From: Pseudaminobacter soli (ex Zhang et al. 2022)
GTDB lineage: Bacteria > Pseudomonadota > Alphaproteobacteria > Rhizobiales > Rhizobiaceae
Direction: 5' to 3'
Length of the DNA stretch: 64,000 nt
NCBI RefSeq assembly: GCF_014595955.1
Contig: NZ_JABVCF010000001.1
Location: forward strand, 1-64,000
A program made the position numbers and the translations under genes. A model generated the notes under the pieces. It saw nothing but the letters and a program-made list of their open reading frames with translations, ran no database searches and was not told where the DNA came from. Numbering within the stretch: the first letter of the stretch is position 1; each line of letters starts with the position of its first letter. Below, piece by piece: positions 1 through 64,000 of the stretch.

Positions 1-479
1 GGCGCGTCCGGATTGACCTTGGCGAGCGCGATCTCCGGCAGCACCGTGTGGTTGGAGAAGGTCGAGCAGCCCATGTAGTGAAAGATCTTCTCGCCGCCGA
101 CGGAGAAGCGCGAGGTGCCGTCGGGCATCACGCCCTGGCCTTGGGTGGCGCGGATGGCGGTGCAGAGATTGGTCTTGCGCGACAGGCACGACGGGCAGGA
201 CCGGCATTCCGGCGTGTAGAGCGGGATGACGTGGTCGCCCTTCTTCAGGCTGGTCACGCCCTTGCCGACGTCGACGACGACGCCAGCGCCCTCATGGCCG
301 AGAATGGCGGGAAAAATGCCTTCCGGGTCGGCGCCCGACAGCGTGAACTCGTCGGTGTGGCAGATGCCGGTCGCCTTGACTTCAACCAGGACCTCGCCCT
401 CGCGCGGGCCGTCGAGATCCACCTCCATGATCTCGAGCGGTTTTCCGGCGGCGACGGCGACGGCGGCACGGGTTTTCAT
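1..479 (-). CDS. adhC: S-(hydroxymethyl)glutathione dehydrogenase / class III alcohol dehydrogenase, 5' part
   Basis: Zinc-dependent, NAD-linked oxidation of S-hydroxymethylglutathione, the central step of glutathione-dependent formaldehyde detoxification in the cytoplasm. The gene runs off the left edge; about 159 N-terminal residues are visible. They begin [20 protein letters not shown] and show the catalytic zinc ligand Cys40 in TGICHTDE, the GHEGAG motif with His62 and Glu63, and the four structural-zinc cysteines at 92, 95, 98 and 106 in the pattern [10 protein letters not shown]...NLC. The family is normally about 370-375 residues, so more than half lies outside the window. Start is the ATG read from 479 downward, preceded by a purine-rich stretch. 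The class III assignment is strong; nothing odd is seen. Confidence 0.93.
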
Positions 480-658
480 GAAATGGTCTCCTCTTAGAAA
501 GCGCGGCAAGCTTTCAGGAAACCATCGAAGTGGCAAGCCCCAGCCCGACCTTTACAAGTGAAACTTCTGGAGAAGAAAAGATCGATATTTTCCGCGGTTC
601 AGGCGCACAAAAAAGGCAGTCTCGGCCGCGTTCCCCACGGTGAGGGCTGAACTCCAGC

Positions 659-1150
659 TCAATCCGCGCCTACTGCTCTCCAGACCGCCTCGGGCCCACC
701 AGTCATTATGAGTTTCCGAGCCTTCACCGACGGGCTCGCCTTACACCGGTGCCACTGGAAATGCGGCGTATCGGGTTTCGTCCAGTCGCCACCCCAACTG
801 CAGCTATGCTGCTTGAAAATTTCGGCCACTCTCTGGAACCAGTGCTCGCCGCCCTCAGGTTTCCAGAATTTCGTGCGATGTACGACATCGACCGCGAGCC
901 CATATCCATGCCAACTGTGCAGATTGGTCGTCGCGTTGGTGACCGTGTGCTTCGGCGGTATGATGGTGCGGCCCCGCGCATAATAGAGCGCCTGTAGTGC
1001 CTGGCTGCGATAGGCTTCGTACACCATCGCATCCAGTCCGCTTGCGCGACATTCTTCAATTGCCTCCCGGACGGCCTCTGCGAACTTGGGCGCCAGCAAT
1101 GAGAGGTCCTTACTCACCTTCGTCGACTGATTGCCTGCTCCCGCGCTCAT
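659..1150 (-). CDS. M15-family D,D/L,D-peptidase-like protein (VanY/endolysin type)
   Basis: Predicted zinc peptidase that cleaves peptidoglycan stem peptides, 163 residues. The M15 signature SxHxxGxAxD is present as SWHGYGLAVD (His81, Asp88), and the third zinc ligand is likely His130 in DTPHFQW, preceded by GGDW. An upstream YEAYRSQALQ segment (residues 44-53) matches the conserved arginine-containing strand of VanY-like enzymes. There is no signal peptide, and the length is that of phage endolysin-type L-Ala-D-Glu peptidases, so it may be a phage-derived lysin rather than a housekeeping carboxypeptidase. Its ATG overlaps the stop of the upstream membrane-protein gene by four bases (ATGA), which implies translational coupling and a shared role. 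Confidence 0.8.
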   Translation of the reverse strand: MSAGAGNQSTKVSKDLSLLAPKFAEAVREAIEECRASGLDAMVYEAYRSQALQALYYARGRTIIPPKHTVTNATTNLHSWHGYGLAVDVVHRTKFWKPEGGEHWFQRVAEIFKQHSCSWGGDWTKPDTPHFQWHRCKASPSVKARKLIMTGGPEAVWRAVGAD

Positions 1151-2358
1151 ATCGAACCCCTTTCCTGGCCATCCCTCCAGGCATGCGGCTCGAATGTCGC
1201 ATCATTTCCCGCAGCACCTAGAGCGATCAGTGTGGCAGTTGTTGCCGCAGCCCGCTCCTCCTGCTCCTCCGAGTCCTCCATGCCCGGCGCGAAGTTGTTT
1301 TTTCGTTGGGCGCCGCCGAGGGTCGCAGCCTGACGCACGGGAGACGTGTCGCTCTCATCGGGACTCTTCTCACGTGGCTTCACGGTCGAGCGGATCACCA
1401 TCAGCTTGTTCAGCATGTCGAACCAGAAGGGCGCTCCGAGGGTTACGGCGAGCGCGCTGATGATCCAGCCGGGAATACTAAAGAGGATAGCGAGGCGCCA
1501 GTTCGAACAGCGCGCGTATTCACCACCCCAGGGCTGCGAGCAGGCCGCAGGTTTAAGCTCGTTTTCCAAAGTCCAACCGATTGGATAGCCGATCGCCGAG
1601 AGTTCCCTGGCGAGTCCTTCAATACGGGCTTTGGGATCGTCTTCTTCAGCGTTTTGTTCGACGGCTGCCTGGGCGGCTGAGTCGACCTTCGTTGGGTTGT
1701 TGGAGCCCAGGATTGTTCCGGCATGCTCAACAACCGCCTCTCGTAGCTTGGCGTCATTGCTCAACCGCTCGGCAATTAAAACGGTATCGACATTGAACAA
1801 AGCCGAGGCGAGGAGACCCATGGCGAGGAGCGTGTAGCCGGTCCGTCGCTTGTACCAGCCCGAAACGCGGTCCATGGAGCCGTCGAACCATTCCTCCAGG
1901 GTCTGTCGCACTTTCGCGATATCGTTGTCCGCAACGTCGAGCGCGGCTTTCACCGCCTCCTGTATTCGGTTCGGCCTTTTTACGTTGATGAGCGCGTCGC
2001 GAAGCGACTCGATGGAAAGCGTAGCGTCGGGGCCGGTGACCAGGCGAAGCGCGGCGAGCGAAAAGCTTTGCCGGGGTATGTAGGATGGCAAATGCTTCGT
2101 CTTCTCGGGATCGAACCTGCCCCTGTAGAGCGCCGCAATCATGGGATGCTCGTAGAAGCTGCGGACCAGGGTGGAATCCGTCTTGTCGCCGAGCAGTTCG
2201 GCGACGCCGTTCAGGAGTTCTTTCGAGCGCACCTTGGCGAAGTTCTCGATGACTTCGCAAAATGCCGTAGCAATGAGGCTCATGAAGGCGAAAAGAAGCG
2301 CCAGACCTATTCCCACCTCGAGTACGTCGAAGTCGAACATCGCTTTGCCCTCCGACAT
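1147..2358 (-). CDS. Uncharacterised three-helix membrane protein, coupled to the M15 peptidase
   Basis: 403 residues, function unknown. Three hydrophobic segments are visible: near residues 14-35 (VGIGLALLFAFMSLIATAFC), about 170-190 (TGYTLLAMGLLASALFNV) and about 285-310 (LAILFSIPGWIISALAVTLG). The long region between the first two is soluble and charged, and the C-terminal tail after the last helix is polar and probably disordered. The N-terminal pattern of a membrane helix followed by an acidic/basic helix (EVIENFAKVRSKELLNGVAE) resembles a widespread family of conserved hypothetical membrane proteins, recalled from memory and not searched. A second start, MFDFDV, lies six codons downstream. 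The gene forms a two-gene unit with the peptidase through an ATGA overlap. Divergent from the carboxylase gene. Confidence 0.75.
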   Translation of the reverse strand: MSEGKAMFDFDVLEVGIGLALLFAFMSLIATAFCEVIENFAKVRSKELLNGVAELLGDKTDSTLVRSFYEHPMIAALYRGRFDPEKTKHLPSYIPRQSFSLAALRLVTGPDATLSIESLRDALINVKRPNRIQEAVKAALDVADNDIAKVRQTLEEWFDGSMDRVSGWYKRRTGYTLLAMGLLASALFNVDTVLIAERLSNDAKLREAVVEHAGTILGSNNPTKVDSAAQAAVEQNAEEDDPKARIEGLARELSAIGYPIGWTLENELKPAACSQPWGGEYARCSNWRLAILFSIPGWIISALAVTLGAPFWFDMLNKLMVIRSTVKPREKSPDESDTSPVRQAATLGGAQRKNNFAPGMEDSEEQEERAAATTATLIALGAAGNDATFEPHAWRDGQERGSI

Positions 2359-2586
2359 AGCGGCACCTTGATGTTAAACAAAAGTTTGTCCACAACGTCA
2401 AGTGGCATAAAATAGGTCATGTATCCCTAGGTTGTATTACCCTCTCCGTTCGTGTTTTGATCATTAAGGGCCCTCCACCACCTGCGTTACTGCCCGTATG
2501 AAACTCGCCGCGTGCAACGCTCGCTTGAGCGCTCCGCTTCCCCGCCATATGAAGGCTTAGGCTGTTCGCGGGAGAAATCGCCGTTC

Positions 2587-4599
2587 ATGTTCAAGAAGAT
2601 CCTGGTCGCCAACCGTGGCGAGATCGCATGCCGGGTCATCAGGACGGCGAAGCGAATGGGGATCGCGACCGTCGCGGTCTTCTCGGACGCGGACCGCGAT
2701 GCCATGCACGTCGAGATGGCCGACGACGCGGTGCATATCGGGCCGGCTGCCGCAGCACAAAGCTATCTCGACGCCGACGGGATCATCGAAGCCTGCAAGG
2801 CGACCGGTGCGGAGGCTGTCCATCCGGGCTACGGCTTTCTCTCCGAGCGAGCCTCCTTCTGCGCGTCGCTTGAGGAGCAGGGGATCGTCTTCATCGGCCC
2901 CAAACCCCGCGCCATCGAGGCGATGGGCGACAAGATCGAGTCCAAGAAGTTCGCGAATGCGGCGAAGGTGAACACCGTGCCCGGCTTCCTCGGCGTCATC
3001 GAGGACGCCGACCATGCCGAGCGGATCGCCGCCTCGATCGGCTTCCCGGTGATGATCAAGGCCTCGGCGGGCGGCGGTGGCAAGGGCATGCGCGTCGCGT
3101 GGACACCTGCGGAAGTGCGGGACGGTTTTGAGCGCGCCCGCTCGGAGGCCCGGAGCTCTTTCGGCGACGACCGCGTCTTCATCGAGAAGTTCGTGGTCGA
3201 ACCGCGCCATATCGAAATCCAGGTGCTGGCCGACGGCCACGGCAACGTCATCTATCTGGGTGAGCGCGAGTGCTCGATCCAGCGGCGGAACCAGAAAGTG
3301 GTGGAGGAGGCGCCGTCACCGTTTCTTGATCAGCGAACACGGGCGGCAATGGGAAAGCAGGCGGTCGCGCTGGCCAAAGCCGTCGATTACGAGAGCGCCG
3401 GCACGGTCGAGTTCATCGTCGACAACGACAAGAATTTCTATTTCCTCGAGATGAACACCCGGCTCCAGGTCGAGCATCCGGTGACCGAACTGGTGACCGG
3501 CATCGACCTTGTCGAGCAGATGATCCGGATCGCGGCGGGCGAGAAACTGGCGATTCGCCAGAGCGATGTAGAGCTGAAGGGCTGGGCGGTGGAGGGCCGC
3601 CTCTACGCCGAAGACCCGACGCGCAACTTCCTGCCCTCTATCGGCCGACTGACGCGTTACCGGCCGCCGGCGGAAGGGCACTTCGGCGACATCGTCGTGC
3701 GCAACGACACCGGTGTCACCGAGGGGTCGGAGATCTCGATGTTCTACGACCCGATGATCGCCAAGCTATGCACCTGGGGGCCGGACCGGCTGACCGCCAT
3801 CGACGCCATGTCGGAAGCGCTGGATGAGTTCGTCGTCGACGGCATCGAGCACAACATCGCCTTCCTCGCCGCGCTGATGCGTTATCCGCGTTGGCGCGAA
3901 GGCAGGCTGTCGACGGCCTTTATCGCCGAGGAGTTTCCTGACGGCTTCAAGCCCCTGGTTCCGGTCGAGGAAGAGAAGGCGGTGCTCGCCGCGATCGCGA
4001 CTGCGGTAGAACTGGTGCGCCGCGATCGCCTGGACCGCTTGTCTGGCAGGCTGGCGCCGCATTCGGGCATCACCAAGCCGGAGTGGGTGGTGAAGATCGG
4101 TGGCGAGTACGTTCCGGTCCAACTCGGCGAAGGCATGGTCTCCGTCCCGCTCGAGGTCGACATGAGCATTGACGGCGAGCCGTCGGTGACGGTCTCTTCG
4201 GACTGGCGCCCCGGCGACGTTCTGTGGCGCGGCGCCGTTGGCGACAGGAACGTGGTCGCGCAGCTTCGGCCCTTCGAGAACGGCGTGCGCATAGCCTGGA
4301 AGGGGATTTCCGTCACGGCGCGTGCCATGCTGCCGCGAACCGCCGAACTCGCCCGGCTCATGCCCGTTAAGGTTCCGCCCGACACGTCAAAGCTGCTGCT
4401 CTGCCCGATGCCCGGCCTGATGGTTTCGCTCGCCGTCAGCGAAGGGCAGGATGTCAAGGCAGGCGAGACGCTCGCCGTCGTCGAAGCGATGAAGATGGAG
4501 AACGTACTGCGCGCCGAGCGAGACCTGACGGTGGCGAAGATCAACGCCAAACCGGGCGACAGTCTTGCGGTCGACGCCGTGATCATGGAGTTTGCTTGA
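2587..4599 (+). CDS. pccA: Acetyl/propionyl-CoA carboxylase alpha subunit (biotin carboxylase + BCCP)
   Basis: Biotin-dependent carboxylase alpha chain, 670 residues. It carboxylates its own biotin with ATP and bicarbonate and passes the CO2 to a carboxyltransferase (beta) subunit acting on propionyl-CoA or a related acyl-CoA. Domains in order: biotin carboxylase N-terminal domain starting MFKKILVANRGEIACRVI, ATP-grasp with the glycine-rich loop ASAGGGGKGMRV, the EMNTRLQVEHPVTE segment, biotin carboxylase C-terminal domain, and a C-terminal biotinyl domain with VEAMKMEN (Lys636). The ATG at 2587 is chosen over an upstream in-frame ATG at 2512 because family alignment begins at MFKKI. The beta subunit is not adjacent. 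Substrate (propionyl versus acetyl or methylcrotonyl) cannot be fixed from this gene alone. Confidence 0.92.
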   Translation: MFKKILVANRGEIACRVIRTAKRMGIATVAVFSDADRDAMHVEMADDAVHIGPAAAAQSYLDADGIIEACKATGAEAVHPGYGFLSERASFCASLEEQGIVFIGPKPRAIEAMGDKIESKKFANAAKVNTVPGFLGVIEDADHAERIAASIGFPVMIKASAGGGGKGMRVAWTPAEVRDGFERARSEARSSFGDDRVFIEKFVVEPRHIEIQVLADGHGNVIYLGERECSIQRRNQKVVEEAPSPFLDQRTRAAMGKQAVALAKAVDYESAGTVEFIVDNDKNFYFLEMNTRLQVEHPVTELVTGIDLVEQMIRIAAGEKLAIRQSDVELKGWAVEGRLYAEDPTRNFLPSIGRLTRYRPPAEGHFGDIVVRNDTGVTEGSEISMFYDPMIAKLCTWGPDRLTAIDAMSEALDEFVVDGIEHNIAFLAALMRYPRWREGRLSTAFIAEEFPDGFKPLVPVEEEKAVLAAIATAVELVRRDRLDRLSGRLAPHSGITKPEWVVKIGGEYVPVQLGEGMVSVPLEVDMSIDGEPSVTVSSDWRPGDVLWRGAVGDRNVVAQLRPFENGVRIAWKGISVTARAMLPRTAELARLMPVKVPPDTSKLLLCPMPGLMVSLAVSEGQDVKAGETLAVVEAMKMENVLRAERDLTVAKINAKPGDSLAVDAVIMEFA

Positions 4600-4779
4600 G
4601 CGAATTCGCTAAGTGCTGTCGTCCACCATGCCTAGCTACGCGACGCCGCATGTTCTGAGCAGATATCCGGCTCGCTCCCGCTCCAACTCCAGGGTAGAAT
4701 AGCCGACTTCGTTGCTGTATAGCCGCCGTCCAGAAAGGCGGTAGCGGGGCGTCCCGCACGTGACGGGTTGGGTGCGACG

Positions 4780-6153
4780 ATGACGAAATGGTCTCCGAAT
4801 TCCTGGAGGGCGAAGCCCATCCAGCAGGTTCCGGCCTATCCGGATCCGGCGGCGCTTGCCGACACCGAGGCCATGCTCGCCACCTTTCCGCCGCTGGTTT
4901 TTGCAGGTGAGGCACGCAAGCTGAAGAAGCAGCTTGCAAGCGTCGCTGCCGGAGACGCATTCCTTCTGCAGGGCGGAGATTGTGCCGAGAGCTTCGCCGA
5001 GCACGGCGCGGACAACATCCGCGACTTCTTCCGCGTCTTCCTGCAGATGTCGGTGGTGCTGACCTATGCCGGCGCCCAGCCGGTGGTGAAGGTCGGCCGT
5101 ATCGCCGGGCAGTTCGCAAAACCGCGCTCGTCCGATACCGAGACGGTCGGCGGCGTCACACTGCCCTCCTACCGCGGCGACATCATCAACGGGCCGAGCT
5201 TCGACGAGAAGTCGCGCGTGCCGGATCCGGCGCGCCAGGAAATGGCCTATCGCCAGTCGGCGGCGACGCTCAACCTGCTGCGCGCCTTCGCGCAGGGCGG
5301 CTATGCCAGCCTCGAGAACGTCCATCAGTGGATGCTGGGCTTCGTCTCGGACAGCCCGCAGGGAGAGCGCTACGAGGCGCTGGCCAACCGGATCACCGAG
5401 ACGATGGAGTTCATGCGCGCCGTCGGCATCACGTCCGAGACCAATTACGCGCTGCGCGAGACCGACTTCTACACCAGCCACGAGGCGCTCCTGCTCGGCT
5501 ACGAGGAGGCGCTGACGCGCATCGATTCGACCTCGGGCGACTGGTACGCCACGTCCGGACACATGATCTGGATCGGTGACCGCACCCGCCAGCCGGATCA
5601 CGCCCACATTGAGTACTGCCGCGGCGTGAAGAACCCTCTCGGCCTGAAATGCGGTCCCTCCCTCACGCCCGACGGGCTGCTGCAACTGATCGATCTGCTC
5701 AACCCCGAGAACGAGCCGGGCCGTCTGACCCTGATCGGCCGTTTCGGCGCGGACAAGGTGAGCGAGTACCTTCCGAAGCTCGTTCGCGCGGTGAAGAAGG
5801 AAGGGCGCAACGTGGTCTGGTCGTGCGACCCCATGCACGGCAACACGATCACCGCTGCCGGCTACAAGACGCGGCCGTTCGATCGCGTGCTGAAGGAAGT
5901 GCAGGCCTTCTTCGAGGTCCATCGCGCCGAGGGCACGCATCCCGGCGGCATTCATGTCGAGATGACGGGCAAGAACGTCACCGAGTGCACCGGCGGCGCC
6001 CGCGCAATTACCGCTGAGGATCTGCGCGACCGCTATCACACCCATTGCGACCCGCGCCTCAACGCGGATCAGGCGATCGAACTCGCCTTCCTGGTGGCCG
6101 AGCTTCTCAAGAAGCAGAGCCACGTCATCGAGCGCAAGGCGGTCAACGCCTGA
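4780..6153 (+). CDS. aroG: Class II 3-deoxy-7-phosphoheptulonate (DAHP) synthase
   Basis: First committed step of the shikimate pathway: condensation of phosphoenolpyruvate with erythrose 4-phosphate to DAHP, a metal-dependent cytoplasmic enzyme. The 457-residue length and motifs ([11 protein letters not shown] near the N-terminus, [37 protein letters not shown]) are those of the plant-like class II enzymes. Start: ATG at 4780, giving [16 protein letters not shown]; an in-frame TTG four codons upstream is less likely. The pccA stop is followed by a 12-bp perfect palindrome (AGCGAATTCGCT, 4599-4610) without a T tract. No leader or attenuator was recognised in the 180-bp upstream gap. A short repeat hairpin follows the stop. 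Confidence 0.95.
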
Positions 6154-6167
6154 GTGGAATGCATAGA

Positions 6168-6197
6168 GGCGGGTGCGTCCTTCGAGGCTCGCCCGCC
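6168..6197. repeat. Hairpin-forming copy of an interspersed repeat
   Basis: Arms GGCGGG and CCCGCC enclose GTGCGTCCTTCGAGG. The same core GGTGCGTCCTTCGAGG followed by a CGCCCGCC end recurs at 31232-31255, so this is an interspersed repeat copy rather than a gene-specific terminator. It lies between the convergent ends of the DAHP synthase and diguanylate cyclase genes and may act as a bidirectional 3' stem. Confidence 0.6.
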
Positions 6198-6206
6198 TAT
6201 TTGCGC

Positions 6207-7277
6207 TCACCCCTTCTGGTACAGCATCCAACTCTTCAGCGGCTGGTCGCGGATGGTCGAGAACTTCGTGACTCGGTTGCGGCCGGCGATCTTTGACCGG
6301 TAGAGCGCGCGGTCGGCCTTGGCGTAGAGGTCGTCAGGGCTGTCCGCGTCGGTGGCCATGCAGATGCCCATCGAGATCGTCACGGGCCCGTGCCGCACAC
6401 CGGTCGTTGGCGAAACGAAGGGCATCTGCTCGATTGTCGCGCGCAAGCGATCGGCCAATTCGTAGTTCGCCTGCTCGGTGGCGCCCTCGAGAATGATGGC
6501 AAATTCCTCGCCACCGGTTCGGGCGACGAACACGGCCTCATGCACGTTTCTGCGCAGGACCTCGGCCACATTCTGGATGATCTTATCGCCGACAGGGTGA
6601 CCGAAACGGTCGTTGACTTCCTTGAAGCGGTCGATGTCGGCCAGGATCAGCGCGCTGAACATGATGCTCCGCTTGTTGTCGTATATGGCCGCCAATCGCT
6701 TGTCGAAGGCGCGGCGGTTCCAGATGCGGGTGAGCGGATCCGTATCGGCGAGTAGCTTGTACTCCTCGAGGGCGGATTTCACTGATTCCAGTTCCGCCGA
6801 TTTCTCACTGAGCGTCGCAGCGACCTGCAGGCCGCGATCCAAGGTGGAGGTGGTGGCGACGGACATGACGCCCACGATCTTCTGCAGGAGTTCCCGGCTC
6901 ATCGCATGGCGGTTCTCGAGGCCCTGCGAGGTCTGCGTGAGGGCTTCGCCGTACTTCTCGATGTGGCCGCGCTCCCGCCTGAGCAGTCGGGCTACATCCT
7001 CCAACTCACGTGCGAGCGTCTCGCGCGCCGTTTCGACGATCGCATGTTCATGATTTCGGGCGAAATACTTCTGTCCGATGCGGTCGAGTTCCTCCTGCGA
7101 GGGGCGGTGGTTCATCGAAACGACTTCGAGCGTGAGGTCCGGATTCGAACCCGTCAGGGCCTCGTAGAAGATCTCATAATTGCGCGGCAGACCCATGACG
7201 CCCATCTGGCGCATGGTGGTCACCACGCTCATGGCAATATCGTATGCTTTCTCAACGGGCGCCGTGGCCGGATGCAT
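6207..7277 (-). CDS. Diguanylate cyclase (GGDEF domain), cytoplasmic
   Basis: Predicted synthesis of cyclic di-GMP from two GTP, 356 residues. A long N-terminal helical region (1-185), rich in charged heptad-like segments, precedes the C-terminal GGDEF domain; the active-site loop is GGEEF at residues 255-259 and DTDPLTRIWNRRAF marks the domain start. No transmembrane segment is visible, so the input is probably cytosolic. The residues that would form the RxxD inhibitory site five positions upstream of GGEEF read HEAV, so product inhibition at the I-site appears to be absent. Monocistronic, convergent with the DAHP synthase gene. Activity is inferred from the intact GGEEF. Confidence 0.88.
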   Translation of the reverse strand: MHPATAPVEKAYDIAMSVVTTMRQMGVMGLPRNYEIFYEALTGSNPDLTLEVVSMNHRPSQEELDRIGQKYFARNHEHAIVETARETLARELEDVARLLRRERGHIEKYGEALTQTSQGLENRHAMSRELLQKIVGVMSVATTSTLDRGLQVAATLSEKSAELESVKSALEEYKLLADTDPLTRIWNRRAFDKRLAAIYDNKRSIMFSALILADIDRFKEVNDRFGHPVGDKIIQNVAEVLRRNVHEAVFVARTGGEEFAIILEGATEQANYELADRLRATIEQMPFVSPTTGVRHGPVTISMGICMATDADSPDDLYAKADRALYRSKIAGRNRVTKFSTIRDQPLKSWMLYQKG

Positions 7278-7621
7278 CTATGTGTCGATCCCCTCAGATC
7301 GGTCAGGAGGAAGACGGCGAACTCCCTTTTGAAGGCGCCCTTGCCAAGTCAACGCGGCAAGCGCCGCGCGGACATGGCAAAGGGCGGGTTGTTGGCCGCT
7401 GCTTTCCCGTGGCGGCGAAGATGCTGCAGTGTTTCTGAAGGTTTGTTTAATTTATCCGGACTGTCCCACGCAACTTACGCGTGATATTTGTAAAGAGTTC
7501 TGGCTGAGGAGGCGAGTATGCGAAAACGCCTGCGGCGGAACGCCATCGCACGCCGCAATTGTGTCTGCTGACACGATGCCGTCCGAAATAGTCTTACTTT
7601 CATATCGAAGCGAGGAAACGG
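7278..7621. other. Intergenic region with a tiny Arg-rich ORF
   Basis: 344 bases between the divergent cyclase and GFA genes. The only coding-like item is a 17-codon ORF at 7518-7571 (MRKRLRRNAIARRNCVC) preceded by a strong GAGGAGG Shine-Dalgarno seven bases upstream. Whether it is translated is unknown. No terminator or RNA gene was recognised here. Confidence 0.35.
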
Positions 7622-8041
7622 ATGAGCGAACAACATTCCGGATCATGCAACTGCGGCGCCGTTCGGTTCGTGGCGAGAGGGCGATTGCGCGACGTCATTT
7701 TCTGCCACTGCGGCCAATGCCGGAAGCAGGGCGGGCACTTCTACGCGGCCACGGACGTCGCGGACCGCGATCTTGAGGTCATCGGGGAAGACAACGTCAC
7801 GTGGTACCGGTCCTCCGATTTCGCCCGGCGCGGCTTCTGCCGGCATTGCGGTTCGGCCTTGTTCTGGAAGCGGAATGGCGACGCCAATACTTCGATCGGG
7901 GCAGGGATGTTTGACGGGGCCACCAGACTGCGGGCCGGCCAACACATCTTCGTCGCTGATAAGGGCGATTACTACGAGATCGACGACGACCTACCGCAAT
8001 TCCCTCGATCCACGCCGGATTTCAAAGTCGCTGGTGACTGA
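7622..8041 (+). CDS. GFA family (CENP-V/GFA domain) zinc protein
   Basis: 139 residues with the GFA (glutathione-dependent formaldehyde-activating-like) fold. The zinc-binding cysteines appear as SCNCGAVRF near residue 8, CHCGQCRKQGG near residue 29 and GFCRHCGSALFW near residue 75. Family members are small cytosolic zinc proteins, and for most of them the substrate has not been established, so the formaldehyde link is a family name and not a demonstrated role. Start ATG at 7622 is preceded by GAGGAAACG. It has its own promoter region; downstream is the dioxygenase gene on the same strand after a 98-base gap. Confidence 0.85.
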   Translation: MSEQHSGSCNCGAVRFVARGRLRDVIFCHCGQCRKQGGHFYAATDVADRDLEVIGEDNVTWYRSSDFARRGFCRHCGSALFWKRNGDANTSIGAGMFDGATRLRAGQHIFVADKGDYYEIDDDLPQFPRSTPDFKVAGD

Positions 8042-8139
8042 TCTTGGGGTTGCAGACGCGGTCCGGTGAACGATCCGTCTCCGCAACTCGACCTGCACGG
8101 GGAGATTCGAGCGACTAAGTAGGGTGGAGGAGAACTGCG

Positions 8140-8937
8140 ATGACTGTGATGCCCACCCTATTCATCTCTCACGGCGGCCCGAACATCGTTCTGGCCGACA
8201 CCCCGGCCCGCCACTATCTCGAGCAAATTCCGTCCCTGCTGCCGAGGCCACGGGCGATCGTCATCAACTCTGCGCATTTCGAGACCGACGGGGTCGCTGT
8301 CGTCACCGATCCGGCGCCCGGCATGATCTACGACTTCGGCGGTTTCGCTCCTGAACTCTACCAGATGACATATCCCGCGCCTGGCGATCCGGCGCTCGCG
8401 AAGCAGGTCCTCGGCCTGCTCGATCAGGCCGGTCTTGCTCCGCATCGCATATCCCAGCGAGGTTACGATCATGGCACCTGGACCCCTCTGAAGCTCGCCT
8501 ATCCGGATGCGGATATTCCGGTCGTGCAGATTTCGATCGATCCCACGCGCGATGCGGCATGGCATCTTTCGATTGGCCGCGCCCTTGCGCCATTGCGCGA
8601 GGAAGGTGTGCTCGTCATCGGCTCCGGACACATCACGCACAATCTGCGCGCCTACTTCTCGGTGCTTCGTCAGGGCGCAAATCCCGATCCGGCGTTGGCC
8701 GGCAAGGTCAAGGCCTTCACGGACTGGTTCGCCGACAAGTTGGCGGCAGGAGATACCGAAGCGCTGCTCGACTGGAAGCGCAGGGCTCCATACCCGGCGG
8801 AGAACCATCCGACAGATGAGCATCTCATGCCGATCTTCTTCGCCTACGGGGCGGCAGGAGAGAAGGGCCGCGGCACCCGTACACACGATTCGGTCGACGA
8901 CGGCTTCTTCGCGAACGACTCCTACCTGTTCCAGTAG
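8140..8937 (+). CDS. Class III (LigB-type) extradiol ring-cleavage dioxygenase
   Basis: 265-residue non-haem iron dioxygenase of the DODA/LigB family, which cleaves catecholic rings extradiol to the hydroxyls. Conserved histidine segments include LFISHGGPNIV near the N-terminus, NSAHFE, YDHGTWTPLKL, IGSGHITHNL and HPTDEHLMPIFFA. These contain the expected two-His-one-carboxylate iron site. The relatives best known to me are DOPA 4,5-dioxygenase and E. coli YgiD. The natural substrate cannot be inferred: no catabolic genes lie nearby. Start ATG 8140 follows GGTGGAGGAGAACTGCG. Next gene on the same strand is the diacylglycerol kinase. Confidence 0.87.
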   Translation: MTVMPTLFISHGGPNIVLADTPARHYLEQIPSLLPRPRAIVINSAHFETDGVAVVTDPAPGMIYDFGGFAPELYQMTYPAPGDPALAKQVLGLLDQAGLAPHRISQRGYDHGTWTPLKLAYPDADIPVVQISIDPTRDAAWHLSIGRALAPLREEGVLVIGSGHITHNLRAYFSVLRQGANPDPALAGKVKAFTDWFADKLAAGDTEALLDWKRRAPYPAENHPTDEHLMPIFFAYGAAGEKGRGTRTHDSVDDGFFANDSYLFQ

Positions 8938-9052
8938 GGCCCGCTTTTCGCTATGAGCGCCGGGTCGGGTCGGCGCACGAATGCGCCGGGTCCGGATCGC
9001 GGGCCTGCAAAGGCCCACACGCAGCAATCAGCAAGGGCGGGTGTGCCGGGCG

Positions 9053-9412
9053 ATGGAACGTATTGTCAGCGCCTTCTGGAATTCCATGCGGGCGCTTCGG
9101 AGGCTGACGCTCGCTGAGAAAGCGTTCCAGCAGGAACTCGTGCTTCTGCTGCTGGCGCTGCCGGTTGGCTGGTTCCTGTCCACCTCCTGGACCGCCTATG
9201 CGCTGCTTGTCGGGTCCATCCTGGTGCTGATGCTGGTGGAGGTGCTCAACACAGCCATCGAGGCGGCATGCGACGCCTATTCCCGCGAATTCAACAAGGA
9301 AATCCAACTTGCCAAGGACTGCGGGTCGCTAGCCGTCCTGATCGCCATCATTCTGGTCCTGGGAGTGTGGGGTTTTGTGATCGCGGACCGCTTCGCACTG
9401 ATCGCCGGATGA
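9053..9412 (+). CDS. dgkA: Diacylglycerol kinase (prokaryotic DagK type)
   Basis: Small integral membrane kinase, 119 residues, that phosphorylates diacylglycerol released by glucan or lipid-A modification back to phosphatidate. An N-terminal amphipathic segment (MERIVSAFWNSMRALRRL) precedes three hydrophobic helices at about residues 29-46, 49-70 and 93-115; the signature VEVLNTAIEAACD lies in the second, with the catalytic/metal-binding glutamate. Length is the family norm. The ATG at 9053 is preferred to an upstream in-frame ATG at 8981 because the added residues do not fit the family. It converges with the DedA gene, separated by 14 bases. Confidence 0.9.
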   Translation: MERIVSAFWNSMRALRRLTLAEKAFQQELVLLLLALPVGWFLSTSWTAYALLVGSILVLMLVEVLNTAIEAACDAYSREFNKEIQLAKDCGSLAVLIAIILVLGVWGFVIADRFALIAG

Positions 9413-9426
9413 ACTAGCGTTTCGGA

Positions 9427-10035
9427 TTACTGTGCCCGCCGGTCGGCCTTCTGGCGGCTGGGATCATATCGCCGGGAGGACTTGCGCGACAGCAGGTAGG
9501 TAGCCAGCGCGATTGCTATCGTGAGCACAATACCTGAAATCAGACGTTCGTGCTTGAACAGCGCTTTGCCCAGAAGATGTTCGGCGCCCAGGCCGAGGAA
9601 ATAGCCTAGGCAGACGAACAGGACCGCCCAGACCGCGGCCGATATCGCGTTGAGCACGACGAAACGCATGATGGAGACCTTCGACAAGCCTGCGGCCACT
9701 CCGCCAACGGCTCGAAGGCCGTAGACGTATCGATTGCCGAGAATGTAGAGGTCCGGATGGCGCTGGATCAGCTCTTCCGCCTTGCTGAAGCCGGGCTTCG
9801 CCTTGACTGCCCGTACCCAGCGGTTATCGGCGAAACGGCGCCCGAGCAGGAAGAGGACGGTATCCCCCAGCCAGGCTCCGCAGAAGGCGACCAGGGCTGT
9901 GGTGCGTGGGTCGAAGACGCCCTGGTGAGCGAAGAAGCCGCCGAAAATGGCCGCGCTCTCGCCCTCCGCCAGACAGCCGATGAAGACGGCGACCAACCCG
10001 AAACGCTCGATGAACGCGTGCAGCAGGTCGGTCAT
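9427..10035 (-). CDS. DedA family membrane protein
   Basis: 202 residues, polytopic inner-membrane protein of the DedA/SNARE-associated PF09335 family, implicated in undecaprenyl-phosphate or phospholipid recycling and in membrane-potential homeostasis. Conserved features include GCLAEGESAAIFGG near residues 18-31 (the acidic residue in the first re-entrant region), FCGAWLGDTVLFLLGR, and the basic-glycine motif GNRYVYGLRAVGGVAAGLSKV. Several hydrophobic helices follow, and the C-terminal tail is basic. Function is inferred from family only. It is transcribed away from the Tag-like gene; about 200 bases separate their starts and show no other feature. Confidence 0.86.
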   Translation of the reverse strand: MTDLLHAFIERFGLVAVFIGCLAEGESAAIFGGFFAHQGVFDPRTTALVAFCGAWLGDTVLFLLGRRFADNRWVRAVKAKPGFSKAEELIQRHPDLYILGNRYVYGLRAVGGVAAGLSKVSIMRFVVLNAISAAVWAVLFVCLGYFLGLGAEHLLGKALFKHERLISGIVLTIAIALATYLLSRKSSRRYDPSRQKADRRAQ

Positions 10036-10237
10036 TCGCCGGCACCAGCCGACCGGAGATCGACGTGAGGCGGAGGAGCGGCAAGTTCCTTCACCCTCGG
10101 CGTGTTGTCCTCAATGAAGTTCTCCATTCGGGGCCTCCACTGCGGATGCTGGCTCTTGGCAACCGCGCTCGACTGCCGGAAAGTGTCCGCGCCATTGCTG
10201 CCGGCTGCTCGGCGAAACGCGATACGGGAGAAAACTA

Positions 10238-10951
10238 GTGGCCGATTTCGATGCGATCAGGTCTCGTGCGGCCGAACGCAAGGGCGGAGACGCGGTTTTG
10301 CGGAGCCTGCTGGGTCCCTCGCCGCAGAATGCAGCGGTTGCAAAGCTGACCGACGACCGCGTCCTCGCCAATATGTCGCAGCGCATCTTCTCCGCAGGCT
10401 TCGTCTGGAGCGTCATCGAACAGAAGTGGCCCGGGTTCGAGGAAGCCTTCCTCGGATTCGAGCCGAAGCGACTGTTGTTCCAGTCCGACGACTTCTGGCA
10501 TGACCTCACCTCCGACGCGCGGATCGTGCGCAACCCGCAGAAGATCAAATCGGTGCGCGAGAACGCCGCCTTCGTCGACAAGGTCTCGCGCGAGCATGGC
10601 GGCTTCGGCAAATTCCTCGCCGAGTGGCCGGCCGACGACCAGGTCGGCCTCACCGCCTGGCTCGCCAAGAACGGCAACCGGCTGGGCGGAAACACTGGGC
10701 AGTACCTGCTTCGCTGGCTCGGCTGGGACACCTTCATCCTCTCCAAGGACATGGCGGCCGCCCTGCGGGGCGCCGGCCTAGACATTGCCGAGGCACCCAG
10801 TTCTCAGAAGGACATGCGCAAGATCCAGGACCAGATCAATGCATGGGTGCACGATACGGGGCTCAGCCGCACCCACATCTCGCGCATACTCGCCATGTCG
10901 ACGGGCGAGAACCGAACCCCGGACCAACTCAGGCATTATGTAAGCGAGTAG
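10238..10951 (+). CDS. DNA-3-methyladenine glycosylase I-like protein
   Basis: 237 residues, related to Tag (HhH-GPD superfamily, alkylated-base excision). The segment NMSQRIFSAGFVWSVIEQKWPGF (residues about 46-68, spanning the family's conserved IFxAGxxW core) matches the region following the zinc-snap cysteine in E. coli Tag, but the canonical N-terminal Cys-Gly-Trp start of Tag is missing here. A C-terminal HhH-like segment follows TAWLAKNGNRLGGNTGQYLLRW. It may therefore be a divergent or non-catalytic Tag paralogue. Start: GTG at 10238 with GGGAG at 10226-10230. Upstream of NAD synthetase on the same strand. Confidence 0.72.
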   Translation: MADFDAIRSRAAERKGGDAVLRSLLGPSPQNAAVAKLTDDRVLANMSQRIFSAGFVWSVIEQKWPGFEEAFLGFEPKRLLFQSDDFWHDLTSDARIVRNPQKIKSVRENAAFVDKVSREHGGFGKFLAEWPADDQVGLTAWLAKNGNRLGGNTGQYLLRWLGWDTFILSKDMAAALRGAGLDIAEAPSSQKDMRKIQDQINAWVHDTGLSRTHISRILAMSTGENRTPDQLRHYVSE

Positions 10952-11099
10952 AAGCCTCTGATCCGCCGGCAGCGGGCATTGCCGGGCAGGCGGAGCGGCG
11001 CTAGCTACAACTCGTTCGCGGGGACCCATTGAGACAAATGAACAGCAAGCCGTCAGTCCATGCCGATCTTTCCGTCTGGTGCAAAGGCGGGTCACTGTC

Positions 11100-12794
11100 A
11101 TGAATGGCGCGCCAGACGTTCTGCGCATCGCGGTCGCGCAGCTCAACCCGATCGTTGGCGACGTCGCGGGTAACCTCGCAAAGGCGCGAGAAGCCCGCGC
11201 CGATGCCGCACGGCAGGGCGCGGACCTCGTCCTCTTCACCGAACTCTTCCTTGCGGGATATCCGCCCGAAGACCTCGTGTTGAAGCCCGCCTTCGTCGCC
11301 GCATGTGAGAAGGCCGCCCTCGATTTCGCGGCCGACACTGCGGATGGCGGGCCAGGCGTGATCGTGGGCACGCCGCTGAAGCGCAAGAGCGGTGTCCATA
11401 ATTCGGTCATCGTCGCGGACGGCGGCAAGGTGCTCGGCGAGCGCTACAAGGTCGACCTGCCGAACTATGGTGAATTCGACGAGAAGCGCGTCTTCCAAGC
11501 GGGGCCGGAGATTGCGGGACCGGTGAACTTCCGCGGCGTGCGCCTCGGAATCCCGATCTGCGAGGACATCTGGGGCGAGCACGGCGTCTGCGAGACGCTT
11601 GCCGAAAGCGGAGCGGAGATCCTGCTCGTTCCCAACGGCTCGCCCTACTATCGCGGCAAGACCGACATTCGACAGCAGGTCGTGCTGAGGCAGGTGATCG
11701 AGACGGGTTTGCCCCTGCTCTGGGCCAACCAGCTGGGCGGCCAGGACGAACTGGTCTTCGACGGCGCGTCGTTCGCCATCAACGCCGATCATTCCCTTGC
11801 CAGCCAGATGAGCCAGTTCGAGGAATTCGTCGCCACAACAACCTGGAAAAGGCAGCCGGACGGCGAGAACGGCCATGGCGTCTGGGCCTGTGTCGAAGGT
11901 CCGATGTCCAGGCTGCCCGACAGGGAGGAAGCGGACTACCGGGCCTGCATGCTGGGCTTGCGCGACTACGTGAACAAGAACGGCTTCAAGAACGTCGTGC
12001 TCGGCCTTTCCGGGGGGATCGATTCGGCGATCTGCGCAGCGCTGGCCGTCGATGCCCTCGGCGAGGAGCGCGTCCGCACCGTGATGATGCCCTACCGCTA
12101 CACCTCCGGCGATTCGCTGAAGGACGCCGAAGCCTGCGCGCGGGCGCTCGGTTGCCGCTACGACATCGTGCCCATCTTCGAGCCGGTAGAGGGCTTCTCC
12201 CATGCCCTGACCCAGCTCTTCGAGGGAACGAAGGAGGGCATCACCGAGGAGAACCTGCAGAGCCGGGCGCGTGGCACGATTCTGATGGCGATCTCCAACA
12301 AATTCGGCTCGATGGTGGTGACCACCGGCAACAAGTCCGAGATGTCGGTGGGCTACGCCACGCTTTACGGCGACATGAACGGCGGCTTCAATCCGATCAA
12401 GGACCTATACAAGATGCAGGTCTATGCGCTGTCGCGCTGGCGAAATTCGCATGTCCCGGCGGGCGCGCTGGGGCCGTCGGGAGAGGTGATCCCGCATAAC
12501 ATCATCGACAAGGCACCTTCGGCCGAGCTTAGGCCCGACCAGACGGACCAGGATTCCCTGCCGCCTTATCCCGTGCTGGACGACATCCTCGAATGTCTGG
12601 TCGAGAACGAGATGGGTGTGGACGAGATCGTCGCGCGCGGCCACGACCGCGAGATGGTGCACCGGATCGAGCACCTGCTCTATATCGCCGAATACAAGCG
12701 GCGGCAGGCCGCGCCGGGCGTGAAGATCACCAAAAAGAACTTCGGCCGCGACAGGCGCTATCCGATCACCAACCGGTTCCGGGACAGGGGTTAG
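11100..12794 (+). CDS. nadE: Glutamine-dependent NAD+ synthetase
   Basis: Final step of NAD biosynthesis: ATP-dependent amidation of nicotinate adenine dinucleotide, with ammonia released from glutamine. 564 residues in two domains. The N-terminal nitrilase-type amidase carries the catalytic triad Glu48 (FTELF), Lys117 (ERYKVDLPNYG) and Cys154 (IPICEDIWG). The C-terminal synthetase has the PP-loop SGGIDS at 304-309 and the KSEMSVGYATLYGD segment. ATG 11100 is preferred to a GTG seven codons upstream, as AAGGCGGG lies about ten bases before it. Length matches the two-domain bacterial form. It converges on clpP, 24 bases away. Confidence 0.95.
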   Translation: MNGAPDVLRIAVAQLNPIVGDVAGNLAKAREARADAARQGADLVLFTELFLAGYPPEDLVLKPAFVAACEKAALDFAADTADGGPGVIVGTPLKRKSGVHNSVIVADGGKVLGERYKVDLPNYGEFDEKRVFQAGPEIAGPVNFRGVRLGIPICEDIWGEHGVCETLAESGAEILLVPNGSPYYRGKTDIRQQVVLRQVIETGLPLLWANQLGGQDELVFDGASFAINADHSLASQMSQFEEFVATTTWKRQPDGENGHGVWACVEGPMSRLPDREEADYRACMLGLRDYVNKNGFKNVVLGLSGGIDSAICAALAVDALGEERVRTVMMPYRYTSGDSLKDAEACARALGCRYDIVPIFEPVEGFSHALTQLFEGTKEGITEENLQSRARGTILMAISNKFGSMVVTTGNKSEMSVGYATLYGDMNGGFNPIKDLYKMQVYALSRWRNSHVPAGALGPSGEVIPHNIIDKAPSAELRPDQTDQDSLPPYPVLDDILECLVENEMGVDEIVARGHDREMVHRIEHLLYIAEYKRRQAAPGVKITKKNFGRDRRYPITNRFRDRG

Positions 12795-12818
12795 TGGTGT
12801 GACGCCTGCTGGCGCACC

Positions 12819-13416
12819 TCATTCGCTTCGGACCGACCGCACCTCGTCAACGATCCCCCACGCCCGAGCTTCCTCGGCCGTCATGAAGAAATCGCGGTCG
12901 AGCGTGCGCTCGACCTCCTCTTCCGAGCGGCCGCAGTGCTTTGCATAGAGCGCGATCATCCGGCGCTTGACCTTGATAATGTCTTCGGCGTGCCGCTCGA
13001 TGTCCGACGCCTGGCCCTGGAACCCGCCTGACGGCTGGTGCAGCAGAATGCTGGCGTTTGGTAGAGCCACCCGCCGCCCGGGCTCCCCCGCCATCAGCAG
13101 GAAGGATCCCATGGATCGCGCCGTGCCCATGCAGAGCGTCGCCACCGGGCATTTTATGAACTGCATCGTATCGTAGATCGCAAATCCGCTGGTGACCACG
13201 CCGCCGGGGGAGTTGATGTAGAAAGCTATTTCGCGGGTCGGGTTCTCGGCCTCCAGGAATAGCATCTGCGCACAGATCAGGGCGGCGGAATTGTCGTCGA
13301 CGATGCCGTTCAGGAAGATGATGCGCTCTCTCAGGAGGCGCGAGAAGATGTCGAACGAACGCTCGCCGCGGCGACTGTTCTATAACCATCGGGACGAGTT
13401 GGTTCGTGGCGCTCAT
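12819..13416 (-). pseudogene. clpP: ATP-dependent Clp protease proteolytic subunit ClpP, frameshifted
   Basis: Serine protease core of Clp. Initiation looks intact: AAGGAGAT precedes the ATG at 13416, giving [16 protein letters not shown]. The family sequence then continues in another frame as [19 protein letters not shown] and on to the end. The change of frame lies within 13364-13374, where a two-base deletion in a CG run (or a one-base insertion) would explain it. The rest is complete, with the catalytic serine in [12 protein letters not shown], histidine in LLHQPSGG and aspartate in [11 protein letters not shown]. Without the correction the longest frame starts at an internal ATG (13265) and lacks about 47 residues including the axial loop region. 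Rhizobia usually carry several ClpP paralogues, so loss of one could be tolerated; a sequencing error is equally possible. Confidence 0.85.
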
Positions 13417-13452
13417 GGCGCGATCTCCTTCCTTACTGTGAGACTTCCGGGG

Positions 13453-13827
13453 CTAGGCGGCTAGCGCGCGCGGCGCGTTGGCGTTCGCCGCCACCAGCAC
13501 GGTTGCGGGTGCACTGTGCGTGAGGCGGAACAAGGTCCGGCCGCTCTCTTGCGGACAGAGCTCGACAGTCACAAAGCTCTCATTCCGGCCAGCACCTTCC
13601 TGCCAGCGATAGGTGATGCGCGTTGGCGGCTGTCGGTCGATGATTTCGAAGCTGCGCCGGGCGTGCTGCGGGGAGGGCGCCTCGGCCCGTTCGCTTCCGG
13701 CGGGTACGGAGTCGAGCCAGTCGGCAGCGAGTTCCTCAACGCTGAGAGCCCGCCATATCCGCTCGGGCGGCGCGTCGAACTCGCATTCGACCACGACATT
13801 TCCGTCCTCGACCGTCGTCTCCGTCAT
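13453..13827 (-). CDS. SRPBCC (AHSA1-like) domain protein
   Basis: 124-residue START/SRPBCC-fold protein similar to the C-terminal domain of activator of Hsp90 ATPase. Characteristic segments are ECEFDAPPERIWRALSVEE at the N-terminus and TRITYRWQEG in the middle. Such proteins bind hydrophobic ligands; the ligand here is unknown. Its ATG overlaps the stop of the upstream ArsR gene by four bases (13824-13827), the common ArsR-SRPBCC two-gene arrangement, so it is very likely controlled by that regulator. The C-terminus is shorter than in many relatives but ends cleanly. Confidence 0.83.
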   Translation of the reverse strand: MTETTVEDGNVVVECEFDAPPERIWRALSVEELAADWLDSVPAGSERAEAPSPQHARRSFEIIDRQPPTRITYRWQEGAGRNESFVTVELCPQESGRTLFRLTHSAPATVLVAANANAPRALAA

Positions 13828-14138
13828 TGATCCATCTCCTTGAGAAGATGCTGCAATCTCTCGACGCGCGCCGGCCAGAACGAGCGGTACCGCTCGAGCC
13901 AGGCAAACAGCGGCTCGAGCCCGTCGGGAGCGACGCTATAGTTGGCGTTGCGGCCTTCCCGGCGGACCCGGATCAGCCCGGCCTCCTTCAATATGGCGAG
14001 ATGCTGCGAGATTGCTGGCTGGGAAACGTTCAATCCTTCGCGCAGTTCGGTCGCATTTTTCTCGCCGGACGCCAGCCGCTCGAACACTGCTCGGCGGGTC
14101 GAATCGGACAGGGCGCGGAAGATCTCCATCTCGTTCAT
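13824..14138 (-). CDS. ArsR-family transcriptional regulator
   Basis: 104-residue winged-helix repressor beginning MNEMEIFRALSDSTRRAVFE. The recognition region reads LREGLNVSQPAISQHLAILK, followed by the wing AGLIRVRREGRNANY. No cysteine pair of the metal-sensing ArsR/SmtB type is visible, so it probably senses something other than arsenic or zinc, or acts as a simple autorepressor. It is the first gene of a two-gene unit with the SRPBCC protein. A palindrome (ATAAGC-N4-GCTTAT) sits ten bases upstream of its start codon and is the likely operator. Confidence 0.88.
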   Translation of the reverse strand: MNEMEIFRALSDSTRRAVFERLASGEKNATELREGLNVSQPAISQHLAILKEAGLIRVRREGRNANYSVAPDGLEPLFAWLERYRSFWPARVERLQHLLKEMDQ

Positions 14139-14147
14139 GTGAAATAC

Positions 14148-14163
14148 ATAAGCGCATGCTTAT
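14148..14163. promoter_or_regulatory. Probable ArsR operator
   Basis: Inverted repeat ATAAGC-GCAT-GCTTAT just upstream of the arsR start at 14138 and in the divergent gap before gltX. Size and position fit an autoregulatory site of the ArsR/SRPBCC unit. Inferred from symmetry and position only. Confidence 0.5.
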
Positions 14164-14263
14164 TCAAAGCGCAAGTCGAAAAGATTGACGCGTGCAGCCG
14201 TCTTGCGGCGGCTCAAGGCGCGTGCCTTGAAATGAACTCGTCGTTCCGTTAACCGGGCGCTCC

Positions 14264-15637
14264 ATGACCGTGACAGTTCGCTTCGCCCCGTCGCCGACGG
14301 GCAACATCCACATCGGCAACGCGCGCACCGCACTCTTCAACTGGCTCTTTGCTATGAAGCACAAGGGCCGGTTCATACAGCGGTTCGACGACACCGATCT
14401 GGCGCGGTCCAAGCAGGAATACGCCAACGCGATCCTCTACGATCTGCACTGGCTGGGCATCTATCCCGACCAGACCGAATACCAGTCGCGGCGCTTCGAC
14501 CGTTACGACGCGGCCGTCGAGCGCCTGAAAGCGGCGGGCGTGCTCTATCCTTGCTACGAGACGCCGGAGGAACTGGAACTGCGCCGGAAGATCCGGCTGT
14601 CCCAGAAATTGCCGCCCGTCTACGGCCGCGAGGCGCTGGCGCTTACGCCCGATGAGGTCGCCGCGTTCGAAGCGGAGGGTCGCAAACCGCACTGGCGTTT
14701 CCTCCTGCCGAATTTCGCCGATGATCCGGCCAACCCCGTTCGTACCGAATTGAGCTGGCAGGACATCGTGCGGGGGGACGAGACGGTCGATCTGGCCTCA
14801 CTATCCGACCCCGTGCTGGTGCGCGAGGACGGCACCTACCTCTATACGCTTCCCTCCGTCGTCGACGACATCGAGATGGGCGTCACGCACGTCATCCGCG
14901 GCGACGATCATGTGACCAATACCGGCGTACAGATCGCGCTCTTCCGCGCGCTCGGAGCGGAGCCGCCAACCTTCGGCCATCACAACCTGCTCACCACCGT
15001 TTCCGGCGAGGGTTTGTCAAAGCGCACCGGCGCCCTTTCCATCGCCAGCCTTAGGGATGACGGGATCGAGCCGATGGCAGTGGCATCGCTCGCCGTCCTG
15101 ACGGGCACGTCGGAGAACATCGAGGCTGTCGGCACCATGTCCGAGTTGGCGGATCGCTTCGACCCGGCCGCCGTTTCCAAATCAGCGGCGAAGTTTGATC
15201 CGGCGGAACTGCTGACACTCAATCACAGCCTGCTGCATGCCATGCCCTTCTCCGAGGCGCAGGACCGCCTGGCCGTTCTTGGCGTGACAGGGGACAAGGC
15301 GGAGCCCCTTTGGCTCGCTGTTCGCGGCAACATCGACAAGGTGCAGGATGCAGTGACCTGGTGGCGGATCATCAACGAGCCGCTGCCCGAGGCCCCCGAT
15401 CTGGACGACGAGGATCGCGAATACGTCAGGGGCGCTTTCGATCTTCTGCCCGAAGAGCCGTGGGACCGTTCGACCTGGCAGCAGTGGACCGCTGCGGTCA
15501 AAGAGGCGACCGGTCGCAAGGGTAAGCAGTTGTTCCTGCCCCTTCGACTCGCCATGACCGGCCGTTCTTCCGGGCCGGAACTCGCCGAATTGCTTCCGCT
15601 TATTGGTCGGGAAGAAATGCTGGCCCGACGACCCTGA
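14264..15637 (+). CDS. gltX: Glutamyl-tRNA synthetase
   Basis: Class Ic aminoacyl-tRNA synthetase charging tRNA with glutamate, 457 residues. HIGH-type motif HIGN at residues 16-19 within [20 protein letters not shown], and the KMSKS-type loop as LSKRT at 251-255. The tRNA-acceptor-binding insertion ([20 protein letters not shown]) is canonical. Many alphaproteobacteria have two GltX paralogues, one charging tRNA-Glu and one helping the tRNA-Gln transamidation route; from sequence alone I cannot say which this is. The 3' end overlaps the convergent DUF2865 gene by 38 bases. It is divergent from arsR. Confidence 0.94.
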
Positions 15638-16739
15638 CCCTTCGGCCTACGGGTTTCTCGCTGGAATCGGATGCACTGCTCCTCTTCGTCCCCGCAGGCG
15701 TTGTCGTCTTTTGGGCAGGCTTGTTCGTTGAGGGTGTCGGCTCTGGCGCAGGTACGGTGACGATGCTCGACTGCGTCTGAGTGGGCGCGGGGCTCTGCTG
15801 ATTTGGCACAACCGGAGACTCGGCCGATTCGGTGGGCGGGTCGAGCGGGCGGCGCGTGAGTTCCGTCGGCCGCTTCGTCCCAGCGATAACCTCGAAATCC
15901 TTCTTGGCCCCGCAGCCGCAGCTTGCTGGCCGGGGCGATGAAGTCTTCTGGTGAAGGAACGCAGTCGGCAGTTCCGAATAGGGACGGCCGGTCGATGTCG
16001 AGGTCATGTCCGAGGCATCGTGGCTGCCGGACTGACCGAAGAACAGCCGTACCTCAGTCCCCGGGCAGGCGGCCTCGCAGTTCTTCTGGTCGCGTTCGAA
16101 ATCGCCCATTGATGCCGTGTTGGACATGGGAAAGAAGAAGCCGTCGCAGGTCCTCACGCACATCGTCCGAAAGGTCGGCTCTGTTTCGGAGTCCGGCAGC
16201 AATGCGTCGTCCCGATCTGCCCCGTCCAGGACTTCGTCCGGTATCCAATCCGATGGGGGATAGGTTTCGGGGAGGGCAGACGTCGTCGGAAACTCCTCTG
16301 GCGGACGTTCGGCAATTCGTTCCTCGTCCCGGCAGCCATTCGCCTCCAGCGCAGCGAAAATCTGGGTCTCCGATCTGTCGTCGTGTCCGGAGATCCTGCT
16401 GCGGTTGCGCTGCAGGACCTCGAGATTGCGCTCCATCCGCTCGAGCGTTGCGTTGATACGTGCGCATTGCCTGATGCTGCCTCCGCGCAGCGCAAAGCCG
16501 CAGCCGGCCTCATGCGCCTGGCTGCGGGCGATGACGATCTGCTCCCGCTGGCGCGCGATGGCCTCTTCGTACTGTTGAACCCTAGGCGAACTACCGCCTT
16601 GTCCGGCGGAGGCAAGCTCCGCCTCGAGTTGACGGCAGAGGCGCGGCGTTGCCTCGGACGGCCCGGGCAACAGCGTGGCGAAGATCGCGATGGTAGTGAG
16701 AAACGCGGCCGCTTCCAGTCTGCTCCGCAATGTCCTCAT
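15600..16739 (-). CDS. DUF2865 domain-containing secreted protein
   Basis: 379 residues of unknown function. An N-terminal signal-like segment ([20 protein letters not shown]) is followed by a helical region (residues 35-120) and then the DUF2865 core with the cysteine-containing motifs [26 protein letters not shown] and [11 protein letters not shown]. The last 80 residues are Pro/Thr/Ser-rich and probably disordered. The family is typical of Hyphomicrobiales and presumed periplasmic. The 3' end overlaps the convergent gltX gene by 38 bases. Downstream of maeB on the same strand with a 90-base gap, so it may have its own promoter. Confidence 0.82.
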
Positions 16740-16829
16740 CCGTCCCCCGGCACCGATCGCGGCCCGATCACTCGTTCAAGCCGCAAGTCAAAGCCTTACA
16801 CCCAGGTACCTCGGCCGCCAATGTGACTA

Positions 16830-19142
16830 CTACGCCTCGGTCCGCTGCTGCGCCGCCTCCACCACCGCCAGCGCCGTCATGTTGACGATGCCGCGGGATG
16901 TTACCGACGGTGTGAGGATGTGCGCGGGCTGGTTCGTTCCCATCAGGATCGGGCCGACATGCAGCGCGTCCATCATCTGCTTGACCATGGTAAGCGCGAT
17001 GTTCGCCGAATCGAGGTTCGGAAAGACCAGCAGGTTCGCCTCTCCCTTCAGCCGCGAATGCGGATAGATGCGCTGCCTCAGCGCTTCGGAAAGCGCGGAG
17101 TCCGCATGCATTTCGCCGTCGCATTCGAGTTCGGGAGCGGTTTCGCGCAGGATCTCGGCGGCACGACGCATCTTCAGCGCGCTCGGCGAGTCGCGCGAGC
17201 CGAAGTTGGAATGCGAGACCAGTGCAGCTTTGGGCTCGATGCCGAACCGCCTGATCTCCTCGGCCGCGAGCACAGCCATCTCGGCAATTTCCTCGGCTGT
17301 TGGATCGACCGTGACATAAGGATCGGTGAGAAAGACCACGCCGCGGGTGGAAATCAGCATCGACAATGCGGAGAGGTCGCGATCGCGCACCTCCGGGCGC
17401 GCGCCGATGATCTGCGATACATGGCGAAGGTGCCGTTCGAAGCGGCCCTCCAGGCCGCAGATCATGGCGTCGGCATCGCCCCGGCGGAGCGCCAGCGCTG
17501 CAATCACGGTCGTGTCCGTTCGCACGATCGTACGCGCCGCTTCCTGGGTGACGCCGCGGCGGCCGGTCAGTTCGATCAGCAGGTCGACATAGTTCCGGTA
17601 GCGGGGGTCGTCCTCCGGGTTGATCAGTTCGAAATCGGTTCCCGGCCGGATGCGCAGTCCGTAGCGCTTGAGGCGCACCTCCACGACATGCGGCCGGCCG
17701 ATGAGGATGGGCCGCGCGATGTCCTCATCGAGCACCACCTGCGCGGCGCGCAGCACCCGCTCCTCCTCGCCGTCTGCGTAGATGACCCGCTTGGCGGTGG
17801 AGGTCTTCGCAGCGGAGAACACCGGCTTCATCACCAGGCCCGAGCGAAAGACGAAGCGGTTCAGCCGGTCGAGATAGGCCGGGAAATCGGTGATCGGCCG
17901 GCTCGCGACGCCGCTGTCGCACGCCGCCTTCGCCACTGCCGGCGCGATGCGCAGGATGAGCCGCGGATCGAAAGGCGAGGGGATCAGGAAGTCGGGACCG
18001 AAGGTTGGCGTCTCCCCGGTATAGGCGCGGGCGGCGACGTCGGACGGCTCCTCACGTGCGAGCGCAGCGATGGCGCGCACGGCCGCCATCTTCATCTCCT
18101 CGTTGATGGCGCGTGCACCGCAGTCCAGCGCCCCACGGAAGATGTAGGGGAAGCAGAGCACATTGTTGACCTGGTTCGGATAATCCGACCGGCCGGTGCA
18201 GATCATGGCGTCGGGTCGGACAGCGCGGGCCACGTCCGGCATGATCTCCGGAGTGGGGTTGGCGAGCGCCAGGATCAGCGGCTTCTGCGCCATGTGCTGG
18301 AGCAGTTCCGGGTTCAGTGCGCCCGCCGCCGAAAGCCCCAGGAACACGTCCGCGCCGGGGATAACGTCGGCCAGCGTACGGGCCTCCGTATCCTTGACGT
18401 AGGGGTCCTTCCAGCGGTCCATCTCTTCGACACGGCCCTTGTGGGCGACGCCGTGACGGTCGGTGACCCAGATGTTCTCGATTCGAGCACCCATCGAGAC
18501 CAGCAGGTTGAGGCAGGCGAGCGCCGCCGCTCCGGCACCTGAGGTGACGATCTTCACATCGGGCAGATTCTTGCCCGCGAATTCGAGCGCGTTGATCACC
18601 GCCGCCGCCACGATGATCGCGGTGCCGTGCTGGTCGTCATGGAAGACAGGGATGCTCATCCGGGCCTTCAGACGCTCCTCGACCTCGAAGCACTCCGGCG
18701 CCTTGATATCCTCCAGGTTGATGCCGCCGAAGGTCGGTTCCAGCGCCGCGATCGTATCGACCATGCGGTCGATCTCCGGGGCGTCGATCTCGATGTCGAA
18801 GACGTCGATGCCCGCGAACTTCTTGAAGAGCACCGCCTTGCCTTCCATCACCGGTTTGGAGGCGAGCGGGCCGATATTGCCGAGGCCGAGCACGGCGGTA
18901 CCATTGGAGATGACGGCGACAAGATTGGCGCGCCCCGTGTAGTCCGCAGCGGTGTCGGGATCGTCGCGTATCTCCAGGCATGGTGCGGCCACGCCTGGCG
19001 AATAGGCAAGCGCGAGGTCGCGCTGGTTGCCCAGAGGCTTGGTCGACTGGATCTCGAGCTTTCCGGGCTTGGGATATTTGTGGAAGTAAAGCGCCGCCTC
19101 CTCCAGGTCGGAGCGGACAGCCGTCACGTTGTCTCCGGGCAT
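16830..19142 (-). CDS. maeB: NADP-dependent malic enzyme with phosphotransacetylase-like C-terminal domain
   Basis: Oxidative decarboxylation of malate to pyruvate, supplying NADPH and pyruvate. 770 residues, the long bacterial form. The N-terminal malic-enzyme half includes [18 protein letters not shown], the metal-site segment [17 protein letters not shown] and [13 protein letters not shown], followed by the NAD(P)-binding region [16 protein letters not shown]. The C-terminal half from about residue 430 is a PTA_PTB-type domain ([31 protein letters not shown]), which in this family is regulatory and lacks demonstrated acetyl-transfer activity. Start ATG at 19142. The SDR gene lies 56 bases upstream on the same strand, so co-transcription is possible. 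Confidence 0.95.
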
Positions 19143-19198
19143 TGCGGATCCTCCCTGCTTGGGTTCAGGCCGGCATTTGGCTGAGTTATCGATCGGGA

Positions 19199-19978
19199 CT
19201 AGAACGCGCTCACATACTTTCCGCCGTCGATCGGAATGTTCTGACCCGTCATGTAGCCGGCGTGCACGGAGCAGAAGAAGGCGCAGATCTGTCCGAACTC
19301 CTCGGGCGTGCCGAGGCGCTTGGCGGGGATATCCGCGGCCTGCTGCTCCTTACGCTGGCGCGCGGCTTCCGGGTCCTCCGGGACGGACGGATCGATATCG
19401 CGGCGTAGGCGATCCGTGTCGATGCTTCCCGGCAGAAGATTGTTGATGGTGACGTTCTTGTCGGCGACGGTGCGCGCAATGCCTGAGACGAAGGAGGTCA
19501 GACCTGCTCGCGCCGCCGACGACAGGTCGAGGCCGGAAAGCGGCACGTAGACGGAAAGCGACGTGACGTTGATGATGCGCCCGAAGTTGCGGGCCGCCAT
19601 GCCGTCTATGACGGCCTGGATGAGCTCGAAATGCGCGATCATGTTGTTGGTCAGGCCTTTCATGATCGCGGCGCGGTCAAGCTCGCGAAAATCCCGATAG
19701 GGCGGTCCGCCATTGTTGTTGACCAGGATGTCCGGCTCCGGGCAGGCGGCGAGCAGTTTCTTCTGGATCGCCGGATCGGCAACATCGCCGACGACCTCCT
19801 GCACCTCGACAGCGTGTCTTTCGCGAATTTCGGCGGCCGTTCGCGCAAGCACGTCTTGGTTCCGGGCATTCACGACAAGGCTCACGCCGGCTTCCGCCAG
19901 CGCCATGGCGCAGCCCTTGCCGATTCCCTTGCTGGAAGCACAGACGATCGCCTTGCGCCCGCGTATTCCAAGATCCAT
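19199..19978 (-). CDS. SDR-family protein lacking the YxxxK catalytic pair
   Basis: 259-residue short-chain dehydrogenase/reductase-fold protein. The cofactor loop SSKGIGKGCAMALAEAG (residues 15-31) and VNNNGGPPYRDF are typical. The catalytic region has the serine (INVTSLSVYVPL), but where Tyr-xxx-Lys is expected the sequence reads LDLSSAARAGLTSF, with neither tyrosine nor lysine in register. Similar atypical SDRs are known among FabG-like proteins; activity is therefore uncertain. The C-terminus PIDGGKYVSAF is standard. Start ATG at 19978 is preferred over an ATG nine codons upstream because GAGGAGA lies about ten bases before it. Divergent from the phosphoesterase gene. Confidence 0.85.
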   Translation of the reverse strand: MDLGIRGRKAIVCASSKGIGKGCAMALAEAGVSLVVNARNQDVLARTAAEIRERHAVEVQEVVGDVADPAIQKKLLAACPEPDILVNNNGGPPYRDFRELDRAAIMKGLTNNMIAHFELIQAVIDGMAARNFGRIINVTSLSVYVPLSGLDLSSAARAGLTSFVSGIARTVADKNVTINNLLPGSIDTDRLRRDIDPSVPEDPEAARQRKEQQAADIPAKRLGTPEEFGQICAFFCSVHAGYMTGQNIPIDGGKYVSAF

Positions 19979-20096
19979 CCGCCAACATCTCCTCTGATTG
20001 CGCATCAGCCTATAACCCGCTCACGGCAATCGGCAACCGTCATACGGGCGTTGCATGAATCTGGGCATGCCTGATCCGGTTCATGGATCACACTGC

Positions 20097-20912
20097 ATGC
20101 CCGAAGCGACCCGCAAATACAGAACTCTCTTCATCTCCGATGTGCACCTGGGATCGAAGCAGGCGAAGGCCGAGTTCCTGATCGATTTCCTGCGCCTTCA
20201 TGATGCCGAGACGATCTATCTGGTGGGAGACATCGTCGACGGTTGGCGGCTTCGTCGGTCCTGGCATTGGCCGCAGGCGCACAACGACGTCGTCCAGAAG
20301 CTGCTCCGAAAGGCCCGCAAGGGGTCCCGGGTCCTCTACATCGCAGGCAACCATGACGAGTTCCTGCGCATGTTCCAGGGAACGCATTTCGGCGGAATCG
20401 AAGTCTGCGACCGCGCGATCCATGAGACGGCCGACGGCCGGCGCTTCCTCGTCATCCACGGCGATCAGTTCGATGCCATCGTCCATAACGTACGCTGGCT
20501 CGCTTATCTCGGCGACTACGCCTACGGGGCTGCCATCACCGTGAATCGGTTGGTGTTCCGCGTTCGCCACCTGCTGGGGCTGCCGTATTGGTCGTTCTCT
20601 TCCTGGGCGAAGGTTAAGGTGAAGAAGGCGGTGAATTTCATCGGCGCCTTCCGCGAGGTGCTGAGCGAAGAGGCGCGCCGCAGCGAGGTGGATGGCGTGA
20701 TCTGCGGACACATCCATCATGCCGAGTTGGAGGAGTTCGGCGACGTCACATATGTGAACACCGGCGACTGGGTCGAGAGTTGTACGGCGGTCGTCGAGCA
20801 TTTCGACGGCAGGCTGGAAATCCTCCATTGGCCACAGATGATGGCCGAAATCCCCGCGAAAACGGCGTTCAGGCCGCGCGTTATCGATGCAACTGCGGCC
20901 GAAGCGGCTTGA
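20097..20912 (+). CDS. Calcineurin-like metallophosphoesterase (UDP-2,3-diacylglucosamine diphosphatase-like)
   Basis: 271 residues from the ATG at 20097; an in-frame ATG 14 codons upstream (20055) is also possible, since neither has a clear Shine-Dalgarno. Dimetal motifs are complete: DVHLGS (Asp15, His17), GDIVDGW (from 44), GNHDEF (84-89), HGDQFD and GHIHHAE. The family is annotated as LpxH-like, hydrolysing UDP-2,3-diacylglucosamine to lipid X in lipid A synthesis. Many alphaproteobacteria use LpxI for that step, so the role here is an inference and another phosphoester substrate is possible. Stand-alone gene, divergent from the SDR gene. Confidence 0.82.
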   Translation: MPEATRKYRTLFISDVHLGSKQAKAEFLIDFLRLHDAETIYLVGDIVDGWRLRRSWHWPQAHNDVVQKLLRKARKGSRVLYIAGNHDEFLRMFQGTHFGGIEVCDRAIHETADGRRFLVIHGDQFDAIVHNVRWLAYLGDYAYGAAITVNRLVFRVRHLLGLPYWSFSSWAKVKVKKAVNFIGAFREVLSEEARRSEVDGVICGHIHHAELEEFGDVTYVNTGDWVESCTAVVEHFDGRLEILHWPQMMAEIPAKTAFRPRVIDATAAEAA

Positions 20913-21069
20913 GCCAAAGCTCTCCGATTCGCGCGGCGTGGCCGTTCCACAACATGCGATAGTGGGTTCACGGCTGAAGAGGCACGCCAGATTAGGCGAC
21001 TTGGGTCCGCCGTGATATGCGCGCTTCGTAACAAGCGGGCGGCGCCGCCCGAACGTCGGCGGACCGCCC

Positions 21070-22272
21070 ATGTCACTGCCCCCGCTCACGCCTGAACAGT
21101 CGATCAAGCCGCGACATTTCGAACTGCGGATTTCGCTGCTCTTCGCGGCCGTATTCGTGTCGATGGGGACGCACGTCCCCTATTTTCCGCTCTGGCTTGA
21201 AGCGCACGGCTTCGACGCCGAGCAGATCGCGGTCATCCTTTCGGCACCGCTTTTCCTGCGGGTCGTAACCACTCCGCTGATCACGGCTTGGGCAGACAAG
21301 GCGCGCGACCGCGCCAACATTCTCATCCTGCTCACCGCGGCAGCGCTCGTCGCGTCCTTAGCCTACTTCCTTCCGCCCACCTACCTGCTGGTTCTGCTGG
21401 TTTCCCTGGGATTTGTCGTATTCTGGACGCCACACTCGCCGCTCGCCGACTCGCTCGCGCTTTCCGGCGTGCGGCGCTTCGGGTCCAACTACACGCGCAT
21501 GCGCATGTGGGGCTCGATGTCCTATCTCTCGGCCAATCTCGTCGGCGGCATCGTTCTATCCCTCACCAGCAGCTACGCCGTCCCGGCGATGCTCAGCGCA
21601 GGCCTCGCAATGGCGCTGATTGCCGCGCTGTTCGCACCGCGTTTGGGAAGGCCCCGCCGCGCGTCGCCGCTTTCGGCTGCGGACATGCACAAGGCCGGCC
21701 CAAAACTGTTCAACGCCTACTTCCTTCTATTCGTCGCCGGAGCGGGCATCATCAACGGCAGCCATGCCTTCCTGTTCAGCTTCGGCTCAATCTACTGGAA
21801 GTCGATCGGCCTGAACGACACCGTGATCGGCATTCTGTGGGCCTGGGCAGTGGTCGCCGAGGTCGCCATGTTCATGCTGTTCACGCGGCTGCTGGCGCAC
21901 CGTCCTGCTACGACCAGCCTGACAGCCGCGGGCATTGCCGCTGCCGTCCGCTGGATCGCCTTTCCGCTGGTGTGGCCGTCCGGGGCAGGGGTGGTCGGCT
22001 TCGCGGCCACGCAGACGCTGCACAGCCTTTCGACGGCGCTCGTGATCATCGGCGTTCAGAAGCTGATTGGAGAGGCGGTTCCCGAAGAGCGCACCGGCAC
22101 TGCGCAGGGCATCGCCTTCTTCGCCAACGGCCTGTCGATGGCAGCATTCACGCTTATCTCGGGCCCGCTCTACGCCAGCTTCGGGGTCGGAGGATTTTAT
22201 CCGATGGCTGCAGTCGCGATGGCGGGAACCGGCCTGATCTGGGCGGCACGGAGACTTGGGCGACCGGCATGA
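21070..22272 (+). CDS. MFS transporter (HcaT / phenylpropionate-permease-like)
   Basis: 400 residues, twelve predicted hydrophobic segments, major facilitator superfamily. The start region (ELRISLLFAAVFVSMGTHVPY) and the loop-2/3 signature PLITAWADKARDRANI, together with the MRMWGSMSYLSANLVGG segment, resemble the MFS_1-like/HcaT group. No substrate gene is adjacent, so the cargo is unknown; the name reflects family likeness only. ATG 21070 is preceded by a run of GC-rich sequence without an obvious Shine-Dalgarno. It converges with the GST gene, 19 bases apart. Confidence 0.82.
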   Translation: MSLPPLTPEQSIKPRHFELRISLLFAAVFVSMGTHVPYFPLWLEAHGFDAEQIAVILSAPLFLRVVTTPLITAWADKARDRANILILLTAAALVASLAYFLPPTYLLVLLVSLGFVVFWTPHSPLADSLALSGVRRFGSNYTRMRMWGSMSYLSANLVGGIVLSLTSSYAVPAMLSAGLAMALIAALFAPRLGRPRRASPLSAADMHKAGPKLFNAYFLLFVAGAGIINGSHAFLFSFGSIYWKSIGLNDTVIGILWAWAVVAEVAMFMLFTRLLAHRPATTSLTAAGIAAAVRWIAFPLVWPSGAGVVGFAATQTLHSLSTALVIIGVQKLIGEAVPEERTGTAQGIAFFANGLSMAAFTLISGPLYASFGVGGFYPMAAVAMAGTGLIWAARRLGRPA

Positions 22273-22291
22273 GTAGATCGGGGCAGGGCGC

Positions 22292-22930
22292 CTAGGTGGT
22301 GGGTTCAGTCGTTATGTAGGAGTTGCGCTCGCTCATCCGCTGCCACCAAGAGGTCAGGCTGGAATGCTTAGCCAGCAATGGCCCCGCCGCCGGCGCTCGC
22401 AGGAAATATCCGAATACAGCGGCAAGATAGAGATCCGCCAGGGTGATGGCATCGCCGAGAAGCCACTCGCTTTCTTCCTTCAGACGCGAGAGCTCAGCCA
22501 GACATGTGGCGGCGATCGTCAGTGCACGATCCAGCTTAAACTGGTCTATCCCCAATCCTTCCTTGGGTCTGGAGACCGTCTCGACATAGATGTCCCAGAC
22601 CATTGCCCGGTAGGCGTAGGCGTCGATCAACGCGATAAGCTGGTTCATTACCGCGCGCTTCCGCACTTCGGACGGCTGCAAGGCCGGTCCGGGGAAGGCT
22701 TCGTCGATGTAGCGGCAGATGGCGCTGGTCTCGTACAGCCGGAAACCGTCGTGCTCGAAGGCCGGAATGCGGCCGAACGGCTGGCGCTCGAGATACCAGG
22801 CCGGCAGACCGTCCTTTGCGAAGACGTCAACCGGCACCAGTTCGTAGCCGACCTGCTTTTCCTCGAGGGCCAGCCTCACGATGCGGACGTAGACGCTATA
22901 GTCCGCACCGTAAACAAGAGGCCGGCCCAT
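22292..22930 (-). CDS. Glutathione S-transferase family protein
   Basis: 212 residues with an N-terminal thioredoxin-like domain (LVYGADYSVYVRIVRLALEE, then FGRIPAFEHDGFRLYETSAI, which holds the cis-Pro and the glutathione gamma-Glu site) and an all-helical C-terminal domain from about residue 85. The likely catalytic N-terminal hydroxyl is Ser12 or Tyr13. Cytoplasmic; conjugation or disulfide-reduction substrate unknown. It lies five bases downstream of icd on the same strand, so the two are probably co-transcribed. Confidence 0.87.
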   Translation of the reverse strand: MGRPLVYGADYSVYVRIVRLALEEKQVGYELVPVDVFAKDGLPAWYLERQPFGRIPAFEHDGFRLYETSAICRYIDEAFPGPALQPSEVRKRAVMNQLIALIDAYAYRAMVWDIYVETVSRPKEGLGIDQFKLDRALTIAATCLAELSRLKEESEWLLGDAITLADLYLAAVFGYFLRAPAAGPLLAKHSSLTSWWQRMSERNSYITTEPTT

Positions 22931-22935
22931 GCGGG

Positions 22936-24147
22936 TCAGCCCATCGCCTTCTGCAGGTTCTCGTCGATCTTGTCGAGGAAGCCGGTGGTCGACAGCCAGG
23001 GCTGGTCGGGGCCGATCAGCAGCGACAGGTCCTTGGTCATGAAGCCGGCTTCGACCGTCTGCACGCAGACCTTTTCCAACGTCTCGGCGAAGCGCTTCAG
23101 TTCCTCGTTGCCGTCGAGCTTGGCGCGATGCGCCAGTCCGCGCGTCCAGGCGAAAATCGAGGCGATCGAATTGGTCGAGGTCTCCTCGCCCTTCTGGTGC
23201 TGGCGAAAGTGGCGTGTGACGGTGCCGTGGGCGGCTTCGGCCTCGACGGTCTTGCCGTCCGGCGTCATCAGCACCGACGTCATCAGGCCGAGCGAGCCAA
23301 AGCCTTGCGCGACGGTGTCGGACTGCACGTCGCCGTCATAGTTCTTGCAGGCCCAGACATAGCCGCCGGACCACTTCAGGCTGGAGGCCACCATGTCGTC
23401 GATCAGGCGATGCTCGTACCAGATCTTCTTCTCCTTGAAGGCGGCGGCGAATTCGGCGTCGAACACTTCCTGGAAGAGGTCCTTGAAGCGCCCGTCATAG
23501 GCTTTGAGGATCGTATTCTTGGTCGAGAGATAGACCGGATAGCCGCGCATCAGGCCGTAGTTGAAGGAGGCGCGGGCGAACTCACGGATGGAGTCGTCAA
23601 GATTGTACATGGCCATCGCCACGCCGGAGGACGGCGCATCGAACACCTCGTGCTCGATCGTCTGGCCGTCCTCGCCGACGAACTTTATGGTCAGCTTGCC
23701 CTTGCCCGGGAACCGGAAGTCGGTCGCGCGGTACTGGTCGCCGAAGGCGTGACGGCCGACGATGATCGGCTGCGTCCAGCCGGGCACCAGCCGCGGCACG
23801 TTGCGCATGATGATCGGCTCGCGGAAGATCACGCCGCCCAGGATGTTGCGGATCGTGCCGTTAGGCGACTTCCACATCTTCTTGAGGCCGAATTCCTGAA
23901 CGCGCGCCTCGTCGGGAGTGATCGTCGCGCACTTCACGCCGACGCCGACCTCCTTGATAGCGTTGGCGGCGTCGATGGTGACCTGGTCGTTGGTGGCGTC
24001 GCGGTTCTCCATGCCGAGATCGAAATACTGCAGCGGGAGGTCGAGATAAGGGTGGATCAGCTTGTCCTTGATCAACTGCCAGATGATGCGGGTCATCTCG
24101 TCGCCGTCGAGTTCGACGACGGGGTTGGCCACCTTGATCTTCGCCAT
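22936..24147 (-). CDS. icd: NADP-dependent isocitrate dehydrogenase
   Basis: TCA-cycle oxidation of isocitrate to 2-oxoglutarate with NADPH formation, 403 residues, the eukaryote-like homodimeric type found in alphaproteobacteria. Recognisable segments: [16 protein letters not shown] at the N-terminus, [20 protein letters not shown] with the phosphate-binding loop region, [20 protein letters not shown] with metal-binding aspartates, and [23 protein letters not shown] at 24147 (MAKIKVANP). The GST gene follows five bases after the stop. Its promoter must lie in the 190-base gap shared with the toxin-antitoxin operon. Confidence 0.96.
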
Positions 24148-24287
24148 GGGAAACTGCCTCGTGCCTGAATGGGAGGTGCCGCGCGTACGCGGAAGATGCC
24201 GCCCTATACCAAAGGGTATCTAGTGGCGCAAACGCCGTGGCCCCGCCCCGGGGGACGCCGCACTCACCTGTTCAGCATAGGTTGGAT

Positions 24288-24308
24288 GAGTATGATTTTG
24301 TCATACTC
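24288..24308. promoter_or_regulatory. Probable ParD/ParE operator
   Basis: Perfect inverted repeat GAGTATG-N7-CATACTC, 32 bases upstream of the antitoxin start. Ribbon-helix-helix antitoxins bind such short palindromes to repress their own operon. It is visibly AT-rich compared with the surrounding GC-rich sequence. Confidence 0.6.
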
Positions 24309-24339
24309 TGTGGTACAAAAAGGCAGGAAGGAAAACGAC

Positions 24340-24627
24340 GTGCGCACCACTCGAGCGCTGACCATCACCTTGCCGAGCGACATGGCACAGATGGTGAAGG
24401 ACAAAGTTGCGTCTGGCGAGTATGCCAGCGAGAGCGAGGTTATCCGAGACGGGCTGCGCTCGCTCGCCCAACGAGATGCCGCGATAGAGCGCTGGCTCCG
24501 TGAGGAGGTCGTACAGACAATCGCGGGCGTGGACGAGGGTACAACGCAGTTGATGACCCTGGATGAAGCCAAGCAGCGGTTGCACCATCACATCGAGGCC
24601 CTTGGCGCGAAGCACAAACGTTCATGA
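24340..24627 (+). CDS. parD: ParD-family ribbon-helix-helix antitoxin
   Basis: 95 residues. The N-terminal strand-helix-helix reads ALTITLPSDMAQMVKDKVASG followed by EYASESEVIRDGLRSL, the ParD/CopG-type DNA-binding unit; the C-terminal half is the toxin-neutralising tail. Start is GTG at 24340 with GGAAGG eight bases upstream; a longer frame extends upstream without family similarity. Its last four bases overlap the toxin start (ATGA), typical for toxin-antitoxin operons. Likely autoregulated through the 24288-24308 palindrome. Confidence 0.88.
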   Translation: MRTTRALTITLPSDMAQMVKDKVASGEYASESEVIRDGLRSLAQRDAAIERWLREEVVQTIAGVDEGTTQLMTLDEAKQRLHHHIEALGAKHKRS

Positions 24628-24929
24628 CCCACACCGTTCTTTTGAGCGGCGCGGCTTGGGACGATATCGCGGAGTTGCTGGAGTTTCTGGTGCCTCGGGC
24701 CGGAGAGTCGGTGGCGCGCGCTTATGTCGACCGGCTGATCGGGTTTTGTGAGGGATTTTCGCTGTTCCCTGAGCGTGGCACTCGACGTGACGACATCAGT
24801 CCTGGCCTGCGCACGGTGGGGTACCGGCGCCAAGCGACCATAGCCTTTCGGGTGGAGGCTGATCGGGTGATCATCCTGCGCATTCTTTATGGCGGTCGTG
24901 ACCTATCGCGCCTATTGGACGAGGAATAG
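24624..24929 (+). CDS. parE: ParE/RelE-family toxin
   Basis: 101 residues. Characteristic blocks: LSGAAWDDIAELLEFLVPRAG at the start, RLIGFCEGFSLFPERGTRRDD in the middle, then a beta strand RTVGYRRQATIAFRVEADRV and the terminal VIILRILYGGRDLSRLLDEE. ParE toxins inhibit DNA gyrase; RelE relatives cleave mRNA on the ribosome. The partner being ParD-like favours gyrase, but this is inference. Length and all core elements are intact, so the module is probably functional. Translationally coupled to parD. Confidence 0.88.
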   Translation: MTHTVLLSGAAWDDIAELLEFLVPRAGESVARAYVDRLIGFCEGFSLFPERGTRRDDISPGLRTVGYRRQATIAFRVEADRVIILRILYGGRDLSRLLDEE

Positions 24930-25019
24930 CCAAAAGCTCGCTTCCGCTGCTGAACAGCTTCAATTCCACAAGCGAATGTGGCACGAGGCGCTAGAACTCG
25001 AAACCGTCCTACTGCAGCC

Positions 25020-25871
25020 ATGGAAGTCAGCCAAGCATCAGCAATCACTGCGGCGGAGGGCCCGGTCATCGTCCTCGTCGCGCCCCAGTTGGGCGAGAAC
25101 ATCGGCATGGTGGCGCGCGCGATGGCCAATTTCGGGCTCTCGGAACTGAGGCTCGTCGCACCGCGCGATGGTTGGCCGAACGAGAAGGCGAACGCCGCCG
25201 CGAGCCGCGCGACCCATGTCGTTGAGAGTGCCAAGGTCTACGACGATCTGCGCTCCGCAGTCTCCGACCTCACCTTTGTCTTCGCCACGACGGCGCGCGA
25301 GCGCGACAGCTTCAAGCCGGTCCGCGGGCCGGTCGAGGCGGCCCGCATGCTGCACAGCCACGAGGCTGGAGGAAGCCGGACGGGCGTGCTCTTCGGCCGC
25401 GAAAAATTCGGTCTGGACAATGACGAGATCAGCCTGGCGGACGAGATCGTCACCTTTCCCGTCGATGCGGCCTACGCGTCGCTGAATGTCGCGCAGGCGG
25501 TGCTGCTGATGGCTTATGAGTGGCGCAAAACAGGACTTGAGCGCGAGACCGACATTCCGTTCACCGGGCCAGAAATGGTGCCGGCGCCGAAGGAGGATTT
25601 GCACGGCCTATTCGAGCACCTCGAATCGGCACTGGAAACGCGCGGCTATTTCCGGCCGCCATCGCGAAGGGCCAAGATGGCGGACAAGCTGCGCGCTGTG
25701 CTCACGCGCCCCGCCTTCAGTGCGGGCGAGATCAAGGTGCTCCGCGGGATTGTTTCCTCGCTCGACTTCTTCTCGCCTAAGGAGCCGCGCGGCGCCGGCT
25801 ACCCCGAGCGCAAGGCCAAGGTGGACCGGCTGGCGCATGGCGAAGCCGACGACGATCAGAAGAAGGAGTAA
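25020..25871 (+). CDS. trmJ: TrmJ-like tRNA (cytidine/uridine-32-2'-O) methyltransferase
   Basis: SPOUT-class RNA 2'-O-methyltransferase, 283 residues, predicted to methylate position 32 of tRNAs with S-adenosylmethionine. Motif 1 is [19 protein letters not shown], motif 2 [19 protein letters not shown] and motif 3 [21 protein letters not shown], which together build the trefoil knot. ATG at 25020 ([15 protein letters not shown]). A C-terminal helical extension of about 70 residues fits TrmJ rather than TrmL. Followed on the same strand by murI about 100 bases later. Confidence 0.88.
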
Positions 25872-25972
25872 AGGGGCGGCCGGACGCTCGCCAAGGAGTG
25901 AGCGGTCACTTACCGGATAGACACAATTCTGCTTCAAGGCCGATGCATTCAGGCTTGAGAAGGCGGGGTGAC

Positions 25973-26791
25973 ATGGCCTCAGATCTGCAGGACCGCGACC
26001 GTCCGATCCTCTTCTTCGACAGCGGTGTCGGAGGATTGACCGTGCTGCGCGAGGCGCGGGTGCTGATGCCGGATCGGCGCTTCATCTATGTCGCCGACGA
26101 TGCAGCCTTCCCTTACGGGGCGTGGGAGGAGCCGGCGCTGAGGGATCACATCCTGGCCCTGTTCGACCGGCTGCTTGGCCGCTTCGAGCCGGAGATCTCG
26201 GTGATCGCCTGCAACACCGCATCGACCCTGATCATCGATGCCCTTCGGCAGGCTTTCCCGGACCACCCCTTCGTCGGCACCGTGCCGGCGATCAAGCCAG
26301 CGGCCGAGCGCAGCCGCTCCGGCCTGGTTTCCGTGCTGGCAACGCCGGGTACGGTCCGGCGGCAGTACACGCGCGATCTGATCACCAATTGGGCGGCGAA
26401 GTGTCATGTCAGGCTGGTCGGCAGCGACAGGCTGGCGTCGCTTGCCGAGACCTACATGCGCGGCGGCTTCGTCGACGAGGACGCGGTCCGGGCAGAGATC
26501 GCGCCATGCTTCATCGAGCAGGACGGACGGCGCACTGACATCGTCGTGCTCGCCTGCACGCACTATCCCTTCCTGGTGAACCGGATGCGCAAGACCGCGC
26601 CATGGCCGGTGGACTGGATCGATCCGGCCGAGGCGATCGCGCGCCGCGCGCTGTCTCTTCTCGCTCCGAGAGACCTGCATCAGGTGCCGGCAGGCGCGGG
26701 CGATCGAGACGACCTCGCCGTGTTCACGTCCGGCAAGGCGGACTTCGCCGCAACGCGGCTGATGCAGGGTTTTGGGCTCGCCATCGCCTGA
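25973..26791 (+). CDS. murI: Glutamate racemase
   Basis: Cofactor-independent interconversion of L- and D-glutamate for peptidoglycan synthesis, 272 residues. Both catalytic cysteines are present: Cys80 in VIACNTAST and Cys195 in VLACTHYPF. The substrate-binding start [12 protein letters not shown] (Asp16-Ser17) is canonical. ATG at 25973 follows GAAGGCGGGG; upstream in-frame starts add non-conserved residues. Probably expressed with trmJ or from the short gap between them. Followed by a small DUF3008 gene. Confidence 0.94.
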
Positions 26792-26853
26792 CGCTTCGGA
26801 ACGGCAAGGCGCGCACGTGCATTTCTCCCTCACAACGCAGAGGAGAAGCGATC

Positions 26854-27042
26854 ATGCCTGCCAAATCCAAAGCACAACAGAAGGCCGCCGGGGCAGCTCT
26901 GTCGGCCAAGCGGGGCGAGACTAAGAAGAGCGAACTGAAAGGCGCTTCGAAGCAGATGGTCCAGTCGATGAGCGAGAAGGAACTCGAGGAACTCGCTTCC
27001 ACAAAGCGCAAGGGGAAACCCGAGCACGTTTCGAAGCATTGA
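26854..27042 (+). CDS. DUF3008 family small basic protein
   Basis: 62 residues, starting MPAKSKAQQKAAGAALSAKR and containing MVQSMSEKELEELASTKRKG. This is the complete DUF3008 architecture: a short lysine-rich, probably helical protein common in rhizobia and of unknown function. ATG at 26854 has GAGGAGAAG upstream. Its composition suggests nucleic-acid or acidic-partner binding, but that is a guess. Confidence 0.82.
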   Translation: MPAKSKAQQKAAGAALSAKRGETKKSELKGASKQMVQSMSEKELEELASTKRKGKPEHVSKH

Positions 27043-27126
27043 CGGGGATTGTCCTGCCTAACATCGCTAAGCGCACTTAGTGAGGTACCGCCATGAGGAG
27101 CCATCACCAGCGTCGCAACGGCTAGA

Positions 27127-27150
27127 GCCCGCCGCGGGAAGGCGGCGGGC
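27127..27150. terminator. GC-rich hairpin between convergent small genes
   Basis: Nine-base perfect stem GCCCGCCGC / GCGGCGGGC with a six-base loop, located between the 3' ends of the DUF3008 gene (+) and the small secreted protein gene (-). No T tract follows on either strand, so it is a likely bidirectional 3' stem or weak terminator and not a textbook one. Confidence 0.45.
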
Positions 27151-27167
27151 AGCTACGCCATCGGCCG

Positions 27168-27353
27168 TCAATAGACACGATGGCAGCTGACGCGGCTCAC
27201 CGGGGTCACGTGACGATGGCCATTGCGCCAGACCACCCTATTGGTCACGACACGGCGGCAGACCTCGCGAGCGGAGGCCGGATCGGCGGTAATGACAGGA
27301 ATGGCGCCGGCCAGAAAAGTGGCGCCGAGGAGCCCGAGGACGATCTTCTTCAT
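27168..27353 (-). CDS. Small secreted hypothetical protein
   Basis: 61 residues. Signal peptide with a lysine start and hydrophobic core (MKKIVLGLLGATFLAGAIPV) and a probable cleavage after PASA (about residue 28). The mature part is only about 33 residues, arginine-rich with two cysteines, reading VCRRVVTNRVVWRNGHRHV. A Shine-Dalgarno-like AAAGGAG lies upstream of the ATG at 27353. Its RRVV pattern recalls the RRVVHR repeats of the secreted protein at 28651, though no closer relationship can be claimed. Confidence 0.65.
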   Translation of the reverse strand: MKKIVLGLLGATFLAGAIPVITADPASAREVCRRVVTNRVVWRNGHRHVTPVSRVSCHRVY

Positions 27354-27573
27354 GGTGCTGAACTCCTTTGTCTGCCCTCGTCCAATGAGGGTCTTGGGGA
27401 GGCTTCACCATTCTAACGGCTTGGTTCTGTAGCCGTTTGCGCAGAATCAATATGATCCTTTTTGTAATGTGGGCTGTAATGTTAGACGTCGCGACTGAGC
27501 CCCCACGCAGCCCGGTTTCTCAATCGAACAGTGCGGTCCAGGACGCTGGGTTTGACACAAGCAGCCGCAAACG

Positions 27574-27603
27574 CTTGACAGCTTCGAACCATCCCTCTAT
27601 GCG
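27574..27603 (+). promoter_or_regulatory. Probable housekeeping promoter of rpsD
   Basis: CTTGAC at 27574-27579 and CTATGC at 27597-27602 are separated by 17 bases, a near-perfect match to the rhizobial sigma-70 consensus CTTGAC-N17-CTATAT. This predicts a transcript start near 27609 and a leader of about 170 bases before rpsD. The 27354-27776 gap holds no other recognisable feature. Confidence 0.55.
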
Positions 27604-27776
27604 ACGCACAGCGCCGGGCCGAAAGGTCCGGTGTTTCATTTGACGTGTCCCGTGGGCTTTTCCGCAATGCGTGCGTGGAGAGCCCTGTCAGGTCTCGAAA
27701 ACGGAGGCCAGAGGAGGGCGCGTTTCCTTCGCCTGCAGCGTGAGCTCGCAGGTACAACATGTTGAAAGGGAATGCG

Positions 27777-28394
27777 ATGAGCAAGCGCGAATCCGCAAAG
27801 TACAAACTCGATCGCCGTCTTGGCGAAAACGTCTGGGGCCGCCCGAAGTCCCCGGTCAACAAGCGTGAATATGGCCCGGGCCAGCACGGCCAGCGGCGCA
27901 AGGGCAAGCTGTCGGACTTCGGCATTCAGTTGCGTGCCAAGCAGAAGCTGAAGGGCCACTACGGCGACGTTTCGGAGAAGCAGTTCCGCAAGACCTACGA
28001 GGAAGCGAACCGCCGTCGCGGCGACACCTCCGAGAACCTGATCGGCCTGCTCGAGTCGCGCCTCGACGCCATCGTCTATCGCGCCAAGTTCGTGCCGACC
28101 ATCTGGTCGTCGCGCCAGTTCATCAATCACGGCCACGTCAACGTCAACGGCCGCCGGGTCAACATCGGCTCCTACCGCTGCAAGCCGGGCGACGTGATCG
28201 AAGTGCGCGAGAAGTCGAAGCAACTCGTAATGGTTCTGGAAGCGGTGCAACTCGCCGAGCGCGACGTGCCGGACTACATCGACGTCGACCACAACAAGAT
28301 GACCGCGACCTACTCCCGCGTGCCGGCCCTGGCCGACGTTCCCTATGCGGTGCAGATGGAGCCGAACCTGGTGGTCGAGTTCTACTCGCGCTGA
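27777..28394 (+). CDS. rpsD: 30S ribosomal protein S4
   Basis: Primary 16S rRNA-binding protein of the small subunit, 205 residues, full length. N-terminal [20 protein letters not shown] is the usual rhizobial start, followed by the [15 protein letters not shown]-type basic region (here [18 protein letters not shown]) and the S4 RNA-binding domain ([39 protein letters not shown]). ATG at 27777 has GAAAGGGA upstream. As is usual in this order, it stands alone rather than in the alpha operon. A strong terminator follows. Confidence 0.97.
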
Positions 28395-28422
28395 TCGATC
28401 GGAATTTCTGTTGGTTTTAGGA

Positions 28423-28448
28423 AAGGCCGCCGCACTGGCGGCCTTTTC
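28423..28448 (+). terminator. Rho-independent terminator after rpsD
   Basis: Ten-base perfect stem AAAGGCCGCC / GGCGGCCTTT around a GCACT loop, ending in TTTT, 29 bases after the rpsD stop. Confidence 0.9.
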
Positions 28449-28650
28449 GTTGCTGACAGGACCTTTGGCGCTGCCTCTGCCCAGGGTGGGGAGTTTTTGG
28501 CGTCGCCAGCCAGTTGTCGATGCCTGCCCAGTTCAGCACTTGCGATTGAAGCAGAGGCGGCAGATGTTTCCTTACAAATTTGAAATAACGTCTGTTTTGA
28601 TCACGAAAAGCCAGAAGACTGCGCTATAGTATCTACTCCCTCGGGGGACG

Positions 28651-29265
28651 ATGGAGACTGCAATGGCACCTCGTTCCCTATCGCTGTCATTCAAGAGCGC
28701 GCTGACAGCCGGCCTGATGGTGGTTCTATCGGCACCAGCTTTTGCCGCACCAACAGATTTGGCGATCAGGCCGGGTTTTTCGGACGCCAATACTCGAGCT
28801 CCGATCCCTGCACAGGTGCAATCTCAGCGCGCCTACCATCGTACCGTCCATAGGCGGGTTGGTGGCCCGTATCATGCGCGTCGCGTCGTCCACCGCAGCT
28901 ACTACGGCGGTCCATACCGTGCGCGTCGGGTAGTCCACCGCAGTTACTACGGCGGTCCATACGGTGTGCGCCGCGTTGTCCACCGCACATACTATGGCGG
29001 GCCACACTATACGCGCCGCGTTGTCCACCGCCGCTACTATGGCGGCGGCCCATACGGCGCGCGTCGGGTCGTGCATCGCCGCTACTATGGCGGCGGGCCG
29101 TACTATGCGCGTCGCGTCGTCTACCGTGGCTGGGGCGGACCCTCCTATGTGTGGCCCGGCTATTGGGGTGGCTATCCCGGCTATTACAACCCCGGCTTTG
29201 TCGGTGGGGCAGGCGTATCCGTAGGCGTTCCGTTCTTCGGTGCTTCCGCCGGCGTCGGCTTCTAG
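28651..29265 (+). CDS. Secreted tandem-repeat protein (RRVVHR repeats)
   Basis: 204 residues, no recognised family. An N-terminal signal peptide (hydrophobic core LTAGLMVVLSAPAFA, cleavage near residue 32) precedes a basic, tyrosine/glycine-rich tandem array at residues 71-160: six units of 15-16 residues with consensus GGPYxARRVVHRxYYG. The remainder is Gly/Tyr/Trp-rich and ends in a hydrophobic strand GVSVGVPFFGASAGVGF. Such composition suggests an exported, cell-surface or periplasmic protein of low complexity. An in-frame ATG four codons downstream (MAPRSL) is an alternative start. The gene is flanked by a terminator on each side, so it is monocistronic. Confidence 0.72.
   Translation: METAMAPRSLSLSFKSALTAGLMVVLSAPAFAAPTDLAIRPGFSDANTRAPIPAQVQSQRAYHRTVHRRVGGPYHARRVVHRSYYGGPYRARRVVHRSYYGGPYGVRRVVHRTYYGGPHYTRRVVHRRYYGGGPYGARRVVHRRYYGGGPYYARRVVYRGWGGPSYVWPGYWGGYPGYYNPGFVGGAGVSVGVPFFGASAGVGF
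28861..29136 (+). repeat. Tandem 45/48-bp coding repeats
   Basis: Six consecutive units of 45 bases (first three) or 48 bases (following two), the last one diverged, each encoding GGPYxARRVVHRxYY. The DNA copies, for example around CGCGTCGTCCACCGCAG, are close enough to suggest recent duplication and possible length polymorphism. Confidence 0.8.
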
Positions 29266-29303
29266 TGCATGCCGGTCTGTGGCTACGGCCGCATTGCGCA
29301 TTG

Positions 29304-29331
29304 AAGGCCGCCGCATCAACGGCGGCCTTTT
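29304..29331 (+). terminator. Rho-independent terminator after the repeat protein
   Basis: Nine-base perfect stem AAGGCCGCC / GGCGGCCTT around an eight-base loop, ending in TTTT; almost the same stem as the rpsD terminator. Confidence 0.88.
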
Positions 29332-29530
29332 GCAAGCCTGGGCGGATACGCGGCAGGCAGTTTGTGGGCGATATCTTGGGAACGCCGGTTTACGAACTAT
29401 GGCCGCCGCCCGCGGAAGCCTTCTGGCACTTCGGACACGCAAGCCGGTACGGGGCGGCGTCAACAGTGTTGTTCCGAGCCGCAGCGGCGGGTAGAGAAGC
29501 GTGGTCTACAAAGGCCTCGGATCACTCTTC

Positions 29531-30370
29531 ATGAATGTCGCCGTCCCGTCACCAGAATTGCCGGAGATCGAAGGCTGCCACCCGCTGTTTCGCGACGTGC
29601 CCTCATCCGTCGAGTTCAGCAAGCTGCGCAAGCGCCTCGTGCGCCAGACCCGAGAGGCGTTGGAAGCGTATTCGATGGTGAAGCCCGGCGAACGCTGGCT
29701 TGTGGCGTTGTCCGGAGGCAAAGATTCTTACGGCCTGATCGCCATCCTGCTCGACTTGAAGTGGCGGGGTCTGCTCCCGGTCGACCTCTTGGCCTGCAAT
29801 CTCGACCAGGGCCAACCCAACTTTCCAAAACACATCCTGCCCGACTATCTGACCACGAACGGGATCCCGCACCGGATCGAATACCAGGACACCTATTCGG
29901 TGGTGACCGACAAGGTCGCCGAAGGCAGCACCTATTGCTCGCTCTGCTCTCGCCTAAGGCGCGGGCATCTCTACCGCATCGCCCGGGAGGAGGGCTGCTC
30001 GTCGCTGGTGCTCGGCCACCACCGCGAGGACGTGCTGGAAACCTTCTTCATGAACCTCTTCCATGCCGGGCGGCTGGCGTCCATGCCGCCGAAGCTGATG
30101 AACGACGACGGCGATGTGAAGGTGCTGCGGCCGCTCGCCTTCTGTGCGGAGGCGGATCTCGCCCGCTTCGCAGAGGCGATGAAGTTCCCGATCATCCCTT
30201 GCGACTTGTGCGGCAGCCAGGAAGGCCTGCAGCGCAACGCCATGAAGGCGATGCTCGACGACATCGAGCGGCGCATGCCTGGTCGCAAGGACACGATGAT
30301 CCGGGCGCTGACCAACGTGCGGTCGTCGCATCTGCTTGATCGCCGCATCTTCGATTTCGCCGCCATCTGA
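29531..30370 (+). CDS. ttcA: tRNA 2-thiocytidine(32) synthetase TtcA
   Basis: Iron-sulfur, ATP-dependent thiolation of cytidine 32 in tRNA. 279 residues from the ATG at 29531; a GTG at 29501 would add ten residues. The PP-loop SGGKDS lies at 61-66, and the cysteines that hold the cluster are CSLC (Cys136, Cys139) and CDLC (Cys224, Cys227), with one of these expected as catalytic. The [20 protein letters not shown] segment is the family signature. Start choice follows the usual rhizobial N-terminus, where HPLF lies about 17 residues in. Followed after 15 bases by the inositol-phosphatase gene, so probably co-transcribed. Confidence 0.93.
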
Positions 30371-30385
30371 CAGAACGGAATTCAA

Positions 30386-31213
30386 ATGCGCTTTGACGAC
30401 ACCTCGGTCGACTGGCTGGCCGCGCTTCTTACGGAGGCGGCCAAGGCGGAAATCATGCCACGCTGGCGCCGTCTCGGCGCGGACGACATCCGTCGAAAAT
30501 CGTCCGCGATCGATCTGGTGACCGAGGCCGACGAGCAGGCCGAGCGCTTCATCACCGCGCGCCTGAAGGAGCGCTTCCCGGGGGCGGTCGTCGTGGGCGA
30601 GGAGGCGCATGCGGCCGATCCTTCCATTCTGGAAGGCCTGGCCGACGCGGACCTGGCCTTTGTGATCGATCCCGTAGACGGGACGTTCAACTTCGCCGCC
30701 GGGATGCCGCTTTTCGGCGTCATGCTTTCGGTCGTCGCCAAGGGCGAAACCGTCGCCGGCATCATTCACGACCCTGTCGGGAACGATTTCCTGCTGGCCT
30801 CGAGAGGTTCCGGAGCCTTCGTGAAGGACGCCCGCGGCGATCTCGAGCCGTGCCGAGTAGCTGCGGCCGCGCCGATCGCCGAGATGAGCGGCATTGTCTC
30901 GTGGCACTATGCGAGCGAGCCCACACGCTCGATGCTGGCGCGCAACCACACGAAGTTCCGTGCGCCGTTCAACTTCCGCTGCGCCGCGCACGAGTATCGG
31001 CTGCTGGCGACCGGAAACGCGCATTTCATCGTCTACCTGAAACTGATGCCGTGGGATCATCTGGCCGGCGTGCTCATCCATGCGGAAGCAGGCGGCTACA
31101 CGGCGCGGCTGGACGGCTCGCCCTATCTGCCCTCCACCTTGGAAGGCGGTCTGCTCGCCGCGCCGGACCAGGAAAGCTGGCACGAGATAAAACGCGCGCT
31201 CTGGTCGGAGTGA
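30386..31213 (+). CDS. Inositol monophosphatase family protein
   Basis: 275-residue Mg-dependent phosphatase of the IMPase/FIG superfamily. Metal site residues are seen in GEEAHAAD (Glu72-Glu73) and FVIDPVDGTFNFAAG (Asp95, Asp98, Thr100), plus WDHLAGVLIHAEAGG near the C-terminus. Substrates in this family include inositol 1-phosphate, fructose 1,6-bisphosphate, PAP and histidinol phosphate; none can be singled out here. The ATG at 30386 follows ACGGAATTCAA, a weak Shine-Dalgarno, and its 15-base distance from ttcA suggests an operon. Confidence 0.88.
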   Translation: MRFDDTSVDWLAALLTEAAKAEIMPRWRRLGADDIRRKSSAIDLVTEADEQAERFITARLKERFPGAVVVGEEAHAADPSILEGLADADLAFVIDPVDGTFNFAAGMPLFGVMLSVVAKGETVAGIIHDPVGNDFLLASRGSGAFVKDARGDLEPCRVAAAAPIAEMSGIVSWHYASEPTRSMLARNHTKFRAPFNFRCAAHEYRLLATGNAHFIVYLKLMPWDHLAGVLIHAEAGGYTARLDGSPYLPSTLEGGLLAAPDQESWHEIKRALWSE

Positions 31214-31541
31214 GCCGGTGGCTTCAGTGCGGTGCGTCCTTCGAGGAACGCCCGCCAGACATTGACGCCTCCATCTTGAGAGGCTCCCTTCCAGCGAGCA
31301 CCTCAGGATGAAGGTCGTCGGTGCTGGCCCTCACCCTTACCCTCACGCCGTGGAGAACTCGGGAGGGGGCGCCAGCGTCGCGGCCGGCCTCCTCCACGTC
31401 GTTACAGAGAGAAGCAGGCCGGCACGCGGATGAGGGGGCAGCGCCAGCCTCCCTCATCCTGAGGCGCGAGCCCTCTTAGCTATTGGAGAATTTGCGCAAA
31501 CGATCGTGGGCGAGCCTCGAAGGACCCACAATAAGATCGCC
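31214..31541. repeat. Nested palindromic, non-coding repeat element
   Basis: A 328-base gap with no credible gene. Its edges carry inverted copies of the GTGxGTCCTTCGAGG element (31233-31254 and 31508-31529, mostly matching over 22 bases). Inside lie an 11-base perfect inverted pair (CCTCAGGATGA at 31301 and TCATCCTGAGG at 31454). The edge sequence also occurs at 6168-6197. This looks like a rhizobial MITE- or RIME-like palindromic element. Confidence 0.6.
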
Positions 31542-32795
31542 CTAAACCTTCCGCACCGGATCATGTTGTGCGCGCCAAAGCTTCCCACGCTCGGCAATAA
31601 GCACCATCACCAGCCCGAGCGCACCGACTGTCAGGAAACCGGCGGCCAACGGCGTGGTCGTACCGTCGAAAGCCTGGCCGATCGCCGCTCCCAGTACACC
31701 GCCGCCGAGCGTCTGCAGAAAACCCTGCACGGAAGAAGCAGAGCCTGCGATATGTCCCAGCGGCTCCATCGCCAGCGAATTGAAGTTCGAGCCGATCCAG
31801 CCGAACTGGAACATGGCGGCGGCGAAGAGGAGCACGAAGCCGACGAACGGCACCTGGCCGAACAGAGACCAGACGAACCAGATCAGGCTCACCGTCAGGA
31901 AGCCCACCAGCGCTGTATGCGACAGCCGGCGCATGCCGAAGCGTATCACCAGCCGCGAGTTCAGGAACGACGAGAGCGACATCAGCCCGGCTATCGCGGC
32001 GAACACCACAGGGAACCAGACGCCCAGGCCATAGATCCCGACATAGACCTGCTGGGCCGAGTTGATGAAGCCGAAGAGGGCGCCGAAGACCACGGTCGAG
32101 GCCAGCGTGTAGAAGAGCGAGACCCGCGTCGTCAGCACGATGCCGAAGGCTTGGCCGATCGAGGCCAGCGTGAAGGGCCGCCGGTCTTCCGGATGCTGGG
32201 TCTCGGGCAGTCTCATCACCGCCCAAAGCGTGATGGCTAGAGCGATGACCCCCATGCAGATGAATATCATGTGCCATTCGGCGAACAGCATTACGATCTG
32301 GCCGATGCCGGGGGCGATGACCGGGATGATCATGAAGACCATGAAGATCAGCGACATGGTCTCGGCCATCTGCCTTCCGCCGAAGCGGTCGCGCACCATC
32401 GAGACGGTGATGACGCGGGTCGAAGCAGCGCCTATCCCTTGTATGAAGCGCATGGCGAGCAGTATCTCGAAGCTCGGCGCGAAGGCGGCGGCGAAAGCTG
32501 CCACCAGGTAGATCAGCAGGCCAAAGAGCAGCGGCGGCCGCCTGCCGAACCGGTCGGATGCGGGGCCGTAGGCAAGCAGGGCAAATGCCATGCCCGCAAA
32601 ATAGGCGGTGATGACGTATTGCCGATGGTTCTCGTCCGACACGCCGAGGCTGGCGCCGATCTCCTGCAGGGCGGGCAGCATGATATCGATGGCAAGCGCA
32701 TTGAGGGCCATCAGGGCCGCGGCGAGCGCGATGAACTCCCACTTGGAAATGGGGAATCCGAGGGTGCTCTTTGGCGCGATCTGCTGCTGATCCAT
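31542..32795 (-). CDS. Bcr/CflA-family multidrug efflux MFS transporter
   Basis: 417 residues, twelve hydrophobic segments, DHA1-type drug:proton antiporter of the inner membrane. Matching segments are DIMLPALQEIGASLGVSD in the first helix/loop, the loop-2/3 signature YGPASDRFGRRPPLLFGL, and the antiporter helix-5 motif VIAPGIGQIVMLFAEWHMIF. Substrates in the family include bicyclomycin, chloramphenicol and sulfonamides; the cargo here is unknown. ATG at 32795 (MDQQQIAPKSTLGFP). The grxD gene lies upstream on the same strand, about 100 bases away. Confidence 0.88.
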   Translation of the reverse strand: MDQQQIAPKSTLGFPISKWEFIALAAALMALNALAIDIMLPALQEIGASLGVSDENHRQYVITAYFAGMAFALLAYGPASDRFGRRPPLLFGLLIYLVAAFAAAFAPSFEILLAMRFIQGIGAASTRVITVSMVRDRFGGRQMAETMSLIFMVFMIIPVIAPGIGQIVMLFAEWHMIFICMGVIALAITLWAVMRLPETQHPEDRRPFTLASIGQAFGIVLTTRVSLFYTLASTVVFGALFGFINSAQQVYVGIYGLGVWFPVVFAAIAGLMSLSSFLNSRLVIRFGMRRLSHTALVGFLTVSLIWFVWSLFGQVPFVGFVLLFAAAMFQFGWIGSNFNSLAMEPLGHIAGSASSVQGFLQTLGGGVLGAAIGQAFDGTTTPLAAGFLTVGALGLVMVLIAERGKLWRAQHDPVRKV

Positions 32796-32896
32796 CCAGC
32801 CTCTCCAGAATCGACGGCAAAACGAAATGCGCCGGTGGCCCGGCGCATTCTGTCATCCGAATTTTGAATTGAGCCCGGCGGTCGCCGGGCCGACCG

Positions 32897-33232
<336 letters not shown>

Positions 33233-33386
33233 GAGGAGAATCCTTTCACGCCTGATCGAGACAGGCTCAAACTTGGTCCTGAGATAAACCCAACGGACGC
33301 GTGAAACAAGTGTTGGACCCCGGTTTCGGCCAGACTGGGTCGATCCCTGCTGACACTCGGATGCCGCGCCTACGGTTCAGGACCGC

Positions 33387-34442
33387 CTAGGCCGGCGGGT
33401 TCGCCGTCGATCCCCGCAGTACCAGTTCGACGTTCATCGTCTCGCGCAGCAGAGTTCCGTCGAAACCGCGGATCGCCTGCACCGCTCGACGCCCCATTTC
33501 CTTCATCGGCTGCGCGATGGTGGTCAGCGGCGGCTCGGAAACAGCACCTTCGGGAACTCCGTCGAAGCCGACGATCGAAACCTGATCGGGTACTGAGATG
33601 CCGCGGTCCCTGAGCCAGTCGAGCGCGATCAGCGCCATCTTATCGGACATGGCGAGAACGGTCGTCGGCACTACGGCGTCGGAGAAGAGGCTTGCCAGCG
33701 CTGCCTCAACGCTCGGTACATCGTTGTCGGTTTCATGGATGGCGACGCTCGAGCGGTCGATGCCGTATGCGTCGAGTTCTTCGAAATAGCCCATGATGCG
33801 GTGACGGGTTCCGGAATAGACCGCCTGCGCCGCCTGCTCGTAGCTCGCGGGTCCGTTTGGCGGCTCGTCGGAGAAGGGCATGGAGAGCACGGCGAAGCGC
33901 CGGTGGCCCAGTTCAGCCAGATGCTGCGCGGCCAGCCGCGCTCCGGCGAGGTCGTCGATCCCGATCACCGAAATGCTTTCGTCATCGAAGCCGAAGTCGA
34001 GAGCCACGAACGGCAGTTTTCGCTCCCGGGTCAGTTCCACCAGCCTGGAGCCGCCGTCCACGCAGAATACGATGAAACCGTCGACCAGGGCGCTTCTAAT
34101 GTTCCAGGAGAGCTGTTCCTGGTTGGCCGCCGAGACCAGCGATATGCCTGCACCGGTCGCGTCGCAGGCCTCGGCTATGCCTGTCATCACCACGCGCGCG
34201 AACGGGTCGTCGAAGAAGTAGGAGAGGGGCTCTGCAGTCGCCACGCCGATCGCGTTGACCTTGCCGGCCCGCAGCAGACGGCCCTTCGGATCAGGGCCGG
34301 CGTAGCCCAGTTTCTGGGCGGCGGCAAAGACGCGCTCGCGGACTTCCTCGCGCACGATCCCCGGGCGGGCAAAGGCGTTGGAAGCCGTGCCGTGCGACAC
34401 GCCTGCCTCCCTCGCAACATCGGCAAGCTTTACCTGGACCAT
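33387..34442 (-). CDS. LacI-family transcriptional regulator
   Basis: 351 residues. The N-terminal helix-turn-helix and hinge are complete: VKLADVAREAGVSHGTASNA, then LGYAGPDPKGRLLRAGK. A periplasmic-binding-protein-like ligand domain follows with the usual VSIVGFDGVPEGAVSEPPLTT segment. The effector is probably a sugar or nucleoside; no transporter or catabolic gene is left beside it, so the regulon cannot be named. Two copies of a LacI-type palindrome lie upstream at 34537-34550 and 34572-34585, in front of a short gene on the opposite strand, and are the likely targets. Confidence 0.9.
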   Translation of the reverse strand: MVQVKLADVAREAGVSHGTASNAFARPGIVREEVRERVFAAAQKLGYAGPDPKGRLLRAGKVNAIGVATAEPLSYFFDDPFARVVMTGIAEACDATGAGISLVSAANQEQLSWNIRSALVDGFIVFCVDGGSRLVELTRERKLPFVALDFGFDDESISVIGIDDLAGARLAAQHLAELGHRRFAVLSMPFSDEPPNGPASYEQAAQAVYSGTRHRIMGYFEELDAYGIDRSSVAIHETDNDVPSVEAALASLFSDAVVPTTVLAMSDKMALIALDWLRDRGISVPDQVSIVGFDGVPEGAVSEPPLTTIAQPMKEMGRRAVQAIRGFDGTLLRETMNVELVLRGSTANPPA

Positions 34443-34536
34443 CTCATGTGGCTCTTACTCAACAATCGTCGACTGCCTAGCATAGGGCTTGGATCGGTTC
34501 AAATTTCATTGACTCCGACTTGGGACAGAGCTACTC

Positions 34537-34550
34537 TTGAATCGATACAA
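34537..34550. promoter_or_regulatory. LacI-type operator, copy 1
   Basis: TTGAATCGATACAA, a 14-base near-palindrome centred on CG with one mismatch between half-sites, the typical form of LacI-family sites. The identical sequence recurs 35 bases downstream. Confidence 0.6.
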
Positions 34551-34571
34551 GAGTGTTCTTGGGTGTGAACC

Positions 34572-34585
34572 TTGAATCGATACAA
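34572..34585. promoter_or_regulatory. LacI-type operator, copy 2
   Basis: Exact second copy of TTGAATCGATACAA. It ends 18 bases before the GTG at 34604, so binding would block the promoter or start of the ORF that begins there. The 35-base spacing between copies is about 3.3 helical turns. Confidence 0.6.
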
Positions 34586-34603
34586 CCTGCCAGGAGCAGA
34601 TCC

Positions 34604-34867
34604 GTGCATCCTGTCCACTTCCTCTTCGACGAGATCTACGATGACTACTGGGGGATGCCGCGCCGTCACTCGGGGAAGGTTGAAGGTTATCTACCCACGC
34701 CCTTCCCTGTCGGACTGACCGTACCGGTTCGGGAAGTGATCATCAGTTGGACGGAGCGTACGCTGGAGAGTTCTGGCCACTTTTGCCTGGCCGCAGCGGA
34801 GAGGCTGAAGGCGATGCGATCACGTGCAGCCATCGCGCCATCGCTCCGTGTGGTCGAATGCCACTAG
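34604..34867 (+). CDS. Short ORF behind the LacI operators, possible gene remnant
   Basis: 87 residues from a GTG with an excellent AGGAG Shine-Dalgarno (34592-34596) seven bases upstream. The first part (HPVHFLFDEIYDDYWGMPRR, then SGKVEGYLPTPFPVGLTVP) looks like real protein, while the last 30 residues are low-quality, as expected after a frameshift or deletion. I do not recognise the family. The operators and ribosome site point to a former LacI-controlled operon whose body has been lost, with only the start retained. It is followed at once by the decayed GGDEF gene. Confidence 0.4.
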   Translation: MHPVHFLFDEIYDDYWGMPRRHSGKVEGYLPTPFPVGLTVPVREVIISWTERTLESSGHFCLAAAERLKAMRSRAAIAPSLRVVECH

Positions 34868-34892
34868 ACACTCGGAGTTCGAAACCGGAGCG

Positions 34893-36044
34893 TTACCCGG
34901 CGAGCCGCTGCTCTTGCATGGAAACACGATTTCGTCCGGCGTGCTTGGCCGCGTAGAGCGCCTTGTCGGCCGCGAGAAGCACCTCTTCAAAGCTCAGGCC
35001 CTGCTTGTCGCCGAATGCGATCCCCAACTGACGGTGCAATAGAGGCTGCCTCTGTCCGTTGTGATCGGCCTGCTAGCGAAGCGCGTGCGGATGTGATCGG
35101 CCATACGCTCGGCACGCTCGGGAAGGCAGCGTGGGATGACAACGACGAACTCTTCGCCGCCGAGACGTGCCGCACAGGCGTTTTGACCAGCGCATTCCGC
35201 GATCACCCCGGCGAACACACGGATGACGGCATCGCCGGTGGAGTGCCCGCATCGGTCGTTGACGGACTTGAAGCTGTCCAGATCGAAGACGAGCACAGCC
35301 GAGAACCGATCCAGTGCGACGGTGCCAAATCTCTCGAAGACGGCTCGGCGGTTTGCTAGGCCGGTCAGAGGATCGGTCATCGCCTCCCGGCGATGCCGCG
35401 CCGCGGCACGCCAGTGGTTTAGGGCCAGGGACAGGGCGCCAATGCCGGTCATGCCGGCGAGGCTGAGCGCAAGTGAAACATCCTCGGCCCAGTTTTGCGG
35501 GGCATGGCCGAGCACGAGGCTACCACTCGCCACAAGTGCGCCCACGCACATAAGAAAGCTCGCCGATACGACGCCGTAGAGCAGGCACAGGGCCAGGATG
35601 GGTCCGGGTGCCTCGTCGCGGCCGCGCCAATACTCCCAAGCAGTGGCCGGCCAGCAACGCGGCTGCCATGCCGTTCTAAAGCATGAATCCGAGCCCATCC
35701 AATTCAAACAGGAGCGGCATTGCCGATATCGTCGATGTGGCGGCCGCAGCGACGATCATACGGCTCCACGGCGCCTGTCCGGTTCGGAACTGACGCGCGG
35801 CACCGAACAGGGCGGTGAGGCCCAACATCAGGATGACGAAACAAGCTGCGGCCAGTAGCGGGTGGGGAAAGTCCACATAGTGGCCGTAGGCCAGTGCATA
35901 GACGACGATGAGGAGCACTCCGCACGCCCATGTCAGCAGGAAGCTCTCCGAAGGGGCAACTGACCAGTTCATGACGAGCGTCATCATCAGGCAAGCACCC
36001 GATATTGCGAGCGCCAGCAGAAGAGAATTGTAGTCGACTGCCAT
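34893..36044 (-). pseudogene. Membrane-bound diguanylate cyclase (GGDEF), multiply disrupted
   Basis: Three pieces of one gene lie in different frames. The 5' piece (from ATG 36044, MAVDYNSLLLALAISGACLM) carries several membrane helices and ends at a TAG at 35676-35678, read-through of which continues sensibly as NGMAAALLA. A frameshift follows around 35630-35660, after which the frame resumes with TAWEYWRGRDEAPGPILALC, more helices and the GGDEF domain (DPLTGLANRRAVFERF, RLGGEEF). Near 35028-35033 a missing G in a run of Gs shifts the frame again, and the true C-terminus (IAFGDKQGLSFEEVLLAADK, then ALYAAKHAGRNRVS) ends at a TAA at 34893. Three lesions make a real pseudogene more likely than error. 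Confidence 0.8.
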
Positions 36045-36179
36045 GCCCCTTCCCCGATCCAGGGCAACTCACGACCCTGCGTCACATGCTACAGGGGAGG
36101 CGTGACCACATCGTTACATTTGACGGTGTAATTGCCTGATCAGGGGAGTGAAGCGATCTTGAGAACGCCCTCCCTTGCC

Positions 36180-36986
36180 TCAAGCCTTCTGGAGCAACGT
36201 CATCAGCGCCATTGCGCCCTGTGGCGCTCGGATCTTGCCTTCGTGGATGATGTAGACGAACACGTCGCGTGGCTTGGCCGGAGAGGCTGACGAAGGATCG
36301 GCGAGCGGCAGATCGCGAGGCTGGCCACCCTCGGACCACACTCGCGTGCGTTCGGCCCACCGCTCCAACTCTTCGGCCGGATAGGCGGTCGGGATGGTAT
36401 CTTCTCCCTTCTGCAGGCGCGCATAGACGAAGTCCGCTGTCACGTCCGCGATCTCGGGGTATTCGTGATGCTGGGCGTAGCAGATCGCTGCCCCGTATTT
36501 GCGGGCCAGCGCGACGAATTCCGGCACGGCGAACGAGCCGTGCCGCACCTCCAGCACGTGCCTCAGTGGAACTCCGCCGGTCTTGGCGGGCAGCAGCTTC
36601 AGAAAGCCTTCAAAGTCGTCCGGCTCGAACTTTTTGGTCGGAGCGAACTGCCAAACGACCGGCCCGAGGCGGTCCCCGAGTTCATGGACGCCCGTGTCCC
36701 AGAATTTCTTCATGGACTCGCCGGCCTCGGCGAGCACCTTCTTGTTGGTGACGAAGCGGTTGCCCTTGACCGAGAACACGAACCCGTCCGGCGTATCGGC
36801 AGCCCATTTCGCAAAAGTCTCCGGCGTCTGGCCGCGATAATAGGTGCCGTTGATCTCGATGGTGGGGACCATCCGCGAGGCGTAGTGAAGCTGCTGCTTC
36901 TTCGGCAGGTCCTCGGGGTAGAAGGTGCCTTCCCAGGGCTCGAAGGTCCAGCCGCCCATGCCCGCTCGGATCGTGCCTGATGTCAT
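36180..36986 (-). CDS. DUF72 (YecE-like) family protein
   Basis: 268 residues with the DUF72 TIM-barrel-like fold. Typical segments: IRAGMGGWTFEPWEGTFYPE at the start, ASRMVPTIEINGTYYRGQTP, FVFSVKGNRFVTNKK and LGPVVWQFAPTKKF. The reaction is unknown for the family. ATG at 36986 is preferred, with GAGGCGAAG immediately upstream; an in-frame ATG at 37085 adds 33 non-conserved residues. Stand-alone gene. Confidence 0.85.
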   Translation of the reverse strand: MTSGTIRAGMGGWTFEPWEGTFYPEDLPKKQQLHYASRMVPTIEINGTYYRGQTPETFAKWAADTPDGFVFSVKGNRFVTNKKVLAEAGESMKKFWDTGVHELGDRLGPVVWQFAPTKKFEPDDFEGFLKLLPAKTGGVPLRHVLEVRHGSFAVPEFVALARKYGAAICYAQHHEYPEIADVTADFVYARLQKGEDTIPTAYPAEELERWAERTRVWSEGGQPRDLPLADPSSASPAKPRDVFVYIIHEGKIRAPQGAMALMTLLQKA

Positions 36987-37164
36987 CTTCGCCTCGTTTC
37001 CCGGATTGTGCGCCGAAAATGCGTTTGTCACGCTGCTTTGTCCACCCGGGGATTTACGGCTCCTGACAGCACTTCCCGTTGCCACGCCCGGGTTTTAACC
37101 GTCTGGCCATTGAGCTCGTTGGAATGCTTGGCTTTCTGAGAACCGCCGCACGGGCATCCGCGCG

Positions 37165-38124
37165 TCATGACGTATCCGGCCGCTCCAGCGCGTAGATGGC
37201 CAGCGCATGGGCGTGAGCCAGCACCTCGTCAACCTCCCTGACATTGCGCGGACGGCTGGCGGATGGATCAAAGCGAGGCAGACGGCCGCCGGGTGGACGC
37301 CCGGCCCGCAACGGCGAGATGCGCCTGATACGACCGGTGGCGCGCGCTTCCCGCATAGCATCGCGGCGCGCCTTCCAGCGGGCAAAGCGTTTTGCCTGTC
37401 CCGGCAGGTCGTCGAGCGCGGCAGCCAGCGCGGCGAGGCGTCGGCCGAGACGCGACGCGTCAATCGGGTCGTCGGGCGAGGGCGGCGCCGGGAAGGAAGA
37501 CGGCTCGACTAGGCCGGGAAACAGGATGCGCGGGGCGCCGTAGGCGGACGCATAGGGGCGGTAGCCGCAGTCCTTCGACAGGCTCTGCTTCGACAAGCTC
37601 TCCTTCGACAGGCTCAGGATGCGGCGCGGCCGGTCGATGAGCGGCAGGCTCAAGGGGCGCGGACGGCCGGCGAGGGCGCCTCGACCGGTTGCGGCGGCCG
37701 CCCCAGCAAGATCGGCGGGCGACATCACGACGGCAATGCCGAGCCTGCGCAGCACCGGCTCCATGGTTGCGGGCTTCGGCTTGGATTCTCGCTGGGGTGG
37801 GAGGGCGACGATCAAACCACGCGCGGCCGCGATGATCAGCCGCCGCGCCGCCGCTTCGGCCGGCCACAACAGCCGCAGTATGGCGCGGTGGAGTCGGCGG
37901 GGCAGGATGAGTTTCACCTCCCCCTTGTGGGGAGGTCGGCGGCCGTCAGACCGCGGGGTGGGGGTATTTTCGGCGTCGCGACCCCCACCCGACGCTTCGC
38001 GTCGACCTCCCCACAAGGGGGAGGTGAACGCGGCTTCGCCGTCGAGCCCGGCCATGGCCAGGAGCGTCGTGACGATGCGCTTCAGCCACTGGCGATTCCG
38101 CTCGATTGCCGCACTTCCGTCCAT
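37165..38124 (-). CDS. Hypothetical protein carrying in-frame palindromic repeats
   Basis: 319 residues from the ATG at 38124, which has AAGGAGG just upstream (a longer frame starts at 38304). The N-terminus AAIERNRQWLKRIVTTLLAM and the C-terminal half (ASRLGRRLAALAAALDDLPG, then QAKRFARWKARRDAMREARA, then EVDEVLAHAHALAIYALERP) look like a real rhizobial protein of unknown function. Two insertions disturb it: a palindromic repeat element translated as FTSPLWGGRREA...PPHKGEVK, and a triple SLSK repeat. Both keep the frame. Arginine and proline are over-represented. Whether it is expressed is unclear; function unknown. Confidence 0.6.
   Translation of the reverse strand: MDGSAAIERNRQWLKRIVTTLLAMAGLDGEAAFTSPLWGGRREASGGGRDAENTPTPRSDGRRPPHKGEVKLILPRRLHRAILRLLWPAEAAARRLIIAAARGLIVALPPQRESKPKPATMEPVLRRLGIAVVMSPADLAGAAAATGRGALAGRPRPLSLPLIDRPRRILSLSKESLSKQSLSKDCGYRPYASAYGAPRILFPGLVEPSSFPAPPSPDDPIDASRLGRRLAALAAALDDLPGQAKRFARWKARRDAMREARATGRIRRISPLRAGRPPGGRLPRFDPSASRPRNVREVDEVLAHAHALAIYALERPDTS
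37573..37617. repeat. Triple 15-bp repeat (CTTCGACAGGCTCxx) in frame
   Basis: Three consecutive units of CTTCGACAGGCTCTG type with period 15, read on the minus strand as SLSKE, SLSKQ, SLSKD. The CTTCGACAGGCTCAGGATG sequence is a common interspersed repeat motif in alphaproteobacterial genomes, here multiplied inside a reading frame. Confidence 0.75.
37913..38028. repeat. 116-bp palindromic element inserted in a reading frame
   Basis: Perfect 26-base inverted arms at 37913-37938 and 38003-38028 (each containing CCTCCCC and the complementary GGGGAGG), with an inner eight-base pair GTGGGGGT (37958-37965) / ACCCCCAC (37981-37988). It is translated in the hypothetical gene as a 39-residue insert that begins FTSPLWGG and ends PPHKGEVK. 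Confidence 0.85.
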
Positions 38125-38472
38125 CCCGCCTCCTTCGAACACAGGCGGCGGGATCGTCGCACCGATCGGAACGGCGGGTATAGAGATAGGAAAACAATCC
38201 TGAAACATGCTGACAGTCGTTGCGCTTCCCCTTATCGGTGTTGGGGGGCGAAGACGCTCTGGCGGGCGTGGTGGAAAAAGCACTGGTTTTGGACGCATCG
38301 CCACCTTGGACCGGATCCACGCCGTTCAGGCGGCGGGTGAAGGGCTGGCGCTAGTGTCGAAGGACAGGTGGCTGGGGAGTTGGGCGCGGAGGTGGTTTGG
38401 GGGAGGTAGGTAACGCCCGCTCCAGCTTCGTCGCATATTCTGCCCATATTCGTGCAATAGGTAGATCGCCCT
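38125..38472. other. Intergenic region with no recognised feature
   Basis: 348 bases between the divergent hypothetical gene and the DUF5131 gene. It contains no ORF with family likeness, no terminator and no clear operator. Promoters for both flanking genes must lie here. The sequence marks the left boundary of the DUF5131/TcmP/BRCT block. Confidence 0.4.
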
Positions 38473-39225
38473 ATGGCTGAAACCTCGATCGAATGGACCG
38501 ACGCGACATGGAACCCCGTGGCGGGTTGCATGATCCTGACTGCGGGTTGCACGAACTGCTATGCGATGCGGATGGCGGCGCGGCTCGAAGCTATGGGGGT
38601 CGACAAGTACGCGGGGCTCACACGGAAATCCGGGGGGCGCGCAAAGTGGACTGGCAAGCTGTTTCTTGATCGCAAGTCGCTTGCTATTCCTGCAACCTGG
38701 TCGAAGCCTCGGCGGGTGTTCGTAAACTCGATGTCAGACCTGTTCCATGCTGACGTTCCGGCGGACTTTATCGCTGAGGTCTGGCAGGTAATGGCCGATA
38801 CACCGCGGCACACATACCAGATTCTTACTAAACGACCCGACCGGATGAACGAGATCGTACCATTGCTGCGCAAGTTGCCGAACGTTTGGCTTGGGACAAG
38901 CGTCGAGGATAACCGGGTGCTGCATAGGATCGATGAACTCCGGCGAGTTCCTGCGGTGGTCCGCTTTATCTCCTTCGAGCCGCTAATCGGATCGGTCGCC
39001 GCAGCCGATCTCACTGACATCCATTGGGCGATTGTAGGCGGCGAGTCCGGCCCCAAGGCTCGACACATGGATCCGGCGTGGGTCGATGAAGTGGAAGCCA
39101 TGTGCCGTCGCGCGGGTGCCGCCTTTTTCTTCAAGCAGTGGGGCGGTCGAAACAAGAAGTCGACGGGCCGCTTACTCAACGGTCGAACATACGACGAAAT
39201 GCCCGCGGCCGAAGCAGCGCTTTAA
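38473..39225 (+). CDS. DUF5131 family protein (phage Gp37/Gp68-like), three-cysteine motif
   Basis: 250 residues. The N-terminus SIEWTDATWNPVAGC is followed by a C-x6-C-x2-C arrangement (Cys19, Cys26, Cys29: GCMILTAGCTNCYA), which in this family is thought to hold an iron-sulfur cluster in a radical-SAM-like barrel. Other signature segments: RRVFVNSMSDLFHADVPADF, TYQILTKRPDRM, WLGTSVEDN, RFISFEPLIG and WAIVGGESGPKAR. Found in phages and bacterial accessory regions; reaction unknown. Its 3' end overlaps that of the convergent TcmP-like gene by four bases, the partner with which the family is typically found. The DNA is visibly richer in A/T-ending codons than the neighbours. Confidence 0.88.
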   Translation: MAETSIEWTDATWNPVAGCMILTAGCTNCYAMRMAARLEAMGVDKYAGLTRKSGGRAKWTGKLFLDRKSLAIPATWSKPRRVFVNSMSDLFHADVPADFIAEVWQVMADTPRHTYQILTKRPDRMNEIVPLLRKLPNVWLGTSVEDNRVLHRIDELRRVPAVVRFISFEPLIGSVAAADLTDIHWAIVGGESGPKARHMDPAWVDEVEAMCRRAGAAFFFKQWGGRNKKSTGRLLNGRTYDEMPAAEAAL

Positions 39226-40148
39226 AACAGCGAACCCTGTGCGGTTTCAGTAGCTGACGCCCAGAATCTATGGGCCAGATCGTGCTTAGCCACGAGAAGG
39301 AGCCAATATAGGGGCTGACTCCTGTCCCCTGTAATGAGCCTCATGTCGGCCGATGCGTCGATGCCGAGATTGGCAACCAAGTTACGCCAATACTCGAACA
39401 CGTCACGTCGAATGTTCGGCTGAGATTGCTTGAGATTGACCGAAGCGCGCCATCCGGGAGCGAATGTCTCGAATGCGCTCTGTTGCATGGCTACATTAAA
39501 GCCGAGGTTTCGCTGGAGGTCCATCTTGCTTACATGGACCATCATGTCGATGCGTCGGAGTCGCGACAACGTCCGCATCACCTCGAAATCGAAGGCTCCA
39601 AGGTTGAACGGATCTATGAAAGCGAAATGTAGCCCGTTGGGATGCAGGCGCGCGGCAATTTGCTTTACAGTGTCGACTGCCTTGCCGTGGACGGGAACGA
39701 CCGGCGCCTTTAAGCGGCGCAGCCGCTCCGCCGCGTGCTCCAACTTCTCATTGTCCGCGTCCGCGATAAAGACCGTGGAGAAGGGAGCGCCTCCTTCGAC
39801 ACTCTTCTTCCAAGCCGCGACGCAGCTGCCATCGATCCATTCTCCGGTCTTTCGCACTCTGGCGCGGCCGGGACCGCAGAATAGGTCGATGTAGGTCGCC
39901 CCTGCATTCGTTGGACCTATCCATCGACGTCGTACCGCACGGGAAATGTCGATGTAGCGCCGAAGAAGATTGTGCTTCTCCACCGCCCAGCCTCCCACCT
40001 CTTCGGCGGGTAGCCCGTCATCTCCGGCGATCAAGCTCCCCAAGCGACTATCTCGCACTTGCTGTAGGGAGCTTGGCGAAGGTGACTTATCCGCACACCT
40101 GGCCGTGCGATAATCTCGGGCGAAACGAGCCGTACCAGGTCTGGACAA
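39222..40148 (-). CDS. tcmP: TcmP-like three-Cys-motif partner protein
   Basis: 308 residues in the open frame; a GTG at 40058 (VRDSRLGSLIAGDDGLPAEE) is a likelier start by recalled family alignment, as the TTG at 40148 has no Shine-Dalgarno. Core segments match the three-Cys-motif partner family: GGWAVEKHNLLRRYIDISRA, GATYIDLFCGPGRARV (a Rossmann-like glycine loop with methyltransferase flavour), LHFAFIDPFNLGAFDFEVM and a C-terminal YWLLLVAKHDLAHRFW. The family is named for its association with proteins bearing the three-cysteine motif, here the adjacent DUF5131 gene. The reaction is unknown. Downstream of the BRCT gene on the same strand. Confidence 0.82.
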   Translation of the reverse strand: MSRPGTARFARDYRTARCADKSPSPSSLQQVRDSRLGSLIAGDDGLPAEEVGGWAVEKHNLLRRYIDISRAVRRRWIGPTNAGATYIDLFCGPGRARVRKTGEWIDGSCVAAWKKSVEGGAPFSTVFIADADNEKLEHAAERLRRLKAPVVPVHGKAVDTVKQIAARLHPNGLHFAFIDPFNLGAFDFEVMRTLSRLRRIDMMVHVSKMDLQRNLGFNVAMQQSAFETFAPGWRASVNLKQSQPNIRRDVFEYWRNLVANLGIDASADMRLITGDRSQPLYWLLLVAKHDLAHRFWASATETAQGSLF

Positions 40149-40197
40149 AGGGCTACAAGGCGGCGTTCACGCATATGGCCCCGTCGGAAGTTCGTAT

Positions 40198-40881
40198 TCA
40201 CAAATGCCGTACCCAATGCTGTTCCGATACGATCCGGATAGGTAACCCTCGCTCGCGCCATTCGCACGCTTGAAGGATCTTGTTGCCAAACGCAGAGTGC
40301 TTCCAGGATTCAGTGGCGTAAGCGCCGATGACGAGGAAATCCACTTTTTGGCTCAGGCCGCCAGCCCGACCGCCGCGATCAGCCACAGCTTGCTCGCAAT
40401 GCTTGCGCTGGCCATAAGTGAATGTGCCGGTGAAGCAATAGAACTTGTCGGCGAACGTCAGTGTTGGCGCCGGCGAGCACAAGGGGAGCGTGGTCGCCTT
40501 CAATACCTCACCCAGTTCGAAATCGCGGCTGCTGAATCGCTCGAGCGTGTCGAGCAACTCGCCGTGCTCTTCCTCGTCCACCACACCATCCGCGAGGATC
40601 TCGTTCACCCTCCGGTACAGCGTGTGAATGAGAGGCTGGTTGCTGATATCGGCATTGGCCGCGAGCCACTTCTGCAGAAACTCAACCTCGGTGCCATTAA
40701 TGCGATTGTCAGCGGCAAGACCGCGCGCAATTCCGATCAATTCGTCTATTTGCCGTGAAGTAATCCGGTCTCTGCCGACCCGGTTGTAAAACTGCTCATC
40801 CATAGAAGATTTCCCTCGTCCAAAGGGAATTTCCTGCTGAACTTGCAAGCTGTCAACAGTCTCTTGCGCGAACAATGACAT
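40198..40881 (-). CDS. BRCT-domain protein with TerB-like N-terminal region
   Basis: 227 residues; an ATG at 40803 preceded by GAGGGA is a plausible alternative start that would remove 26 residues. The N-terminal part (RQIDELIGIARGLAADNRIN, EVEFLQKWLAANADISNQPL, LYRRVNEILADGVVDEEEHG) is helical and resembles a TerB-like domain. The C-terminal BRCT domain contains FYCFTGTFTYGQRKHCEQAV, GGRAGGLSQKVDFLVIGAY, HSAFGNKILQACEWRERG and the WVRHL end, close to the ligase-type BRCT fold. BRCT domains bind DNA ends or phosphopeptides, so a role in DNA transactions or defence is plausible but unproven. It ends 50 bases before the TcmP-like frame, so the two are probably one operon. Confidence 0.8.
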   Translation of the reverse strand: MSLFAQETVDSLQVQQEIPFGRGKSSMDEQFYNRVGRDRITSRQIDELIGIARGLAADNRINGTEVEFLQKWLAANADISNQPLIHTLYRRVNEILADGVVDEEEHGELLDTLERFSSRDFELGEVLKATTLPLCSPAPTLTFADKFYCFTGTFTYGQRKHCEQAVADRGGRAGGLSQKVDFLVIGAYATESWKHSAFGNKILQACEWRERGLPIRIVSEQHWVRHL

Positions 40882-41033
40882 TGCTCAATTCGCGATTGTA
40901 TCGAGACGAAACCTCCGTTCGCCGTACTCGGACTTGACGAAGTGGCGGCTCTCGCATCCGGGGAGACGTCGCTATGCGGTTACATCTGCGGGTGCCGTCG
41001 CCGCTGCGGCCGGCCGCTGCCGCTCAGGCATGG

Positions 41034-41056
41034 ATCCTCGGGTCAAGCCCGAGGAT
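41034..41056. repeat. REP-like hairpin repeat
   Basis: Nine-base perfect arms ATCCTCGGG / CCCGAGGAT with loop TCAAG, within GGATCCTCGGGTCAAGCCC. This sequence is a widespread extragenic palindrome in alphaproteobacteria. Lies downstream of uvrA and may also act as its 3' stem. Confidence 0.7.
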
Positions 41057-41119
41057 GACGACGCGGGAAGCGGCACATCGACCGCCCCTTGCCGGCGCAC
41101 TTGCGCTTTTGCGTCTCCG

Positions 41120-44047
<2,928 letters not shown>

Positions 44048-44206
44048 GGCCGTTTTGCCGCCTTGACTGTGTTGAGATCCGGATCGGCCCGCCTCGATGC
44101 CGTCTCGCTTATTTAAGTACGCTTGGGCCGGAGTCGAGCACTTCTTGGCCGCTGGTCGCGGTTTACCCGGCATTGGCAGGATGGGGCAAGCGCAAAGAAC
44201 AAAGGA

Positions 44207-44221
44207 CGAACCCGCTACTGA
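44207..44221. promoter_or_regulatory. LexA (SOS) box upstream of uvrA
   Basis: GAAC-AAAGGAC-GAAC, that is GAAC-N7-GAAC, exactly the direct-repeat LexA site of alphaproteobacteria. It is 160 bases upstream of the uvrA start and supports SOS control of uvrA. Confidence 0.75.
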
Positions 44222-44565
44222 CAAACATCCGACTCTGGCAGGGGAAGCCCAGTGCAAACGTTCACACTTTTAACGGTCGAAAGGGGATTAGCGGTTGACC
44301 TTCGCGGCTGTGGGGAGCACAATTCCAGTGTCGCCGGGAAGACCACGACGGGCATGTCCCGTTGGAGCGGCCAAAGGCCTCCGCGGTGCGCTGCGGACCG
44401 TCACCCGGGCCGGCATTGGATGAACACGCGAGGAGGGAGCCATGACTCCACCGGACTGTTCAATATGGCTTGGCATTTCATGCTGAGCCGCGGCTGACGC
44501 AAAGGCCGGGATGAAATCCGGCCGGACACGAACCGTTATTCACCCTACAATCAGAGACCGATAGT

Positions 44566-44690
44566 CGGGCCGACGGCGATGCCGCGAAGCGCCCGAAAAG
44601 AAGCTGGTAGGCAAATACCAGTTCGAAGGGTTGATTTCCCTTGAGAAGCCCTGCGATGCCGATGAGATCGGCGGCAGGGCTTCAATTTTG
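44566..44690 (+). ncRNA. Candidate structured RNA with terminator
   Basis: In the 714-base gap between uvrA and the next gene, four consecutive stem-loops can be drawn on the + strand: CGGGC (44566) / GCCCG (44591) enclosing CGGC / GCCG; CTGGTA (44604) / TACCAG (44616); AAGGG (44626) / CCCTT (44638); and a long hairpin GAAGCCCTGC (44645) / GCAGGGCTTC (44674) with an inner GCCGAT / ATCGGC stem, followed by AATTTT. This looks like a small RNA ending in a rho-independent terminator. I do not recognise it as a known class, and no promoter was identified. Confidence 0.4.
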
Positions 44691-44761
44691 CGTGGATTGA
44701 TCGTCGCGCCAGTTCATCGGCGCTAGGCATGTGAGGGTTGCATTTCGAATTACAGAACGAG

Positions 44762-45028
44762 CTAGCGCCGTGGCAGCGACAGATCGCCGGCGCCAACATC
44801 CACGCTCACGCTGCCGGATATTTTGACGTCCCAATCTCCCATCCGGACAAAGCCGTTCTCGCCCGCGACTGGCATCTTTTCGGGTTCGCCTTCCGGCTTT
44901 ACGATTGGGGGCGGCGGCTTTACGCCGGGCAAGGATCCCGACTGATCATCCGCCTTGGAGGGAACGGTCGCAGAGCCCACGAGAACGATGGCGGCCGCTG
45001 CGCAGGAAAGAAGGCGTCGGGTTTGCAT
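44762..45028 (-). CDS. Small secreted hypothetical protein
   Basis: 88 residues. Signal peptide with a basic start and hydrophobic core (LLSCAAAAIVLVGSATVPSK), probably cleaved after about residue 26. The mature part has a proline-rich linker (GVKPPPPIVKPEGEPEKMPV) and ends with a short beta-prone stretch VRMGDWDVKISGSVSVDVGA. No family recognised; probably periplasmic. Divergent from ssb. Confidence 0.6.
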   Translation of the reverse strand: MQTRRLLSCAAAAIVLVGSATVPSKADDQSGSLPGVKPPPPIVKPEGEPEKMPVAGENGFVRMGDWDVKISGSVSVDVGAGDLSLPRR

Positions 45029-45211
45029 TTGCAAGGCATAGTTCAGTGCTGCCGCCGAAACAAATCGGCTTGCCTGGACTGGCGCGATCGGAACAAATGG
45101 AGTACATAGAAGCTGTGGAAAGCATGGACGAACGGCCCTTGTGCCGCGCGGCGGCGGTGCCGCTCGTCTATGGTGACGGTCGAGTAAATTTCGGACGAGC
45201 GGAGTAGTCCC

Positions 45212-45736
45212 ATGGCGGGTAGCGTCAACAAGGTCATCCTGGTCGGCAATCTCGGAGCCGATCCCGAAATCCGCCGGCTGAATTCCGGCGAGCCTGTCGT
45301 CAACCTGCGCATCGCGACCTCCGAGAGCTGGCGCGACCGCAATTCGGGCGAGCGCAAGGAGCGCACCGAATGGCACAACGTGGTGATCTTCAACGATAAT
45401 CTCGCGAAGGTCGCCGAGCAGTATCTGAAGAAGGGAATGAAGGTCTATATCGAGGGTGCGCTGCAGACCCGCAAATGGCAGGACCAGAGCGGCCAAGACC
45501 GCTACACCACCGAGGTGGTTCTGCAGAAATTCCGTGGCGAGTTGCAGATGCTCGATGCGCGCGGCCAGGGTGGCGACGCGCAGGTCGGCTATTCCGGAGG
45601 ACAGGGCCGGAGCGGGGGCTCCGACTACGGCTACTCGGGCGGGGACGATTACGGCAACCGCGGCGGCGGTGGAGGCGGCTCGCGTGGAGGGGGAGGCGGC
45701 TCCTCGCGCGACCTCGACGACGAGATCCCGTTCTAA
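45212..45736 (+). CDS. ssb: Single-stranded DNA-binding protein
   Basis: 174 residues. OB-fold domain in the first 110 residues ([60 protein letters not shown]), a glycine-rich disordered linker ([16 protein letters not shown]) and the conserved acidic tip DDEIPF, which recruits partner proteins. Essential for replication, repair and recombination. ATG at 45212 preceded by GGAGTAG. Divergent from the small secreted protein and about 1.2 kb from uvrA; the usual uvrA-ssb neighbourhood is therefore kept but stretched. Strong terminator follows. Confidence 0.97.
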
Positions 45737-45773
45737 GCGGAACGCATCACCTCTGGTTCAGGGTGTTTGGTGA

Positions 45774-45801
45774 GGGCGTTGCTGTGCAACGCCCCCTTTT
45801 T
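45774..45801 (+). terminator. Rho-independent terminator after ssb
   Basis: Nine-base perfect stem GGGCGTTGC / GCAACGCCC with loop TGT, followed by CCTTTTT, 38 bases after the ssb stop. Confidence 0.88.
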
Positions 45802-46208
45802 CCTAGACCGTCGGGATAGTAATCGAACGGTCTGCTCGGGCTGGCCGGCCGGCCGCGCTGACTTGCGCGGCAGCCCTCGTGGTGCGGCAGGCGGCTCTGC
45901 ACGCGCTGAGGGCCGGATCATGCGCGATCCAGCCCTTCCCATGACGCCAAATTTGCAGCGTACCTATAGGAAACCGGCCAGCCAAAGCCGCCCACATGTG
46001 AGGCAGGGCTTAAGGCCGCTCCGACGGTCGGCTGTGCTGCCAAACAGAACCCGGTCTCGGCCTTTCAACTGATCGATCCAATTCCTGTCGCCGAAACCCG
46101 ATCTTTTCGTCATGCCCATCGAGGCGGCGAAGGGCATGAACGATCAACCATGCCCGTCGGCGTATCCCGTCTGGGCAGTACGTCGCGGCAGCAGACCCGG
46201 ATGTCCGC
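45802..46208. other. Intergenic region, no gene recognised
   Basis: About 400 bases between the ssb terminator and the rnk-like gene. Open frames here have neither family likeness nor convincing ribosome sites. No clear RNA or operator was found. Confidence 0.4.
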
Positions 46209-46637
46209 TCAAGGCGATGCGGTGTCGAGCGCCTGCGGCTCGGCGGCCCCGACTTCGAGGATGCGCAGCGTGTGCCGGCGGCCGCTGCGATCGGCCCAGT
46301 CGATTGCCTGTCCGGCCTGAAGCCCCAGCAACGCCGTTCCGACCGGGGTCAGCACCGATACCCGCCCGGAGGAGATGTCCGCCTGGCCCGGATAGACGAG
46401 CGTGGCCATCCGGATCTCCCCGTCGTTCGTCTCGTAGCGAACGGGCGAGCCGATCCGCACGACGCCGGCTGCCATGTGGTCGTCCTCCACGATCCGTGCC
46501 CGATCGAGCTCGCCGAGGAGGTTGTCGGCCAACTCCGGATCCCGCTGTTCGAGCTTCGTGGCAAAGACCTGCAGCTTGTGGTGCTCGGAACGCGCAATGG
46601 TGATGGCCGGCTTGCGGCCGGCCGCTTTGTTGGTCAT
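46209..46637 (-). CDS. Rnk/GreA-like nucleoside diphosphate kinase regulator
   Basis: 142 residues. N-terminal helical hairpin-like part (TIARSEHHKLQVFATKLEQR) and C-terminal GreA/GreB-type domain (RIGSPVRYETNDGEIRMATL, VLTPVGTALLGLQAGQAIDW). Rnk binds RNA polymerase near the secondary channel but lacks the long coiled coil that allows transcript cleavage; the short N-terminal part here fits Rnk and not GreA. ATG at 46637 (MTNKAAGRKPAITIARSEHH); no Shine-Dalgarno is obvious. Stand-alone. Confidence 0.83.
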   Translation of the reverse strand: MTNKAAGRKPAITIARSEHHKLQVFATKLEQRDPELADNLLGELDRARIVEDDHMAAGVVRIGSPVRYETNDGEIRMATLVYPGQADISSGRVSVLTPVGTALLGLQAGQAIDWADRSGRRHTLRILEVGAAEPQALDTASP

Positions 46638-46884
46638 GGGAGGATCCAGAAATGTCGACGCCGCACCGAGCGCAGCTACCGGTTTTATCGAGTGGATTGA
46701 TTGTGCCGCTTGGTGGAGGGCCATCGCCCTGATCGGACATCAGATGTCCTTAAACCCCTGAACTCGGACGCGACAACCGAGCCGGGGGCTGTCATCCCGC
46801 GATGGGACACACCCGGAATGGGCAAACGCCAGCGATTTTCAGAGCCGACTTCATGGCTTGATTGTCGCCGAGTCCTGAGTGAAG

Positions 46885-47529
46885 TCAACCCGTCGCGCCT
46901 GGAGCCGAGATTAGAGCTTTGATGCCGTCGGCTACGAACTGCACGGCCAGTGCGGCGAGGATCACGCCGAGCAGGCGCGTCAGGATAGAGCGCCCAGTCT
47001 GGCCAAGCACGTTGTCGATCCGGTCGGCGAGCAGGAAAACGACATAGGTCAGCACCAGGCAGACGAAGATGATTCCGACGAGCGCCGCCTGGCCTGTGAA
47101 GCCGTTGAAGGCGCCGGAGAGCAGGACCGTGGCGGAGATGGCGCCAGGCCCGGCGATGAGCGGGATGGCCAGCGGAAAGGCGGCGATGTTGTGGATATGG
47201 TCGCGCCGCACCGCCACGTCCGAGATCTTCTCTTTCCGATCATTGCGCCTTTCGAAAACCATCTCGAAGGCAATGAAGAACAACAGAAAGCCTCCGGCGA
47301 CCCGGAACGCTGGCAAGGTGATCCCGAACACCGCAAGGATCACGGTGCCGGCGATCGCGAAGAGGGCCAGCACGAGGAAGCCGATGACGCTTGCGCGTAC
47401 CGAGACTTGACGGCGCTCCTCGCGGGTCATGCCCCGCGTCACCGCCAGGAAGATGGGCGCCAGCCCGGGAGGGTCGATCGTCACGAGCAGGGTGACGAAG
47501 GCGTTGAAGACGATTTCATAGCTGAGCAT
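46885..47529 (-). CDS. MarC family integral membrane protein
   Basis: 214 residues with six predicted membrane helices and the MarC (NAAT) signatures TLLVTIDPPGLAPIFLAVTR at the start, RVAGGFLLFFIAFEMVF in the middle and IAAFPLAIPLIAGPGAISAT. The family was once linked to multiple antibiotic resistance, which was later withdrawn; the transported substrate is unknown. ATG at 47529 follows GGGGGAG. Divergent from gyrA with a 260-base gap. Confidence 0.9.
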   Translation of the reverse strand: MLSYEIVFNAFVTLLVTIDPPGLAPIFLAVTRGMTREERRQVSVRASVIGFLVLALFAIAGTVILAVFGITLPAFRVAGGFLLFFIAFEMVFERRNDRKEKISDVAVRRDHIHNIAAFPLAIPLIAGPGAISATVLLSGAFNGFTGQAALVGIIFVCLVLTYVVFLLADRIDNVLGQTGRSILTRLLGVILAALAVQFVADGIKALISAPGATG

Positions 47530-47744
47530 GAACGGCTCCCCCTTGCGGCGGCACGCTAGCCGCAAGCGCTTCGCCGTTCCAGCCCTGCTATTGTTCCGTC
47601 CTTTTTTGAGGGGGCTTCGATGCCACGAAGACGATGTTGCCGCCCAGTTTTCCAAAGGACTTTTCGTCGCTCCCGCAAGCTCCTGATAATTCGACAAAAA
47701 AGGGCGCAGGAAAGTACCCGCGCGATTTGGAATATTGCTGGTTC

Positions 47745-47759
47745 CTCCTATATAAGGAG
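47745..47759. promoter_or_regulatory. Small palindrome upstream of gyrA
   Basis: CTCCT-ATATA-AGGAG, 30 bases before the gyrA start, in the promoter or leader region. It could be an operator or a leader hairpin that hides a Shine-Dalgarno-like AAGGAG. Function unknown. Confidence 0.35.
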
Positions 47760-47788
47760 CAAGTGATTCCCCTATCTCGTGATCGACT

Positions 47789-50569
47789 TTGACTGACCAG
47801 ACCGTCCCGCGTGGCCCAGACGGCCCCTCCGGCATAGAGCCGGTTTCCATCATCGAGGAGATGCAGCGCTCCTATCTCGACTACGCGATGAGCGTGATCG
47901 TGAGCCGCGCGCTGCCGGATGTGCGCGACGGCCTGAAGCCGGTCCACCGCCGCATCCTCTACGCGATGCATGAGAGCGGTTATCACTGGAACCGCAAATA
48001 CGTGAAGTCGTCGCGCATCGTCGGCGACGTCATGGGTAAGTATCACCCGCACGGCGACGCGGCGATCTACGACGCCATGGTGCGCATGGCGCAGGACTGG
48101 TCGATGCGCGCCCCGCTCGTCGATGGGCAGGGCAATTTCGGCTCGATCGACAACGATCCGCCCGCGGCGATGCGCTACACCGAGTCGCGCCTCACCAAAC
48201 TCGCCCACGAGTTGCTCGAGGACATCGACAAGGACACCGTCGATTTCCAGGACAACTATGACGGCTCGGAGAGGGAGCCGCGCGTCCTGCCGGCACGCTA
48301 TCCGAACCTTCTCGTCAACGGGTCGGGCGGCATCGCCGTCGGCATGGCCACCAACATTCCGCCGCACAACCTTGGCGAAGTCGTCAACGGCTGCATTGCG
48401 CTGATCGATAATCCGGCCATCGATCTGCCGGAGTTGATGGAGATCATTCCCGGCCCGGATTTCCCGACCGGCGGCATCGTGCTTGGGCGGTCCGGCATCC
48501 ATTCGGCCTATTCGACGGGCCGCGGCTCCATCGTCATGCGCGGCAAGGTGCATATCGAGCAGACCCGCGGCGATCGCGAGTCGATCATCGTCACCGAGAT
48601 ACCCTACCAGGTGAACAAGGCGGCGATGATCGAGAAGATGGCTGAACTCGTCCGCGAGAAGCGGGTCGAGGGGATCGCCGACATCCGCGACGAGAGCGAC
48701 CGCCAGGGCTACCGTGTGGCCATCGATCTGAAGAAGGACGCCAACGCAGATGTGATCCTCAATCAGCTCTACAGGTTCACTCCGCTGCAGACCTCGTTCG
48801 GTGCCAACGTGGTGGCGCTTAACGGCGGCAAGCCGGAGGTGATGACTCTCCTCGACATGCTGCGCGCCTTCGTCGCGTTCCGCGAGGAGGTGATCAGCCG
48901 CCGTACGAAGTTCCTGCTGCGCAAGGCTCGCGAACGCGCCCATGTGCTGGTCGGCCTTGCCATTGCCGTCGCTAATATCGACGAAGTGATCCGGCTGATC
49001 CGCAATGCGCCGGACCCGAGCACGGCGCGCGAGCAGTTGATGACGCGGCGCTGGCCGGCGGCCGACGTCGAAGCGCTGATCCGGCTGATCGACGACCCGC
49101 GTCACCGGATCAACGAGGACGGCACCTACAACCTTTCGGAAGAGCAGGCCCGCGCGATCCTCGACCTGCGCCTGCAGCGCCTGACCGCGCTCGGTCGTGA
49201 CGAGATCGCCGACGAACTGAACAAGATCGGTGCCGAGATCACCGATTACCTCGACATACTCTCCTCGCGGGCGCGCATCCAGCAGATCGTCAAGGACGAG
49301 CTTGCCGCCGTGCGCGAGGAGTTCGGCACGCCTCGCCGTACGGAATTGGCCGAAGGCGGCGCCGACATGGATGATGAGGACCTCATCCAGCGCGAGGACA
49401 TGGTCGTCACCGTGACCCACGCCGGCTACATCAAGCGCGTTCCGCTTTCCACCTACCGGGCGCAGAACCGGGGCGGCAAGGGTCGTTCGGGCATGGCAAC
49501 CAAGGACGAGGATTTCGTTACCCGCCTGTTCGTCGCAAATACCCACACGCCGATCCTGTTCTTCTCCTCGCGTGGCATCGTCTACAAGGAGAAGGTCTGG
49601 AGGTTGCCGATCGGCAATCCGCAGTCGCGCGGCAAGGCGCTGATCAACATGCTGCCGATCGAGAGCGGCGATCGCATCACCGCGATCCTGCCCTTGCCGG
49701 AGGACGAGGAAAGCTGGGGCAATCTCGACGTTATGTTCGCCACCACACGTGGCACGGTGCGCCGCAACAAGCTGTCGGACTTCGTCGACGTGAAGCGCAA
49801 CGGCAAGATCGCCATGAAGCTCGATGAAGAAGGCGACGAGATCCTCGCCGTCGAAACATGCACCGAGAACGATGACGTGCTGCTGACAGCGGATTCCGGC
49901 CAGTGCATTCGCTTCTCTGTCGGCGATGTCCGGGTCTTTGCGGGTCGCAACTCGACGGGCGTGCGTGGAATGGCCCTCGGCGAAAACGACCGTGCCATCT
50001 CTATGACGATCCTGGAGCACGTCGACGCCACGCCGGCCGAACGGGCGACCTATCTCAAGCGATCCGTCGCAGAGCGGCGCTCGACGGCAGATGGCGAGGA
50101 CGAGGACATCGCGCTCACCAATGAGGACGTCGTCGAGGAGGCGGAGCTTTCCGAGGAGCGCTACCAGTACCTGCGCGCCCACGAGCAGTTCGTGCTGACG
50201 ATGAGCGAGTGCGGATATGGGAAGCGGTCGTCCTCCTACGACTTCCGCACCTCAGGCCGTGGCGGCAAGGGCATCCGCGCCACCGACACCTCGAAGACCA
50301 ATGAGATCGGCGAACTCGTCGCCGCCTTCCCGGTCGAGGAGAAGGACCAACTCATGCTCGTCTCCGATGGCGGCCAGGTGATCCGTGTGCCGGTGGAAGG
50401 CATCCGCATTGCCAGCCGCGCGACCAAGGGCGTCAGGGTCTTCCGTACCGCCGACGGCGAGAAGGTGGTCTCGGTCGAGCGGATCTCCGAACCGCAGACC
50501 GAAGGCGACTTGCCTGAGGCCGAGCCACTGGCGGCACCTGAGGCCGAGCAGCCGGCAGCAGAAGAGTAA
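47789..50569 (+). CDS. gyrA: DNA gyrase subunit A
   Basis: Catalytic subunit of gyrase, which cleaves and rejoins DNA to introduce negative supercoils with GyrB. 926 residues. Active-site Tyr130 in PPAAMRYTE (E. coli Tyr122). Quinolone region [17 protein letters not shown]: Ala91 stands where E. coli has Ser83, while Asp95 matches Asp87. The GyrA box is seen in the beta-pinwheel C-terminal domain ([10 protein letters not shown]), and the acidic tail is present. Start is TTG at 47789, giving MTDQTVPRG; an earlier GTG in another frame ends at once. Followed by a GNAT gene seven bases later. Confidence 0.96.
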
Positions 50570-50576
50570 GCGGAAA

Positions 50577-51047
50577 ATGCCGCTCTTCCGTTTCAGGCAG
50601 GCGAGCCTTGCCGACGAAAGAGCGGTCGCCGAATTCACCGGAAGAGCATATGCCGGCTGGACGCGGTTTTTGGGTGCGCCGCCTCTGCCGGTCACCGAGG
50701 ACTACGTCCCGCGTATCCTGAAGGGCGAGGTGTGGCTGGCCGAGCAAGAGCGGCGACTGGCCGGCGTGCTGGTCGTTGAGACCCATCCAGACCATCTCTG
50801 GATCTTCAGCGTCGCCGTGGCGACGGAGCGGCAGGGCCAGGGGCTCGGGGCGCGGCTGCTGGGTTTCGCCGAGGAACTGGCCTCGCGGGCGGGCATCGAC
50901 GTGCTCCGCCTCTGCACGAACGAGCGGATGGAGAAGAACATCGCGCTCTATGAATCTCTGGGCTACCGCGAGACCAACCGTCGCCCCAACCCCAAACGGG
51001 AAGGTTGGGTCCTCGTCGACATGGAGAAAGTGCTGGACACCCAGTAG
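50577..51047 (+). CDS. GNAT family N-acetyltransferase
   Basis: 156 residues with the GNAT fold. The acetyl-CoA-binding loop is RQGQGLGARLLGFAEELA (Q/RxxGxG/A motif), preceded by the beta-4 strand LWIFSVAVATE and followed by LCTNERMEKNIALYESLGY. The acceptor substrate is unknown. ATG at 50577 lies seven bases after the gyrA stop, with GTAAGCGGAAA between, so it is almost certainly co-transcribed with gyrA. Confidence 0.87.
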   Translation: MPLFRFRQASLADERAVAEFTGRAYAGWTRFLGAPPLPVTEDYVPRILKGEVWLAEQERRLAGVLVVETHPDHLWIFSVAVATERQGQGLGARLLGFAEELASRAGIDVLRLCTNERMEKNIALYESLGYRETNRRPNPKREGWVLVDMEKVLDTQ

Positions 51048-51187
51048 TCTGCCCGAGCCCAGCGATCATTTTCGGCATTGCCGACCCATGTGTTACGCAC
51101 CGTGCGACGGTCGCATTGCGCTTGTTACATGAGCCGCCTACCGTTGCGTGATGCGGTCGGCGGTAGTGCTGGCCAGGGAGGCGCGCC

Positions 51188-52519
51188 ATGGACCACCCGG
51201 TTGCGGAAGTGGACGAGGATGGTGCCGAGGTCCTGAGCGTCGACCAGGCGATCGAGATGGCACTCGGCCTCATCCGCAAACGGGAACTGAAGGCCGCAGC
51301 CGAAATCCTTGGGGACATCGTCGAGAATGTTCCCGACCATGCCGACGCCTGGAATTATCTCGGCGTCGTACACTTCCACCTCGAGGGTCCCGACGCGAGC
51401 ATAGAGACGCTGAAGCATGCTGCGGAAAGCGCTCCCCGGCACGCTGGGATTCGGAACAATCTCGGCAACGCCTATGTCGAGGCTGGAAACATCCACGCTG
51501 CGGTGGACGCCTACGAGAAGGCGATCGAGATCGACCCGAACCTGGCGGATCCCTACTGCAACCTGGCCTCGATCATGAAGTATGCCGGCAATCCGGAGTT
51601 CGCAGAAAAGCTCCTTCGCAAGGCGATCGACGTCAATCCGGAATTCGGGGTGGCGCACCAGAACCTTGCCTCGATCCTGCTCGACAGCGGCCGGGCGCGC
51701 GAGGCGATCGACTACTTCTGGAAGGCCACCGTGCATCTGCCCGACAAGGCGGTGCCCGCTCATTTCCTCGCCCTGGCTTACTGGTTCGCTGGCCTCAAGG
51801 ACCTTGCGATCGACTTCGTGAGGAAGTGGGCGGACGCCAATCCCGACGATGCACAGGCCCAGCACATGCGCGCCTCGATGACGGGCGAGAACGTTCCCGA
51901 TCGCGCATCGGACGTCTATGTGCGAAAACTCTTCGACCAGTTCGCCAACTCTTTCGACGCCAAGCTGGACAGCCTTGAATACCGCGCTCCGGAAATCGTG
52001 GGCTTGGCGATGGCTGCCGCGCAAGGCGTGGCGAGGGACCTGGTCATCCTGGATGCCGGCTGCGGCACTGGAAAATGCGCCAAATACCTGAAGCCCTACG
52101 CTTCTGTCCTCGACGGTGTGGATCTTTCGAAGGGCATGATCGCCAAGGCGCAGAAGATGGGGATCTACGACCGGCTGGAGTGCGGTGAGTTGACGGACTT
52201 CCTGCAGTCACGTCCGCGAACCTACGATATCGTCGCCTCTGCCGACACGCTTTGCTATTTCGGCCGGCTGGAGCAGTTTTCCGCTGCGGCCGCCTCGGCG
52301 CTGCGGCCCGGCGGCGTTCTCGTGTTCACCGTGGAGCCGCTGGACAATTCCGCCGAGGATTTCCAACTCGCGGTGAATGGCCGCTATACGCACAGCGAAG
52401 CCTATGTCCGCCGCTGCCTGGAGGAGGCCGGCTTCGAAGTCGTTTCCTCCCCTAGAGAGAAACTGAGGACCGAGAATGCAGAGCCCGTGATCGGCCTCGT
52501 GGTGACTGCACGGAGATAG
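51188..52519 (+). CDS. TPR-repeat protein fused to a class I methyltransferase
   Basis: 443 residues. Residues about 15-235 are tetratricopeptide repeats (ADAWNYLGVVHFHLEGPDAS, HAAVDAYEKAIEIDPNLADP). After a linker with LFDQFANSFDAKLDSLEY comes a SAM-dependent methyltransferase domain whose motif I is VILDAGCGTGKCAKYLKPYA, followed by motif II GVDLSKGMIAKAQ and ADTLCYFGRLEQFSAA. This domain order is known in bacteria, and the substrate is unknown; TPRs probably recruit it. ATG at 51188 with GGGAGG upstream. Monocistronic. Confidence 0.87.
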   Translation: MDHPVAEVDEDGAEVLSVDQAIEMALGLIRKRELKAAAEILGDIVENVPDHADAWNYLGVVHFHLEGPDASIETLKHAAESAPRHAGIRNNLGNAYVEAGNIHAAVDAYEKAIEIDPNLADPYCNLASIMKYAGNPEFAEKLLRKAIDVNPEFGVAHQNLASILLDSGRAREAIDYFWKATVHLPDKAVPAHFLALAYWFAGLKDLAIDFVRKWADANPDDAQAQHMRASMTGENVPDRASDVYVRKLFDQFANSFDAKLDSLEYRAPEIVGLAMAAAQGVARDLVILDAGCGTGKCAKYLKPYASVLDGVDLSKGMIAKAQKMGIYDRLECGELTDFLQSRPRTYDIVASADTLCYFGRLEQFSAAAASALRPGGVLVFTVEPLDNSAEDFQLAVNGRYTHSEAYVRRCLEEAGFEVVSSPREKLRTENAEPVIGLVVTARR

Positions 52520-52681
52520 CCTTACTCAGGCGAGAGGGCGACAGTAGATCACCCCGTTTGTAGGTTGTTCGTTATCGCCGCTCGTAGTTGTACCCAGGCC
52601 TTGCTCTTGCGCGTCAAATAGGAAACCCGTCAATTCGGCTCGCGTGCGGCGCGGAAAGGAACGGCGCCGCAGTAACCAAGA

Positions 52682-52816
52682 TCAGTGGAGTCCGAAGCCG
52701 CGCTTTTCCTGTTTGCGGACTGGCGACTTCACCCGCTGTGCTTCCTCATGAAGTCCGAATGCGGTGCCGATGAGCATTGCGATCGTCATTGCGGCGGCGA
52801 GCATGTAGATGATCAT
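52682..52816 (-). CDS. Small single-helix membrane protein
   Basis: 44 residues from the ATG at 52816, which has AGGAGA eight bases upstream: MIIYMLAAAMTIAMLIGTAF then a basic tail (GLHEEAQRVKSPVRKQEKRG). One membrane helix (residues 2-21) with a positively charged C-terminus. No family recognised. The frame opens further upstream, but the ribosome site supports this start. Confidence 0.55.
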   Translation of the reverse strand: MIIYMLAAAMTIAMLIGTAFGLHEEAQRVKSPVRKQEKRGFGLH

Positions 52817-53019
52817 GGTAGTGTCTCCTGTGCCGCTAACGCCGTACTTTGTCTTTGGTTTCAATCGACGGTCCTCACTTGACGCCAAGGTGATGAACCG
52901 TTCGTTCACGCGCGGTCGGGGCTCGAGTCGTGGTTAACAGCTTCAAACCAGGGTGATAAATCGGCCGCAGAGTGCCAGCCGAATTGCCTTTGGCCGGTCC
53001 TGCCGTTAGAAGCGCCGCC

Positions 53020-53520
53020 ATGACGCAACGCATCGCGATCTATGCCGGCTCGTTCGACCCGCTGACCAACGGGCATCTCGATGTCATCAAGGCGTCGCTT
53101 GCCGTTGCGGACATCATCTATGCGGCAATCGGCATTCATCCGGCCAAGACTCCGCTCTTTTCATTCGAGCAACGGCTGGAGATGATCGAGGCCGCGAGCC
53201 GCTCCGAGTTCGGCGCGGATGCCGCTCGCATCCGCGTGGTTTCGTTCGACGGCCTGGTGATCGACGCGGCGCGCAGGCTAGGGGCCTCGATCATGATCCG
53301 CGGACTGCGTGACGGCACCGATCTCGACTACGAGATGCAGATGGCGGGCATGAACGGAACCATGGCGCCGGAACTCCAGACCGTGTTTCTCCCGGCCAGC
53401 CCGTCGGTCAGAACGATCACCGCCACATTGGTGCGGCAGATTGCGTCGATGGGCGGCAACATACGTCCCTTCGTACCGGAAGTGGCTGCTGCCGCACTGG
53501 AGAAGAGGTTCGCGAAGTAA
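53020..53520 (+). CDS. coaD: Pantetheine-phosphate adenylyltransferase
   Basis: Penultimate step of CoA synthesis: adenylyl transfer from ATP to 4'-phosphopantetheine. 166 residues, hexameric cytosolic family. The nucleotidyltransferase motif is TNGH at 16-19 in [17 protein letters not shown], the second signature is [20 protein letters not shown], and the C-terminal [20 protein letters not shown] holds the ISST-like loop. ATG at 53020; an in-frame ATG at 52972 adds unlikely residues. First gene of a tightly spaced run with ppiA, ppiB, a DMT gene, queA and tgt. Confidence 0.95.
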
Positions 53521-53543
53521 GCCCGAAGAGGAGATTTCACTTC

Positions 53544-54125
53544 ATGCAGATCAAGAAGCTTGCCTGCTCCCTGGCCATGCTGGGTGTGCTTTCGGCCGCC
53601 TTGCCCGCCTGGGCCGCCGAGCCCGAGAACACGATGATCGTCACGCTGAAGGACGGAGACGTGACGATAGCGCTCCGCCCCGACCTCGCACCGAAGCATG
53701 TCGAGCAGATCAAGGCGCTGGTACGCGAGGGCGCCTACGACAATGTCGCCTTTCACCGCGTGATCGAGGGCTTTATGGCCCAGACCGGCGACGTTCAGTT
53801 CGGTAACATGGCGAGCGGCTTCGATCCGGCGAAGGCCGGAACCGGCGGCTCGAAAAAGCCGGATCTGCCGGCCGAGTTCTCGAGCGAACCGTATGTCCGC
53901 GGCACCGTTGGGATGGCGCGCGCGCAGGACCCCGATTCCGCCAACTCGCAGTTCTTCATCATGTTCGCGCCCAATCCCGGCCTGAACGGGCAGTACACCA
54001 TCGTCGGCAATGTCGAGGGCGGAATGGAGCACGTCGACACCATCAAGAAGGGCAATCCCGATCAGAACGGGCTTGTCACCGATCCGGATCGCATGGTGAA
54101 GGTCCGCATCGGCTCGGACCAGTAA
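53544..54125 (+). CDS. ppiA: Periplasmic peptidyl-prolyl cis-trans isomerase (cyclophilin)
   Basis: 193 residues. Signal peptide MQIKKLACSLAMLGVLSAAL with cleavage after AWA (about residue 25), then a cyclophilin domain: YDNVAFHRVIEGFMAQTGDV, GTVGMARAQDPDSANSQFFI and IVGNVEGGMEHVDTIKKG. The proline-isomerase residues Arg and Phe in FHRVI and the QFF of NSQFFI are present. Predicted role is folding of exported proteins. Lies 23 bases after coaD. Confidence 0.93.
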   Translation: MQIKKLACSLAMLGVLSAALPAWAAEPENTMIVTLKDGDVTIALRPDLAPKHVEQIKALVREGAYDNVAFHRVIEGFMAQTGDVQFGNMASGFDPAKAGTGGSKKPDLPAEFSSEPYVRGTVGMARAQDPDSANSQFFIMFAPNPGLNGQYTIVGNVEGGMEHVDTIKKGNPDQNGLVTDPDRMVKVRIGSDQ

Positions 54126-54190
54126 CGGCAATCGCAAGCGTCCCACAGCCGCCGCGGCGGCGCGGACAAAAACCCGAAGAGGAAAGAACA

Positions 54191-54703
54191 ATGGCCGAGA
54201 TCAAGGATCGCGAGCAGGCGCTGATCATGGAGACGACGAAGGGCAGGGTGGTCATCGAACTCTTCCCCGACCTCGCCCCGAACCATGTCGCGCGCATCAA
54301 GGAGCTTGCACGCGAGGGCGCCTATGACGGGGTGGTGTTCCATCGCGTCATCGACGGCTTCATGGCGCAGACCGGCGACGTGAAGTTCGGCAACTCCTCA
54401 AAGCCGGAGTTCAATCCCTCGCGCGCCGGCATGGGCGGCTCCGACAAGCCGGACCTCAAGGCCGAGTTCTCCAACATGAACCACGGCCGCGGCACCTGCT
54501 CGATGGCACGCGCCCAGAACCCGAACTCGGCGAACTCGCAGTTCTTCATCTGCTTCGAGGACGCCAGCTTCCTCAACCGCCAGTACACGGTGTGGGGCCA
54601 GGTGATCGAGGGCATGGAGAATGTCGACAAGATCAAGCGCGGCGAGCCCGTGCAGGATCCCGACAAGATCGTCTCCCTCAAAGTTGCGGCGGACGTTCAG
54701 TAA
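54191..54703 (+). CDS. ppiB: Cytoplasmic peptidyl-prolyl cis-trans isomerase (cyclophilin)
   Basis: 170 residues, no signal peptide (MAEIKDREQALIMETTKGRV). The cyclophilin core is complete: YDGVVFHRVIDGFMAQTGDV, GTCSMARAQNPNSANSQFFI, FLNRQYTVWGQVIEGMENVD. It is a paralogue of the preceding periplasmic enzyme, and the two arose by an old duplication, a usual pair in rhizobia. 65 bases separate them. GAGGAAAGAAC serves as Shine-Dalgarno. Confidence 0.94.
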   Translation: MAEIKDREQALIMETTKGRVVIELFPDLAPNHVARIKELAREGAYDGVVFHRVIDGFMAQTGDVKFGNSSKPEFNPSRAGMGGSDKPDLKAEFSNMNHGRGTCSMARAQNPNSANSQFFICFEDASFLNRQYTVWGQVIEGMENVDKIKRGEPVQDPDKIVSLKVAADVQ

Positions 54704-54721
54704 GGCAGGTAGCTCGGGACG

Positions 54722-55171
54722 ATGATGGGGCTTGTCTGGTCGCTGCTCGGCATCTTGTCGGGCGCCTTCATTGCCGTGCAGGCCCCGATCAATTCGCAGC
54801 TTGCGCGCGGCCTCGGCCTTCCGGTGGCGGCCGCGGCCTTCTCCTTCCTGTCGGGCGCCGTGGTGCTCGGCGCTATCTCGCTCGCGGTGACTCGCCTTGA
54901 CGGCGTTGCGCTCGACTGGAAGGCGCCGGCCCCCTGGCTGTTCGTGGCCGGGGGCGTGCTCGGCGGCTTCTATGTGACCTTGTCGACCATCCTGACCCCG
55001 CGCATCGGAGCCGCCGCCCTGATGGCGTTCTTGGTGGCAGGGCAGTTGCTTGCCGGCATGATGCTCGACCGCATCGGCTTCCTCGGCATGGCGATCCGCG
55101 AGATTTCGCTTGGCCGAGTAGCTGGTGCTGTGCTGCTGATGGCCGGCGCACTTCTCGTCCGGTTCACCTGA
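54722..55171 (+). CDS. DMT-superfamily (DUF606/YdcZ-like) membrane protein
   Basis: 149 residues, about five hydrophobic helices: [20 protein letters not shown] at the start, [40 protein letters not shown] and [20 protein letters not shown]. This half-size DMT fold works as a dimer; substrate unknown. The start is ATG at 54722 or the next ATG. Its last base overlaps the first of queA (TGATG), so translation is coupled. Confidence 0.85.
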
Positions 55172-56253
55172 TGCGTGTCGATCTCTTCGACTTCGACCTG
55201 CCGGAAGACAGGATCGCGCTGCGCCCGGTAGAGCCGCGCGACAGCGCGCGCCTGCTTGTCGTTCGGCCCGGGGAGGCGCTGCAGGACAGGACGGTACAGG
55301 ACCTGCCGGACCTGCTCCGCCCGGGCGACGCGCTCGTCTTCAACGACACGAAAGTCATCCCGGCCCAACTCCGGGGCTTGCGCAGGCGCGGCGAGAACCT
55401 GTCCCACGTGGATGCCACGCTGCACATGCGGGTGGCGCCGGACCGCTGGCTGGCCTTTCTCCGTCCGGCCAAGCGCGTGGCCGAAGGCGACCGCATCAGG
55501 TTCGGGCATGACGGTTCCGCCTGCTATCTCGGTACCCTGGACGCGACAGTCGTCGAGAAGCGGGAGGCTGGGGAAGCGCTGCTGGCCTTCGATCTTTCGG
55601 GGGCCTTCCTCGACGAGGCGCTGCATGCCGTCGGCCATATCCCGCTGCCGCCCTACATCGCTTCCAAGCGCGCCGACGACGAGCGGGACCGCGTGGACTA
55701 CCAGACCGTGTATGCCCGCGAGGAGGGCGCGGTTGCGGCCCCCACTGCCGGCCTGCATTTCACTCAGGATCTTTTCGCGGCGCTTGATATCAAAGGCATC
55801 GAACGACATTTCGTGACCCTTCATGTCGGGGCCGGCACCTTCCTGCCGGTCAAGGCCGAGGACACGACGGACCACAAGATGCACGCGGAGATCGGTGTCG
55901 TCTCTAACCAAACGGCCGAAGCCCTGAACAAGGTTCGGGCGCGGGGAGGGCGCATCGTGGCGGTCGGCACCACTTCGCTGCGCCTGCTGGAGAGCGCAGC
56001 CGACGAGGACGGAACCCTTCAGCCCTGGGCCGGCGAGACCTCGATCTTCATCACGCCCGGCTATCGCTTCCGCGCAGTGGACGTGCTTACGACCAACTTC
56101 CACCTGCCGCGCTCGACGCTTTTCATGCTGGTTTCCGCCTTCTCTGGGCTGGAGACGATGCGCGACGCCTATGCCCATGCCATCTCGACCGGCTATCGCT
56201 TCTACTCCTACGGCGATGCCAGCCTGCTGTTCCGGAACGAACCAAATGAATGA
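55171..56253 (+). CDS. queA: S-adenosylmethionine:tRNA ribosyltransferase-isomerase
   Basis: Makes epoxyqueuosine in tRNA by transferring the ribosyl group of SAM to preQ1. 360 residues, family norm about 350-360. Recognised segments: [20 protein letters not shown] at the start, [60 protein letters not shown] and [16 protein letters not shown] near the end. Overlaps the preceding DMT gene by one base and tgt by eight bases, so both queuosine genes are translated as a pair. Confidence 0.96.
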
Positions 56254-57424
56254 CGATCTCGGCGGCGTGCGCCGATTGGCCACTGGGGCTCCCGTGGTGG
56301 AGAATTTTGGCTTCCAGGTGCTCGCCACTGACGGCCTTGCCCGTCGTGGCGAGATCTCGATGCCGCGTGGGACGATCCGCACGCCGGCCTTCATGCCGGT
56401 GGGCACCGGCGGCACGGTAAAGGCCATGTACATGGACCAGGTGCGGGCGCTGGGGTCGGACATCATCCTCGGCAACACCTACCACCTGATGTTGCGGCCC
56501 GGCGCGGAGCGGGTCGCGCGGCTGGGAGGACTGCATCATTTCGCCCGATGGCCGCACCCGATCCTCACCGACTCCGGCGGGTTCCAGGTCATGTCGCTCG
56601 CCAAGCTGCGCAAGCTCGACGAGCGAGGTGTCACCTTCCGCTCGCATATCGACGGCTCGCCCTACGAGATGACGCCGGAGCGCTCGATCGAGATCCAGGG
56701 GCTGCTCGATTCCGACATCCAGATGCAACTCGACGAATGCACCGCTCTGCCGGCAAAGCCGAGCGAGATCGAGCGCGCGATGGAGCTTTCGCTACGCTGG
56801 GCGGAGCGTTGCAAGACCGCCTTCGGCGATCAGCCGGGCAAGGCGATGTTCGGCATCGTGCAGGGAGGCGACATCGCCGCTCTCCGCATCGCCTCTGCGA
56901 AGGCGTTGCGGCAGATGGATCTCAAGGGCTATGCGATCGGCGGGCTGGCGGTAGGGGAGCCCCAGCCCGTGATGCTCGACATGCTGGACATCACCTGCCC
57001 AGAACTGCCGGCCGACAAGCCCCGCTATCTCATGGGCGTCGGCACGCCCGACGACATTTTGAAGTCGGTTGCGCGCGGCGTCGACATGTTCGACTGCGTG
57101 ATGCCGACCCGAGCCGGTCGCCACGGGCTTGCCTACACGCGCAGGGGCAAGATCAACCTGCGCAATGCGCGCCATGCCGACGATCCGCGTCCGCTAGATG
57201 AGGAAAGCGACTGCCCCGCCTCGCGCGATTATTCGCGGGCCTATCTGCATCACCTCGTGCGCAGCCAGGAGGCGCTCGCCGCCATGCTGCTTACCTGGAA
57301 CAACCTGGCCTACTACCAGAGCCTCATGCAGCAGATCCGGGATGCGATCGAAGCCGGGAATTTCGCCGAGCGCGCGGCGTTGATCACCGCAGGATGGGCG
57401 CGCGGCGACCTGCCGCCGGTGTAG
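56246..57424 (+). CDS. tgt: Queuine/preQ1 tRNA-guanine transglycosylase
   Basis: Exchanges guanine 34 of tRNAs with GUN anticodons for preQ1. 392 residues from the ATG at 56246, about 15 longer at the N-terminus than typical, so a later start is possible. Catalytic segments are intact: [20 protein letters not shown] with the conserved aspartate and [20 protein letters not shown] then IGGLAVGEP. The zinc site is not: where E. coli has CDC-x2-C and a later His, this protein reads [13 protein letters not shown] and TWNNLAYYQ, keeping only one of the four ligands. Overlaps queA by eight bases. Confidence 0.94.
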
Positions 57425-57436
57425 GCTCGGGGCCGA

Positions 57437-58420
57437 TTACCCCCAAAGATCGGACGAGGGCGGCGAGACGAGCGAGCCTGCGTAGATCAGCCCGGGCTCA
57501 CGGTCACGCGCGAGCAGCAGCGGCCCGTCCAGATCGACGAAGTCGGCATCCTGCGCGAGCAGGACGGCGGGCGCCATGCCGAGCGATGTCCCCACCATGC
57601 AACCCACCATGATGCCGAAGCCGAGTTCGCGTGCCCGCGTCTTGAGCTGCAGCGCCGCCGTCAGCCCGCCGGCTTTGTCCAGTTTGATGTTCACTGCGTC
57701 GTAGAGCCCGACGAGGCGCTCGAGATGGTCCGCGGTATGAACGCTTTCATCGGCGCAAACGGACACGGGACGAGAGATCCCCCGCAGAGCCTCGTCCTGG
57801 CCCGCGGCAAGCGGCTGCTCGACCAGTGAGACGCCGAGGCGGGCGGCCATCTCCAGGTTCTCGGCGAGATCCGCTTCGGTCCAGCCCTCATTGGCGTCGA
57901 GGATGATCCGGCTTCGCGGAGCCGCTTCGACGACGGCCTGCACGCGTTCGACGTCCCCTTGGCCTCCGATCTTCACCTTGAGAAGCGGCCGGTCGGAATT
58001 GGCGCGCGCCTGAGCCGCCATCTTTTCCGGCGTGTCGAGCGACAGGGTGAATGCAGTGGTGATCGGCTCGGGTCGGGCAATCGCAAGCATCTGCGCCACC
58101 GTCCTGCCGCTCCTCTTTGCCTCAAGGTCCCACAGGGCGCAGTCGAGCGCGTTTCGCGCGGCACCGGCCGGCATGGCCTCGATCAGTTCCTCCCGTGTGA
58201 TGCCGCGCTCGATGTCCGCACGTCTTTCCTCGATCGCGGCAAGCACGGAAGCGATCGTCTCGCCGTACCGCCGGTATGGTACGCATTCGCCGCGGCCGGC
58301 GGTGCCATTTTCGACAATGGTACAGCAGATCACCTCGGCTTCGGTTTTTGAACCGCGCGAAATCGTGAAGGAGCCGGCGATAGGGAAGCTCTCGGGTTGG
58401 GCTAAAAGGACACGGGTCAT
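57437..58420 (-). CDS. dgcA: Enolase-superfamily dipeptide epimerase / N-acetyl-D-Glu racemase (DgcA-like)
   Basis: 327 residues, MLE-type subgroup of the enolase superfamily. The KxK pair is present in RPLLKVKIGGQ, metal-binding acids in ILDANEGWTEADLAE and SVCADESVHTADH, and the second catalytic Lys in NIKLDKAGGL. Relatives are L-Ala-D/L-Glu epimerases; in alphaproteobacteria the same group is named DgcA and acts with DgcN on D-glutamate. No dgcN-like gene is adjacent, so either reaction is possible. ATG at 58420; converges with tgt after 12 bases and is divergent from the Mla operon with overlapping upstream regions. Confidence 0.85.
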   Translation of the reverse strand: MTRVLLAQPESFPIAGSFTISRGSKTEAEVICCTIVENGTAGRGECVPYRRYGETIASVLAAIEERRADIERGITREELIEAMPAGAARNALDCALWDLEAKRSGRTVAQMLAIARPEPITTAFTLSLDTPEKMAAQARANSDRPLLKVKIGGQGDVERVQAVVEAAPRSRIILDANEGWTEADLAENLEMAARLGVSLVEQPLAAGQDEALRGISRPVSVCADESVHTADHLERLVGLYDAVNIKLDKAGGLTAALQLKTRARELGFGIMVGCMVGTSLGMAPAVLLAQDADFVDLDGPLLLARDREPGLIYAGSLVSPPSSDLWG

Positions 58421-58461
58421 GCTTTTCTGCTCCGCAGCGGGCGTTAGAAGGGACGCCCAAA

Positions 58462-59667
58462 GTGACACGTCCCGATTCGGCGGCTAATACTTCGGCAATG
58501 TTGACCAATCTCCAAAGAGATCAAGGCAATGCTCCCTCCCGCCCTGCCATCGAGGAGGTCGAAGAGGAGGGACGGCTGATCCTGCGCCTTTCAGGGGCAT
58601 GGACGACGCGCAACGTCGCGGAGGTCGATGCGTCGATGAACCGCCTGGGCGGCGAACCCGACGGGCCGATCGTGCTCGACCTTTCCGGAATCGAGCGGAT
58701 GGATACCGCCGGCGCCTGGCTGGTCGACCGTCTTGTCCAGCGCGCCTCGGCAAGTGGCCGAAAGGTCTACATCCAGGGCCAGAGTGCATCGATGGAGGTG
58801 CTGCTTTCCGCGATCCAGGAAGCTGCGGAGCGGGCGAAGCCGCCGGAGCCGGAGCGTCGCCCGAACTTCGTTATCCGCGCGCTGGAGGGACTCGGGCGGC
58901 TCGTCTATGCCGGCTTCCAGGATTTCCTCGGCGCCATGCACATTCTGGGTGCAACGTTGCGCGGCGGGCAGATGAAGCTCGGGCGCGGCCATTCCATCAA
59001 CTTGGCGGCGATCTTCCATCAGATCGACCGGATGGGCGTCGGCGCCATCCCGGTCATCACCCTGATGTCGACGATCGTCGGCGCGATCGTCGCGCAGCAG
59101 GGCGCATTTCAGTTGCGCTTCTTCGGAGCCGAGATCTTCGTCGTGGACCTGGTCGGCATCCTGGTCCTGCGCGAACTCGGCGTGCTGTTGACCGCGATCA
59201 TGATCGCCGGTCGCTCCGGAAGCGCCATCACGGCCGAAATCGGCTCGATGAAGATGCGCGAGGAAGTCGATGCGCTGAAGGTGATCGGGCTGAATCCGAT
59301 CGGCGTTCTTGTCTTTCCGCGACTGTTGGCGCTTCTGATCGCTCTTCCATGTCTGACCATACTCTCGGATTTCGCAGCACTCGCCGGCGCCATTTTCATC
59401 AGTTGGACCTACTCGGGCATATCTCCCGCCAGCTTCATCGACAGGCTGCACGTGGCGATCGACACCGGCACCATTCTCGCCGGTCTTATCAAGGCGCCCT
59501 TCATGGCCATCGTGATCGGCGTCATCTCGTCCCTGGAAGGCTTGAAGGTGGGCGGCAGTGCCGAGTCTCTGGGCCTCCACGTCACGGCTTCGGTGGTGAA
59601 GTCGATTTTCGTCGTCATCATTCTCGACGGGATGTTCGCCATCTTCTTCGCGCAGATCGGGTTCTGA
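58462..59667 (+). CDS. mlaE: MlaE-type lipid transport permease with N-terminal STAS domain
   Basis: 401 residues (GTG 58462; ATG at 58498 alternative). Residues about 30-115 form a STAS-like domain (RLILRLSGAWTTRNVAEVDA, IVLDLSGIERMDTAGAWLVD) fused to the MlaE permease, whose hydrophobic helices include VITLMSTIVGAIVAQQGAFQ, GILVLRELGVLLTAIMIAGR and SIFVVIILDGMFAIFFAQIG. The conserved GRSGSAITAEIGSMKMREEVDAL segment (in 20-residue parts) is the ATPase contact. The complex moves phospholipids between outer and inner membranes. In E. coli STAS is a separate MlaB; here it is fused. First gene of a four-gene operon. Confidence 0.93.
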   Translation: MTRPDSAANTSAMLTNLQRDQGNAPSRPAIEEVEEEGRLILRLSGAWTTRNVAEVDASMNRLGGEPDGPIVLDLSGIERMDTAGAWLVDRLVQRASASGRKVYIQGQSASMEVLLSAIQEAAERAKPPEPERRPNFVIRALEGLGRLVYAGFQDFLGAMHILGATLRGGQMKLGRGHSINLAAIFHQIDRMGVGAIPVITLMSTIVGAIVAQQGAFQLRFFGAEIFVVDLVGILVLRELGVLLTAIMIAGRSGSAITAEIGSMKMREEVDALKVIGLNPIGVLVFPRLLALLIALPCLTILSDFAALAGAIFISWTYSGISPASFIDRLHVAIDTGTILAGLIKAPFMAIVIGVISSLEGLKVGGSAESLGLHVTASVVKSIFVVIILDGMFAIFFAQIGF

Positions 59668-59668
59668 A

Positions 59669-60490
59669 ATGACCGTGCCTGATCTGATCACTGCCCAACG
59701 ACCTGCTCCCCTGGAAACGGATGCCGAAATCGTCCTGGCCGTCAGGGGCGTCACAGTGGGGTTCGGTGACCGTATCGTTCTGGACAATCTCGATCTCGAC
59801 ATCCGCAGGGGCGAGATCCTGGGCTTTGTCGGCGCTTCCGGCGCCGGCAAGTCGGTGCTGCTGAGGACGGTGCTCGGCCTCAACAAGAAGCGCGCCGGCA
59901 GAATCGAGATCTTCGGGATCGACGTCGACAAGGCGACGGAGCAGGAGCGGACGGCGATCGACATGCGCATGGGCGTGCTGTTCCAGCACGGCGCGCTGTT
60001 TTCGGCGCTGACGGTGCTGGAGAACATCCAGGTGCCAATGCGCGAATATCTCGACCTCTCGCAATCGCTGATGAATGAACTTGCTCGACTCAAGCTGGAA
60101 CTTGTCGGTCTGCCGCCCGATGCGGGAACAAAATTCCCGTCCGAACTCTCCGGCGGCATGATCAAGCGCGCGGCGCTTGCGCGCGCGCTGGCGCTCGATC
60201 CGGATATCGTCTTCCTCGACGAGCCGACATCGGGCCTGGACCCCATCGGCGCGGCCGATTTCGACGAACTCGTCGGCAAGTTGCGGGACACTATGGGCCT
60301 GACGGTCTATATGGTGACGCACGATCTCGACAGCCTGTTCTCCGTCTGCGACCGCGTCGCCGTTCTCGGCAACAAGAAGGTCCTTGTCGAGGGGACGATC
60401 CAGGACATGCTGGCCAGCGAGGAGCCCTGGGTGAAGTCGTATTTTCGCGGCAAGCGCGCCCGCCAGCTCGACCTTTCCGCACGGACATAG
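59669..60490 (+). CDS. mlaF: MlaF-type ABC transporter ATPase
   Basis: 273 residues. Walker A GASGAGKS (55-62), Q-loop region GVLFQHGALFSALTVLENI, signature ELSGGMIKRAALARALALDP, Walker B IVFLDEPTSGLDPIGAADF and the switch histidine in MVTHDLDSL. This is the MlaF/Ttg2A group that powers lipid transport across the envelope with MlaE and MlaD. Its ATG starts two bases after the permease stop. Confidence 0.95.
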   Translation: MTVPDLITAQRPAPLETDAEIVLAVRGVTVGFGDRIVLDNLDLDIRRGEILGFVGASGAGKSVLLRTVLGLNKKRAGRIEIFGIDVDKATEQERTAIDMRMGVLFQHGALFSALTVLENIQVPMREYLDLSQSLMNELARLKLELVGLPPDAGTKFPSELSGGMIKRAALARALALDPDIVFLDEPTSGLDPIGAADFDELVGKLRDTMGLTVYMVTHDLDSLFSVCDRVAVLGNKKVLVEGTIQDMLASEEPWVKSYFRGKRARQLDLSART

Positions 60491-60503
60491 AAGCGCGATA
60501 CTG

Positions 60504-61877
60504 ATGGAAACCAGAGCCAACTACGTCATCGTCGGCATTTTCACGCTGGTCGCCATCCTCGCCGGCTTTGGCTTCGTGTACTGGACGGCGGCCATCGGCG
60601 AGCGCGGTGAAACGGCGATGCTGCGCGTGCGCATCCCGGGTTCGGCCGCCGGGCTGGGGCGCGGCAGCTTTGTGCTGTTCAATGGCGTCAGGGTCGGCGA
60701 TGTGCAGCGCGTCTATATCGACGTCACCAATCCCACCGTGGCGATCGCAGACACACAGATCGACCGGCTCACCCCGATCACCCGCTCCACGACGGCGACG
60801 ATCGGCATCGCCACGCTCACCGGACAGGCGAACATCGAGATCAAGGGCTCGGAGGTACAGGAGCCGAACCTGCTCGACGAGGCCGAAGCCAACGGAACCG
60901 TCGCGGAGATCGAGGCGGAACCATCCGCGGTCACCAACCTGCTGCAGCGCGCGCAGGACATTTTCGAGAAGGCCGACACGGTGCTCACGGAGTTGCAGGG
61001 CTTCGCCAGCGATGCGCGGACACCCCTGACCGAGACCATACGCAATGCCCAGACCTTCTCGCAGGCTCTCGCCCGAAATGCCGATGGCGTCGACAGGTTC
61101 TTGGAGAGCGTCTCCAAGCTTTCACAGGAGATCGCCGGCGTATCCGGCAAGCTCGAGACCACGCTGGACAGCGCCGAGAACATCCTGAAGGCCGTCGATC
61201 CGAAGAAGGTCGAGACGGTCATAGCGAATGTCGAGAAATTCACGACCGACCTCTCGAAGACCAGCGACCAGTTCGACGACACGATCCGCGAGGTCCGGGA
61301 GACGGTCGCTTCCATCAACGAGTTCGCCAAGAACACCGAGCAGACGCTTGGGAAGGTCAACGGCGTGCTGGACAGCGTCGATCCCGACAAGGTCCGTACC
61401 GCGCTTTCGAACATCGAGCAGGCCAGCCGATCCGCCAATGCCGCCGCTGCCGATGTCGCCAAGGTGACCCAGAAGTTCGGGAACCGCTCGGGAGACATCG
61501 ACCAGATGGTGAGCGACGCATCTCAGTTGATGCAGCGGCTGAACGCGGCCTCGGTCCGGGTCGACGGCATACTGGTCAAGGTGGACAAGATGCTGGGCTC
61601 CGACCAGACGGGAAGTTTGGTCGCGAACGCAAATGAAACCCTGAAGTCCTTCCGTCAGGTCGCCGACACGTTGAACTCGAGGCTTGGCACCGTCATGGAA
61701 AACCTGTCGCGGTTCTCTGGGCAGGGCCTCAAGGATGCCGAGGGCCTCATCCGCGACGCACGAACGTCCATCACACGTATCGAGCAGGCCATTACCGACC
61801 TGGAGCGCAACCCGCAGCGGATAATCACTGGTGGAGAGGGAACCGTCCGCCAGTACGACGGACGGGCCAGGCGTTGA
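60504..61877 (+). CDS. mlaD: MlaD/MCE-domain lipid transport protein
   Basis: 457 residues, longer than E. coli MlaD. An N-terminal membrane anchor (YVIVGIFTLVAILAGFGFVY, residues about 7-27) precedes one MCE domain (VRIPGSAAGLGRGSFVLFNG, TIGIATLTGQANIEIKGSEV) and then a long helical region (about 150-430) rich in repeated VEKFTTDLSKTSDQFDDTI and LDSVDPDKVRTALSNIEQAS segments, likely an extended periplasmic coiled-coil tube or needle. Operon with MlaE and MlaF; 13 bases after mlaF. Confidence 0.92.
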   Translation: METRANYVIVGIFTLVAILAGFGFVYWTAAIGERGETAMLRVRIPGSAAGLGRGSFVLFNGVRVGDVQRVYIDVTNPTVAIADTQIDRLTPITRSTTATIGIATLTGQANIEIKGSEVQEPNLLDEAEANGTVAEIEAEPSAVTNLLQRAQDIFEKADTVLTELQGFASDARTPLTETIRNAQTFSQALARNADGVDRFLESVSKLSQEIAGVSGKLETTLDSAENILKAVDPKKVETVIANVEKFTTDLSKTSDQFDDTIREVRETVASINEFAKNTEQTLGKVNGVLDSVDPDKVRTALSNIEQASRSANAAAADVAKVTQKFGNRSGDIDQMVSDASQLMQRLNAASVRVDGILVKVDKMLGSDQTGSLVANANETLKSFRQVADTLNSRLGTVMENLSRFSGQGLKDAEGLIRDARTSITRIEQAITDLERNPQRIITGGEGTVRQYDGRARR

Positions 61878-61966
61878 CTTGTGCGGCACCACGCCGCAAG
61901 AAACCGTAATGGCGGGGGAATCGCCTGCTTATTCGATCGATTCGCCTTTAGCGGGTAGCGAACTCC

Positions 61967-62584
61967 TTGAAGTACCTTACCGCGTCATCTGCGATCCTGC
62001 TGTTGGCGACCGCAATCGGTGGCTGCGCGCTGCTCCCCGGCGGCGGCCCGGCCCCGCTAGACACGTTCGAGCTTTCGGCTCCCGAAGTGCCGATCGCGCG
62101 CACCCGCAGCAGCACCCAAATACTCATCGCCGAGCCCGCAGCTCTCAAGTCGCTCGACGGGCAGAACATCGTGATTGAGAGCGGCCCGGGCGATATCCAG
62201 TTCCTCAAAGGAGCGCAGTGGTCCGACCGGCTGCCCCGGATCGTGCAGTCCAAGCTGGCGGAGTCCTTCCAGGAGTCGCAAGCCTTCAAGGGGGTTGGGC
62301 TTCCCGGCCAGAGGCTGGCCATCGACTATCAGATCGTCACCGAGATCCGTACCTTCAGCGTCCGCGTGAACGGGCAGCGGGCGGCACAGGTCGAGCTGTT
62401 CGTGAAGGTGCTGAACGACCGGAACGGTACAGTCCGGTCGTCGAAGGTATTCAGTGCGATGGCACCCGTGTCCGGCAGCGGAAACGAGGCTTACAAGCTC
62501 GGCTTGGACGCGGCCTTCAACGAGGCCGGGTCCGAGATCGTGCGGTGGGTCGAGTCACAGTTGGTTGGAGCCAGCACAAGCTAG
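61967..62584 (+). CDS. ABC-type transport auxiliary lipoprotein
   Basis: 205 residues. Lipoprotein signal ending in the lipobox TAIGGC (Cys20), then a PF03886-like (ABC_trans_aux) domain with TFELSAPEVPIARTRSSTQI, GPGDIQFLKGAQWSDRLPRI and VNGQRAAQVELFVKVLNDRN. Such proteins (PqiC-like) work with MCE-type systems, probably at the outer membrane end. Start is TTG at 61967, 89 bases after mlaD. The signal sequence sets the start. Converges with the MarR gene 39 bases on. Confidence 0.87.
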   Translation: MKYLTASSAILLLATAIGGCALLPGGGPAPLDTFELSAPEVPIARTRSSTQILIAEPAALKSLDGQNIVIESGPGDIQFLKGAQWSDRLPRIVQSKLAESFQESQAFKGVGLPGQRLAIDYQIVTEIRTFSVRVNGQRAAQVELFVKVLNDRNGTVRSSKVFSAMAPVSGSGNEAYKLGLDAAFNEAGSEIVRWVESQLVGASTS

Positions 62585-62623
62585 CTTCGCATGGCCCGGT
62601 CGATCGCGCGCGTTTGAGAGAGC

Positions 62624-63076
62624 TCAATCCGCACTGAGAACTTCAGTGATTCGGCGCATATGTTCGCCGACGAGATCGCACTCGTTAGGCGGGACGGCAC
62701 TCATGGCCTTCTCGATCAGCGCCATGTGGACCTCCAGGGCCTTCATCAGCAAAGCCTCGCCTTGAGAGGTCAGCGACAGCCGGTTGACGCGGCGGTCCTT
62801 CTCGTCCCCCTCTCGCTTCACGAGGCTGCGCTCCTCCAACTGTGGTACCAGCATGGTTATGTTGGAGCGTCCCACCAGCAATTTGCGGGCCAACTCGTTC
62901 TGCGCCATGCCCGGATGCCGGTAGAGGTTCATCAGGACATCGAGCTGCGCCGGTTTGAGTTCGAGCGGCTGCAAGGCCGCGCCAAGCGCCCGCTCGACGG
63001 CGTGGCAGGCGCGAGCGACCGCGACCCAGTTGCGGAATCGCGGGTTGTCCCAGGGCAGCTGTTGTCTTTTGTTCAC
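62624..63076 (-). CDS. MarR-family transcriptional regulator
   Basis: 150 residues. Winged helix with the recognition helix region HPGMAQNELARKLLVGRSNI and wing VKREGDEKDRRVNRLSLTSQ, which are canonical MarR elements. It is divergent from an alpha/beta hydrolase and is the likely regulator of that gene and itself through two palindromes in the gap, the first of which covers its own GTG start codon. The ligand is unknown. Initiation at GTG 63076 (MNKRQQLPWDNPRFRNWVAV). Confidence 0.88.
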   Translation of the reverse strand: MNKRQQLPWDNPRFRNWVAVARACHAVERALGAALQPLELKPAQLDVLMNLYRHPGMAQNELARKLLVGRSNITMLVPQLEERSLVKREGDEKDRRVNRLSLTSQGEALLMKALEVHMALIEKAMSAVPPNECDLVGEHMRRITEVLSAD

Positions 63077-63084
63077 GATTGAAC
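63071..63084. promoter_or_regulatory. MarR operator, proximal copy
   Basis: GTTCA-CGAT-TGAAC, perfect five-base arms, overlapping the MarR start codon at 63074-63076. An identical-armed copy lies 20 bases away. Confidence 0.65.
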
Positions 63085-63090
63085 TAACCT

Positions 63091-63104
63091 GTTCATGCTT
63101 GAAC
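63091..63104. promoter_or_regulatory. MarR operator, distal copy
   Basis: GTTCA-TGCT-TGAAC, same perfect arms as the site at 63071, and 20 bases centre-to-centre, about two helical turns, so two dimers would bind the same face. It lies 20 bases upstream of the hydrolase start. Confidence 0.65.
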
Positions 63105-63123
63105 TAACTGATGGGTGCCGATT

Positions 63124-64000
63124 ATGACATCAATGGGTTTGAAGGTCATTCGTGCAGCCTTCCGCATTGGGGAAAAGCTCTCACCGGAACTTGCTGGCCG
63201 CGCTGCATTCGCACTCTTCGCCCGCACACCGGACCCGCGCAGGCAGACCGAAGGCGAGCGACGGGCGATCGCACGCGCCGACGCCTTCATGCAGACGGCG
63301 CGACATCATCGCGTCGCGGTCGGGCGCGACTGCGTTTGCGTACATGAGTTCCGTCCGGAGAATTCTGCACGCGAGGCCGGTCGGGTCCTGGTCCTCCATG
63401 GCTGGCGGTCGCGCACTGAATTCATGATGGGGATCATAGAGGGCCTCAGGGCGGCCGGCTTTCGTGTATTCTCGATCGATCTGCCCGGCCACGGGCGTTC
63501 GGGTGGCCGCCGGCTGACGATGATGAAAGCGGTGGAGGTGGTCGGGCAGGTGGATCAATGGTTCGGCCCGTTTGCCGCGGTCGTGGCACATTCCTTCGGC
63601 GGCGCGGTTGCCGCGAATGCCACAGCCGGCTCCCTGGATGCGGTTCCGCCGACGCGGGCAGCGAGACTTGTTTTGATTGCGGCGCCCGATTCGATCTCGA
63701 ACATCATCGATTGGTTTTCGAGTCAGCTTGGAATCGGCGACCGCTCGCGAGCCGCAATGGCCGGGCGCATTGAGCGCCTGGCGGGTCGCCCGCTTCAGGA
63801 CTTCGACGGCTCGCGGCTTGTCGCACGCAGTCGCCTGCCGACGCTCGTCATCCATGCGCCAGACGATCGCGAGGTGCCCGCGAAGGAGGCCCGCTCCTAC
63901 GCTGCCGCGGGCGAACACGTTCAACTGCACTGGGCGGCCGGGCTCGGCCATCGGCGAATTTTGTCGGACGCAGCAGTCATCTCGCGGATCGTCAACTTCG
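63124..64000 (+). CDS. Alpha/beta hydrolase, 3' end outside the window
   Basis: At least 292 residues, open to the right edge. Alpha/beta hydrolase fold: oxyanion region VLVLHGWRSRTEFMMG (LHGW 91-94), DLPGHGRSGG, nucleophile elbow AHSFGG with Ser157 (Ala replaces the usual first Gly of GxSxG), aspartate in HAPDDREVP and histidine in AGLGHRRI. Likely an esterase or lipase-like enzyme; substrate unknown. Its promoter lies in the gap with twin MarR palindromes, so it is probably repressed by the divergent regulator. ATG at 63124, with a second ATG three codons on. Confidence 0.87.
   Translation, partial: MTSMGLKVIRAAFRIGEKLSPELAGRAAFALFARTPDPRRQTEGERRAIARADAFMQTARHHRVAVGRDCVCVHEFRPENSAREAGRVLVLHGWRSRTEFMMGIIEGLRAAGFRVFSIDLPGHGRSGGRRLTMMKAVEVVGQVDQWFGPFAAVVAHSFGGAVAANATAGSLDAVPPTRAARLVLIAAPDSISNIIDWFSSQLGIGDRSRAAMAGRIERLAGRPLQDFDGSRLVARSRLPTLVIHAPDDREVPAKEARSYAAAGEHVQLHWAAGLGHRRILSDAAVISRIVNF

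Follow-up and report, generated by a model that had tools for sequence, protein, structure and literature searches.

The closest described counterpart of the locus analyzed here is a gene pair that has already been catalogued, through TcmP in NCBIfam and as the defense candidates PDC-M41 and PDC-M30 in PADLOC. Among open-licence PMC papers, we found none on the function of DUF5131 or TcmP. Related mentions come from excerpts of published work: an expression table lists the TcmP gene SMa2243 beside the phage-defense gene hna (PMC12445080), four TcmP are counted among Sinorhizobium prophage products (PMC12429752), and in a set of 100 P. aeruginosa strains PDC-M30 was reported in 32, of which 68.8% were resistant to phage, which is a correlation only (PMC10855318).

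We analyzed positions 1–64,000 of contig NZ_JABVCF010000001.1 from Pseudaminobacter soli (ex Zhang et al. 2022; assembly GCF_014595955.1), a stretch of 64,000 nucleotides called the window below, in which a DUF5131, a TcmP and a TerB/BRCT-like gene form a block (Table 1). Both members of the pair scored above the cut-offs of named families, PF07505 (DUF5131, phage Gp37/Gp68; 315.9 bits vs. the Pfam cut-off of 28.9, 2.3e-94) and TIGR04474 (TcmP; 171.2 bits vs. the NCBIfam cut-off of 53, 4e-50), in each case a family name only, and TcmP adjoins a three-Cys-motif protein (DUF5131), the neighbor described for TIGR04474. With regard to PADLOC, DUF5131 matched the B components of PDC-M41 and PDC-M30 (2.4e-107 and 1.1e-97, respectively), whose models hardly tell the two candidates apart, and TcmP matched the A component of PDC-M41 (1.7e-8); these are component matches alone, and TcmP of the T2 type is weakly covered.

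Table 1. Features of the block and of the site in which it lies (window coordinates).
Feature	Position	Strand	Basis
DUF5131 protein, 250 aa, C-x6-C-x2-C, predicted SPL/viperin-like radical-SAM fold	38473..39225	+	
TcmP, 273 aa, TTG start, subfamily named T2 here, predicted class I SAM-methyltransferase fold	39222..40043	-	
TTAA common to both convergent stop codons	39222..39225	.	sequence; -4 spacing also in viral T2 loci
TerB-like/BRCT protein, 201 aa, neighbor rather than partner	40201..40803	-	phrog_3989 5.8e-60; BRCT match to RFC1, ligase A
Apparent VapC (PIN) remnant, inner edge of the insert	38207..38413	+	similarity to congener VapC
uvrA, outer edge of the variable site	41120..44257	-	ORF; congener orthologues ~90% identical
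DUF72 protein, inner edge of the variable site	36180..37085	-	PF01904 4.7e-60

All three ORFs of the block are open, and the block is flanked by a DUF72 gene and a hypothetical gene on one side and by uvrA on the other. Alignment with relatives placed the TcmP start at the TTG at 40043, the listed 308-aa ORF being overlong, and likewise supported 40803 as the likely start of the TerB/BRCT-like protein. The convergent arrangement of DUF5131 and TcmP with a four-base 3' overlap, described in the initial annotation, is borne out by the shared TTAA. The same holds for the excess of A/T-ending codons that it had noted: the GC contents of the three genes are 0.593, 0.580 and 0.570, their GC3 is 0.67–0.69 as against a mean of 0.784 (sd 0.063) across 59 genes predicted by a simple frame-composition rule rather than a gene finder, and the mean GC3 of the block is the lowest among 57 runs of three adjacent predicted genes, so that the compositional shift stands out at the level of the block and is modest in each gene taken singly. 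Scanning the block for promoters and terminators gave no signal beyond that of shuffled sequences. Between uvrA and the BRCT gene, at approximately 40985–41060, there is a short palindromic repeat (CCTCGGGCTTGACCCGAGG); repeats of this kind occur in alphaproteobacteria. A box of the GTTC-N7-GTTC type, which we take to be the alphaproteobacterial LexA motif, is present at 44197, within the 5' extension of the listed uvrA ORF.

The DUF5131 protein is predicted to be a radical-SAM enzyme of the spore photoproduct lyase/viperin kind. Its C-x6-C-x2-C motif, also pointed out initially, was confirmed, with C19, C26 and C29 invariant in a 40-row alignment. The model appears to show the partial TIM barrel that, together with three cysteines for an Fe-S cluster, characterizes radical-SAM proteins; the canonical spacing C-x3-C-x2-C, which is also that of spore photoproduct lyase, is absent from DUF5131, and the superfamily includes other spacings. 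The model was closest to spore photoproduct lyase and viperin, and in a second look spore photoproduct lyase occupied ranks 1–6. DUF5131 is ~12% identical to spore photoproduct lyase (no spores are implied) and 6–9% to viperin, and it differs from the former also in being paired with a methyltransferase-fold protein. It matched radical SAM mobile pair A (TIGR04471) weakly (2.6e-21), with 76 bits vs. a cut-off of 355, and is thus not a member. Single-sequence and profile searches retrieved no solved-structure relatives, and Foldseek matched nothing at 0.001. TcmP is predicted to be a SAM-dependent methyltransferase-fold protein whose model has the class I fold of RlmJ-type nucleic-acid amino-methyltransferases. 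These enzymes carry the motif [DNS]-P-P-[YFW], whereas TcmP reads DPFN at the motif IV position where RlmJ, Trm1 and DUF519 methyltransferases have DPPY; the TcmP model is near these three, but other methyltransferases score almost equally. No convincing solved relative of TcmP was found by single sequence or profile (best, 0.26).

The association of the two families, given as known in the initial annotation, was recovered in genomic and viral loci. Among 151 genomes of the taxonomic family, DUF5131 occurred in 32 and TcmP in 15 (14 over the cut-off); 15 of the 17 TcmP loci in these genomes held DUF5131, the other two being a second TcmP of one genome (G074) and one partial match below the cut-off. 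Viral loci were taken with up to 4 kb and genomic DUF5131 loci with ~1.5 kb on each side. By profile search, 56 of 80 viral DUF5131 loci held TcmP: 35 pairs were convergent, tandem pairs had TcmP downstream in 15 cases and upstream in 5, and 1 pair was divergent. In the TcmP group of the window (T2), 12 of 16 viral loci had the same -4 stop overlap. Besides, 14 of the 30 genomic DUF5131 loci had TcmP within 1.5 kb, and the remainder mostly encoded longer DUF5131 proteins. DUF5131 proteins with no TcmP nearby (L222, L224, L227–L229, L232 and others) were mostly longer, up to ~470 aa vs. ~250 aa; these long solo proteins perhaps carry a target domain of their own.

TcmP is exchanged as a cassette next to a strongly conserved DUF5131, which is the new result of this analysis. 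For example, a viral locus (L129) encodes a DUF5131 with 89% identity to the one in the window, and the two TcmPs belong to different groups and have no BLAST similarity. Among 61 non-redundant pairs, the TcmPs had no BLAST match in 167 of 277 comparisons in which the DUF5131 proteins were at least 75% identical, in 22 of 37 at 85% or more and in 6 of 9 at 90% or more, the extreme being 92.4%; an earlier tally of 230/388 had included fragments and near-copies, and 167/277 is its non-redundant equivalent. On a quick tree built from 67 DUF5131 proteins, we counted 24 changes of TcmP group, with a possible minimum of 8, and the strongly supported branches alone forced 8 changes for group T1, 5 for T2 and 7 for T3. 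The groups were nevertheless more clustered on this tree than in any of 200 shuffles, and clustering combined with change is what is expected of inheritance interrupted by swaps.

The breakpoints could be located in flanking DNA. Between loci L149 and L150, identity is 87% as far as the 3' end of DUF5131 and 97% past TcmP, with no match across TcmP itself. Loci L136 and L139 behave similarly: they are 88% identical as far as the DUF5131 stop and the match resumes past TcmP, even though one TcmP is convergent and the other in tandem. In total, 7 of 15 locus pairs with at least 80% matching DNA on both sides differed in TcmP group, corresponding to about two events. The alternative that TcmP evolves fast and is not exchanged was rejected because the flanking matches break around TcmP; also against it are 24 listed comparisons, mostly involving L181, in which the TcmPs were at least 38% identical but the DUF5131 proteins less than 50%. 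On a Burkholderia glumae plasmid, a single DUF5131 lies between two different TcmPs, one closest to PDC-M30A and the other to PDC-M41A, and this DUF5131 matches the PDC-M30 and PDC-M41 B models about equally. With both A types around one B, the two candidates appear to belong to one modular system and to differ in the partner. The gene order of this plasmid locus (L209:47-8786) is radical SAM protein, TcmP, DUF5131, second TcmP, and error-prone and Y-family DNA polymerases.

Viral loci also placed the pair within prophages. Where both TcmP and a cI-type repressor were found, the repressor was upstream on the TcmP strand in 24 of 25 loci, several of which are near-copies, and within 500 bp of TcmP in 13, so that transcription of TcmP tends to follow the lysogenic direction. 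Exclusion genes occur at this position downstream of a cI-type repressor. In phage K139, a gene of the same family as the BRCT gene of the window lies between cI and glo, the latter annotated as involved in phage exclusion; members of this family also follow the repressor in Pseudomonas phage phi1 and a repressor-like gene in L064, and most BRCT loci have no repressor nearby. That the BRCT family can occupy the post-repressor place of TcmP would explain why both meet in the window. The pair might instead serve the phage, modifying phage or host nucleic acid for the prophage (anti-restriction, or rRNA or tRNA modification) rather than excluding competitors. DUF5131 is widespread: two collections contain it in 404 plasmid and 157 phage records. 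Its presence in phages and its frequency in viral contigs fit such a role, some solo phage DUF5131s were annotated by depositors as RNA methyltransferase, and the TcmP model is near RlmJ and Trm1. However, the usual repressor direction of TcmP suggests expression during lysogeny and the copy in the window is outside any recognizable prophage, and we consider such a role rather unlikely.

The initial annotation had proposed a mobile accessory insert and suggested comparing the locus with relatives. Foreign composition and differing site content among congeners agree with this proposal, and the block was absent from the uvrA site in the stretches read of three congeners (G001–G003). All three keep uvrA and DUF72, the best DUF72 orthologue being 64–75% identical in each. 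In G001, FRG and HepT-like genes follow uvrA, and the contigs break between uvrA and DUF72. In G002, the site holds a C5-cytosine methylase, a Vsr endonuclease and a GIY-YIG-like nuclease whose Eco29kI match is slightly below the cut-off (29.4 vs. 30.8 bits). In G003, it holds a DUF4258 gene and a second small gene, followed by a copy of the uvrA end, VapC and DUF72; this second copy, ~78% identical to the last 118–124 nt of uvrA, lies past the DUF4258 insert (L122:5920-6030), which gives the impression that the insert supplied a replacement for the end of the gene. The apparent VapC remnant of the window is 58% identical to the G003 VapC at the same place over 24 aa (5.6e-7), and PIN domains occur there in both G002 and G003. 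The adjacent repeat-bearing hypothetical ORF (37165–38304) has no Pfam match, and only its last 69 residues match the DNA of the G003 site (65%). The uvrA–DUF72 interval is a variable, defense-rich insertion site in 4 of 4 species, and not a functional link to uvrA.

This result bears on a different reading, in which the pair would repair or tolerate DNA lesions, DUF5131 reversing a damaged base in the manner of spore photoproduct lyase and TcmP helping to find the lesion, with the position beside uvrA being meaningful. Besides uvrA, the ranks of spore photoproduct lyase and the polymerases adjoining the B. glumae locus fit such a role, but the uvrA site holds unrelated cassettes in the three congeners, polymerases are neighbors at one locus only, and an exchangeable partner is not expected of a repair enzyme; a repair function thus appears improbable to us. 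An addiction-like (toxin-antitoxin) pair, maintained by post-segregational killing, would also fit two small mobile genes at a site that has toxin-antitoxin-like genes in congeners. Both proteins have predicted enzyme folds, however, the libraries searched gave no resemblance of either to known toxins, and a common transcript is impossible for convergent genes, which leaves this explanation with very little probability. The locus is best explained by a convergent DUF5131–TcmP pair as the real unit, a prophage-type cassette within the variable uvrA–DUF72 site.

The third gene of the block is probably a passenger, an independent accessory gene that came to lie in the same island. The initial annotation had assigned it a ligase-type BRCT domain and a TerB-like region: the former stands, as profiles of the C-terminal half matched the BRCT domains of RFC1 (1.3e-5) and ligase A (1.2e-5), and the TerB-like label has no Pfam match in this protein. 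The phosphate pocket of the 5'-phosphate-end-binding BRCT of RFC1 consists of T, G, R and K, the fourth presumably being K458. T125, G126 and R133 were invariant in 12 sequences of the family, and the K458 counterpart aligned with a non-conserved place. The family corresponds to a mobile gene (phrog_3989).

A true three-gene system in this lineage, with BRCT binding DNA ends or partners for the pair, might be suspected because the BRCT gene is adjacent to TcmP on the same strand with similar composition, and because its family is found after phage repressors and in loci with defense genes. The best 80 of at least 131 confirmed relatives were fetched with up to 8 kb per side where the contig allowed, and neither single-sequence nor profile searches found DUF5131 or TcmP in any of these 80 genomic loci; conversely, a BRCT profile run on 80 viral and 30 genomic DUF5131 loci recovered only the gene of the window, leaving the 80 viral and the 29 remaining genomic loci without a match. 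A gap of ~157 bp also separates BRCT from TcmP. The trio as a unit was thus rejected on co-occurrence, and a three-gene system seems to us highly improbable. The trio co-occurred in none of the other loci fetched, which is the result that the initial annotation had named as counting against its cassette; the docking role initially suggested for BRCT therefore has no support beyond this one locus.

Two further roles for this gene were considered. The genes directly upstream of BRCT include a Shango-type helicase (L042) and one of the PDC-S37/Hhe type (L062), and 59 such upstream neighbors gave matches to SngC (3), PDC-S37 (3), Hhe (3) and JetD (1), the PDC-S37 and Hhe matches overlapping at least in L062. 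As a control, 50 genes were drawn from these loci at distances of 4 kb or more (50 of the 59 loci; the others had no suitable far gene or were dropped by a frame check). Their yield was similar, with seven kinds found once each among the 25 families listed out of 46, although some of these matches may be one protein and JetA, JetB and SngA may share systems. A dedicated 3' gene of defense operons was therefore rejected; the similar yields indicate that the BRCT gene resides in defense-rich places and do not show it to be a dedicated partner. SOS control was rejected as well, as a GTTC-N7-GTTC box was present within 220 bp upstream in 0 of 87 loci. On a Hymenobacter plasmid (L016:1-5597), a putative TerB-C protein, a putative ATPase and a putative DEAD/DEAH helicase precede the BRCT gene, an order reminiscent of Shango followed by BRCT.

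With regard to function, nucleic-acid modification or defense, as initially suggested, is still the best available guess, and the pair already figures among the defense candidates of PADLOC. Starting from the pairing, the TcmP exchange, the prophage setting and the variable chromosomal site observed here, we suggest that the pair derives from a prophage, modifies nucleic acid and probably acts against phages, with TcmP determining the target. TcmP would recognize, and may methylate, a nucleic-acid target, DUF5131 would perform radical chemistry on that target, and competing phages would be excluded with protection of the lysogen or host; a swap of TcmP would then change the target. Because its structural and evolutionary part is firm, this is the best-supported account, and we give the whole chain about an even chance. 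Swapping of TcmP between otherwise homologous prophages may be likened to that of specificity subunits in restriction systems. More tentatively, it is possible that PDC-M30 and PDC-M41 are partner variants of one modular temperate-phage immunity, in which a single SPL/viperin-like enzyme would carry out radical nucleic-acid chemistry on targets set by the TcmP cassette. If so, this mode of defense would not be tied to cutting. If TcmP is the specificity element, function would be testable at once, as L149/L150 and L136/L139, which differ only in TcmP, amount to swaps already made in nature. If confirmed, a radical-SAM enzyme directed to its target by an exchangeable partner of methyltransferase fold would represent a new class of mechanism and merge two defense candidates into one.
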